DNA of 37,356 nucleotides from Alphaproteobacteria bacterium (lineage in GTDB: Bacteria; Pseudomonadota; Alphaproteobacteria; Rhodospirillales; Magnetovibrionaceae): contig JADGBG010000016.1 in assembly GCA_015231605.1 (NCBI GenBank), positions 1 to 37,356 on the forward strand. Reading direction: 5' to 3'. Shown piece after piece: positions 1 to 37,356 of the stretch (the stretch's first letter is position 1; every line of letters begins with the position of its first letter). The position numbers and the translations under genes are program-made. Under the pieces are notes generated by a model. The model had not been told where the DNA came from. It saw only the letters and a list, made by a program, of their open reading frames with translations, and ran no database searches.

Positions 1-2
1 GC

Positions 3-77
3 CACCCCGAAAACGAACGCGCCGACGAACTGGCAAGGGTGGCGGTGAAGGAGTTTAAAGACAGCCAGGTGATGTAG
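3..77 (+). CDS. rnhA: Ribonuclease HI, C-terminal end (partial)
   Basis: The window opens inside a gene. The frame from base 3 to the TAG at 75-77 reads HPENERADELARVAVKEF and a few more residues. The stretch HPENERADELA is the conserved C-terminal motif of bacterial RNase HI, whose His belongs to the active-site region. The enzyme cleaves the RNA strand of RNA-DNA hybrids, for example at R-loops and Okazaki primers. Only about 24 residues are visible, so domain integrity cannot be judged. The lipoprotein cluster begins about 90 bases downstream on the same strand. Confidence 0.85.
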   Translation, partial: HPENERADELARVAVKEFKDSQVM

Positions 78-165
78 GGGGGGCCTTTTCAGGGTTGACG
101 GATTGCGGGTGATGCCGGAAGGTTGTATGGCTCGACTGTCAACGCGTGAGGGAGAGAGCCACTTG

Positions 166-738
166 ATGCTCAATATTTCGAGGTTTCTGGTCAGGGGTGC
201 TGCCGTTTGCGCCTTTCTGGCACTGAGCGCGTGCGTCACGCCCAACGATCATGCCCTGAAAATCGGTGGTCCTCCTGTCGAGGATGGCGAGACGGTGTCG
301 GCTCTGCGTCAAATCCAATCCCGCCGCTTCGATACGCTCGACACGGAACGCCTAGTCAAGGCGGCCACGGCCACCATGCAGGACTTGGGCTTCAACATCT
401 CGGCCACGTCCACGGATTACGGGGTCATCGTCGGCGAAAAGGACCGGGACGCCATCGAAAACGATCAGGTCGCCGCTCAGGTGGCGCTGATGGTCATGTT
501 CGCTTTGATGGGATCCAACTATCAGGCGGTTTACGATGTCAGCCAAGTCATCAACGTATCCATGGTGGTGAACAAGAGCGGGGAAACCTCGTCGGTCGTG
601 CGCGTTATTTTCGACCGCCATATCACAAATAATCACGGCCATCTCTGGAAGTCCGAAGTGATCAAGGATCCGGATATCTATCAGCAATTCTTCGCCAAGC
701 TGGAAGCCGGCGCGTTTTTGGAGGCCAATGAGATATGA
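166..738 (+). CDS. Lipoprotein, paralogue 1 of a four-member cluster
   Basis: This is a 190-residue predicted lipoprotein. The start at 166 is preferred over 103 because GGGAGAG lies just upstream and because the product then begins with a standard lipoprotein signal peptide: Arg near the N terminus, a hydrophobic core and lipobox LSAC with Cys23. The mature part carries the pattern shared with three downstream genes: an SRRFDT-like block, then ATMQDLGF, then a C-terminal YQQFFAKLEAGAFLEANE block. An insert at about residues 105-125 (AAQVALMVMFALMGSNY) is hydrophobic and is absent from the paralogues. Its stop overlaps the next start (ATGA), so translation is probably coupled. Residue +2 after the Cys is Val, not Asp, which favours the outer membrane. 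No function is recognised. Confidence 0.85.
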   Translation: MLNISRFLVRGAAVCAFLALSACVTPNDHALKIGGPPVEDGETVSALRQIQSRRFDTLDTERLVKAATATMQDLGFNISATSTDYGVIVGEKDRDAIENDQVAAQVALMVMFALMGSNYQAVYDVSQVINVSMVVNKSGETSSVVRVIFDRHITNNHGHLWKSEVIKDPDIYQQFFAKLEAGAFLEANEI

Positions 739-1244
739 TCAGGAATTCTCTTGGCGCGGGCGCGTTGATCCTCGCCGCCTTTTCCCTGATGGGCTGCCAG
801 ACGGACGAGGTAATCCTGTCCAAGAAGGGCGCTTTGGAACTGCGCAACATGCAGAGCCGGGTGTACGAAACGGGTGATCAAAGCAAAGTCTACCGTGCGG
901 TACTATCCGTCATGCAGGACTTGGGCTACGCCATCACGACGGTGGAGCCGGAAGCGGGCGTGGTGTCCGGCAACAAGCTGGCGCTGCTGGACTTGACCGC
1001 GGCGATCAACGAAAAACAGGACGAGCGCACCGTGGTGCGGGCCAACGCCATCGTGCGCACGCATTACCAGCAGCCCCGCCATCAGGTGGACAGCGCCGAA
1101 TTCTATCAACAACGCTTTTTTGAGCCGCTGTCCCAGGCCCTGTTTCTGGACGCGCTCTATGACGAAGACCCCGCCCCGGCCGAAGAAGTCGTGAACGCCG
1201 GCGATCAAAAGACCCCGGAAGAGACGAGGAGCAACGATCAATGA
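735..1244 (+). CDS. Lipoprotein, paralogue 2
   Basis: This is a 169-residue lipoprotein whose ATG overlaps the previous stop by four bases. The signal peptide ends in lipobox LMGC (Cys21). The mature region keeps the family blocks: MQSRVYETGD, SVMQDLGYAI, a GVVSGNK turn, and a final FYQQRFFEPLSQALFLDAL. It differs from its siblings in carrying a polar, acidic C-terminal extension after that block (about 25 residues rich in Glu, Asp and Pro). Its function is unknown. Membership of the same family as the neighbours is clear from the conserved order and spacing of blocks. It is probably an outer-membrane-anchored periplasmic protein. Confidence 0.85.
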   Translation: MIRNSLGAGALILAAFSLMGCQTDEVILSKKGALELRNMQSRVYETGDQSKVYRAVLSVMQDLGYAITTVEPEAGVVSGNKLALLDLTAAINEKQDERTVVRANAIVRTHYQQPRHQVDSAEFYQQRFFEPLSQALFLDALYDEDPAPAEEVVNAGDQKTPEETRSNDQ

Positions 1245-1717
1245 CGAAGCATGCAACGAAGGTCCTGGCCCTCGCGGCCTTGGCTGCCGTGACGGCCCTG
1301 GGGGGATGCAAGTCCGTGCAGGAACACATGTCCGCCGTGAACGAAGCCAACGCCAAGGACGAAAAACTCACCGTCGGAACCGTGCAGCGGGAAATCAAGG
1401 TTGGAATGTCGTCCGCCGAGGTGGTGGCCGTACTGGGCTCTCCCAACATGGTGACCACCGACAGCCAGCGCCGGGAAAACTGGGTGTACGACAAGATTTC
1501 CACCCAGACCGCATATTCCACCTCGTCCGGGGGGGTGAGCGCCCTGATCCTGGGCGGCGCCATCGTCGGCAACGGCGTGGTCGGCGGCGGCGCGGGGCCG
1601 TCCTATTCCAGTTCCACCGGCGCGGCGCAGACGTCTCAGCGCACCTTGACCATCATCATCAAGTACGACGAAAATAGCCTGGTTCGCGACTTCGCCTACC
1701 GCTATAGCAGCTTCTGA
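1241..1717 (+). CDS. SmpA/OmlA (BamE-like)-domain lipoprotein
   Basis: This is a 158-residue lipoprotein with lipobox LGGC (Cys23), starting in the ATGA overlap with the previous gene. The central part (VQREIKVGMSSAEVVAVLGSP, followed by ENWVYDK) matches the SmpA/OmlA fold seen in BamE and other small outer-membrane lipoproteins: a K-x-GMS-x-x-E-V-x-x-x-LG-x-P helix-turn motif, then a W-x-Y strand. A Gly/Ser-rich low-complexity loop follows (about residues 88-130), then a TLTIIIKYDENSLVRDFAYRYSSF strand pair. It is unlike the four flanking paralogues, so the cluster combines one BamE-like scaffold lipoprotein with four members of another family. A role in envelope assembly or maintenance is inferred. 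It is probably not the housekeeping BamE, which usually stands alone. Confidence 0.8.
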   Translation: MTKHATKVLALAALAAVTALGGCKSVQEHMSAVNEANAKDEKLTVGTVQREIKVGMSSAEVVAVLGSPNMVTTDSQRRENWVYDKISTQTAYSTSSGGVSALILGGAIVGNGVVGGGAGPSYSSSTGAAQTSQRTLTIIIKYDENSLVRDFAYRYSSF

Positions 1718-2202
1718 TGATGTTCAAAGTCCCGCCTTTTGTCCTTTTGATCCCTCTCTCCGCCGTCGCGGCGCTGTCGGGCTGTCAACAGACCACCCCG
1801 ACGGCGGCGCTCACCACCGCCATGACGGCGTCCGAGACGCGCCAGATGACCGGCCGCCGTTTCGACATCAACGACGAAAGGGCGGTTCTGACGTCCATCG
1901 TTCAGTTGCTGCAGGACCTCGGCTACAAGGTGGGCGAGACGGACGTGAAGGCCGGCCTGGTGACGGGCACGAAAGGGGCGGAGGAGGTGGTGACCTACTA
2001 CGGCTCCATCATTCGCGTTACCGTAACCACCACGCCGATCCGGGACAAAGGCGGCATTCAGGTGCGCGCCACCTTCCAGGACATCGTGCAGGCGCGCGAT
2101 CCCCGCTACACCTATGCCCGGTCCACCGTCGGACCGGAAGTCTATCAACAATTTTTCGACCGGCTCGCCCAGTCTTTGTTTCTGGAGGCGCACGACATAT
2201 GA
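1717..2202 (+). CDS. Lipoprotein, paralogue 3
   Basis: This is a 161-residue lipoprotein whose start overlaps the preceding stop by one base (TGATG). The signal peptide ends LSGC (Cys23). The family blocks are present: TGRRFDINDE, VQLLQDLGYKV, GLVTGTKG, and the terminal YQQFFDRLAQSLFLEAHDI, which is almost identical to the last gene of the cluster. The middle of the protein (IIRVTVTTTPIRDKGGIQVRATFQDIV when read in pieces) alternates polar and hydrophobic residues, as expected for beta strands. Function is unknown. The close match of C-terminal blocks to the next gene suggests the last two genes are the most recent duplicates. Confidence 0.85.
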   Translation: MMFKVPPFVLLIPLSAVAALSGCQQTTPTAALTTAMTASETRQMTGRRFDINDERAVLTSIVQLLQDLGYKVGETDVKAGLVTGTKGAEEVVTYYGSIIRVTVTTTPIRDKGGIQVRATFQDIVQARDPRYTYARSTVGPEVYQQFFDRLAQSLFLEAHDI

Positions 2203-2627
2203 AACATCCCGTGGTCCGGATTTTCGCACCGATCCTCGCCGCCGTGGCCTTGGCCGGTTGCCAGGCCGATTCGCGCCAGCAGATCCTGCACATGGATAAG
2301 AGCCAGGTGGCATTACGTTCGGCGCAGTCGCGCGCATTCGACACCGCCGACACGGAACTCACGGTACGGACCATCATCGCCACTCTGCAGGACTTAGGCT
2401 TCACCGTCGACAAGGTGGATCAGACCTTGGGCTTGGTGAGCGCCACCAAGGCTGGGAACTACGTGATGAAAATGACCGTGACGGCGCGTCCCCGGGGCGT
2501 TGACCAGATCGTCGTGCGCGCCAGCGCCCAACACAACCTGACCGCCGTCAGCGACGTGGCCCCGTATCAGCAGTTTTTCGACAGTCTAGCCCAATCCCTG
2601 TTCCTGGAAGCCCACGACGTGATTTGA
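2199..2627 (+). CDS. Lipoprotein, paralogue 4, last of the cluster
   Basis: This is a 142-residue lipoprotein starting in an ATGA overlap, with lipobox LAGC (Cys21). It has the compact version of the family: SQSRAFDTADTEL-like block, IATLQDLGFTV, GLVSATKAG, and PYQQFFDSLAQSLFLEAHDV at the end. It is the shortest member and may show the minimal domain of about 115 residues. A perfect 12-bp inverted repeat 25 bases after the stop probably ends the transcript of all five genes. Role unknown. Confidence 0.85.
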   Translation: MKHPVVRIFAPILAAVALAGCQADSRQQILHMDKSQVALRSAQSRAFDTADTELTVRTIIATLQDLGFTVDKVDQTLGLVSATKAGNYVMKMTVTARPRGVDQIVVRASAQHNLTAVSDVAPYQQFFDSLAQSLFLEAHDVI

Positions 2628-2651
2628 TGTTTGGGGCGAAACGCGCAATAC

Positions 2652-2686
2652 GAAACGGGGTCCTCCTTGCGGATGGACCCCGTTTC
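2652..2686. terminator. Hairpin between convergent genes, probable terminator
   Basis: A perfect 12-bp inverted repeat, GAAACGGGGTCC (2652-2663) and GGACCCCGTTTC (2675-2686), encloses an 11-base loop. It lies between the stop of the lipoprotein cluster and the stop of the leftward small secreted protein gene. It could therefore serve both strands. The T tracts on either side are weak (TTTCTC on the plus strand). Confidence 0.7.
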
Positions 2687-2709
2687 TCTGGGTGCGTGGG
2701 CTCGCCGAT

Positions 2710-2991
2710 CTATTTCTTGCCTTTGCCCTTGGGCATGTCCTTGCCCATGGCTTTCATGGTGTCGCCGCGCTCCTGGGCGCGGGTTTGCACTTCCTCGCGG
2801 TAGCGGTTCTGCATCTGCTGGCGGTCTTCCTTGGAGGCGTCCTTCATGGAGCCGCGCATCTGATCGCGTTCCTCGGCGGAAAACATTTTGCGGGAATCGC
2901 CTTGTTCCTTGTCCTTGGCCAAACCGATAGACGGCTGGGAAAGCGCAAGGCCAAGTCCCAAAAGGTAAGCCGTAAGGATGGAAGTGCGCAT
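2710..2991 (-). CDS. Small secreted, highly charged protein
   Basis: This is a 93-residue protein with an N-terminal signal peptide (about residues 1-25: MRTSILTAYLLGLGLALSQP, then IGLA before KDKEQ). The mature part is almost entirely charged and polar, with many Glu/Lys/Arg/Gln/Met residues and no Cys, and is predicted to be helical (SAEERDQMRGSMKDASKEDR). It ends in a Lys/Gly tail (KGKGKK). No family is recognised. The helical, Met- and Gln-rich layout loosely recalls small Spy/CpxP-type periplasmic proteins, but no LTxxQ motif is visible. A perfect CRP-type palindrome lies about 60 bases upstream of its start, so it may be under catabolite or redox control. Confidence 0.7.
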   Translation of the reverse strand: MRTSILTAYLLGLGLALSQPSIGLAKDKEQGDSRKMFSAEERDQMRGSMKDASKEDRQQMQNRYREEVQTRAQERGDTMKAMGKDMPKGKGKK

Positions 2992-3051
2992 GGTCGGGGC
3001 CCTCGCGGTGAAATCTTGAGGAACACCCTAGCGTATGAGGTCCGGGATGGC

Positions 3052-3067
3052 TGTGACGAACGTCACA
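3052..3067. promoter_or_regulatory. CRP-like palindrome TGTGA-N6-TCACA
   Basis: TGTGACGAACGTCACA is a perfect match to the CRP/CAP half-site layout (TGTGA, six bases, TCACA). It lies about 60 bases upstream of the leftward small secreted protein gene and just downstream of the peroxiredoxin stop. Position and symmetry suggest a Crp/Fnr-family operator. The regulator is unknown. Confidence 0.5.
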
Positions 3068-3076
3068 CCGTGGGGA

Positions 3077-3559
3077 TTAGAGTTTGGACAGCTGGATTTC
3101 CGCACCGGACACTTCAAACTTTCCGGGTTGCTCGATGTCGAGGGAGGTCACCACGCCGTCCACCACCACCATGGCGAAACGTCGCGAGCGCACGCCGAGA
3201 CCGGCCGAGGACAAGTCGACGTCCAGCCCCATTTCGGCGGTGAGTTCGCCGTTGCCGTCGGACACCATGCGCACCTTACCGGTCGCGCCCGAGACCTTGC
3301 CCCACGCGGCCATGACGAACGGGTCGTTGACGGCGAAGCAGACGATGTCATCCACGCCGCGTTCCTTGAACCGGTCGGCCAGCTTGATGAATCCGGGCAG
3401 GTGCAGGTGCGTGCAAGTGGGGGTGTACGCGCCGGGAACCCCGAACAGGACCACGGTCTTGCCGGCGAACAATTCCGAGGTGAGCAGGTCCCGGGGGCCG
3501 TCGGCCGTCATTTCGAACAGGGTGGCGGCGGGAATGCGGTCGCCGGTCTGGATGGGCAT
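3077..3559 (-). CDS. Peroxiredoxin, Prx5/AhpC-TSA redoxin type
   Basis: This is a 160-residue thiol peroxidase that reduces hydrogen peroxide and organic peroxides. The ATG at 3559 begins MPIQTGDRIP, which is the normal N terminus of this family; the frame is open further upstream but that part is a shadow of the next gene. GGAG lies about ten bases upstream of the start. The peroxidatic Cys49 sits in VPGAYTPTCT, the PGAFTPTCS-type motif of Prx5. A second Cys (Cys74 in DIVCFAVNDP) is at the position seen in bacterial Prx5 relatives. The length is typical. It lies 65 bases downstream of the DsbD-like reductase gene on the same strand, so a shared thiol-redox function is plausible. Confidence 0.93.
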   Translation of the reverse strand: MPIQTGDRIPAATLFEMTADGPRDLLTSELFAGKTVVLFGVPGAYTPTCTHLHLPGFIKLADRFKERGVDDIVCFAVNDPFVMAAWGKVSGATGKVRMVSDGNGELTAEMGLDVDLSSAGLGVRSRRFAMVVVDGVVTSLDIEQPGKFEVSGAEIQLSKL

Positions 3560-3624
3560 GGGGTGGGTCTCCGTGTGAAAGGTGTCGTTTCCGCAGGTGG
3601 GGCGGGGCGTCCGCGATTTCAATG

Positions 3625-5760
3625 TCACCTGGCCGCGTCGAGCGCGCCGAGAACCTCGCTCTCGCTTAACAGTTCGGGCAGCGCGATGCCGTCCGGCGCG
3701 CCCGGCCCGTACACCGCGTTGAACGGGATGCCATAGCGGCCGAACGACGCCAGATACGCCGTCACCGCCGCGTCGGGGCGGGTCCAGTCGGCCTGCATGG
3801 CGATCACGCCAGGAGACTTGAGGCGCGTCAGCACGGCGTCCGCGCTCACCACCACGGCCTTGTTGACCTTGCAGGTGATGCACCATTCGGCGGTGACGTC
3901 GACGAACACCACCCGCCCGGCCCGCACATGGTCCCGGATGGCGTGCAGGTCGAACGGCCGCCACAGGCCTTCCAGCTTGACGTCGCCCGCCGTGGGCGCG
4001 GGGCCGTTGCCGACCGCGCTGGGGGCGGCGAAGGCCAGGGCCGCCAGCACCGCCACGGCGCCCCAGTCCATGCGTCCGTATTTGTGGTGCATGCGCTTGT
4101 GCACATACAAAATAACCGCGATTGCAATCAGCAATCCGCCGATGGCGGCGGCGGCCATGTGGTCCACCTGCGCCGCCAGCACCACAACCAGCCACGCCCC
4201 GGTGCCCGCCAGGGCGAAGCCCAGCACGCGGCGCAGCGTCACCATCCAGCGGCCCGGGCGCGGCATCTTGGTCGCCAGCTTGGGATACAACGCGACCAGC
4301 AGGTACGGAACGGCCAGGCCGAGGCCCAGCGCGATGAAGATGGCGACAATCTCGAACACGCCGCGTGCCAGCGCGAACCCGACGGCGGTGCCCAGGAACG
4401 GCGCGGAACAGGGCGTCGCCAACAGGGTCGCCAGCGCGCCGCTCATGAAGTGCGATCCCAGACCATGCACATGGGCCGTTCCGGCCCCGATTTCGGACAC
4501 CGCGTCGGGCAGCGCCACTTCGAAGAAGCCCCACATGTTGCACGCGAACAGCGTCACCACCAACGCCATGGACACCAGGAACCACGGGTGCTGGAACTGG
4601 ATGCCCCAACCGATGGCCATGCCGAGTTCCTTCAGCACCACCAGCGCCGCCGCCAGCACCAGGAACGAGGCAATGATCCCGGCGGCGCTGGCGAGGAAGC
4701 TGAGCCGCACGGTGCGCGGTTTCGCGCCGCCGTGGCTGACCACGCCCAGCAGTTTGATCGACAGCACCGGCAGCACGCAGGGCATCAGATTGAGAATCAA
4801 CCCGCCCAGCACCGCCAGCCCCAGCATCGCCAGCAGCGACGGCCCCGCGGGCGCGGTCTTGGGTTGGGCATCCGTCAGGGCCAGCATGTCCCCGGTGGCG
4901 GGCGCCGGGGTGGCGGTGAATTCCGCCCCCACCGGGGCGTCGGCGAGGGTCAGGGTCAAGGCGACGGCCGTCAGCGGCGCTTTCAGCGCGCTTAGCCCCT
5001 CCACGGGTACGGACAAAAGCGCCATCTTGCCGTCCTCGCCGATCGCCACGGCGGGTTTGGCGAACGCCAGCGGGGCGGGGCCTTCGATGAACACGTCCGG
5101 AGCGCTGAATCCCTGCCGGGCGGTGGCGGAGACGTAAAGCATTCCCCGGTCCGGGTCGGCTTCGTCCGCCTTGAACTGAACGGCGTCCAGCGCCAGACCC
5201 ACCGTGTCCCCCGCGCCGGGGACCAGGGATTGATAGCGGTTGATCAGGTGCGCCTCGTCCGACGGGGCGCCGGGACCCGCGGGCAGGGCGATGGACAGCG
5301 TGGCGTCATAGGGGATGCACAACTCCGCGCAGGCCAGATAACTCACTTCTGCCGTGAACGTCATGGGCTGTCCCGGCGTTTCCAGGGCGACCGTCAGCGG
5401 CAGGACGGTTTCTTCGGTGTATCCCAGGGTCTCGATGCCGAGGATGGAAAAGCGTTCCGGCAAAGGCCAGGCGATGTCGACGGCCTTGACGTTTTCGGAC
5501 CCACTCCAACTCAGGGACGGCGGAAAGCCGGCGTCGCCCGGGGTGCGCCAATAGATTTTCCAGTGGTCGTTCAGTTGGAAATGCAGCCCCAATTTCACCT
5601 GGGGTCCGCCGCCGACGGCGTCGGACTGGCTGATCAGGCGCATGGCCGTGTGTTCCGTCTTCGCCCATGCGCCGCTCGCCGCCTGGGACGGTCCGGACCA
5701 CAGGGACAGGGCGCATATCAGGGCGAAAACAGCGTAGGCAAATCGGGGCAGGAGTCTCAT
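3625..5760 (-). CDS. Thiol:disulfide interchange protein, DsbD/ScsB-like
   Basis: This is a 711-residue inner-membrane protein that passes reducing power from the cytoplasm to periplasmic thiol proteins. In order there is a signal peptide (about 1-27, ending SQAASG), a large periplasmic DsbD-alpha-like/ScsB-type domain with a Cys pair (CAELC, about residue 145), a polytopic DsbD-beta core with conserved Cys motifs (MPCVLPVLSIKLL and TPCSAPFLGTAVGF), and a C-terminal thioredoxin domain with WCITC (Cys627/Cys630). The long N-terminal domain with HWKIYWRTPGDAGFPP is the ScsB/alphaproteobacterial form, so a strict dsbD label is avoided. It is transcribed towards the peroxiredoxin gene and is divergent from yqgE. 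Confidence 0.92.
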   Translation of the reverse strand: MRLLPRFAYAVFALICALSLWSGPSQAASGAWAKTEHTAMRLISQSDAVGGGPQVKLGLHFQLNDHWKIYWRTPGDAGFPPSLSWSGSENVKAVDIAWPLPERFSILGIETLGYTEETVLPLTVALETPGQPMTFTAEVSYLACAELCIPYDATLSIALPAGPGAPSDEAHLINRYQSLVPGAGDTVGLALDAVQFKADEADPDRGMLYVSATARQGFSAPDVFIEGPAPLAFAKPAVAIGEDGKMALLSVPVEGLSALKAPLTAVALTLTLADAPVGAEFTATPAPATGDMLALTDAQPKTAPAGPSLLAMLGLAVLGGLILNLMPCVLPVLSIKLLGVVSHGGAKPRTVRLSFLASAAGIIASFLVLAAALVVLKELGMAIGWGIQFQHPWFLVSMALVVTLFACNMWGFFEVALPDAVSEIGAGTAHVHGLGSHFMSGALATLLATPCSAPFLGTAVGFALARGVFEIVAIFIALGLGLAVPYLLVALYPKLATKMPRPGRWMVTLRRVLGFALAGTGAWLVVVLAAQVDHMAAAAIGGLLIAIAVILYVHKRMHHKYGRMDWGAVAVLAALAFAAPSAVGNGPAPTAGDVKLEGLWRPFDLHAIRDHVRAGRVVFVDVTAEWCITCKVNKAVVVSADAVLTRLKSPGVIAMQADWTRPDAAVTAYLASFGRYGIPFNAVYGPGAPDGIALPELLSESEVLGALDAAR

Positions 5761-5895
5761 TGGGACAGTGTAGCGTTTTTAGAAAAAAGGTTAAGGGCAA
5801 TTGCGTCCGCATCTGGTTTTTGCGTCCGCCTTGGCCTATGGTTTGACGAGGGCCGCGCCATCGGGCGGCGGAAAAAGACGGGACATCCGGGCGAT

Positions 5896-6471
5896 ATGAC
5901 CATTTTGACCTCCGACACCCCCTATCTGGCCGGCCATCTTCTGGTCGCCATGCCGGGCATGACGGATCCCCGATTCACCAAGACGGTTATTTACTTGTGC
6001 GCCCACAACGAGGAAGGCGCCATGGGGTTGGTCATCAACCAGCCCATGGAGGACCTGACCTTTCCCGATCTGTTGGAACAGTTGGGCATGTTCATCACCG
6101 ATCCCGCCGCCAACATCGAAATCCAGACCGGCGGGCCCGTGGAACAGGGGCGGGGCTTCGTGCTGCACAGCCCCGACTATCTGCACGACACCTCCATGGT
6201 GGTGGATGAATCCGTGGTGATGACCGGCACGTTGGACATCCTGCGCGCCATCGCCGAGGGCCACGGACCCAAGCGCCGTCTGTTGGCGTTGGGCTACGCG
6301 GGGTGGGGGCCCGGGCAGTTGGACCGGGAAATTCTGCAAAACGGCTGGCTCAGCGTGCCCGCCGACCCCGACATCGTTTTCGATGACGATTTGGAGCATA
6401 AGTGGCTGCGCGCCTTGGCGAAACTGGGGATCGACCTGAGCTTGTTGTCGGAAGAAGCCGGCCATGCGTGA
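5896..6471 (+). CDS. yqgE: YqgE/AlgH family protein
   Basis: This is a 191-residue cytosolic protein of the UPF0301/YqgE (AlgH) family. The ATG at 5896 begins MTILTSDTPYLAGHLLVAMPGM, the expected start. Family blocks follow in order: MTDPRFTKTVIYLCAHNEEGAMGLVINQP, a GGPVEQGRGFVLHSP block, and GYAGWGPGQLDREI near the C terminus. Its molecular role is unsettled: a link to alginate regulation was proposed in Pseudomonas, and structures show a conserved fold without a clear active site. The frame stays open 666 bases upstream, but that part lies antisense to the DsbD-like gene. Confidence 0.93.
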   Translation: MTILTSDTPYLAGHLLVAMPGMTDPRFTKTVIYLCAHNEEGAMGLVINQPMEDLTFPDLLEQLGMFITDPAANIEIQTGGPVEQGRGFVLHSPDYLHDTSMVVDESVVMTGTLDILRAIAEGHGPKRRLLALGYAGWGPGQLDREILQNGWLSVPADPDIVFDDDLEHKWLRALAKLGIDLSLLSEEAGHA

Positions 6472-6522
6472 GCCAGTGTGACATTTTTTAGTTGGGAAAG
6501 GCCGCGCGGGACATTACTCTTC

Positions 6523-6548
6523 CCTAATATGTGGGCCTAATATGTGGG
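6523..6548. repeat. Tandem 13-bp direct repeat before sensor kinase gene
   Basis: CCTAATATGTGGG occurs twice with no spacer (6523-6535 and 6536-6548), ending 32 bases before the ATG of the sensor kinase gene. It could be a slippage duplication or a pair of protein-binding half sites. AATAT is the only AT-rich stretch here. Confidence 0.6.
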
Positions 6549-6580
6549 TGTGTTGGGGCTGGACGGGACGATAAGAGCCG

Positions 6581-8404
6581 ATGCGACTCTTTCCCTTGCT
6601 TGCTGTCTGGACGTTGACGGTGTTCGTTTCGTTCGCCGCCAGTTCCTATCGCGAGTACAACGGCATGATGGAGTCCGCGCGCATCGAGGCCCGGGCGCAC
6701 TTCAACGAAATCGTCAACATGCGCCATTGGGCGGCGACGTTGGGCGGGCTTTACGCCCCCATCACCCGTCATACCCAGCCCAATCCGTTCCTCGAGGGAC
6801 GCGTCGAGGAACGCGACCTCACCACGCCGATGGGCAAAAAGCTGACCTTGCTCAATCCCGCCTACATCACGCGGCTTTTGTCGACCAACCTGGTGCTCGA
6901 TTACGGGGTGCGCGGACGCCTGATCAGCGCCGACCCCGTGTGGGAGGACAACCGGGCGGACGACTGGGAAGCCGCCGCCATCAAGGACTTTGTCACGCAC
7001 CGGCGCAACGACCTGATCGAAGTGGCCAGGGTGAACAGCACGGAAAACATGCGCTACATCGCGCCGTTGTATCTCCAAAAGCCATGCATGAAATGCCATG
7101 AGGAACAGGGCAAGATCGGCGACTTGCGCGGCGCCATCAGCGTCGCCATCCCCATGGCGCCCCACTATCAGGTTGCCCGTGGGCAGATTGTGTTCCTCGG
7201 TCTGGCCCACGGCGGCATCTGGATCGTGGGGCTGGGCGGCATCTGGTTTTTCGGCGGGCGGCTGGGCGAAACCATCCGCAAGCTGCGCCGCAGCGAAACG
7301 GTTCTCAACGAAGCGCAGAAGATCTCCCACATCGGCAGTTGGACCCTCAACCATCAGACCAGCAAGCTGACGTGGTCGGACGAGATCTTCAACATGTTCG
7401 GCTTCGCCAAGTCCGATTTCGGCGGGCGTTATCAGGATTTTCTCCTGGTGGTTCATCCCGAAGACCGAGACCGGCTTGACCGGGCGTTCTGGGATTCGGT
7501 GAAACGCGACACGCCTTACGATTTCGTTCACCGGATCATCCGCGTGAGCGACGGCCGCGAACGCTATGTCCATGAACGCGGGGAACATGAAACCGGCAAG
7601 GACGGCGTCGTGGCGCGGTCCATCGGTTCCGTCCAGGACATCACCGAACGCGTCCTGGCCGAACAGGAACTGATCCGCGCCAAGGAACAGGCGGAACAGG
7701 CCAACCACGCCAAATCGGAATTCATGGCCAACATGAGCCACGAACTGCGCACGCCGCTCAACGCCGTGATCGGCTATTCGGAAGCGCTCACCAGCGGAAT
7801 CTTCGGGGATTTCGAAAACGACAAGCAGCGTGAATACGTTTCCGACATCCACAAATCCGGCCAGCACTTGTTGGAACTGATCAGCGACATTCTCGACATC
7901 TCGAAGATCGAGGCCCGGCAGGTGGAGCTGTACGAACAGAACCTGGACGTGGCGGACCTGCTTTCCGCCTGCGTCGGGCGCGTGCAGTACATGTTGGACC
8001 AGTCTTCCTTGACGTTGTCGGTGGAACGCCCCGGTCACCTGCCGCACCTGTTCGCCGACGAGCGCCGCGTGGTGCAGGTGATCACCAACCTGTTGGGCAA
8101 CGCCATCAAGTTCACGCCCAGGGGTGGGCGGATCACGCTGTCCGCACGCATCGACGAGGCCGGAGGCTACGCCTTTTGCATCGAGGACACCGGCATCGGC
8201 ATTCCCGAAAACGAGATCGAAAAAGTTCTGCTGCCGTTCGTGCAGATCGGCGACGTCATGACCACGCCCCAACAGGGCACGGGCCTGGGACTGGCGATTT
8301 CCAAGTCCCTGGTGGAACTGCATGGCGGCGCGTTGATACTGGAAAGCAAGGTGGGTGCGGGAACCCGGGTGACGGTCCGCTTCCCGGCGTCAAGGGTCGG
8401 CTGA
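6581..8404 (+). CDS. Hybrid-less histidine kinase with Tll0287-like sensor carrying a heme c motif
   Basis: This is a 607-residue membrane sensor kinase. An N-terminal membrane segment (about 4-21) is followed by a DUF3365/Tll0287-like periplasmic domain (about 25-200) that contains CMKCH at 169-173, a CXXCH covalent heme c motif. A second membrane segment (about 204-226) leads to a PAS domain (about 245-355, ending SVQDITER), a coiled linker, HisKA with phospho-acceptor His387 in [16 protein letters not shown], and an HATPase_c domain with [18 protein letters not shown] and [12 protein letters not shown]. It has no receiver domain and no response regulator next to it. By family, it probably senses redox state or a diatomic gas through heme. 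Its stop is one base from the stop of the convergent peptidase gene. Confidence 0.9.
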
Positions 8405-8405
8405 T

Positions 8406-9674
8406 TCAGCCCAGCCGCGCGCGGAAGGTTTCGAAATCCTCGACCCGGTCGATGGCGCCCAGTGCCGCCAGGGTCGGCGGACTTTTGAAAATGCGCATGG
8501 CGGCGCGCGAGATGGCGGCTTCATCCACGGCGTCGATCTTGTCCACCGATTCCTGGGTTGGAATGGGACGGCCGAAAATCTTCATCTGCCGCGCCAGCTG
8601 TTCCGCCCGGGACGACGTGCTTTCCAGGCCCATGAAGATCGAGGCCTTGAGCTGCGCCTTGGCGCGATTGAGCTCTTCCGCGCTGACCGGGCCGCCGCCG
8701 GCAATCTTGCCGATTTCCTCGCACACCACGGGGATCAGTTCGCGGACTTCATCTTCGCCGGTGCCGGCGTAGATGGCGAACAGGCCGCTGTCGGAGTAGG
8801 AGCTGAGGAACGAATAGACGCTGTAGACGAGACCACGTTTTTCGCGCACTTCCTGGAACAGGCGCGACGACATGCCGCCGCCGAACAGGGTTGAAAAAAC
8901 CGACGCCGCGTAAAAATCGTCGTCGTGGTAGTTAACCCCTTCGAATCCCAGCAACAGGTGCGCCTGTTCGATGTCGCGCGCCTCGCGCGCCTCGCCGCCG
9001 GCATAGCGGGCGGGTTCGGGCGTGTCGGCGGCGCGGGGCGGTCGGGATGGAAAGTGCCGGCCGGCCAGATCCAGGACCTGATCGTGCGACAGATTCCCCG
9101 CCGCCGCCAGCACCATGGCGTCGGGGCGGTATTGGTCGGTCATGTAGCCAAGGATGTCCGCGCGCGGCATGGCGGAGATGCCGTCATGCGTGCCCAGCAC
9201 CGGGCGGCCCAGCGGTTGGCGCGGATAGCAGGCTTCCTGGAACAGATCGAACACCGCGTCGTCCGGCGTATCGTGGGCCTGATGGATTTCCTGCAGGATG
9301 ACGCTGCGCTCGCGCTCCAACTCTTCCGGGTCGAGAACCGCGTTCTGCACCAGATCCGCCACCATGTCGACGGCCAGACCCAGATCGTTCTTCAACATCT
9401 TGGCGTAGTAGGCGGTGTTTTCGCGGGACGTATAGGCATTGATGTGCCCGCCCACGTCCTCGATTTCCTCGGCGATGCGCTGTGCGCTGCGGGTGCGCGT
9501 GCCCTTGAAGGTCATGTGCTCCAGCATGTGCGAGACGCCGTTCATCTCCGGCGTCTCGAAGCGCGCGCCCGCTTCGATCCAGACCCCCGCCGATACCGTT
9601 TCGACGTGTCGCATTTCGTCCGTGAGGACGATCAGACCGTTGTCCAGCGTGGTGATCCGGATGGAGTCGCTCAC
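8406..9674 (-). CDS. M16 family zinc metallopeptidase (processing-peptidase type)
   Basis: This is a 422-residue member of the M16 (pitrilysin / mitochondrial processing peptidase) family. The inverted zinc motif HXXEH is intact as H49-M-L-E-H53, and the third ligand Glu is at about 129 in SVILQEI, 76 residues on, as in active members. Blocks NGLIVLTDEM, GARFETPEMNGVSHMLEHM and a Gly-rich FGGGMSSRLFQEVREKRGLVYSV in the second half are typical of the MPP-beta-like bacterial proteins. The start overlaps the thrC stop by four bases, so the two form an operon with thrC first. The substrate is unknown; this thrC-M16 pairing is common in alphaproteobacteria. Confidence 0.93.
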   Translation of the reverse strand: MSDSIRITTLDNGLIVLTDEMRHVETVSAGVWIEAGARFETPEMNGVSHMLEHMTFKGTRTRSAQRIAEEIEDVGGHINAYTSRENTAYYAKMLKNDLGLAVDMVADLVQNAVLDPEELERERSVILQEIHQAHDTPDDAVFDLFQEACYPRQPLGRPVLGTHDGISAMPRADILGYMTDQYRPDAMVLAAAGNLSHDQVLDLAGRHFPSRPPRAADTPEPARYAGGEAREARDIEQAHLLLGFEGVNYHDDDFYAASVFSTLFGGGMSSRLFQEVREKRGLVYSVYSFLSSYSDSGLFAIYAGTGEDEVRELIPVVCEEIGKIAGGGPVSAEELNRAKAQLKASIFMGLESTSSRAEQLARQMKIFGRPIPTQESVDKIDAVDEAAISRAAMRIFKSPPTLAALGAIDRVEDFETFRARLG

Positions 9675-11077
9675 AATTTGCCCCGCGCCTGGAGGGTGCG
9701 TTCGATGTAACCCTTCACGGCCTCATAGCTGTTGGGCAGGATCTGGTTGCGTTCCTCTCGCTGGTAGAGGTCGGCCAGGTGCGCGGGCAGTTCCGGATGC
9801 ACTCCGGCGGCGGCCTTGACGGCGTCGGGGAACTTGGCCGGATGCGCGGTGGCGAGGATCACCATCGGGACCGACGTGTCCCAACGCCGCGCCCGCGCCG
9901 CGCCGACGCCGATGGCCGAGTGGGTGTCGAGCAGGTAGCCCGATTCCCTGTAGACGTCGCCGATGATCTTGGCGGTGGCCGCGTCGTCGAAGCGTTCGCC
10001 GTCCACCAAGCCCTTGAGCGTGTCCATGAACGCGGGCGTGACGGCGTAGGAGCCCTTGGCCTTGAAATCGGCCATGGCGGTGTTGAGCGCATCGCTGTCG
10101 CGGTCCAGAAGTTCGAACATGAAGCGTTCGAAGTTGCTCGAAATCTGGATGTCCATCGACGGGCTGGACGTGGCGACCACGCCACGGGCTTCCATGCGGC
10201 CGGATTCGATGAAGCGGATCAGGATGTCGTTGGCGTTGGAGCCGATCACGAACTGGCTCACCGGCAGGCCCATCTTCATGGCGACGAAGCCGGCGAAGAT
10301 GTTGCCGAAGTTGCCGGTGGGGACCGAGAACGCCACCGGCGTGTCCGGCGCGCCGGCCTTAAGTCCGGCCCAGAAGTAATAGACCACCTGGGCCATGATG
10401 CGCGCCCAGTTGATGGAATTCACCGCCGACAGGTGCACCCGGTCGCGGAATTCCGTATCCGCGAACAGGTCCTTCACCGTATTCTGGCAGTCGTCGAAAT
10501 TGCCTTCCAGCGCGATGTTGTGGACGTTGTCCGACAGCACGGTGGTCATCTGGCGACGCTGCACCTCGGACACCAGCCCGTTGGGGTGCATGATGAAAAT
10601 TTCGATGTTGTCGCGGTCGCGGCAGGCTTCGATGGCGGCGGAGCCGGTGTCGCCCGAGGTCGCGCCCGCGATGGTCAGCTTCGCGCTGCGCTTGGTCAGC
10701 ACATGGTCGAACATGCGGCCCAGGAACTGCAACGCGACGTCCTTGAATGCGAGCGTCGGACCGTGGAACAGCTCCAGCACGTATTCATTTTCGCCCAGCT
10801 TGACCAGCGGCGCGACTTCGTCGGTGTCGAAGCACGAATAGGCGCCGTCGACGATGGCCTTGAGGTCTTCGAGATCGACCGCACCCTCGACGAACGGGGC
10901 CATGACCTTGACGGCCAGGTCGCGGTACGAAAGCGTTTTCATCGCCGTAAGATCGGCGGCGCCGAAGTGCGGCCAGGTCTCGGGCAGGTACAGCCCGCCG
11001 TCGCGGGCCAGACCCGTCAACAGGACGTCATCGAAGGAAAGTGTGGGGGCCTTGCCCCGGGTGCTGATGTACTTCAC
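9671..11077 (-). CDS. thrC: Threonine synthase
   Basis: This is a 468-residue PLP enzyme that converts O-phosphohomoserine to threonine. The GTG at 11077 is chosen because the product then begins VKYISTRGKAPTLSFDDVLL, matching the usual (M)KYISTRG start; a further 22 codons upstream are open but have no family similarity. Diagnostic blocks are FHGPTLAFKDVALQFLG (the PLP Lys lies in LAFKD), ATSGDTGSAAIEA for phosphate binding, and PTGNFGNIFAG. Length and N-terminal layout fit the long (class II, yeast/E. coli-like) threonine synthases. It is coupled to the M16 peptidase gene and divergent from the LrgA-like gene. Confidence 0.96.
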   Translation of the reverse strand: MKYISTRGKAPTLSFDDVLLTGLARDGGLYLPETWPHFGAADLTAMKTLSYRDLAVKVMAPFVEGAVDLEDLKAIVDGAYSCFDTDEVAPLVKLGENEYVLELFHGPTLAFKDVALQFLGRMFDHVLTKRSAKLTIAGATSGDTGSAAIEACRDRDNIEIFIMHPNGLVSEVQRRQMTTVLSDNVHNIALEGNFDDCQNTVKDLFADTEFRDRVHLSAVNSINWARIMAQVVYYFWAGLKAGAPDTPVAFSVPTGNFGNIFAGFVAMKMGLPVSQFVIGSNANDILIRFIESGRMEARGVVATSSPSMDIQISSNFERFMFELLDRDSDALNTAMADFKAKGSYAVTPAFMDTLKGLVDGERFDDAATAKIIGDVYRESGYLLDTHSAIGVGAARARRWDTSVPMVILATAHPAKFPDAVKAAAGVHPELPAHLADLYQREERNQILPNSYEAVKGYIERTLQARGKL

Positions 11078-11175
11078 GGCTCGGATCCACCGAAAATTCA
11101 AAAAAACGCTCCCCTTCTTAGAGGGGGGCGGCCAAAATGGCAATCGCGAAGCGCAGCGTTTTCGAGGATTCTCCC

Positions 11176-11541
11176 ATGTCTTTGGGCTTCATCACCGTGT
11201 TGTTGGTGTTTCAGTTGTTGGGCGAGGCCGTGTCCCGGGGCTTCGGACTGCCCCTGCCGGGGCCGGTCGTGGGCATGGCGTTGCTGTTTCTGGGGCTGAT
11301 GGTCAGGGGCGGGTTGCCCGACGGCCTGCGCGACACGGCGGGGGGGATCCTCAAGCACCTAGCCTTGTTGTTCGTCCCGGCGGGCGTGGGGGTGGTGATG
11401 CACGTTCATCTGTTGGAACGGGAATGGCCCGCCATCGCCACCGCCCTGGTGGCCAGCACCGCCGCCACCATTCTGGCGACCGGGTTGGCGATGGCCGCGC
11501 TGGACCGCGCCGGAAAGCGGGGGGGCGCCGGCGATGTCTGA
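11176..11541 (+). CDS. CidA/LrgA family membrane protein
   Basis: This is a 121-residue, four-helix membrane protein of the CidA/LrgA holin-like family. It is recognised by the FQLLGEAVSR helix, the LPLPGPVVGMALLFLGL loop and a LFVPAGVGVVMH block. ATG at 11176 is preferred because GAGGA lies seven bases upstream; an in-frame ATG at 11137 with GAGGGGGG upstream is possible and would add 13 residues. It overlaps the LrgB-like gene by eight bases, so the pair is translated together. In other bacteria such pairs act in cell lysis control or in transport of small carboxylates such as pyruvate. Which applies here cannot be told. Confidence 0.88.
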   Translation: MSLGFITVLLVFQLLGEAVSRGFGLPLPGPVVGMALLFLGLMVRGGLPDGLRDTAGGILKHLALLFVPAGVGVVMHVHLLEREWPAIATALVASTAATILATGLAMAALDRAGKRGGAGDV

Positions 11542-12253
11542 CGGGTTCACCGAGATCTGGGCATATTTGTCGGCGACGCCTCTGTTGGGGCTGACCGCGA
11601 CCCTGATCGCCTATCAGGGGGGACTGTGGCTTTATAACAGGACCAACCGGTTCGCGCTGTTCAATCCGGTGTTGGTGGCGATCGTGGCGTTGATCGCCTT
11701 TCTCAAGGTTTCGGGGATGAACTACGAGGCCTATTTCGACGGCGCGCAGTTTATTCATTTCATGCTGGGCCCGGCCACCGTGGCGCTGGCCGTGCCGCTT
11801 TACCAGCAATTGGAACGGGTGCGCCGCTCGGCCCTCGCCATCCTGGTTTCGGTCGTCGTGGGTTCGGTGACGGCGGTGGTCACCGCGGTCGGCGCGGCGT
11901 GGATGATGGGAGCGTCGAAGACGGCCATGCTGTCCATCGCGCCCAAGTCCGTGACCACGCCCATCGCCATGGGCATTTCCGAGATCACCGGCGGCGCGCC
12001 GTCGTTGACGGCGGTGTTGGTGATCCTCACCGGAATTCTCGGCGCGGTGGGGGGCGCGTGGCTGTTGGACGCGTTCGGCGTGAAGGACGAGCGGGCGCGC
12101 GGCCTCGCCATGGGCGCGGCGTGCCACGGCATCGGCACCGCGCGCGCGTTCCAGATGGGCGAGGTGGCCGGAGCCTTTTCCGGGCTGGCCATGGGGCTCA
12201 ACGGCCTCGCCACGGCGGTGCTGCTTCCGGTGCTGCTGCACCTGTTCTTTTAG
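11534..12253 (+). CDS. lrgB: LrgB family membrane protein
   Basis: This is a 239-residue protein with about seven membrane helices, partner of the upstream CidA/LrgA-like protein. Family blocks are FNPVLVAI near the N terminus, FMLGPATVALAVPLYQQ, SIAPKSVTTPIAMGISE, and GAACHGIGTARAFQMGEVAGAFSGLAMGLNG. All are well conserved and the length is typical. The TAG stop at 12251-12253 overlaps the stop of the leftward decayed receiver-PAS gene, and no terminator is visible between them. Possible roles are the anti-holin function proposed in Staphylococcus, or pyruvate/glycolate-type transport as for PflA/PlgG relatives. Confidence 0.92.
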   Translation: MSDGFTEIWAYLSATPLLGLTATLIAYQGGLWLYNRTNRFALFNPVLVAIVALIAFLKVSGMNYEAYFDGAQFIHFMLGPATVALAVPLYQQLERVRRSALAILVSVVVGSVTAVVTAVGAAWMMGASKTAMLSIAPKSVTTPIAMGISEITGGAPSLTAVLVILTGILGAVGGAWLLDAFGVKDERARGLAMGAACHGIGTARAFQMGEVAGAFSGLAMGLNGLATAVLLPVLLHLFF

Positions 12254-13232
12254 CCTTTTTTGATGTCTTCGTAGAACCGGAAGACGCCCTTGCCCGCTTC
12301 CTTGCGTGCGCTGATGTCGGAAAGGGTGATGACGACGCCGTCTTCCATTTTCACGCCGGTGATTACGTAGCCAACCGCGCATACCTCTTTCGTTGTAGAA
12401 CTGCTCAATATCGAAGGAAGCACCGCTTTCAACGGTGTGGGCGGCGCGCTCCAGAACCCGTTGGTCCACCATGTGCGGCATTTCGTAGCGGAATAGCCGT
12501 CCCAGCAAGTCTCGCCGGCTACGGCCAAGAATTTCCTCGGCGCGGCGGTTCACGTGAGAAAAGCTAAAATCGCCGATCTTGCCATAAATGTTGCGGATGG
12601 CGCGAAGGACCAAAAAACCATCCAGGGAGATGTTGAGGATTCCGTCCACCAGTTCCTTGCCGCGCTCGGCTTGCTGTAAGGTGTATTTTTCAATGGAGAT
12701 GTCGGTGCCGGTCCCGCGGTAGCCGAGAAACGCCCCGTTCGTGTCGAAAAAGGGTCGGCCATTGATCCGGGCCCATTTCCCAAAACCAGTCCGCGCCCGC
12801 CTCTGCATAATCTTCGAAGCGTTGTTCCTTGAGGCGCAACTCCATCTCCATGCGGTTGCGTTCAACCGCGTAGCGGATGACGTGGCGCAGCAGATTGCCG
12901 TCGAAACTGCCCTTGATGAGAAAGTCCTGGCAGCCGCGGCGGAGGGCTTCCTTGGCCGTGTGCGTTTGCGCCGAAGCGGTCATGACCACCACGGCAGTGT
13001 TCGGGGCTTTCGCCCGCGCTTTGTCCAGGGTGTCCATGTCGGAAGAATCCGGCAGCATCAGATCCAAAAGAACGAGATCGAAAACGTGCTGGTCGAGCTG
13101 ATCCATGGCTTCGGCCAAGGTGGCGGCAACCGTGACGTCGTAGGTTTCGGTGGTGCCTTCCGCGAGAAGGCCTAGGACGAATTTTGCGCTGATACGGCTA
13201 TCTTCGACCAAAAGAATCTTGATGGAAATCAT
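12250..13232 (-). pseudogene. Receiver-PAS response regulator, frameshifted and internally deleted
   Basis: The gene starts at 13232 with an intact receiver domain (acidic pair Glu10/Asp11, phospho-acceptor Asp57 in LVLLDLMLPD, a Lys in DFLIKGS). A PAS domain follows that begins EDYAEAGADWFWE. Near 12768-12780 the frame breaks. The sequence resumes in another frame at WARINGRPFFDTNGAFLGYRGTGT, with roughly 60 residues of the PAS core missing, judging by the related PAS in the kinase at 14040. The second PAS (SLDGFLVLRAI to FDIEQFYNER) then breaks again near 12350-12370. The gene ends in the third frame with MEDGVVITLSDISARKEA and a short tail to TAA. Three frames and a large deletion mean the product beyond the receiver is lost. 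A receiver-only product might survive. Confidence 0.8.
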
Positions 13233-13386
13233 GGGTCAACTTTCTACCATTTCCTCATGCCCGGTCATGAGTTGAGGGCATTTTTTGTTGTCTCCAATCT
13301 TAGCATTGAATGGAGGGGGTGCCTCATAAAAGTCGATGGTTATTCGAGCTTCTTGCGATTGCTACATTTTGCGACAGGAGTCTATT

Positions 13387-13413
13387 TTGTTTCACGCATA
13401 GAGCGCGTATAAT
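13387..13413 (+). promoter_or_regulatory. Candidate sigma-70 promoter for the secreted Gly/Tyr-rich gene
   Basis: A perfect TATAAT at 13408-13413 has a weaker -35 (TTGTTT at 13387-13392, 15-base spacer, or TTTGTT at 13386). It lies about 70 bases before the ATG of the sulfur-globule-like gene. The region is AT-rich compared with its surroundings. Confidence 0.45.
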
Positions 13414-13480
13414 CGACTGTCAGATCCAAACGGAGTGCCGTGCGCATGGGTGCGCACGGTCCCACAGAGGGAGGCACAGC

Positions 13481-13837
13481 ATGAAGAAAATCAATGTTTT
13501 CCTGGCTTCTGTCGTCTTCGCGGTTTTCGCGTGGATGAGCATTCCGACGGGGGCGCAGGCGTGGAGTTTCATGCCCTGGGATTGGGGCGATGATTGGGGG
13601 GACGGTCCCGGTTGGGGCGGCCCGTGGGGCGGCGGCCCGTGGGGCGGCGGCCCGTGGGGCGGCGGTCCGTGGGGATATGGCCCGGGCTACGGCTATCCCT
13701 ACGGCGGCTACGGCTATCCTTATGGCGGTTGGGGGGGGTACCCCTACGGCGGCGGCTACGGCTATCCCTATGGCGGCTACGCCTATCCTTACGCCCAACC
13801 GGCCGCTCCGGCGCAAACCACCCAGCCCGCCAACTGA
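13481..13837 (+). CDS. Secreted Gly/Tyr/Trp/Pro-rich repeat protein, sulfur-globule-protein-like
   Basis: This is a 118-residue protein. The ATG at 13481 follows AGAGGGAGG and begins a clear Sec signal peptide (MKKINVFLASVVFAVFAWMS, cut after about residue 27, AQA). The mature chain is low-complexity: a WDWGDDWGD block, then four GGPWG units, then PYGGYGYPYGG-type units, ending in an Ala/Pro/Gln tail. It has no Cys. Composition, size and signal peptide resemble the sulfur globule coat proteins of purple sulfur bacteria, which sit around periplasmic sulfur. The dissimilatory-type sat gene elsewhere in the window fits that idea. Other secreted Gly-rich structural proteins look alike, so the name is tentative. 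A promoter and a strong terminator make it a single-gene unit, perhaps highly expressed. Confidence 0.75.
   Translation: MKKINVFLASVVFAVFAWMSIPTGAQAWSFMPWDWGDDWGDGPGWGGPWGGGPWGGGPWGGGPWGYGPGYGYPYGGYGYPYGGWGGYPYGGGYGYPYGGYAYPYAQPAAPAQTTQPAN
13616..13675 (+). repeat. 15-bp tandem repeat encoding GGPWG
   Basis: The unit GGCGGCCCGTGGGGC is repeated exactly at 13616-13630, 13631-13645 and 13646-13660, with a fourth, slightly changed copy to 13675. It lies inside the Gly/Tyr-rich gene and adds one GGPWG per unit. Copy number may vary between strains by slippage. Confidence 0.9.
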
Positions 13838-13856
13838 CAAGGCTGGACGATCCGCG

Positions 13857-13885
13857 AAACCCCGCTCCATCGGAGCGGGGTTTTT
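13857..13885 (+). terminator. Rho-independent terminator
   Basis: A 12-bp perfect stem, AAACCCCGCTCC (13857-13868) and GGAGCGGGGTTT (13872-13883), with a three-base loop and a run of five T. It lies 20 bases after the Gly/Tyr-rich gene. This is the textbook form. Confidence 0.93.
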
Positions 13886-14039
13886 GCGTTTGGCGCGCGT
13901 TACCGGCAAACGATTGCACAAATTGTCAGCCTGTCCTGGGCGGTTTGCCATGCGCGGCGACTGTGATAGTCTCTGGCCTTGTGGCGCTTCAGCGCCAAAT
14001 CTTGGGGGGAGCCGGCTTCGCCGGCGCGTGGATCGTAGC

Positions 14040-16388
14040 ATGTACCGCTTGGTCCGGAACTTTTCGCTCGCCAGCGCGGTGGCGATTGTCATCGTGAGCG
14101 CGACGCTCGGCTATATTCTGTATGGCAAGCTGATGGGCGATTTGGTGGTCGACACGGAATTGCGCAATGCGTCCGTGGCGCGGTCGCTCGTCAACAGCCT
14201 GGGTCCCAATCTCAAGGCTTTTCTCGACCGCGCCGGGGACAGCGCGCCCGGCTATCTGGTCTCCAGCACCGAATACCGCGATTTCGACATCTATTTCCGC
14301 CGCGCGACCCAGGGTCTGGGCATCCTGATGGTGAAGGTCTACCGCGCCGACGGCGTGGTGGCGTACGCCTCGGAACCCAGCATGGTGGGGGAAGAGCACC
14401 TGGACATTCCGGGCGTCAAGGCGGCGCTCGATGGCCGGCTGGTCAGCGACTTGGTGTTCAAGGACCGCGCCAAGGGTTTCGAAGGGGCGTGGCTCGAACG
14501 CGATCTGGTGGCCAGTTACGTGCCGGTGTTGCAGGACGACGCGGTCATCGGCGCGGTGGAACTGTACGCCGACGTCACCGAACCCCTGGCGCGCGCGATA
14601 TCCATGGCGAAGGATCTGATCATCGTCACGGTGTTGCTGTTCGTGATGCTGTTCGTGGTCCTGTTTTTCATCGTCAATCGCGCGGAATCGGTCATTTTCA
14701 AGCAATACCGCGCCATTCGCCGCGAAAACGAAGATCGCCGGGCCGTGGAGCAGGCGCTCAAGGAAAGCGAAAACCGGCTGCAAAGTTTTCTGGACGCGGC
14801 GTCCGAATGGATCTGGGAGACGAATTCGAACTACGTCATCACCTTTTTCAATGCACGCATGGGCGAGTGTTGCATGGGCGAGGACTTGTTCATGGGTCAG
14901 TCCCTGCGCGCCATGATCGACCGGGGGCTGCAATTCGATCCGGAAAAATGGACCGACCGCCAATCCGACCTGGACGATCGAAAGCCGTTTCGGGGATTGG
15001 TGTTTCCCCTGGCCGTCAAGGGCGAGCAGGTCTACATCCGCCTCAACGGCAAGCCCATGTTCAGCGAGGAAGGGATCTTCCTGGGCTATCGGGGCACGGG
15101 AACCAACGTCACCGAAGCCGTTCGGGCCAACCACGAACGCAGCCGCAACGAACGGCTGCTGTCGCTGGCGTTCCGGTCCAGCCCCGCGCTGGTGGCGATC
15201 ACCGACATCGAAAAGGGAACGCATTTCGACGTGAACGAGAAATGGCTGGAGACCTTCGGTTTTCAGCGCGACGCGGTCATCGGCCGCACGTCCTCGGACC
15301 TGGACATCTGGGAAGACCCGACCGCGCGCAAGCGGATGGTGCGCGCCGTGCTCGAACAGGGCTTCGTGCACGGTTTCGAGGCCGCCTTGAAAACCCAGTC
15401 CGGCGAGGTCCGCGAATTCCTCATGGACGGCGAGGTCATAAAATTCGAAAACGAGCGCCGGCTCATGGTGGTGGCCCAGGACATCACCCAGCGCAAACGC
15501 GAACAGGAAATGCTGCGCGCGTCCCATGAGGTGCTGGAAAAGCGGGTGCGTCAGCGCACCAAGGATCTGCACGCCGCCAAGGAAGGGGCGGAAATGGCCA
15601 ATCGCGCCAAGTCCGAATTCCTCGCCAACATGTCCCACGAATTGCGCACCCCGTTGAACGCGGTAATCGGGTTCTCCGATATCATCAAGCATCAGATGTT
15701 CGGCCCGGTCGGCGTGGGCACGTATTTGGAATACGCCGGCCACATCAAGGATTCCGGGGAGCATCTGCTGAATCTCATCAATGACATCCTGGACGTCTCC
15801 GCCATCGAGGCGGGCAAGATGGAACTGCGCGAAGGGGAGATCGACATTCAGCACGTCAGCCAGTCGTGTCTGCGTCTGGTCGGCGAGCGCGCGCGCAAGA
15901 ACGGATTGTCCCTGCTCAACGACGTTTCCGCCAACCTGCCGGGCCTCATCGCCGACGAGCGCCGGGTCAAGCAGGTGATCATCAACCTGTTGTCCAACGC
16001 GGTGAAATTCACGCCCAAGGGCGGCGAGGTGCGTCTGTCCGCCCGTATGAACTCGCGGGGCGGTCTGGTGGTGGCGGTGGCGGACACCGGCATCGGCATC
16101 GCGCAACAGGACATGGAGAAGGTGCTGAGCCCCTTCGGACAGGTGGACAGTTCCCTGGCCCGTCAATACGAAGGGACGGGGCTTGGGCTGCACCTGACCC
16201 GCAATCTGGTCGAGCTGCACGGCGGACATTTGGAAATCGAAAGCGAGGTCGGAAAGGGCACCACCGTGAGCGTCCACTTCCCGCCGGGTCGGTTGGCGTA
16301 CGAAAGCGGGTTTCCGCACCGCGCGCATGATGACGACGATGGCGATGTGGATGACGACGAAGCGTCCCGGGCCATGGCGGGGGGATGA
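14040..16388 (+). CDS. Sensor histidine kinase with two PAS domains
   Basis: This is a 782-residue membrane kinase. Membrane helices at about 8-29 and 193-213 flank a periplasmic sensor domain (about 30-190). PAS1 (about 245-360) has the EWIWETNS start and the FLGYRGTGTN end; PAS2 (about 375-493) ends in VVAQDITQRK. A coiled segment precedes HisKA with phospho-acceptor His533 in [16 protein letters not shown]. HATPase_c follows with NLLSNAVKFT, ADTGIGIA and GTGLGLHLTRNL. The tail is unusually acidic (DDDDGDVDDDE). ATG at 14040 is used; a GTG at 14028 is possible, and GGGGGGAG lies further upstream. Its PAS1 resembles the PAS of the decayed regulator at 12250-13232, so the two may once have worked together. 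It overlaps the next gene by four bases. Confidence 0.9.
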   Translation: MYRLVRNFSLASAVAIVIVSATLGYILYGKLMGDLVVDTELRNASVARSLVNSLGPNLKAFLDRAGDSAPGYLVSSTEYRDFDIYFRRATQGLGILMVKVYRADGVVAYASEPSMVGEEHLDIPGVKAALDGRLVSDLVFKDRAKGFEGAWLERDLVASYVPVLQDDAVIGAVELYADVTEPLARAISMAKDLIIVTVLLFVMLFVVLFFIVNRAESVIFKQYRAIRRENEDRRAVEQALKESENRLQSFLDAASEWIWETNSNYVITFFNARMGECCMGEDLFMGQSLRAMIDRGLQFDPEKWTDRQSDLDDRKPFRGLVFPLAVKGEQVYIRLNGKPMFSEEGIFLGYRGTGTNVTEAVRANHERSRNERLLSLAFRSSPALVAITDIEKGTHFDVNEKWLETFGFQRDAVIGRTSSDLDIWEDPTARKRMVRAVLEQGFVHGFEAALKTQSGEVREFLMDGEVIKFENERRLMVVAQDITQRKREQEMLRASHEVLEKRVRQRTKDLHAAKEGAEMANRAKSEFLANMSHELRTPLNAVIGFSDIIKHQMFGPVGVGTYLEYAGHIKDSGEHLLNLINDILDVSAIEAGKMELREGEIDIQHVSQSCLRLVGERARKNGLSLLNDVSANLPGLIADERRVKQVIINLLSNAVKFTPKGGEVRLSARMNSRGGLVVAVADTGIGIAQQDMEKVLSPFGQVDSSLARQYEGTGLGLHLTRNLVELHGGHLEIESEVGKGTTVSVHFPPGRLAYESGFPHRAHDDDDGDVDDDEASRAMAGG

Positions 16389-17152
16389 GAACGCCGGCGC
16401 CTTGCATCCGCATGTCGGCGGTGGTGGGGCACCGGGGCGCGGCGGCCGTGGCCCCGGAAAACACCCTCGCGGGTCTGCGCGCCGCCGCCGCGTCGGGCGT
16501 GCGCTGGGTCGAAGTCGACGCCCAGTCGTGCGCGGACGGCGGTCTCTTTCTCATGCACGACGACGACGTGTCGCGAACCACGGACGGACGGGGTTTGGTG
16601 TGGCGCATGTCCAGCACAAAGCTGCGGGAATGCCGCGTCGGCGGCGCGCCGGTTCCCTCCCTGTCCGAAGCGATGAAGGAAGCGCGGGCCTTGGGCCTGG
16701 GCGTCAACGTGGAGATCAAGACCCCGGCCTTTGCGGAGCCCGAACGCGTGGCGCGAACGGGACGCGCGGTGGCGCGTCTCCTGTCCGAATACGCCGACGG
16801 CGTCAGGGTGCTGGCGTCCGGTTTCGACCAAGGCGCCCTGGCCGCCGCGCGGGCGGCGTCGCCGGACCTGCCGCTGGCGTGGAACGTGGATGCGATCCCC
16901 GGCGATTGGCGGGACGTGGTCGATCGACTGGGCGCATGCGCCGTGCATTGCCTCGATGCGCCCGGCAACCACGGCGTCATTCCCGCCGTCCTGGCGTCGG
17001 GCCATGGCGTCGGCGTCTACACCGTCAACGATTTGAACCGGGCGCGGGCCTTGTGGGCCATGGGCGTGTGGTCCGTGTTCGCCGACGACCCCGGGGCGCT
17101 TGTGGACAAATCGCCGGACGCGGGGGTGGCAATTCCCGGTTCGAGACGTTAA
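16385..17152 (+). CDS. Glycerophosphodiester phosphodiesterase
   Basis: This is a 255-residue GDPD-family hydrolase (cytosolic; UgpQ-like by absence of a signal peptide) that splits glycerophosphodiesters into glycerol-3-phosphate and an alcohol. The catalytic GHRGAAAVAPENT block carries the HRG and PENT signatures, followed by WVEVDAQ (acidic metal ligands) and LMHDDDVSRTT (second catalytic His). VNVEIKTP supplies a further Glu, and the TIM barrel closes with YTVND and VFADDP. The ATG at 16385 lies in an ATGA overlap with the kinase gene; a second Met at 16412, just before VVGHRG, is also possible. Coupling to a sensor kinase gene is unusual for this enzyme and may reflect only compact packing. 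Confidence 0.93.
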   Translation: MRTPAPCIRMSAVVGHRGAAAVAPENTLAGLRAAAASGVRWVEVDAQSCADGGLFLMHDDDVSRTTDGRGLVWRMSSTKLRECRVGGAPVPSLSEAMKEARALGLGVNVEIKTPAFAEPERVARTGRAVARLLSEYADGVRVLASGFDQGALAAARAASPDLPLAWNVDAIPGDWRDVVDRLGACAVHCLDAPGNHGVIPAVLASGHGVGVYTVNDLNRARALWAMGVWSVFADDPGALVDKSPDAGVAIPGSRR

Positions 17153-17192
17153 ACTCCGCCCTCCCGAAATTTTTCTGCACAAGGACAAAACT

Positions 17193-17576
17193 ATGGCCAC
17201 GTTCGCCCTCACCATGGACAACCTCGAAAGCACGATCGAAGACAACGAGATCGTGCTGATCGACTTCTGGGCGGATTGGTGCGGTCCGTGCAAGATGTTC
17301 GGTCCCGTGTTCGAAGCCGCCGCGGGAAAGCACGACGGCATCGCGTTCGCCAAGTGCGACACCGAATCCGAACAGGTCGTCGCCGCGCAGTTCGGCATCC
17401 AATCCATCCCCACCATTGCGGCGTTCCGCGACCAGATCTTGATTTTCTCCCAGCCCGGCGCCTTGCCGGCGGAAGCGCTGGACGAACTGATCAAACAAAT
17501 CAAGGCCCTGGACATGGACGATGTCCGCGCCCAGATCGCCAAGGCGCAGGAAGAAGCGGCCAAGCAGAACGGCTGA
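17193..17576 (+). CDS. Thioredoxin
   Basis: This is a 127-residue cytosolic thioredoxin. It starts MATFALTMDNLES, with the active site WCGPC (Cys30/Cys33) in DFWADWCGPCKMF and the cis-Pro in IQSIPTIAAF. The C terminus is about 20 residues longer than TrxA and forms a charged helix (VRAQIAKAQEEAAKQ). The frame is open upstream to 17100 but overlaps the GDPD gene; the 17193 start has AAGGAC upstream. Whether this is the main thioredoxin or a secondary one is not clear. Confidence 0.93.
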   Translation: MATFALTMDNLESTIEDNEIVLIDFWADWCGPCKMFGPVFEAAAGKHDGIAFAKCDTESEQVVAAQFGIQSIPTIAAFRDQILIFSQPGALPAEALDELIKQIKALDMDDVRAQIAKAQEEAAKQNG

Positions 17577-17585
17577 CTCCGTGCC

Positions 17586-17599
17586 TTGACGAACGTCAT
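17586..17599. promoter_or_regulatory. FNR/Crp-type half-symmetric site
   Basis: TTGACGAACGTCAT has the TTGA-N6-TCA-(A) geometry of FNR/NnrR-type sites and shares the twelve bases TGACGAACGTCA with the CRP-like site at 3052. It lies directly after the thioredoxin gene and about 160 bases before nnrS. NnrS genes are often controlled by NnrR/FNR-type regulators. Confidence 0.35.
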
Positions 17600-17634
17600 A
17601 GCGTCCAGCGGCGCATATCGACGATGGTTGACGA

Positions 17635-17660
17635 CGGCTCCGGCGGAAGCGCCGGAGCCG
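17635..17660 (+). terminator. GC-rich hairpin after the thioredoxin gene
   Basis: An 11-bp perfect stem, CGGCTCCGGCG (17635-17645) and CGCCGGAGCCG (17650-17660), with a GAAG loop. Only TTCGCATTTG follows, so the T tract is weak. Confidence 0.5.
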
Positions 17661-17756
17661 TTCGCATTTGCGCCGATACCCAAAATCCGGTTGGTGCCCG
17701 GGCGCGTGCGGCGATAAACTCCGACCCCACCCCGATCCGATCGACAGAGCCCCGCA

Positions 17757-18989
17757 ATGAACCCCAACACCATCCGCATCGAAGACCCCTTCGCCACGCC
17801 ACCCGCCCCCGCCACCGGGTTCGCCTTGTTCCATTACGGCTTCCGGCCGTTCTTTTTTCTGGCGGGGCTGTTCGCGGCCGTCAGCGTGCCGTTGTGGGTG
17901 GCGCTGTACGCCGGGGGCGTGGATTTGAATTTGACCGCCAGCCCGCTGGCGTGGCACGGACATGAAATGCTGTTCGGCTACACCGGGGCGGCGATCGCGG
18001 GGTTTTTCCTCACGGTGGTGCCCAACTGGACCGAGGAAAAGGCCCGCCGTGGCGGCGTTCTGATCGCGTTGAGCCTCGCGTGGCTCATCGGCCGGATCGC
18101 GTTTTGGGCGCAAGGCGTGCTGCCCTACGGCATGGTGATGGCGGCCGACATGGCGTTCCTGTTGGGGCTGTTCTGGCTGATCTACCGGCCCTTGGTCGAT
18201 CCCAAATACCGCCGTCAGTTTGTCTTCGTGCCGATCCTGGGGGTGTTGATCGCCGCCAACGCCATGGTTCACATGGGGATCTGGGGCGTCGATTGGGGCG
18301 GGCGGGACTGGACCGCGCGAGGGCTGTCGCTGGCCGTGGACGGGGTGATCGTGTTGATCGCGGTGATGGGCGGACGGGTGACGCCGAGTTTCACGTCCAG
18401 TTACGTCGGGCACACCGATCCGAATTTCAAGGTGAAGCAAAGCCTGTCGTTGGACCGCAACGTGATGTTCGCCACCTGGGCCATGCTGGTGGTGGACCAG
18501 ATCTCACCCCTCGGACCCGTGGCCGGGGCGATCAGCCTGTTCGCCGCCGTTCTGCACGCCGTGCGTCTGTCGGGATGGAAGACCGGACGAACTTTGCAAA
18601 ACCCCATTTTGTGGGTGCTGCATTTGGCCTACGGCTGGATGGTCCTGGGGCTGGCGCTGAAGGCTCTGGGCGACTGGGGCGTGGTCGCGCCCGGCGACGT
18701 GCTGCATGCGCTGACCATTGGAGCCGTCGGCAACTACACGCTCGGCATCATGACCCGCGCGTCGTTGGGCCATACGGGGCGCAAGATCCACGCGGCGCGG
18801 CCCATCGTGTGGGCCTATGTCCTGGTCAGCGCGGCTGCCGTCCTGCGTTTAGCCGTGGCGGTGTTGCCGGAGCTGAGCACGGAACTCGTGATGGCGTCGG
18901 GCGCCGCCTGGACCGTGGCGTTCGCCATCTTCTTCGCGGTCTACGCCCCGATCCTGATGCGCCCCAGGGTCGATGGCAGGCCCGGCTAA
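17757..18989 (+). CDS. nnrS: NnrS family membrane protein
   Basis: This is a 410-residue protein with about 12 hydrophobic helices, of the NnrS family. Family blocks are FHYGFRPFFFLAGLFAA near the start, WHGHEMLFGYTGAAIAGFFLTVVPNW (conserved His in helix 2), GGRVTPSFTSSY in the middle, and a conserved GNYTLGIMTRASLGHTGR. NnrS is a heme- and copper-containing protein linked to nitric-oxide tolerance and denitrification. No nitrite or nitric-oxide reductase genes are nearby. A possible FNR-type site lies upstream (17586), and the next small gene follows after 18 bases. Confidence 0.92.
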   Translation: MNPNTIRIEDPFATPPAPATGFALFHYGFRPFFFLAGLFAAVSVPLWVALYAGGVDLNLTASPLAWHGHEMLFGYTGAAIAGFFLTVVPNWTEEKARRGGVLIALSLAWLIGRIAFWAQGVLPYGMVMAADMAFLLGLFWLIYRPLVDPKYRRQFVFVPILGVLIAANAMVHMGIWGVDWGGRDWTARGLSLAVDGVIVLIAVMGGRVTPSFTSSYVGHTDPNFKVKQSLSLDRNVMFATWAMLVVDQISPLGPVAGAISLFAAVLHAVRLSGWKTGRTLQNPILWVLHLAYGWMVLGLALKALGDWGVVAPGDVLHALTIGAVGNYTLGIMTRASLGHTGRKIHAARPIVWAYVLVSAAAVLRLAVAVLPELSTELVMASGAAWTVAFAIFFAVYAPILMRPRVDGRPG

Positions 18990-19007
18990 GGACAACCGGA
19001 GGGCCAG

Positions 19008-19286
19008 ATGGGCTTTTACAGCAACCTGCCCGAAGACCGGCCACGGTCCTGGTATCAGGAATTCCGCGCCGAGGTGGTGAGCGATCACCGTCAACTTCTG
19101 GCGTGCCGGGAAGAGCGCGCGCGCCGGGGCGATTGGTCGTTCGACCACGCCCGCATGCGCACCCAGGAATTCTACCGCGAGCGGATCACCGGATACCGGC
19201 GCACCGAGTCCATCACCCAGGCCGAATGTGACGAACTTCTGGAACTGGTCGAAAAGCTGGGCGCGCCCGAATTTCCCCGGGACTGA
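19008..19286 (+). CDS. Small hypothetical protein downstream of nnrS
   Basis: This is a 92-residue soluble protein, MGFYSNLPEDRPRSWYQEF onward, with CCGGAGGG just before the ATG. It is rich in Arg, Glu and Trp/Tyr, is predicted to be helical and has no signal peptide. The tail EECDELLELV-like region (AECDELLELVEKLG) is amphipathic. It is probably co-transcribed with nnrS. No family is recognised. Confidence 0.7.
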   Translation: MGFYSNLPEDRPRSWYQEFRAEVVSDHRQLLACREERARRGDWSFDHARMRTQEFYRERITGYRRTESITQAECDELLELVEKLGAPEFPRD

Positions 19287-19363
19287 AATTCACGCCGTTT
19301 CCATGGTGTTGGCGGGGCGGCTGTGTTAGAGGTTGGGGGCTTGAAAACAGGAACGGATTCGTC

Positions 19364-19588
19364 ATGAGAACCACGGAAATCGCCCGCGTGCAGGAATATC
19401 TGCGCAAAGCCTTCAACAACAATCGCATCGCCGTGCCGCCGCCCATGAAGGCGGACGCGCCGGTCGAGGTCTATATCGGCGACGAATTCATCGGCGTCCT
19501 GCACCGCGACGAGGACGAGGGCGAGGTGTCCTATTCCTTCATCATGACGATCCTGGACATGGACCTGCCGCCGCTCGGCGACATCTGA
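19364..19588 (+). CDS. DUF3126 family protein
   Basis: This 74-residue protein matches the alphaproteobacterial DUF3126 family: MRTTEIARVQEYLRKAFNN, then an EVYIGDEFIGVLHRDEDEGE block and SYSFIMTILDMDLP at the end. It is a compact alpha-beta protein with no signal or catalytic motif. Its function is unknown. The family is largely confined to alphaproteobacteria, which supports the taxonomic assignment. Confidence 0.85.
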   Translation: MRTTEIARVQEYLRKAFNNNRIAVPPPMKADAPVEVYIGDEFIGVLHRDEDEGEVSYSFIMTILDMDLPPLGDI

Positions 19589-19712
19589 TGTCCGGTTCGT
19601 TCATGCCCGTCGCGTCCCGGAACATCACGCGGGTTACGGGGGCGAACCTCTTGCCAAGACCGGGTTTCCGGGGGTAGACAAGCCGCGTCGCTCATTTTGA
19701 AGGAATGGTTTC

Positions 19713-21002
19713 ATGGGCCATAGTCGCAAAATTTCCGTGATCGGGCTGGGCTACGTCGGGCTGCCGGTCGCCGTGTCGTTCGGCAAGCAGGGCCGCGTCG
19801 TCGCGTTCGACATCAACACGGCCCGCGTCGCCGGGCTGAAGGCTGGCCATGACGTCACCGGCGAAGTGGAAGACGCGGAACTGGCCGAGGCGGACCTCTT
19901 GCTGACCACGGACCCGGCGGACCTCGCCCGCGCGGACTTTCACATCGTGACGGTGCCGACGCCGGTCGACGACGCCAACAAACCGGATTTGACGCCGCTG
20001 GTTTCCGCCTCGACGACGGTGGGCGGACGCCTCAAGAAGGGCGACATCGTGGTCTACGAATCCACCGTGTTCCCCGGCGCGACCGAGGAAATCTGCGTGC
20101 CCGTGCTGGAAAACGTGTCGGGACTGAAGTGCGGTTCGGACTTCACGGTGGGCTATTCCCCCGAACGCATCAATCCGGGCGACAGGGAACACCGTTTCGA
20201 AACCATCACCAAGGTGGTGTCGGGCCAGGACGCGCACACGCTCGACGTCGTCGCGGCGGTGTACGGCTCGGCGGTGAAGGCCGGCGTGCACAAGGCCCCG
20301 ACCATCAAGGCCGCCGAGGCCGCGAAGGTGATCGAAAACACCCAGCGCGACCTCAACATCGCGTTGATGAACGAATTGGCGCAGATCTTCGACCGTCTCG
20401 GCATCGACACCCGCGACGTTCTGGACGCGGCGGGAACGAAATGGAATTTCCTGCGTTTTTCGCCGGGCCTGGTGGGCGGGCATTGCATCGGGGTCGATCC
20501 GTACTACCTGACGCACCGCGCCGAACAGGCGGGCTACCGCCCTCAGGTGATTTTAGCGGGGCGAAAGATCAACGATTCGATGGGCGCGTTTGTCGCCAAC
20601 AGCGCGGTCAAGCTGATGTTGAAGACCGCCGACGGCGGGGCGAAGCCGGATACGGTCGCGGTGCTGGGCCTGACCTTCAAGGAGGACGTGCCGGATCTGC
20701 GCAACACCAAGGTGTTCGACGTGATCGAGGAACTGGAAGCCTTCGGCCTTCGCGTGAAGATCCACGACCCTATGGCCGAGCCCGCCGAGGCGCGCCACGA
20801 ATACGGGATTGATCTGACGCCGATGGAGAGCCTGGGGCAAAGCGACGCGGTGATCGTCGCCGTGCCGCACAAGTCGTACGTTCAGGGCGGCTGGCCGATG
20901 GTCCAGGGCCTTTTGAAAAACGGACGGGGCGTGGTGGTCGACGTGCGCGGCGTGCTGGACCGCGACCGGGTCCCCGACGGCGTCACCCTGTGGCGCCTGT
21001 AA
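19713..21002 (+). CDS. tviB: UDP-N-acetylhexosamine 6-dehydrogenase, TviB/WbpO-like
   Basis: This is a 429-residue nucleotide-sugar dehydrogenase that oxidises the C6 of a UDP-(N-acetyl)hexosamine to a uronic acid with two NAD+. The Rossmann motif is IGLGYVGLPVA (residues 10-20). Other blocks are VPTPVDDANKPDL, ESTVFPGATEEIC, SPERINPGD, and the catalytic-Cys motif GGHCIGVDPYYL, followed by a C-terminal LGLTFKEDVPDLRNTKVFD domain. The TviB/VipA/WbpO subgroup is suggested by the ERINPGD and DPYYLTHRAEQAGY blocks. No other capsule or O-antigen genes are in the window, so it stands alone. ATG at 19713 follows GAAGGAATGG. Confidence 0.92.
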   Translation: MGHSRKISVIGLGYVGLPVAVSFGKQGRVVAFDINTARVAGLKAGHDVTGEVEDAELAEADLLLTTDPADLARADFHIVTVPTPVDDANKPDLTPLVSASTTVGGRLKKGDIVVYESTVFPGATEEICVPVLENVSGLKCGSDFTVGYSPERINPGDREHRFETITKVVSGQDAHTLDVVAAVYGSAVKAGVHKAPTIKAAEAAKVIENTQRDLNIALMNELAQIFDRLGIDTRDVLDAAGTKWNFLRFSPGLVGGHCIGVDPYYLTHRAEQAGYRPQVILAGRKINDSMGAFVANSAVKLMLKTADGGAKPDTVAVLGLTFKEDVPDLRNTKVFDVIEELEAFGLRVKIHDPMAEPAEARHEYGIDLTPMESLGQSDAVIVAVPHKSYVQGGWPMVQGLLKNGRGVVVDVRGVLDRDRVPDGVTLWRL

Positions 21003-21035
21003 CGCCCGGCGGCAAACCAAACATCACGGAGAGGC

Positions 21036-21109
21036 TGGAGCGGGTGAAGGGAATCGAACCCTCGTCGTAAGCTTGGGAAGCTTCTGCTCTACCATTGAGC
21101 TACACCCGC
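21036..21109 (-). tRNA. tRNA-Gly(CCC)
   Basis: The minus strand gives a complete cloverleaf: 7-bp acceptor GCGGGTG/CACCCGC, D stem GCTC/GAGC, and an anticodon loop TTCCCAA with anticodon CCC. The T arm is GAGGG-TTCGATT-CCCTT, the discriminator is T and CCA is encoded. The pair at 27-43 (G, A) does not match; the rest is regular. Confidence 0.95.
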
Positions 21110-21159
21110 GTCGCGCCGCACACTATCACGCCTGGGAAAACGGCCGCAAGGGCCATCGT

Positions 21160-21197
21160 GGAAAAGCCCCGCCGGTGAATGCGCGCGGGGCTTTTCC
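21160..21197 (-). terminator. Terminator hairpin between the two tRNA genes
   Basis: A 13-bp perfect stem, GGAAAAGCCCCGC (21160-21172) and GCGGGGCTTTTCC (21185-21197). Read on the minus strand it follows tRNA-Gln by a few bases, with TTTT inside the closing arm, and precedes tRNA-Gly. The two tRNAs are therefore probably separate transcripts. Confidence 0.7.
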
Positions 21198-21201
21198 GGT
21201 T

Positions 21202-21276
21202 TGGCTGGGGCGGTAGGATTCGAACCTACGGTACACGGTACCAAAAACCGATGCCTTACCACTTGGCCACGCCCCA
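21202..21276 (-). tRNA. tRNA-Gln(TTG)
   Basis: The minus strand gives a cloverleaf with acceptor TGGGGCG/CGCCCCA, anticodon loop TTTTGGT (anticodon TTG), T arm GTAGG-TTCGAAT-CCTAC, discriminator G and encoded CCA. The pair at 27-43 is T-T, a mismatch. It is otherwise standard for bacterial tRNA-Gln. Confidence 0.95.
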
Positions 21277-21340
21277 TCGGTGGGGGGAAAATACGAAGAA
21301 ACGCCCTTCGGCGCAAGCGGTCATTGGCGAAAAAATACCG

Positions 21341-22330
21341 TCATCGGCCCCCTTCGGGTGGGGACAGCATGGGCGCAGCGGCGCACCACCAGTCGGGATG
21401 GGCGTCGGTGATGCGCCGCGCCCCGGCCTCGGCCTCGGCGCGTTCGGCGAACAGGGCGAAGCAGGTCGCGCCGCTGCCGCTCATGCGCGCCAGCAATGCG
21501 CCGTCCAGCTTTTCCAGCGCCGCCGCCACCTCCCCGATCACCGGGGCCAGCGCCATGGCCGGAGCCATCAGATCGTTGCGCCGCGCGCCCAGGAGCTCGG
21601 CGAAATGTCGGGCGTCGCGGGGCGTTTCCGTGAAGGGGGCGGGGGGGGTGAAGCCGCCCTGGCGTGCCTTGAACACGGCCGGGGTCGACACCGCGATGCC
21701 GGGGTTGACGAGAACCATCCACATCTTGGGCAGCGCGGGGGCGGAAACCAGCCGTTCGCCGATGCCGGACATGAACACGGGGCGGCCTTCCAAGCAGACG
21801 GGAACGTCCGCGCCCAGCGACAGGGGGAGGTCGCCGAACGCGTGCGCGCGCACGTCCGAGCGCCAGCCCTTGAACAATTCGGCAAGTGCATGCGCGCCAT
21901 CCCGGTCCCGCGCCAGCTGGCCCGCGGCGTGATGGATATCGTCGTCATGCAGATCCAGGCGCCACAGCCGGGCCAGAACCTGGAGCGCCGCCGCCGCGTC
22001 CGCCGACCCGCCGCCGATTCCGGCGGCCACCGGCAAATGTTTGTCGAGGGTCAGACGAGCGTCGGCCCCCACGCCCGCGTGCGCCGCCAACGCGCGGCCC
22101 GCGGCCAGGACAAGGTTGTCCCCGTCGTTCAAAAGCTTGTGCGCGAACGGTCCGGTGATGTCCAGGACGAGCCCGGCCCCCTCGGGAGCGGCGGCGGCGG
22201 CAACGGTGTCGCACGCCCCGGCGAAGACCACCAGACTGTCCAGTTCGTGGTAGCCGTCATCGCGCCGTCCGGTCACGTGCAGATACAGGTTGACCTTGGC
22301 CGGAGCGGTTTCGGCAATGGTGATGGTCAT
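21341..22330 (-). CDS. ispE: 4-diphosphocytidyl-2-C-methyl-D-erythritol kinase
   Basis: This is a 329-residue GHMP kinase of the MEP isoprenoid pathway, which phosphorylates CDP-methylerythritol at the 2-hydroxyl. The N terminus AETAPAKVNLYLHVTGRRDDGYHEL is diagnostic, and the ATP loop is PVAAGIGGGSADAAAAL at about 100-116. A conserved MSGSGATCFALF lies near the C terminus. It is somewhat longer than the usual 280-300 residues because of an Ala-rich C-terminal tail. It starts nine bases after the TPR-protein gene stop, so the two are co-transcribed, an arrangement common in alphaproteobacteria. Confidence 0.95.
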   Translation of the reverse strand: MTITIAETAPAKVNLYLHVTGRRDDGYHELDSLVVFAGACDTVAAAAAPEGAGLVLDITGPFAHKLLNDGDNLVLAAGRALAAHAGVGADARLTLDKHLPVAAGIGGGSADAAAALQVLARLWRLDLHDDDIHHAAGQLARDRDGAHALAELFKGWRSDVRAHAFGDLPLSLGADVPVCLEGRPVFMSGIGERLVSAPALPKMWMVLVNPGIAVSTPAVFKARQGGFTPPAPFTETPRDARHFAELLGARRNDLMAPAMALAPVIGEVAAALEKLDGALLARMSGSGATCFALFAERAEAEAGARRITDAHPDWWCAAAPMLSPPEGGR

Positions 22331-22339
22331 CGGGGCGGT

Positions 22340-24070
22340 CTACTTCTTGTCGGGCTTTCCCTGGACGGGTGCCGGCAGGCCGGATGTCAGCTTCTTTTCG
22401 ATGGTGGCCACCAAGTCCGGTTCCGGTTCCATGGTCAGCGCGCGTTCCCATTGAAAGCGGGCCTCGCGTTTGCGGCCGACCCGCCACAAGGCGTCGCCCA
22501 GGTGGTCGTTGATCACCGGATCGCCCGGTTCCAGCATGATGGCGCGTTCCAGCTTCAATACCGCTTCCTGGAACTGACCCAGGCGGTACAGCCCCCATCC
22601 CAGGCTGTCGGTGATGTAGCCGCTGCGCGGCCGCAGGTCCACGGCCTTGCGGATCATGTCCAGCGCGCGATCCAGGTTCTTGCCCTGATCGATCCAGGAA
22701 TAGCCCAGGTAGTTGAGCACCATCGGCTGTTCCCCGTCCAGCTCCAGGGCTTTCAGGAAATCGGCTTCGGCCTTGGGCCAGCGCTTGGTCCGTTCATAGG
22801 TGATGCCGCGGGCATAGAGGATGTGCCAGTGCTGGGTTTCGATCGTGCCGACGCGTTCCAGGGCGTCGGAGTAGGCCACGTTCGCTTCGTCCATGCGGTC
22901 GTGGCGACGCAGAATGTCCCCCAACTGCACCAGTGGCAGGGCCCGGTCCTTGCGTTCGCCGGCCAGTTCGCGCAGGAGGGCGATCGCGCCGTCCTGGTCG
23001 CCCATGCGGTCCAGGTTGTCGGCAAGGCGCAGACGGCTGGTCCAGCGCAAGGCGGAGGTTTTGGGAACGGCCATGTAAATGGCGTTGGCTTCCTCGTAGC
23101 GGCCGTTGCCTTCCAAGGACTGCGCGACGAACAGACGGGCGTCTTCGAGGTTCGGATTGAGGTCCAGCGCCATGTGCGCCAGCACGGCCAATTGATCGTC
23201 GGTCAACTGCGTTTGCAGGATGGCGGCCAGATTGTAGAGGCTTTCGCCCGCCCCTTCGCGGGCGGTGGAAACGGCCAGGGGCGGGCGCTCGCCCTTTTCG
23301 ATGCGGGCCTTGGCCGGAGCCAGCAGGGGTTCGCCCTCACCGGCCTCTGCGTATTTGGCGTACAGCTCCGACGCTTCCTTGGTCATGCCCCGGCGTTCCA
23401 GGTGCTGGCCGTAGAGTTCCGCCGTGCGCGCGGACAGGCGCGACGCGTTGAGGTGGGCTTCGAAATGCTTGGACGCGGCTTCGCGGTTCCCGGCGATGTC
23501 CTCGATCAGCGCGGCGTGGAGGTGGTAGACCCCCTCCATCGGCGGATGTTTCTTCATGGGTTCGAGGCTTTTAAGCGCCCCGGACAGGTCCTTTTGACCC
23601 ACCTTGGCCCAGGCTTCGAACAGCGCGGCCAGCAGGCGGATGAGGCCGGTTTCGTTGTCCGCCAGAAGCGGCGCGACCTTATCGTAATCCCCCGTCTTGA
23701 TGGCGGTTTGCGCCCGCAGCAAGTCGGAGAAGGGAGCCTTTTCATCGGCCGCCGAGATGACGTTCAGCGCGTCGAGAGCCCCGTCCAGGCGTCCTTCTGT
23801 GAGGCACAGCGCATAGAGGCGGTGTTGCAGGTCCAGGGTCGAAAACGTTTCATCGCGCATCGCAGCGCCGTAGAACGACAGTGCGTCCCGGCCGGAACCG
23901 AGTTGTTCGGCATGGCGCCCGGCCAAATACCGTCCCGAAGGGCTGAGCCCAAGGCCTTGCATGTCGGGGGCGGCCCACGCCGGGGCGGCGGGCAGGCCAA
24001 GTGAAAGCGCAACCGCCCCGGTCGTGACCAGGGCGGAAAAACGGGACCGGGGGTGTGAATGGCGTCGCAT
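22340..24070 (-). CDS. Secreted TPR-repeat protein
   Basis: This is a 576-residue protein with a twin-Arg-containing signal peptide (MRRHSHPRSRFSALVTTGAV, cut near AWA-AP) and TPR repeats over most of its length. The clearest repeats are near the C terminus (MVLNYLGYSWIDQGKNLDRAL, and YRLGQFQEAVLKLERAIML). ATG at 24070 is used; TTG at 24106 would add 12 residues with no signal-peptide benefit. The mature protein is probably periplasmic or outer-membrane-attached. It may act as a scaffold for envelope or export complexes, but no specific partner can be named. It precedes ispE by nine bases. Confidence 0.9.
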   Translation of the reverse strand: MRRHSHPRSRFSALVTTGAVALSLGLPAAPAWAAPDMQGLGLSPSGRYLAGRHAEQLGSGRDALSFYGAAMRDETFSTLDLQHRLYALCLTEGRLDGALDALNVISAADEKAPFSDLLRAQTAIKTGDYDKVAPLLADNETGLIRLLAALFEAWAKVGQKDLSGALKSLEPMKKHPPMEGVYHLHAALIEDIAGNREAASKHFEAHLNASRLSARTAELYGQHLERRGMTKEASELYAKYAEAGEGEPLLAPAKARIEKGERPPLAVSTAREGAGESLYNLAAILQTQLTDDQLAVLAHMALDLNPNLEDARLFVAQSLEGNGRYEEANAIYMAVPKTSALRWTSRLRLADNLDRMGDQDGAIALLRELAGERKDRALPLVQLGDILRRHDRMDEANVAYSDALERVGTIETQHWHILYARGITYERTKRWPKAEADFLKALELDGEQPMVLNYLGYSWIDQGKNLDRALDMIRKAVDLRPRSGYITDSLGWGLYRLGQFQEAVLKLERAIMLEPGDPVINDHLGDALWRVGRKREARFQWERALTMEPEPDLVATIEKKLTSGLPAPVQGKPDKK

Positions 24071-24121
24071 GCGTGCGAGTGTATCCCCCAACGTGCCGCC
24101 CCGCAACTGGACAGAAGGCCA

Positions 24122-24655
24122 TTACTCTTCCAGCAAGGCGTCGCGGTGGCGTTTGAGGAGTCTGGGCGCGTCCACGCGCCGTTCCTCGCCCGCGAAGTTC
24201 AGGTCGTCGTGACGCCGCCGGTCGGGTCCAAGGAAGTCGACGCTTTGCACGAACCGGCGCGGATGGGCGATGATTTCGCAGATGTGTCCGTACAGGGTTT
24301 TGGTGGAGACGGGCTTGACCAGGAACTCGTTGGCCCCGGCGTCCCGGGCCGCCATGACGTGCTCCTTGTCGGCATGTCCGGACAAAATGATGATGGGCAC
24401 CATGGGGTTTTCGATTTTCGGCGAGGTCCGCACCAGATGCGTGAAATCGATGCCGTCCATGGGCGTCATGAGCAGATCGCAAAGGATGATGTCGGGCGGG
24501 AAGGTCTTCAGCGCCGACAGGGCCTCGATGCCGTCGCCGCTTTCCTCGATCTGGTGGGCGCCCAGGCTGTTGAGCATGGCCCGCACCACTTCGCGCGCGT
24601 GGCGGTTGTCGTCGATGATCAGAAAACGCAGGTTCTCGATATTGTAGTCATGCAT
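24122..24655 (-). CDS. Single-domain response regulator with C-terminal tail
   Basis: This is a 177-residue protein with a CheY-type receiver domain (about 8-130): acidic pair Asp15/Asp16, phospho-acceptor Asp60 in IILCDLLMTPMDG, Thr/Ser in IIILSGH and Lys in NEFLVKPVS. The tail of about 45 residues is charged (PDRRRHDDLNFAGEERR) and has no recognisable output domain. ATG at 24655 is used because the family N terminus begins there and GAAGG lies upstream; the open frame extends to 24781. No partner kinase is adjacent. It may be an adaptor in a phosphorelay or act in motility or cell-cycle signalling. Confidence 0.9.
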   Translation of the reverse strand: MHDYNIENLRFLIIDDNRHAREVVRAMLNSLGAHQIEESGDGIEALSALKTFPPDIILCDLLMTPMDGIDFTHLVRTSPKIENPMVPIIILSGHADKEHVMAARDAGANEFLVKPVSTKTLYGHICEIIAHPRRFVQSVDFLGPDRRRHDDLNFAGEERRVDAPRLLKRHRDALLEE

Positions 24656-24813
24656 CGGTTGACGGCCTTCGCAAAGGTAGCCTCCATGGTGCGGCGACAA
24701 TGGTATGATAACATATTTGGGCCGTATCGAGCAGACGTCCCGAAACGTCCCGAGGCGGGGGCGGTGCCGGCCGTGCTCCACCGATTGATCTGCGCTTCGC
24801 GAAGTTGAAGACC

Positions 24814-26202
24814 ATGTCCAAGCCCTACCGAGTCAGCAACCGCGCGTCTTTGCGCTATTCCATAAAGGATGGCGCGGCGAGCGCCATCGCCACCGGTGTC
24901 TCGGATCATTATCTCGGCGCCTTGGCCTTGTTTCTCGCCGCCAGCCCGGCCCAAATCGGCTGGCTTGTCAGCCTGCCCGCCTTGGCGGGGTCGTTGAGCC
25001 ACGTTCTTGCCGTTTCCTCCGTCCGGCGTGGCTTCCCCCGCTTGCCGGTCATCGTGGGCGGGGCGGCGGCGCAGGGGGCGGTACTTGTTCCCATGGCCTT
25101 GTTGCCCGCCATTTCCATTGACGGGGCGGTGACGCTGCTCATTGTCCTGGCCGTTCTGCGCGCCGTCGCCGGAAACTTCATCCAGCCTTTGTGGCAAAGC
25201 GTGATGGGGGATTTGACGTCGGAACGGTGGCGGGGAAGATTTTTTGCCGGTCGGACCCGGCTGGCTTCCCTGCTCGCCTTCGCGGCCTTGGTCGGGGGGG
25301 GATTGATCCTGGATGCGTCCAAGGCGTGGGGCATCGCCTGGGCCGGATTCATGGCCTTGTTCCTAATCGCCGCCGCCGCGCGGTTCACTTCGGTGTTCTA
25401 TCTGTCGCGGATGCACGATCCCGGCCAGACGTCGGCGCCGGTTGCGGACGGCGGGTTCCATCCCCGTTCGGCGTTTTTGCGCTTCGCCCTGTTCGTCGCG
25501 GGGATGCATGGGGCCACGGCCCTGGGGGGGCCTTTCTTCGGCGTTCACTTGTTGCGGGATCTTCAGTTTACGTATGTGGAGTTCATGTCGGTGATCTCCG
25601 TGTCCGTGTTTGCCCAGTTCGCGACCCTGAACGCCTGGGGCGGGATTTCCGACCGGTTTGGGAACCGTCTGGTTTTACGGACCGCTTCGTGGATCATCCC
25701 GGCCGTGCCCATGTTGTGGCTGTGGAGCGATAGCGTGTGGTGGTTCATGGCCGTTCAGACCTTGGGAGGGTTGGCCTGGGCCGGGTTTTCCCTTTCCAGC
25801 GGCAACTACCTTTACGATCTGCGCGGCGGTCGACCAAGACTCACCATGTTCGCAATCAGCGCCGTGATTTCAGGGGTCGCGGTCTTTTCGGGGGGGGTCA
25901 TCGGCGGCTATCTGGCCGATCGGTTGCCCATGGCGGCGAGCCTGGGGGATTTCGAGGTCTCCTGGAACCACCCCTTGTATGGCGTGTTCCTGTTGTCCGG
26001 CGTGATGCGTTTGATGGCGGTGGTCTTGCTGATGCGGGGCATGGCGGAACTGCGCGACGTGGCCAAGGGGGGCGTGCGCCAGGTGATTTATCGCCTAGCG
26101 CGGTTCAACTCGGTGAGCGGCGTGATGTTCGATCTGGTTGCGACCGCGCGCAAGCCCAAGCCCGAACGACGGCGACGCCAGACTGGACGGGGATCCCCAT
26201 GA
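24814..26202 (+). CDS. MFS transporter
   Basis: This is a 462-residue protein with about 12 membrane helices and the major facilitator layout: an SLRYSIKDGAASAIATGVSDHYLGALALFL start, DLTSERWRGRFFAGR in the loop between helices 4 and 5, and a central charged loop around residue 205. The second half includes DRFGNRLVLR, a motif-A-like loop. ATG at 24814 is used, although a TTG at 24805 is open. The substrate is unknown. It is divergent from the response regulator gene, with 158 bases between starts. Confidence 0.88.
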   Translation: MSKPYRVSNRASLRYSIKDGAASAIATGVSDHYLGALALFLAASPAQIGWLVSLPALAGSLSHVLAVSSVRRGFPRLPVIVGGAAAQGAVLVPMALLPAISIDGAVTLLIVLAVLRAVAGNFIQPLWQSVMGDLTSERWRGRFFAGRTRLASLLAFAALVGGGLILDASKAWGIAWAGFMALFLIAAAARFTSVFYLSRMHDPGQTSAPVADGGFHPRSAFLRFALFVAGMHGATALGGPFFGVHLLRDLQFTYVEFMSVISVSVFAQFATLNAWGGISDRFGNRLVLRTASWIIPAVPMLWLWSDSVWWFMAVQTLGGLAWAGFSLSSGNYLYDLRGGRPRLTMFAISAVISGVAVFSGGVIGGYLADRLPMAASLGDFEVSWNHPLYGVFLLSGVMRLMAVVLLMRGMAELRDVAKGGVRQVIYRLARFNSVSGVMFDLVATARKPKPERRRRQTGRGSP

Positions 26203-26235
26203 CGGCAGGCGGAAATGGCCGATATATTCACTTTT

Positions 26236-26279
26236 TATAATTTTCCGTAGCGGAAATCCCGAATGTTTTGGTACAAAAC
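26236..26279 (+). promoter_or_regulatory. -10 box and two tandem palindromes upstream of sat
   Basis: A TATAAT box at 26236-26241 is followed directly by TTTCCGTAGCGGAAA (26242-26256) and then GTTTTGGTACAAAAC (26265-26279). Both have 6-3-6 symmetry, with centres 23 bases apart, about two helical turns. They sit 80-115 bases before the sat start. No good -35 is visible. Confidence 0.4.
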
Positions 26280-26358
26280 CTGCGCACGAAATTTTCGGCC
26301 GGTTCCGGGGGAGGCTCGGGGCTGGCTTAACCGTTAGGAAACGAGGGGAATATTAGTG

Positions 26359-27540
26359 ATGTCTCAATTGGTCGAACCCCATGGCGGCAAAGGTCTGAAG
26401 CCGCTGCTGGCGCCCAAAACCGAACGCGCCGACGAAATCGCGCGCGCCAAGAACCTCAAGCAGGTTCCGATGAGCAGCAAGGAGACTTCGGACGTTCTGA
26501 TGTTCTCCATGGGTGCGTTCACCCCGTTGGACGGCTTCATGGGCCGTGACGACTGGGCCGGCGCATGCAAGGACATGAAGCTGAAGGACGGTCTGTTCTG
26601 GCCGATTCCGGTGACCCTGTCCGCCGACAAGGCGCTGGCCGATTCCATCGGCAACGGCGAGGAAGTGGCGCTGGTCGACGCGGAATCCGGCACCGTCATG
26701 GCCATCATGACCGTGACCGAGAAGTTCGCGCTGACCGAAGAGGACAAGGCGTTCGAATCCCAGAACGTCTACACCACCACCGACATGGAACACCCGGGCG
26801 TGCAGAAGGTTTATGCCCAGAAGGACGTGTGCCTCGCGGGTCCGCTGAAGGTCATCGACGAAGGCCAGTTCCCGAAGATCTTCGGTGACCTGTACCAGCG
26901 CCCGGCCGAAGCCCGCGCCGCGTTCGCCGATCGTGGCTGGTCCACGGTCGCCGCGTTCCAGACCCGCAACCCGATGCACCGTTCGCACGAACACCTGGCC
27001 AAGATCGCGGTCGAAGTCACCGACGGCGTGTACATCCACCAGGTTCTCGGCAAGCTGAAGGCCGGCGACATTCCCGCGGAAACCCGCACCAAGGCGATTC
27101 AGGCGATGATCGACAACTACTTCGTGTCGGGCACCGTGATTCAGGCGGGCTACCCGTTTGAAATGCGCTACGCCGGTCCGCGCGAAGCCCTGTTCCATGC
27201 GCTAATCCGCCAGAACTACGGCTGCTCGCACCTGATCGTCGGCCGCGACCACGCGGGCGTGGGCGACTACTACGGCCCGTTCGACGCGCAGCACATCTTC
27301 GACAAGCTGTGGGACGGCGCGTTGCAGACCCAGCCGCTGAAGATCGACATCACGTTCTACTGCTCGAAGTGCATGGGCATGGCGACCGCCAAGACCTGTC
27401 CGCACGACAAGTCGCACCACGTGTCCATCTCCGGCACCAAGCAGCGTGAAATGCTGAGCGCCGGCCAGGACATCCCGCCCGAATTCTCCCGTCCGGAGGT
27501 CGTGGCGATCCTGCAGGAATACTACAAGGGCCTGAAATAA
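26359..27540 (+). CDS. sat: Sulfate adenylyltransferase (ATP sulfurylase), dissimilatory type
   Basis: This is a 393-residue enzyme that interconverts ATP plus sulfate and APS plus pyrophosphate. The catalytic HXXH block is [11 protein letters not shown] (201-211), with GRDHAG (295-300) and [13 protein letters not shown] for nucleotide binding. [16 protein letters not shown] segment gives a zinc-type Cys set (CX2CX8C, then His), as in the homo-oligomeric Sat of sulfur oxidisers and sulfate reducers; it is not the CysDN form. ATG at 26359 is used (GTG at 26356 also in frame), with GAGGGG upstream. Codon use is strongly biased towards GAC, AAG and CTG, suggesting high expression. In a sulfur oxidiser it would make ATP from APS. 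apr and dsr genes are not in the window. Confidence 0.95.
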
Positions 27541-27563
27541 GCCGCTTGTGAACGCCTAAGTGG

Positions 27564-27602
27564 AAGGGGGAGAGGTTTCGGCCTCTCCCCCTTTTCTTTT
27601 TT
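27564..27602 (+). terminator. Rho-independent terminator after sat
   Basis: A 12-bp stem, AAGGGGGAGAGG (27564-27575) and CCTCTCCCCCTT (27582-27593), with a six-base loop, followed by TTTTC and TTTTTT. It separates sat from the convergent aldolase gene. Confidence 0.93.
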
Positions 27603-27612
27603 CGCAATAGGC

Positions 27613-28779
27613 TCAGTGGTAGTCGATGCTGACGCGATCGCCGGCGATGGGGCGGAAGTGGGTGTTGGCGAAGGCCACGTGGTCGGGGTGGTCGCGGTAG
27701 CTGGCGATCACCGCCGGGTGGCAGAATTTGACCAGCCAGGTGTAGCGGTACCCGGCCTTGTCCTGGACCGCCTCGCCGGTGAAAATGCGCATCACCCCGG
27801 GGATGTTGGAGAGCACGCGCTCGCCTTCGCGGATCATGGCCAGGTCGTCGGCGGGGTCAGCGTTGGTGGTGTTGTAGATGATCAGATGCTCAACCGGCGT
27901 CCACGGTTCGGACTGCTCCAGCACCTCATCCGCGCGTCCGGCACCGCCCCAAAGTTTCATGCAACGTTCGGCTTCGTCGGCGATGGCGTCGGCGACGCCT
28001 TTCATCTGGCCGGTATAGTTGGCCTTTCCGGCGGCGCCGTTGTCCCGCACGCGCGCGCCGGCGGCCTCGGCGAGGGCGGTGTAGTAGTTGATCTTGGCAA
28101 TGCCATTTTCGATCAGGCGCACATACTGCTCGTCGTCCAGGCCGGTGCCGCCGTGCAGGACCAGGGGAATCCCCAGCGCCGCGTTGATGTCACGCAGGCG
28201 ATCATAGTCGAGTTGCGGCTTGCCCTTCATGCGCCCATGCACGGTGCCGACGGACACGGCCAGGAAATCCACCCCGGTGCGCTCGACATAAGCCTTGGCC
28301 TCGTTCACCGTGGTGTAGGCGATTTCGCCGGGATGGCGTTCGGCGTCCTCGCCTTCCACGCCCGGGATATAGCCCAGTTCCCCTTCGACCGGCACGCCGC
28401 AGCCGCGCGCCATTTCGACGACGGCGAGGGTTCGGGCCGCATTGTCCTCGAACGGCAGGTGCGAGGCGTCGACCATGACCCCGTTGCCGCCATGACGGAT
28501 GGAGCGTACGGCCGTGTCCAGGCTGGCGGCGTGGTCCATGTGGATGGCGACGGGAACCGTGGCGCGCTTGGCCGCACGCTCCATGGCCGCCATGAGGAGT
28601 TCGAAATCGAAATAATCGAAGTGGGATTCCGCCAACGACAGGATAACGGGCGAACGGGTGCTTTCTGCGGCGGACATGATTCCGGTGACGAAATCCAGAC
28701 TCACCGCGTCGAACGCGCCGACGGCGTAGCCGTTGCGATACGCGTGGACGAGCATGTCCTTCATGTTGACCAGCGGCAT
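27613..28779 (-). CDS. Class II fructose-bisphosphate-type aldolase fused to a Dabb domain
   Basis: This 388-residue protein joins two domains. Residues 1 to about 285 are a class II (zinc) ketose-bisphosphate aldolase: IHMDHAASLD (Asp82 catalytic, His83 zinc), VDASHLPF, PVEGELGY, VGTVHGRMKG (His181), LHGGTGLDD (His209) and a KINYYTAL phosphate site. Residues about 295-388 form a stress-responsive A/B-barrel (Dabb) domain: VEHLIIYNT, IPGVMRIFTGEAV, YTWLVKFCHPAVIASYRDHPDHVAF. ATG at 28779 has GAGGGGGG six bases upstream. The aldolase substrate is open (fructose, tagatose or another ketose bisphosphate), and no phosphotransferase genes accompany it. Dabb domains are usually separate small proteins, so the fusion is notable. 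Confidence 0.93.
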   Translation of the reverse strand: MPLVNMKDMLVHAYRNGYAVGAFDAVSLDFVTGIMSAAESTRSPVILSLAESHFDYFDFELLMAAMERAAKRATVPVAIHMDHAASLDTAVRSIRHGGNGVMVDASHLPFEDNAARTLAVVEMARGCGVPVEGELGYIPGVEGEDAERHPGEIAYTTVNEAKAYVERTGVDFLAVSVGTVHGRMKGKPQLDYDRLRDINAALGIPLVLHGGTGLDDEQYVRLIENGIAKINYYTALAEAAGARVRDNGAAGKANYTGQMKGVADAIADEAERCMKLWGGAGRADEVLEQSEPWTPVEHLIIYNTTNADPADDLAMIREGERVLSNIPGVMRIFTGEAVQDKAGYRYTWLVKFCHPAVIASYRDHPDHVAFANTHFRPIAGDRVSIDYH

Positions 28780-28858
28780 GATTGGCCCCCCTCGTTGTTT
28801 CGGTTCGCGGTAATGTATTCCCGCTTCGGGCCATATCAAGGCCCGGACCGCAAAGAAC

Positions 28859-29215
28859 CTACAGCTCCGTGTACTTCTTGGCCGTGCCGCGCGCTTTTTC
28901 GACGGGGTATTTGGCGTCGTTGAGATCGATCTTGCGGTGCGCCTCGTCGACGATGTCGAGCCCCGCCCGTTCCGCGATCAGCAGAAGATACAGGAAGACG
29001 TCCGAGACCTCTTCCGCCAGACGCGCCCGGAAATCCGGGTTGGTGATGAGGTCCTCGACCGTCCCGGTGTCCTTCCACTGGGTCAGTTCCATGAGTTCAC
29101 CGGCCTCGATTCCCACCGATTGGATCAAGTCCTTGAGATTGTGAAACCGCCGCCAGTCGCGGTCGTCGCGGAACCGGGTGAGGCGGCTGGTCAAATCCTG
29201 GATGCTGTCGGTCAC
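28859..29215 (-). CDS. MazG-like nucleotide pyrophosphohydrolase
   Basis: This is a 118-residue all-alpha NTP-PPase of the MazG/RS21-C6 (dCTPase-like) type, which hydrolyses a nucleoside triphosphate to the monophosphate and pyrophosphate. The metal-binding motifs are IEAGELMELTQW and LAEEVSDVFLYLLLIAE (EXXXE and EEVSD). A GTG at 29215 is chosen because the family N terminus (DSIQDLTSRLTRFRDDRDW) begins there; the frame is open upstream but reads unlike the family. It is probably co-transcribed with the aldolase gene 79 bases downstream. A nucleotide clean-up role is inferred from the family. Confidence 0.9.
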   Translation of the reverse strand: MTDSIQDLTSRLTRFRDDRDWRRFHNLKDLIQSVGIEAGELMELTQWKDTGTVEDLITNPDFRARLAEEVSDVFLYLLLIAERAGLDIVDEAHRKIDLNDAKYPVEKARGTAKKYTEL

Positions 29216-29391
29216 GTCGCGCTCTTTCTTGAAATGGGGGGGGACTGTCGACAGCAGCTTCCTTCCCGATCGCGCCGACGTCAACGAAGAACGTGACAGG
29301 GCGGGGAAAATATCCCATAAAACGGCCAAACGCGCGGCTTGACCGCGCCATGAACCCCGACCGCGTCACAAGAAGTCAGGAACGGTTCCCC

Positions 29392-30165
29392 ATGTTGATC
29401 GCGCAGATTTCCGACACCCACATTTTGCCTCCGGATCCGGAAAACCCGAAGACGCTGGCGCGCATCCAGGCGTTGGAAACCTTCGTCGCCCACATCAACG
29501 GGCTCGACGAAAAGCCCGACTGCGTGATTCATTCGGGCGACGTCGCCCACGGCGGCACGCCGGAGCTCTACGCCATCGTCCGGGGCATCCTGTCGAAACT
29601 CTCCGTTCCGGTGTATTTCGCGGTCGGCAACCGGGATCATCGCAAGACCATGGTGGAAGGGCTGGGCGGCCTGGGCGAAGCCAGTCTGGCGGGAGAATTC
29701 GTGGTGTACGCCGTGAACGATTACCCCGTGCGGCTGGTCTCCATGGACACCCAGCATCGCGAACGCAACGTCGGAACGACGTGTTCGGTGCGTCTGGCCG
29801 CGCTGGAGGCGTTGCTGAACGAGAACACCGAGAAGCCTACCGCGCTGTTCATGCATCACCCGCCGTTCGAAGTCACCAATTGCCCCGATCCGTTCCAGTT
29901 CGACGACAAGGTGCTATCCGACGCGTTTCTGGACGTGGTGGCGAGCCATAAGCACGTGGTCCATCTGTTCTGCGGCCACATGCACAGGCGGTTTTCGGTG
30001 GATCTGGGAACCTGCGTCGCGACGGTCACCCCGCCACTGTCTCCGGACAACCGCTTCGGCGAATTTCCCGAAGACCTCAGGGGGCACCCCCTCTACAGCC
30101 TGCACCGCTGGATTCCCGAATCGCGTCGCTTCGAGACCGACCTGCGCCCGGCGAAGCTGGGGTAA
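29392..30165 (+). CDS. Metallophosphoesterase, CpdA (class III cAMP phosphodiesterase)-like
   Basis: This is a 257-residue calcineurin-like phosphoesterase. All five metal motifs are intact: LIAQISDTHI (D-x-H), IHSGDVAHGG (GD), AVGNRDHR (GN), ALFMHHPP (H) and CGHMHRR (GHMH). The order and size match CpdA-type cyclic-nucleotide phosphodiesterases, and the GNRDHR and CGHMHR blocks are typical of that group. ATG at 29392 (MLIAQISDTH) has CAGGAAC upstream and is preferred over 29350. If it degrades cAMP it could influence CRP-type sites such as the one at 3052, which is only a suggestion. Confidence 0.92.
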   Translation: MLIAQISDTHILPPDPENPKTLARIQALETFVAHINGLDEKPDCVIHSGDVAHGGTPELYAIVRGILSKLSVPVYFAVGNRDHRKTMVEGLGGLGEASLAGEFVVYAVNDYPVRLVSMDTQHRERNVGTTCSVRLAALEALLNENTEKPTALFMHHPPFEVTNCPDPFQFDDKVLSDAFLDVVASHKHVVHLFCGHMHRRFSVDLGTCVATVTPPLSPDNRFGEFPEDLRGHPLYSLHRWIPESRRFETDLRPAKLG

Positions 30166-30293
30166 GACGGACGGGACCGCGCGCCCCGAACGCCGAGGCG
30201 CGGAGAAAACCGAGCCGCGCACGAGGGGTAGGAAAATCTACGGGTCCTGAGTCGGTGTGAGCAGAAAATCGGAATGTTATAAGAAAATAAGCC

Positions 30294-30322
30294 TTGACAA
30301 ATCGTCCTTGGTTTGTTATATA
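30294..30322 (+). promoter_or_regulatory. Strong sigma-70 promoter P1 of a duplicated promoter-leader unit
   Basis: TTGACA (30294-30299), a 17-base spacer and TATATA (30317-30322) make a near-consensus promoter, with an A-rich upstream stretch (ATAAGAAAATAAG). The same layout recurs at 32016-32044. The expected start is near 30329, just inside the identical 26-bp leader segment. Confidence 0.8.
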
Positions 30323-30324
30323 TG

Positions 30325-30350
30325 CCTTAACGAAACGGGACAGTTGCGCC
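30325..30350 (+). repeat. 26-bp leader repeat, copy 1
   Basis: The segment begins CCTTAACGAAACGGGACAG and ends in TTGCGCC. It is identical to 32048-32073. Weaker similarity continues upstream through both promoters, back to about 30279. The two copies lie 1.7 kb apart in the same orientation, on either side of the S24 repressor gene and two small genes. Confidence 0.9.
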
Positions 30351-30377
30351 TACACTCAGGGCGCGGGTCCCGTTTTT
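30329..30377 (+). ncRNA. Putative short RNA from P1 to a terminator; no coding gene follows
   Basis: From the expected start near 30329, transcription meets a two-part stem: ACGGGAC (30335-30341) with GTCCCGT (30367-30373), and GCGCC (30346-30350) with GGCGC (30360-30364), followed by five T (30373-30377). This predicts a terminated RNA of about 49 nt. No rightward gene follows, only the convergent repressor gene. The same hairpin could also terminate the repressor transcript from the other strand, since the flanks have T runs both ways. It overlaps copy 1 of the leader repeat. The remainder of the 296-base gap between 30165 and 30462 holds a 7-bp inverted repeat (GGGGCGC at 30382, GCGCCCC at 30407) and nothing else recognised. 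Confidence 0.5.
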
Positions 30378-30461
30378 CAATGGGGCGCGATGTGACGATT
30401 GTTTGAGCGCCCCCTGGGGTGGCGAACGTGGTGGGGGTCGAAGTCGGAGCGGAGAGGCGAT

Positions 30462-31091
30462 CTATTGCGCGGCCCAAACGATGCGCGCGACCCATTCCAC
30501 CTCGGACGTGGGGATTTCCCGATCCGCGTGGGCGGGGTTGAAGGAGCTGAGCTCCACCCGTTGCGCGGTTTTGCGCTTCAGCACCTTGGCCATCACTTCG
30601 CCGCCCGCGGTTTTCACCACGACCCGGTCGCCCCGGCGCACGCCCGATCCCGGAGAGACAATGACGATGTCCCCGTCACGATATACGGGCTCCATGCTAT
30701 CGCCAGATATTTCAAGGGCGTAGGAATGATCGTCCGAGGTGCCTGGGAACTTGATTTCGTCCCAGCCGCCGCCGGTCGGATAGCCTGCGTCGTCGAAATA
30801 GCCTTGCGCGCCGGCCTGGGCGAAGCCGATCAAGGGGATGTTGTGCTGGGGAACGGTGTCGCCGTCCTGGAGGTAGGCGACGAATTCCATCAGGTCCGCG
30901 CCGGTGGCGCGCAGAATCTTCGAGACGCTTTCCGTGGACGGCCAGCGCAATTTGCCTTCGCCCGTGGTGCGTTTCGACTTGTTGAACGTGGTGGGGTCCA
31001 GGCCGGCCTTGCGTGCCAAGCCCGAGGTCGACAGCCCATGGGCCGCCGCCAGCTTGTCCACCGCTTTCCAGACGTCGCCATGCTTCAACAT
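30462..31091 (-). CDS. S24-family (LexA/CI-like) transcriptional repressor
   Basis: This is a 209-residue phage-type repressor. Residues 1-75 form a helix-turn-helix (LAAAHGLSTSGLARKAGLDPTTFNKSKR). A hinge carries a possible cleavage Ala-Gly in GFAQAGAQG (about 92). The S24 peptidase domain has catalytic Ser132 in ISGDSMEPVYRDGD and Lys169 in GEVMAKVLKR, 37 residues apart as in LexA. Such repressors cut themselves when RecA is activated, which derepresses their genes. The start at 31091 lacks a clear Shine-Dalgarno sequence. It is divergent from the gene at 31222, with a palindromic operator candidate between them at 31145-31164. It is the probable switch of the phage-derived cassette. Confidence 0.9.
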   Translation of the reverse strand: MLKHGDVWKAVDKLAAAHGLSTSGLARKAGLDPTTFNKSKRTTGEGKLRWPSTESVSKILRATGADLMEFVAYLQDGDTVPQHNIPLIGFAQAGAQGYFDDAGYPTGGGWDEIKFPGTSDDHSYALEISGDSMEPVYRDGDIVIVSPGSGVRRGDRVVVKTAGGEVMAKVLKRKTAQRVELSSFNPAHADREIPTSEVEWVARIVWAAQ

Positions 31092-31144
31092 GGGAAGATC
31101 ATCACATAATCGCGGCGCAGTGTCATTAGGAAGAAATAGCCAAT

Positions 31145-31180
31145 AATTCCTTGACACAGGAATTCGCATCTCCATAGAAT
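31145..31180 (+). promoter_or_regulatory. Palindromic operator over the -35 of a rightward promoter
   Basis: AATTCCTTGACACAGGAATT (31145-31164) is a perfect 7-6-7 palindrome. It contains TTGACA (31151-31156), which with TAGAAT (31175-31180, 18-base spacer) forms a promoter for the gene at 31222. A repressor bound here would block it. The divergent S24 repressor is the obvious candidate. Confidence 0.6.
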
Positions 31181-31221
31181 AGAACAAAGCAGGAACAATC
31201 ATCCATTTTTAGGAGGACGAT

Positions 31222-31614
31222 ATGGCAAGGACCCGTTTCGTGCGCAAACCGATACCCGTAAAGCGCGTCGTGCTCTTTGTTAACTCGGAAGAGGCGTGGT
31301 TCTGGTTTGTCCGGGCGCAGCGCGCGCGCCACGACGGCGCCGTGATGTTGGAAGCCGCCACCGAGGACACCCGGCCCTGCGACCCGGACGACATCTATCG
31401 CATGGTGATGGAGCTCCACCGCAAACGCGTGTTGCATGCACACCATCTCAAGACGCTTGCGCGCTATGGATGGCGGCAATGTCCACCCGACCGGCGGGTG
31501 CGCGGCGAACATCGCGATCTCGTCCTGTGGGACGAGGCGTTGGATCGCTTGACCACGGTCATGAACGCCAAAGGGCTGATTTATCGGGAGGAAGACCATG
31601 CCGAAGCCTGTTGA
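31222..31614 (+). CDS. Hypothetical protein, first gene of the repressor-controlled pair
   Basis: This is a 130-residue protein with a strong ribosome site (AGGAGG, five bases before ATG). The N terminus is basic (MARTRFVRKPIPVKRVV), followed by a helical region (DDIYRMVMELHRKRVLHAHHLK) and LARYGWRQCPP, a charged VRGEHRDLVLWDEAL, and a Glu/Asp-rich end. The helical, basic part could bind DNA, and a position opposite a CI-like repressor is where Cro or early regulators usually sit, but no HTH is evident. No family is recognised. It overlaps the next gene by 17 bases. Confidence 0.7.
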   Translation: MARTRFVRKPIPVKRVVLFVNSEEAWFWFVRAQRARHDGAVMLEAATEDTRPCDPDDIYRMVMELHRKRVLHAHHLKTLARYGWRQCPPDRRVRGEHRDLVLWDEALDRLTTVMNAKGLIYREEDHAEAC

Positions 31615-32053
31615 TGCGAACTTCGGGGATACGGCGAAGCCCCAAGCCCTGGTGGCGTTCCACGGACGCACCGACTTCTGGTGGCTGCGCGTTCTGCGGC
31701 CGGGGTTTCGACATTGCCTCGCCGTGATCCCCGACGCGGGACAGTGGGTGATGATCAATCCGCTGTCGATCGGAACCGAGGTGTCCATCTGGCCCGGCCT
31801 CGGCGTCGAGGACATGAAGTCATGGCTGACCGGACAGGGGTATACGGTCGCAACGTGTGCGTACGACCCGCCGCGCGCCAACCGGCGTACGAACCGCCCC
31901 TTGCCCTGGCGGCCCTACACCTGCGTCGAGGCGGTGAAAAGGGCTTTGGGACTGCGCATGGCCGGGGTTCTGACGCCGTGGCAACTTTTTTGCGCACTCC
32001 ATAGGAAAAAAGTCCTTGACAAACGATCCGATCTGGCGTATAACCATCCTTAA
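31598..32053 (+). CDS. Hypothetical phage-cassette protein with possible permuted papain-like (NlpC/LRAT) layout
   Basis: This is a 151-residue protein, MPKPVDANFGDTAKPQALV onward, with GGGAGGAAG before the ATG. Two conserved-looking stretches stand out: FRHCLAVIPDAGQWVMINPLS (about 36-56) and PWRPYTCVEAVKRALGLRM (about 104-122), ending LTPWQLFCAL. A His-containing strand followed some 70 residues later by a Cys at the head of a helix is the order found in permuted NlpC/P60 and LRAT hydrolases. A cysteine hydrolase is therefore possible, but this is inferred from pattern alone. The last 13 codons contain the complete promoter P2 (TTGACA to TATAAC), so the coding end and the promoter overlap. 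Confidence 0.7.
   Translation: MPKPVDANFGDTAKPQALVAFHGRTDFWWLRVLRPGFRHCLAVIPDAGQWVMINPLSIGTEVSIWPGLGVEDMKSWLTGQGYTVATCAYDPPRANRRTNRPLPWRPYTCVEAVKRALGLRMAGVLTPWQLFCALHRKKVLDKRSDLAYNHP
32016..32044 (+). promoter_or_regulatory. Strong sigma-70 promoter P2, inside the end of the upstream gene
   Basis: TTGACA (32016-32021), a 17-base spacer and TATAAC (32039-32044). It matches P1 at 30294 in spacing and in the upstream A-rich stretch (ATAGGAAAAAAG). The expected start near 32052 coincides with the TAA stop of the 31598 gene, so the leader begins as that gene ends. It reads towards the head-protein genes. Confidence 0.8.
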
Positions 32054-32073
32054 CGAAACGGGACAGTTGCGCC
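32048..32073 (+). repeat. 26-bp leader repeat, copy 2
   Basis: Identical to 30325-30350. Here it is followed by CGGACCCAGC, and the partner arm of the copy 1 hairpin is missing, so the RNA downstream folds differently (two other terminators). Confidence 0.9.
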
Positions 32074-32082
32074 CGGACCCAG

Positions 32083-32110
32083 CCCGGTGGCCTCGGCCAC
32101 CGGGTTTTTT
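32083..32110 (+). terminator. Terminator in the leader of the head-gene operon
   Basis: CCCGGTGGCC (32083-32092) and GGCCACCGGG (32095-32104), followed by six T. It stands only about 30 bases after the expected start of the P2 transcript and before all the head genes. Read-through or antitermination would be needed for their expression from P2. Confidence 0.88.
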
Positions 32111-32114
32111 CATG

Positions 32115-32135
32115 CGCGGGCGTCGCCCGCGTTTT
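32115..32135 (+). terminator. Second terminator-like hairpin in the same leader
   Basis: CGCGGGC (32115-32121), loop GTC, GCCCGCG (32125-32131), then TTTT. It directly follows the first terminator. The Shine-Dalgarno AAAGGAGA and the first head-module ATG (32169) come 25 bases later. Confidence 0.6.
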
Positions 32136-32168
32136 GCATTTTCAACATCATGAAAGGAGACCCGAACA

Positions 32169-32378
32169 ATGGGTGGAATTTTCTCTAGCCCCTCCATGCC
32201 CGCCATCGCGGCGCCCGCGCCCATCGAGGACACGACCGCCGAAGAAGAAAAGAAGGCCCGCCTGGAAGGAATCGAGCGCCGTCGCCGTGGTCGCGCGGGC
32301 ACCATTCACACGTCCGAACGCGGCCTGTTGCAGTCCGCCGCCGACAAACCGAAGAAAAAAGACCTGCTGGGAGAATGA
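32169..32378 (+). CDS. Small phage protein upstream of the portal gene
   Basis: This is a 69-residue protein, MGGIFSSPSMPAIAAPAP onward. It has a Glu/Arg-rich middle (EEEKKARLEGIERRRRGR), then AGTIHTSERGLLQ and a Lys-rich end with LLGE. An excellent ribosome site (AAAGGAGACC) precedes it. Small proteins with this N-terminal GG-FS and C-terminal RGR-x-TI-x-T / LLG layout are found just before portal genes in podovirus-like prophages. The role is unknown, possibly head assembly. It overlaps the portal start (ATGA). Confidence 0.8.
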   Translation: MGGIFSSPSMPAIAAPAPIEDTTAEEEKKARLEGIERRRRGRAGTIHTSERGLLQSAADKPKKKDLLGE

Positions 32379-34003
32379 TCATGGACGAGTTAACGCCCGA
32401 GTCCGTCGTTCGGGCCTTCAAGCGCGCGAAGGACAATCGCGCGACTTGGGAGGGTCACTGGCGGGATTGTTACGACTACGCACTGCCCTTGCGTTCGCAA
32501 TCCATGGCGAAGGGGGCCAAGACCGGCGACAAGTTGTTCGACGGCACCGCGCCCGACGCGGTGGATCAACTGGCCGCAAGCCTGCTGGCCAATTTGACGC
32601 CGCCTTGGGGACGCTGGGTCGGCTTGATGCCGGGCACGGAACTGACGCCAGAACAGCGCGAACGCGTCGCGCCCGTGTTGGACAAGATCGCCACGGTGAT
32701 GCAGTCGCACTTCGACCGTTCCAACTTCGCGGTGGAAATCCATCAGTGCTACCTGGATCTGGTCACCGCGGGCACCGCGAGCTTGATGTTGGAAGAAAAC
32801 GCGTTGGGCGAGGCGTCGGCGTTTCGTTTCACCGCAGTGCCGGTGTTCGACGTGGTGTTCGATTCGGACGCCAGCGGACGGCTTCAGGGGACCATGCGGC
32901 GCATGGAAATGACCGAGCGGGAACTCCGTCAGCGTTATCCCCAGGCTCCGGAACTGGACATCCGGCGGGGCCGCGACGATTTGACGTTCGGCGACGACCG
33001 GCGCATCGGCGTGATCGAAGCCGTGATGCCGGACGACAAAGGCTACCATTACATGGCGGTGGCCGAGGCCGGGCCGGGACACGGGTTTGAGGCCACCACG
33101 TTGGCGGAAGGCCGGTTCAAGACCTCGCCGTTCATCAATTTCCGCTGGCTCAAGGCGCCGGGGGAAATCTACGGTCGTTCGCCGGTGATGAAGGCGCTGC
33201 CCGACATCAAGACCGCCAACAAGGTGGTGGAATTGACGTTGAAGAACGCTTCCATCGCCGTCACCGGCATCTGGCAGGCCGATGACGACGGCGTTCTCAA
33301 CCCCGCCAACATCAAGCTGGTGCCGGGCGCGATCATTCCCAAGGCGGTGGGCTCGCAGGGACTGACGCCGCTGGAAACGCCGGGCCGCTTCGACATTTCG
33401 GGAATCGTGCTGGACAACCTGCGCGAACGCATCCGCACGTCGTTGCTGACGGACAAGCTGGGCCAGGTCTCCGGTCCGAAAATGTCGGCGACCGAGGTGC
33501 TGGAACGCTCCGCCGACATGGCGCGGCTGTTGGGCGCGACGTTCGGGCGGCTTCAGACGGAACTGCTCAACCCGTTGATCGACCGGGCGGTAGCGATCCT
33601 GCGCCGTCGCGGCGAGATCCCGGACGTGGTGATCGATGGGCGGACGATCGACATCGACTACAAGTCACCGCTGGCCCGCCGTCAATCCCAGGTCGAGGCG
33701 CAGAACGCCATCGCCTGGGTCTCCGCCGTCACCAGCCTGGGCCCCAAGGCCGCGTACATCATCGACGACATCCGCGCGGCGCGGTGGCTGGCCGACGTGT
33801 TCCGCGTGCCGGGCGATCTGCTGCGCAGCGACGAGCAGATCGAACGGCTGGCGAACGGCGCGCCTCCCATGGGGGCCATGCCCGCCAATCTGGGGGCGTT
33901 GGCCCAGGCGCTGGAAACCCAGCTGCCGTCCGAACAGGCCGCCGTCAATCCGGCCGAGGCGCTGGCCTCCGTCATGATGGAGGGGGGACCCGGCCATGGC
34001 TGA
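32375..34003 (+). CDS. Phage portal (head-to-tail connecting) protein, podovirus type
   Basis: This 542-residue protein matches the podoviral head-tail connector family: an ATWEGHWRDCYDYALPLRS start, FDGTAPDAVDQLAASLLANLTPPWGRWVG, then a beta-rich centre (AVPVFDVVFDSD), IYGRSPVMKALPDIKTANKVVE, LTDKLGQVSGPKMSATEVLERS, and a C-terminal DYKSPLARRQSQVEAQNA. The portal forms the twelve-subunit ring through which DNA enters and leaves the head. The gene looks intact. It starts at ATG 32375 (or 32381) in an overlap with the preceding gene. No terminase gene lies before it, which is the usual position. Confidence 0.93.
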   Translation: MIMDELTPESVVRAFKRAKDNRATWEGHWRDCYDYALPLRSQSMAKGAKTGDKLFDGTAPDAVDQLAASLLANLTPPWGRWVGLMPGTELTPEQRERVAPVLDKIATVMQSHFDRSNFAVEIHQCYLDLVTAGTASLMLEENALGEASAFRFTAVPVFDVVFDSDASGRLQGTMRRMEMTERELRQRYPQAPELDIRRGRDDLTFGDDRRIGVIEAVMPDDKGYHYMAVAEAGPGHGFEATTLAEGRFKTSPFINFRWLKAPGEIYGRSPVMKALPDIKTANKVVELTLKNASIAVTGIWQADDDGVLNPANIKLVPGAIIPKAVGSQGLTPLETPGRFDISGIVLDNLRERIRTSLLTDKLGQVSGPKMSATEVLERSADMARLLGATFGRLQTELLNPLIDRAVAILRRRGEIPDVVIDGRTIDIDYKSPLARRQSQVEAQNAIAWVSAVTSLGPKAAYIIDDIRAARWLADVFRVPGDLLRSDEQIERLANGAPPMGAMPANLGALAQALETQLPSEQAAVNPAEALASVMMEGGPGHG

Positions 34004-34280
34004 CGGTGAAAAAGGCTGGTCCTGGTTCGATCCCACCCGCGCCACGGAACAGGGCGCGGAAGGGGACCTTCCCGATCCCGGGCGCGAGCTGCGGCTCGCC
34101 TATGCCCGCTGTTTTGGCGGGGATGACGGGTCCAAGGTGCTGAAACACCTGCGCGCCCTCACCCTCGATCGCGCGCTGGGACCCGGTGCGCCCACCGAGA
34201 CCCTTCGCCACATCGAAGGACAACGCCAGCTCGTGAGCTACATCGCGGCGCTGACGGAACGCGGTCGCCGTGGCGGCTGA
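33996..34280 (+). CDS. Bbp19-like phage protein
   Basis: This is a 94-residue protein overlapping the portal end by eight bases. LRLAYARCFGGDDGSKVLKHL followed by LRHIEGQRQLVSYIAALTERG is the pattern of the Bbp19-like family of podovirus head-region proteins. The function is not known. Its place between portal and scaffold genes is the usual one. Confidence 0.8.
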   Translation: MADGEKGWSWFDPTRATEQGAEGDLPDPGRELRLAYARCFGGDDGSKVLKHLRALTLDRALGPGAPTETLRHIEGQRQLVSYIAALTERGRRGG

Positions 34281-34327
34281 ACTCAACACTCACCCCATTA
34301 TCCATTGCAGAATCAAGGAGTACTTCC

Positions 34328-35002
34328 ATGCAAGACATCACCAACCCCACCCAGCCCCAGCGCAAGATGAAGCCGGACTGGCTGCCGCCGAAATTCTGGA
34401 ACGACGAGGCGGGCGAAATCATGGCCGAGGAATTGGCGCGATCCTACATCGAACTGGAGCGCGTGCGCGGCGACGGCTTCCCCGCCGAGCTTGGCGCGGT
34501 TCCGGAACGCTATACGCTCACCATCGACGACGATCTGCTGGACGAGGACGAAGAGGTCAACGAACTGCTGCGCCAGAACGGCTTTACCAACGCCCAGGCG
34601 CAGCTGGTCTACGACCTCGCCGGAAGGAAGGTCCTGCCCCTGGTCAGCGAGCTGGCGGCGCAGTACGAAAACGCGCGCGAGGCCGAACGCCTCAACGAGC
34701 ACTTCGGCGGACGGGAGCGCTTCGACGCCATCCGTCCGCAACTGCGCGCCTGGGCCCAGGCCAACCTTCCGGCCAGCATCTACCGCAACCTGGTGGCCTC
34801 GGCCGACGGCGTCATCGCCATGCACAAGATGATGCAAAGCGGCGAGCCGGGCCTGATGCCGGGCGCCAATCCGGTCGCGGGCGTCAACGAGGACGACCTC
34901 AAGCAGATGATGCGCGACAAGCGCTACTGGAAGGACCGCGACCCGGTCATGGTCCAGAAGGTGCGCGACGGCTTCAAGGCGCTCTATCCCGAGGAGGGAT
35001 GA
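34328..35002 (+). CDS. Phage capsid assembly scaffolding protein
   Basis: This 224-residue acidic, helical protein fits the scaffolding proteins of T7-like/podovirus heads. KPDWLPPKFWNDEAGEI near the start is a typical motif, followed by LARSYIELERVR, a long acidic helical middle and a basic C-terminal tail (MMRDKRYWKDRDPVMVQKVRDGFKALYPEE) of the kind that binds the coat protein. AAGGAGTACTTCC precedes the ATG. The expected next gene, the major capsid protein, is absent: an inverted repeat and then the MuF-type gene follow. Confidence 0.88.
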   Translation: MQDITNPTQPQRKMKPDWLPPKFWNDEAGEIMAEELARSYIELERVRGDGFPAELGAVPERYTLTIDDDLLDEDEEVNELLRQNGFTNAQAQLVYDLAGRKVLPLVSELAAQYENAREAERLNEHFGGRERFDAIRPQLRAWAQANLPASIYRNLVASADGVIAMHKMMQSGEPGLMPGANPVAGVNEDDLKQMMRDKRYWKDRDPVMVQKVRDGFKALYPEEG

Positions 35003-35086
35003 CGACGGGACGGCGCGTTCCGGTTTCCTGATGTTCCCGGAACGCGCCCCGGCGGCGCGCGCGTTCGATCCGCGTCGCCCGCCCCG

Positions 35087-35127
35087 CCGCGGGCGGTCCC
35101 CCAGTTCGGGAAAGGGACCGCCCGCGG
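35087..35127. repeat. Perfect 14-bp inverted repeat where the capsid gene is expected
   Basis: CCGCGGGCGGTCCC (35087-35100) and GGGACCGCCCGCGG (35114-35127) with a 13-base loop. No T run follows, so termination is uncertain. The stretch around it is extremely GC-rich (52 of 60 bases at 35041-35100), in contrast to the AT-richer DNA that starts about 600 bases later. Confidence 0.8.
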
Positions 35128-35158
35128 CCTGTGGGCAAGATACAAAGGAGAACACCCT

Positions 35159-36133
35159 ATGAAGGCCTTTCACCTGAACGGACGGATCAGCCGATCCTCC
35201 AATACGCGCCCTGAAGACGTGTTGTCGGCAAAGCAGGCGCTGCATCGTCTCGGCTTCTACGCCCTGCCGGAGTGGGGGCTCACCGATTTTCCAGACCGCG
35301 CGCTGATGGATGCCATTACGGCCTATCAGAATTCACGCGGCCTGCGAGTCGACGGGGCGATTCGCCCGGACGGCGAAACCGAGGCGGCGATCCGAAATGA
35401 GCTGTACTCAACGGCAGAACGCCTGCGCCGATTGGGCCGCAATGGCGACACTGTGCTGGCGCATATCACACCCGCCGAGGCCGATCTGTTGAAGGCGCGC
35501 GGCGGGGCCGGAACCGTCAACCCCGCCACCGGTCTGCCGGAGTTTTCCCAGAAGGAGGAAAAGGAAGGTCACTACATCTGGCGCACCATGGGCGACGGCA
35601 AAGTCCGCTCGTCTCACGCCGAGCGCGAAGGCCAGGTGTTTTCCTGGGACCACCCGCCCCAAGGCGGCCACCCCGGCGAAGCGCCGGGATGCCGGTGCTG
35701 GCCTGAAGCCGTGAAAGTCGAAAAAGACTGTGAAGAGCTAAGGCGCAAAATCGAGGCTGCGGAAAACAACCTTAAAAAGGCGGAGCAACGGTTTAACGAA
35801 GCGGCAAAGCAATTCAATGAAGCTCAAGAAGCCATTCTGCAAAAAAGGGAAGAATGCGATAGACAGGTCAAGGAGTTTCTTGTCGAGGCGGGATTCGGTG
35901 GCATAGCCGGTGGAATCACGGGGGGTGCCCTGGGCGCCGCTCGGGAAATCGGAGGGTCCGTGGCCATGCATGCGGAGGATATTTATGGCTCCTGTATCGA
36001 CAATGGCAATGAAAGTGATCAGTACAAGAAAGCGAAAGATGAACTGGACTCGGCTGTGTCGTGGATGATGTATTACCGTAAGGAGTTGGAGGGCTATCGC
36101 TCGGAATACGAACAGGGCAAATGCCAGGGCTGA
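35159..36133 (+). CDS. Peptidoglycan-binding and MuF-motif protein with variable C-terminal region
   Basis: This 324-residue protein has four parts. Residues 17-80 match the PG_binding_1 fold (LSAKQALHRLGFYALPEWG, ITAYQNSRGLRVDG). Residues 138-182 carry the phage Mu gpF-like minor head motif (WRTMGDGKVRSSHAEREG, PPQGGHPGEAPGCRC). Residues 185-240 are a charged coiled coil. Residues 244-261 are a glycine-zipper stretch (GFGGIAGGITGGALGA) that could insert into a membrane, and a Tyr/Lys/Glu-rich tail with Cys residues follows. Base composition drops sharply just after the MuF motif (26 G+C of 60 at 35761-35820). A MuF domain with a swapped-in C-terminal region is the layout of MuF polymorphic toxins. 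AAAGGAGAA precedes the ATG. A plain minor head protein is the alternative. Confidence 0.85.
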   Translation: MKAFHLNGRISRSSNTRPEDVLSAKQALHRLGFYALPEWGLTDFPDRALMDAITAYQNSRGLRVDGAIRPDGETEAAIRNELYSTAERLRRLGRNGDTVLAHITPAEADLLKARGGAGTVNPATGLPEFSQKEEKEGHYIWRTMGDGKVRSSHAEREGQVFSWDHPPQGGHPGEAPGCRCWPEAVKVEKDCEELRRKIEAAENNLKKAEQRFNEAAKQFNEAQEAILQKREECDRQVKEFLVEAGFGGIAGGITGGALGAAREIGGSVAMHAEDIYGSCIDNGNESDQYKKAKDELDSAVSWMMYYRKELEGYRSEYEQGKCQG

Positions 36134-37131
36134 ACCGTCATGGGCTCGAGCCGCAGGACCGAAGGCTCATTGGTGGAACGCCATTGGGCGATGTCTCTGT
36201 CCTGTGCCGATACTTGGGGCTCCAGCGCCAGCAAGACATCCTTGACGTTCTCGCCTAAGACTTGCGCTTTGAGCAGTGCGTAATAGGCCTCGGGAAGGTT
36301 TTTCCGGTACACGTCGCCACGTTGCAGCAAGTCAGCCGCCAAGAGATACGCATCCGTGTTTCGATCACGGCTTGCGGAAATGCTAAGCAACAACATGGCC
36401 TTCTCTGCGGAAACGTTCACGCCTTCGCCCAAGGCCAGTTGCTTTCCAAGCCGGAAGCGGGCTTGACGATGGCCCTTCGCTTCCGCTTGGGAGAGCCAAT
36501 GACAGCCGAGAACCTTGTCTTCGGGGTACTTGCCGCTATCGACCAAGCTCAGCCCGATGCGATACATCTCGTCTGAATCGCCGTTGAGCGTGCTTTCCGC
36601 CCAAGCAAATGCGTCCTCGAGTTGCGGGGACAGGTCAACGTCTTCCTTTTTCAAGCCAGCGACCAAAGGCTCATACAGAAGTGTCCGCCAGTTTGGGGTG
36701 AGCAGGCGACCCATGGCGTTTTTTGCTCGTTCAACCCGCGTCCGTGTCATCGGGTCGTCAGCTCCGAATTCCAGATACGAAAACTGCGCCAGCACTATGA
36801 TTGAAATACCGTCCCCGTGTGCGGCCACGTCCTCCAGTATCCAAAGAGCTAAACTCCGGTCTGAAGCCAGGCAGTCCTTTACGGAAAAAAATAAGCTCCA
36901 GGCCAAGGACGAAGGGGCGTTCAGGGTTTGGTTCTTGAGGTCGAACGCCCTGAGATTGCCAATGGTGTCGTGGATTTCCTGACACGACGGGCGATCGAAA
37001 ACCTTGCCTTGTTGCATGCGCCACCAGGCATCGTCGTAACGGAATTCTTGACTGTTAGAAGCGTCGAAAAGGGTGCCCGCCATGGCCGGTTGGGCGAAGA
37101 GAAACAGGAACAGGACCGCGCGTTTCAGCAT
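36094..37131 (-). CDS. Secreted Sel1-repeat protein, convergent with the MuF gene
   Basis: This 345-residue protein has a signal peptide (MLKRAVLFLFLFAQPAMAG) and Sel1/TPR-like helical repeats in the second half: MYRIGLSLVDSGKYPEDKVL, AKGHRQARFRLGKQLALGEG, and AYLLAADLLQRGDVYRKN. It is predicted to be periplasmic. Its 3' end overlaps the end of the MuF gene by 40 bases in the opposite direction, and its base composition is lower in GC than the core genes, like the C-terminal part of the MuF gene. Both were therefore probably acquired together. Sel1-repeat proteins usually act as interaction scaffolds. A role as neutraliser of the MuF protein is a hypothesis. A chromosomal envelope protein at the cassette border is the alternative. 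Confidence 0.85.
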   Translation of the reverse strand: MLKRAVLFLFLFAQPAMAGTLFDASNSQEFRYDDAWWRMQQGKVFDRPSCQEIHDTIGNLRAFDLKNQTLNAPSSLAWSLFFSVKDCLASDRSLALWILEDVAAHGDGISIIVLAQFSYLEFGADDPMTRTRVERAKNAMGRLLTPNWRTLLYEPLVAGLKKEDVDLSPQLEDAFAWAESTLNGDSDEMYRIGLSLVDSGKYPEDKVLGCHWLSQAEAKGHRQARFRLGKQLALGEGVNVSAEKAMLLLSISASRDRNTDAYLLAADLLQRGDVYRKNLPEAYYALLKAQVLGENVKDVLLALEPQVSAQDRDIAQWRSTNEPSVLRLEPMTVQPWHLPCSYSER

Positions 37132-37132
37132 G

Positions 37133-37150
37133 CCTGAATCCTAATTCAGG
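37133..37150 (-). repeat. Inverted repeat directly before the Sel1-repeat gene start
   Basis: CCTGAAT (37133-37139) and ATTCAGG (37144-37150) with a four-base loop end one base before the ATG on the minus strand. A hairpin here would cover the ribosome-binding region. It may be an operator or a translational control element. Confidence 0.45.
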
Positions 37151-37249
37151 GATCGGGCGCGTTCAATCACCCATTGTGAACGGGGGCGGGAATCCTGGGA
37201 TTGCGATCCCGTTGGGCCGTGATACCATCCGTTCCCGGTATCGGGAGAG

Positions 37250-37356
37250 ATGATGGTGAACGAAACGCCCCGGGAAAGCCTGCTCACGCCGCGCGGTCTG
37301 TTGGCCGTGTGCGTGTTGTTCATGGTGGCGTGCTGGGGGAAGTTTCTGTTGCCCGC
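37250..37356 (+). CDS. N-terminal end of a membrane protein (partial)
   Basis: A frame opens at ATG 37250 (alternatives 37253 or GTG 37256) behind CGGGAGAG and runs off the window end. It reads MMVNETPRESLLTPRGLL followed by a hydrophobic helix (AVCVLFMVACWGKFLLP), suggesting a single- or multi-pass membrane protein. The partial sequence is too short to assign a family. Confidence 0.55.
   Translation, partial: MMVNETPRESLLTPRGLLAVCVLFMVACWGKFLLP

What the first reader, a model, noticed from the sequence alone, without database searches (positions are those of the whole stretch)
30279..32137. Duplicated sigma-70 promoter plus identical 26-bp leader, each aimed at terminators
Two rightward units 1.72 kb apart share an A-rich upstream stretch, TTGACA, a 17-base spacer, a TATAWM -10 and then an identical 26-bp segment (30325-30350 and 32048-32073) beginning about where the RNA would start. 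Downstream, both run into terminators within about 50 bases, but the terminator sequences differ. Selection on the 5' RNA segment, independent of the downstream stem, is the simplest reading. The segment could be a recognition site for antitermination (as in put or nut-type systems), for a small RNA, or for a phage regulator. Simple duplication by recombination, or att-like direct repeats flanking the repressor block, are alternatives.
Basis: partly seen in the sequence, partly recalled or inferred. Interest (0 to 1): 0.8.

Follow-up and report, generated by a model that had tools for sequence, protein, structure and literature searches.

The report
Late-gene pause switch of domesticated phage
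The repeated promoter-plus-26-base segment is one version of a start-of-transcript signal that probably lets a phage-type antiterminator protein switch on, all at once, the particle genes of a domesticated virus and toxin-like genes scattered over the chromosome.

Summary
The 26 bp are the first transcribed stretch of a sigma-70 promoter with 11 copies in this genome: two here, nine elsewhere, six of those before genes with a peptidoglycan-binding N-terminus. Copy 2 is the late promoter of a T7-like head-tail cluster found once per genome in 76 of 150 genomes of the order. In relatives' promoters picked only by -35/-10, TGYGNC follows in 46 of 70, and 41 of the 46 lie 20-23 nt after the -10, often before a terminator. 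The layout resembles lambda pR': AACG near +1 and a pause consensus near +18. Leader spelling is genome-specific and tracks one protein, ORF 31222-31614 (o130): 56 of 60 stretches with o130 have a leader, 0 of 8 without do. The o130 model's best PDB matches are antiterminator Q21. In one genus a leader also precedes o130; in another it precedes dispersed toxin-like genes. Best reading: a Q-type antitermination regulon with a new Q-like factor, not a put/nut RNA, att site or chance duplication. Pausing, antitermination and toxin activity are inferred.

The parts
30294..30322 (+). copy 1 sigma-70 promoter, TTGACA-17-TATATA
   Evidence: promoter+leader score 34.2
30325..30350 (+). copy 1 leader (identical 26 bp); AACG at 30329 (about +1), TGCG at 30345-30348 (predicted pause)
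30332..30376 (+). copy 1 intrinsic terminator hairpin; its 5' arm is the leader itself
30462..31202 (-). S24-peptidase (LexA/CI-like) repressor; copy 1 points antisense into it
31151..31180 (+). TTGACA-18-TAGAAT promoter in front of o130; AATTCC/GGAATT inverted repeat at 31145-31164 seen by eye
31222..31614 (+). o130, candidate Q-like antiterminator; no significant Pfam/NCBIfam/PHROG family; model resembles Q21
31598..32053 (+). o151, conserved protein with invariant Cys and His; model resembles YiiX-like cysteine peptidases (Z 5.8)
32016..32044 (+). copy 2 sigma-70 promoter, TTGACA-17-TATAAC (late promoter)
   Evidence: score 34.9
32048..32073 (+). copy 2 leader; AACG at 32052, TGCG at 32068-32071
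32081..32109 (+). copy 2 intrinsic terminator 1 with T run
32114..32132 (+). copy 2 terminator-like hairpin 2
32169..32378 (+). 69-aa first gene of the late operon (phrog_831, E 1.1e-4)
32375..34003 (+). T7-type head-tail connector (portal)
33996..34280 (+). Bbp19-like phage protein
34328..35002 (+). T7-type capsid assembly (scaffold) protein
35159..36133 (+). PG_binding_1 N-terminus + Phage_Mu_F-like C-terminus, cargo/toxin-like; no leader of its own seen
36094..37131 (-). protein with signal-peptide-like start, phrog_8741; immunity-like by position only

Best explanation
[quoted passage not shown] It carries a promoter-proximal pause signal: AACG at about +1, and a G-11...T-3 G-2 Y-1 G+1 elemental-pause consensus with the RNA end near +18. 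RNA polymerase starting there pauses and then normally stops at the terminator just downstream. After release of the S24-type repressor (probably by DNA damage), o130 is made. It loads on the paused polymerase like lambda Q, Q21 or AlpA and makes it read through. This turns on the portal operon (window copy 2), in relatives the capsid operon, and dispersed genes with peptidoglycan-binding or scaffold-like N-termini that carry the same leader. Copy 1 points antisense into the repressor and, beyond it, toward o130, so it may act as a positive-feedback promoter; in another genus a leader sits directly in front of o130. SHOWN by sequence: the copies, their fixed geometry, terminators, conservation, genome-specific versions, co-occurrence and co-divergence with o130, fold resemblance. 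INFERRED: pausing, o130 loading, antitermination, damage control, feedback, cargo function.
For: Eleven copies in this genome. A similar layout before portal in several of the 16 IMG/VR relatives read. Promoters chosen without looking at the leader: TGYGNC within 34 nt in 46 of 70 versus 8.5% of background windows, 41 of the 46 at 20-23 nt after the -10. Terminator-like hairpin within 70 nt in 23 of 41 versus 1.8% of shuffles. Lambda pR' has AACGAT at the same place; passages of PMC7876045, PMC6606751 and PMC9371919 describe -10-like pause elements for Q/AlpA loading. o130 present/leader present 56, present/absent 4, absent/present 0, absent/absent 8. 74 of 76 genomes with a strong portal match have o130 (counted by eye). 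Leader identity 0.83 within genomes (10 pairs, 8 genomes or contigs) vs 0.58 between (126 pairs), 0 of 5000 permutations. Partial Mantel leader-o130 0.40 given portal and 0.38 given o151, against 0.10 for o151 or portal given o130 (39 loci). o130 model: the two best rows among 452 aligned chains are Q21, Z 6.2. All 13 genus-g33 genomes read have a second leader upstream of o130. Dispersed copies in genus g21, reversed-pattern controls 0.
Against: No RNA or protein experiment. AACG lacks the consensus T of a -10 element at its sixth position in most copies, so a sigma-dependent pause is not shown by sequence. One copy in this genome (C175 internal) has TCTG in place of TGYG. Q21 match is Z 6.2, below what the tool calls safe for helical proteins; Foldseek itself gave no significant hit, profile search of PDB none, hhalign to lambda Q 0.3%. 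No clear binding element between -35 and -10: only GG at -16/-15 in 25 and 29 of 41. 24 of 70 promoters picked by -35/-10 have no TGYGNC within 34 nt. 18 of 41 leaders have no terminator found within 70 nt. Four o130-bearing stretches lack a leader. On the portal tree the o130/leader contrast is about 3 same, 0 opposite, 1 no difference, so not significant. Four of eight genomes read with o130 unlinked from portal showed no leader of 22 or more in the portal stretch.
Confidence: 0.72

Rival explanations
1. The leader is a DNA operator just downstream of +1: a repressor or activator encoded by the cluster (o130 or the S24 repressor) binds it and controls initiation rather than elongation.
For: Fixed distance from the -10, genome-specific versions and co-divergence with o130 suit a DNA site as well. 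o130's next best structural matches are sigma-factor chains, Z about 4.
Against: Motif is not palindromic by eye; it matches a pause consensus; terminators follow in 23 of 41. Ten of 41 promoters have a perfect inverted repeat at the -10 that could serve the repressor instead (9% of shuffled promoters).
Confidence: 0.15
2. The segment is a cis-acting antitermination RNA or a recruiting RNA (put, nut, or small-RNA target) in the 5' leader.
For: It is transcribed from about +1, and the 8 copies of this genome that I aligned share a leader hairpin (copy 2, C183 and the C37 twin of C97 were left out).
Against: Copy-2 leader hardly folds by itself; 0 of 14 pairs show a two-sided change; conserved blocks are linear and fixed to the -10.
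Confidence: 0.07
3. RfaH/ops-like recruitment: the consensus pause exposes a non-template-strand element read by a NusG-type factor.
For: TGYG with G at -11 resembles a consensus pause; ops is called an exemplar of a consensus pause in the abstract of PMC5995543 (seen in the listing).
Against: The co-diverging protein o130 is predicted mostly helical with no NusG-like match listed; ops need not sit at a fixed distance from a promoter (recalled).
Confidence: 0.05
4. Repeat without regulatory role: copies spread by recombination of toxin cassettes, and the pair in the window is an inert duplication or scar.
For: Copies 1 and 2 share a version (AGTTGCGCC) that the other nine lack; copy 1 has no evident sense gene before the repressor; several copies sit at contig ends, as repeats do.
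Against: Other genera have their own leader versions at the same promoters and at dispersed genes; promoter, spacing and terminator are intact in both window copies.
Confidence: 0.05

Closest known systems
Lambdoid late promoter pR' with Q (lambda Q, Q21)
   Same: Sigma-70 promoter, AACG(AT) at +1, pause about 17 nt in, terminator downstream, antiterminator gene upstream, late structural genes downstream; o130 model resembles Q21.
   Different: No sequence similarity of o130 to lambda Q or significant match to any PDB chain; 3' block TGYGTC strongly conserved; many dispersed promoters share the element; binding element unclear.
AlpR/AlpA/alpBCDE of Pseudomonas aeruginosa
   Same: Auto-cleaving repressor, antiterminator, -10-like CACGAT at -1..+5, intrinsic terminator (passages).
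   Different: AlpA controls a lysis cassette; here virion operons and dispersed cargo-like genes. AlpA's element lies between -35 and -10. AlpA and o130 were not compared directly.
Caulobacter crescentus CcGTA, GafY/GafZ
   Same: Domesticated phage cluster plus accessory promoters elsewhere; antiterminator acting at the cluster promoter (abstract and passages).
   Different: GafZ element between -35 and -10; terminator after the first gene; no leader like this one in the passages read; T7-like portal here. I did not compare GafZ and o130 sequences.
HK022 put RNA
   Same: Antitermination signal in a phage transcript.
   Different: put acts as RNA alone (abstract of PMC9378689 in the listing); this leader is linear, fixed to the -10 and tied to a protein.
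RcGTA, BaGTA and BhGTA gene transfer agents
   Same: Phage-derived genes kept by the host, in part scattered (passages).
   Different: Passages place BaGTA with an HK97-type capsid; the cluster here has a T7-type portal and scaffold. Particle production not tested.

Membership tests
Q-type late-gene antitermination | Pause-inducing element in the initial transcribed region | tested here: inconclusive
   AACG at about +1 as in lambda and a TGYG block at a fixed place; consensus T of the -10-like element mostly absent; pausing not measured.
Q-type late-gene antitermination | Factor-binding element between -35 and -10 | tested here: inconclusive
   Only GG at -16/-15 in 25 and 29 of 41.
Q-type late-gene antitermination | Intrinsic terminator soon after the late promoter | tested here: met
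   Both window copies; 23 of 41 relatives' leaders against 1.8% of shuffles.
Q-type late-gene antitermination | Dedicated antiterminator gene near the late promoter | tested here: inconclusive
   o130 is the second gene upstream and co-occurs and co-diverges with the leader; activity not tested.
Q21 protein family | Homology to Q21 | tested here: inconclusive
   Two best rows among 452 chains, Z 6.2, 90 and 94 residues; no sequence match.
Q-type late-gene antitermination | Factor-dependent readthrough | not testable with these tools
   Needs transcription assays.
HK022 put RNA | Conserved folded RNA in the leader | tested here: not met
   Copy-2 leader nearly unstructured; no compensatory changes among 8 aligned copies.
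lambda N / nut | boxA plus boxB hairpin in the leader | tested here: inconclusive
   No conserved hairpin in relatives' leaders by eye; boxA not scored.
RfaH/ops | NusG-type recruited factor | tested here: inconclusive
   o130 is predicted mostly helical and no NusG match was listed; NusG paralogues elsewhere in the genome were not searched.
att site direct repeats | Repeat marks the two ends of an integrated element | tested here: not met
   Eleven promoter-borne copies; the pair flanks only repressor, o130 and o151, not the head-tail genes.
Gene transfer agent | Single-copy, vertically kept head-tail cluster with terminase | tested here: inconclusive
   One strong portal per genome in 76 of 150 genomes of the order (counted by eye); terminase-like ORFs in L190 and L223 judged by eye only; DNA transfer not testable.

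The most novel reading that the evidence does not exclude
One Q-like antiterminator (o130) and its co-evolving pause leader tie together the virion operons of a widespread domesticated podovirus-like particle and a chromosome-wide set of polymorphic cargo genes. Some of those genes begin with a scaffold-protein motif that could load them into the capsid. A single antitermination switch would then build and arm a toxin- or DNA-carrying particle.
Probability: 0.4. Interest if true: 0.9.

Novelty: new variant of a known kind. Interest (0 to 1): 0.76.

Why it matters
Q-type antitermination is known from lambdoid phages and a few hosts. Here the target element can be read from sequence, occurs 11 times in this genome and 2 to 7 times in six genomes of another genus with genome-specific spelling, and co-varies with one small protein of unknown family. 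That gives a natural set of swaps to test how an antiterminator recognises a promoter-proximal pause. It also gives a way to find the regulon of a phage-derived particle by sequence search, including cargo genes not otherwise linked to it. No paper describing this leader, o130 or the regulon appeared in the listings of eight searches of the open-access library; subscription journals and preprints were not searched.

Tried and rejected
att-like repeats: rejected because copies are promoter-borne and dispersed. put/nut RNA: fold_alignment gave no compensatory change. Exact-pattern scans: viral contigs 0 hits; genome contigs 16 scattered hits in unrelated groups, taken as chance from their titles and not inspected; both collections may leave out the window's own genome. 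The pattern search in 60 genomes hit own plus seven relatives; the seven sites showed no promoter by eye and were taken as chance. Each genus spells the leader differently, so this missed the relatives' true leaders. Rfam: only two tRNAs in the window at the gathering score. BFVD: no significant match for o130. The capsid gene was not found in the window's genome although the same query hits G001, G009 and G015; a tail gene lies 872 nt from the start of contig C180, so an assembly gap is likely.

Limits of my own analyses: the position matrices were built from leaders that include some loci later scanned; one search is the unbiased test of the 3' block, though its 70 promoters are not all independent. 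The TGYG and final C columns of the logo are fixed by selection. One search cut some -35 boxes and is used only near the -10. One search skipped L207-L226 through a naming error and was redone, which uses a score threshold of 20. L188 has one hit of 23.0 inside a tail gene that looks spurious. Downstream genes of dispersed leaders in genus g21 were judged from translated N-termini by eye; tblastn supports two peptidoglycan-binding ones (L267, L268) and both scaffold-like ones (L271, L272), but gave no hit in L269, the locus of L230. The counts of 76 and 74 genomes were made by eye.
Full report
WHAT IS IN THE WINDOW. The two units are exactly as reported: TTGACA, 17-bp spacer, a TATA-type -10 and the same 26 bp. 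Around them lie an S24-type repressor on the minus strand (30462-31202), then rightward o130 (31222-31614) and o151 (31598-32053), copy 2, a 69-aa gene, a T7-type portal, a Bbp19-like protein, a T7-type scaffold, a gene with a peptidoglycan-binding N-terminus and a Mu-F-like C-terminus, and a convergent protein with a signal-peptide-like start. Copy 1 sits beyond the 3' end of the repressor gene and points antisense into it. In copy 1 the 26 bp form the 5' arm of the terminator; in copy 2 the terminator is separate and a second hairpin follows.

A FAMILY IN THE SAME GENOME. The core AACGAAACGGGAC occurs exactly 8 times in 3.18 Mb. A sequence model finds 11 copies, each with a promoter-like stretch; one (contig C183) has lost most of the leader and was not found by the later promoter-plus-leader scan. 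Of the nine outside the window, six (C97, C102, C104 internal, C175 twice, C188) are followed within about 300 nt by the start of a gene of the peptidoglycan-binding N-terminal family; Pfam PG_binding_1 was confirmed for five of them, while the C97 gene is a fragment recognised by its first residues only and one C175 gene is cut by the contig end. Two (C37, C104 end) run off a contig, and C183 has no such gene. C-termini include a GH108 muramidase (C104) and a Mu-F-like domain (C175); two genes are followed by small proteins of 163 and at least 178 aa, possibly membrane or immunity proteins. By eye, several of these leaders carry a second terminator just before the start codon.

THE SAME LEADER IN RELATIVES. 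The portal finds 274 IMG/VR stretches, of which the best 80 were kept. The order repressor-o130-o151-portal-Bbp19-scaffold recurs in many of them, followed in relatives by variable genes, capsid and tail genes. In the order, 76 of 150 genomes (own included) have a portal match at E <= 1e-100, one locus each, which suggests vertical inheritance of a domesticated element (inference). Between o151 and portal I picked promoters by -35 and -10 alone: 83 distinct regions, 70 promoters. TGYGNC follows within 34 nt in 46 of 70 against 8.5% of background windows, and 41 of the 46 lie 20-23 nt after the -10. The consensus of 41 non-redundant leaders is roughly TTnAACGAACGGCACAnnTGYGTCC. A terminator-like hairpin follows within 70 nt in 23 of 41 (1.8% of shuffles). 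Window copies score 34.9 and 34.2 in a promoter-plus-leader scan in which three shuffles of 732 kb, one strand, gave none of 22 or more. In that scan 26 of 33 stretches that hold a portal have at least one hit of 22 or more; the other seven are L193, L194, L198, L207, L208, L214 and L216 (the matrix shares some of these loci).

WHY A PAUSE ELEMENT. With the -10 at -12 to -7, AACG starts at about +1 in the copies with tandem AACGAACG (and a few nt later in others), and TGYG starts at about +16. Lambda pR' reads TTGACT-17-TAAATT-6-AACGAT. PMC7876045 (passages) gives G-10 Y-1 G+1 as the elemental pause and places the lambda pR' pause 16-17 bp from the start. PMC6606751 and PMC9371919 (passages) say that Q and AlpA need such a -10-like element, CACGAT in the alpB promoter. 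The longer form of the pause consensus (G-11 G-10, T-3 G-2) is recalled. The motif fits it at G-11 (31 of 41), T-3, G-2, Y-1 and G+1, the last four being fixed by selection in the logo. Fixed spacing to the -10 fits a loading site on a promoter-proximal complex and not a movable RNA signal.

WHY o130. First, presence: in 68 stretches that hold repressor and portal, 56 have o130 and leader, 4 o130 only (L102, L123, L137, L193), 8 neither, 0 leader without o130 (Fisher 7e-8). Two of the eight, G108 and G122, were fetched as a test after o130 was found missing, and showed no leader. On a tree this is about 3 contrasts for, 0 against, 1 neutral, too few for significance. 74 of 76 strong-portal genomes have o130; 12 further genomes have o130 without a strong portal match. 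In several genomes o130 lies far from the portal; of eight such genomes read, four keep a leader of 22 or more in the portal stretch (G021, G043, G052, G061) and four do not (G106, G113, G137, G148). Second, co-divergence: over 39 loci leader distance follows o130 distance (partial r 0.40 given portal, 0.38 given o151, 0 of 999 permutations each), whereas o151 or portal given o130 give 0.10 (46 and 57 of 999). Third, structure: an AlphaFold model (pLDDT 86.7) has Q21 as its two best rows among 452 aligned chains (Z 6.2), then sigma-factor chains (about 4), then unrelated ones at 2.9 or less. Foldseek, sequence profiles and lambda Q gave nothing significant, so membership is open.

A REGULON. 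Leaders within a genome are more alike than between genomes (0.83 over 10 pairs against 0.58 over 126). In six genomes of genus g21 the genus version, searched with up to 2 mismatches, occurs 23 times in all (2 to 7 each), reversed-pattern control 0, and 0 times in G108 and G122. By my reading, 10 of the 23 are inside the cluster (portal, variable slot or capsid promoter). Of the 13 dispersed, 9 precede genes of the peptidoglycan-binding N-terminal type, 2 precede genes starting with the scaffold-tail motif YW..RDP, and 2 precede other genes. All 13 genomes of genus g33 that I read have a leader at the portal promoter (scores 29.1-34.7) and one about 190-290 nt upstream of the o130 match (21.9-25.5). 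That makes a feedback role for window copy 1 reasonable: it also points toward o130, through the repressor gene in antisense. This is an inference, and copy 1 could instead be the remnant of a cargo cassette.

COMPARISON AND VERDICT. It works like a Q-type late switch, as far as sequence can tell. It is not shown to be a member of the Q21 protein family. CcGTA offers the nearest precedent for a domesticated phage using antitermination. New here are the factor family, the leader that co-evolves with it, and the dispersed cargo-like genes under the same leader. What remains unproven is every biochemical step.

Noticed in passing
L248 about 1627-2175; reverse complement of L243 about 1573-2187: Dispersed genes behind a leader begin with a motif like the C-terminal end of the scaffold protein (YW..RDP..V...GF..L); may load cargo into capsids.
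   Followed up: partly
window 31598-32053: o151 is conserved with invariant Cys and His; its model resembles YiiX-like cysteine peptidases (Z 5.8), role in the cluster unknown.
   Followed up: partly
window 35159-36133 and own-genome contigs C97, C102, C104, C175, C188: Polymorphic gene family: constant peptidoglycan-binding N-terminus, changing C-terminus (GH108, Mu-F-like, unknown), in places with a neighbouring immunity-like gene.
   Followed up: partly
L060 1608-1685, L061, L091 leaders; window 31145-31164: Perfect inverted repeats at the -10 of some late promoters and in the o130 promoter region; possible operators of the S24 repressor.
   Followed up: no
G000 contig C180 872-2782: Tail gene of the same kind of cluster in the window's genome, close to a contig start; the capsid gene was not found, probably an assembly gap.
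   Followed up: partly
contig ends C37:87, C104:84, C175:108: Leader copies lie within about 110 nt of contig ends, so more copies may be lost in assembly gaps.
   Followed up: no
L207, L208 (G108, G122): Clusters that lack o130 also lack any detected leader yet keep repressor, o151 and virion genes; how they are switched on is unknown.
   Followed up: partly
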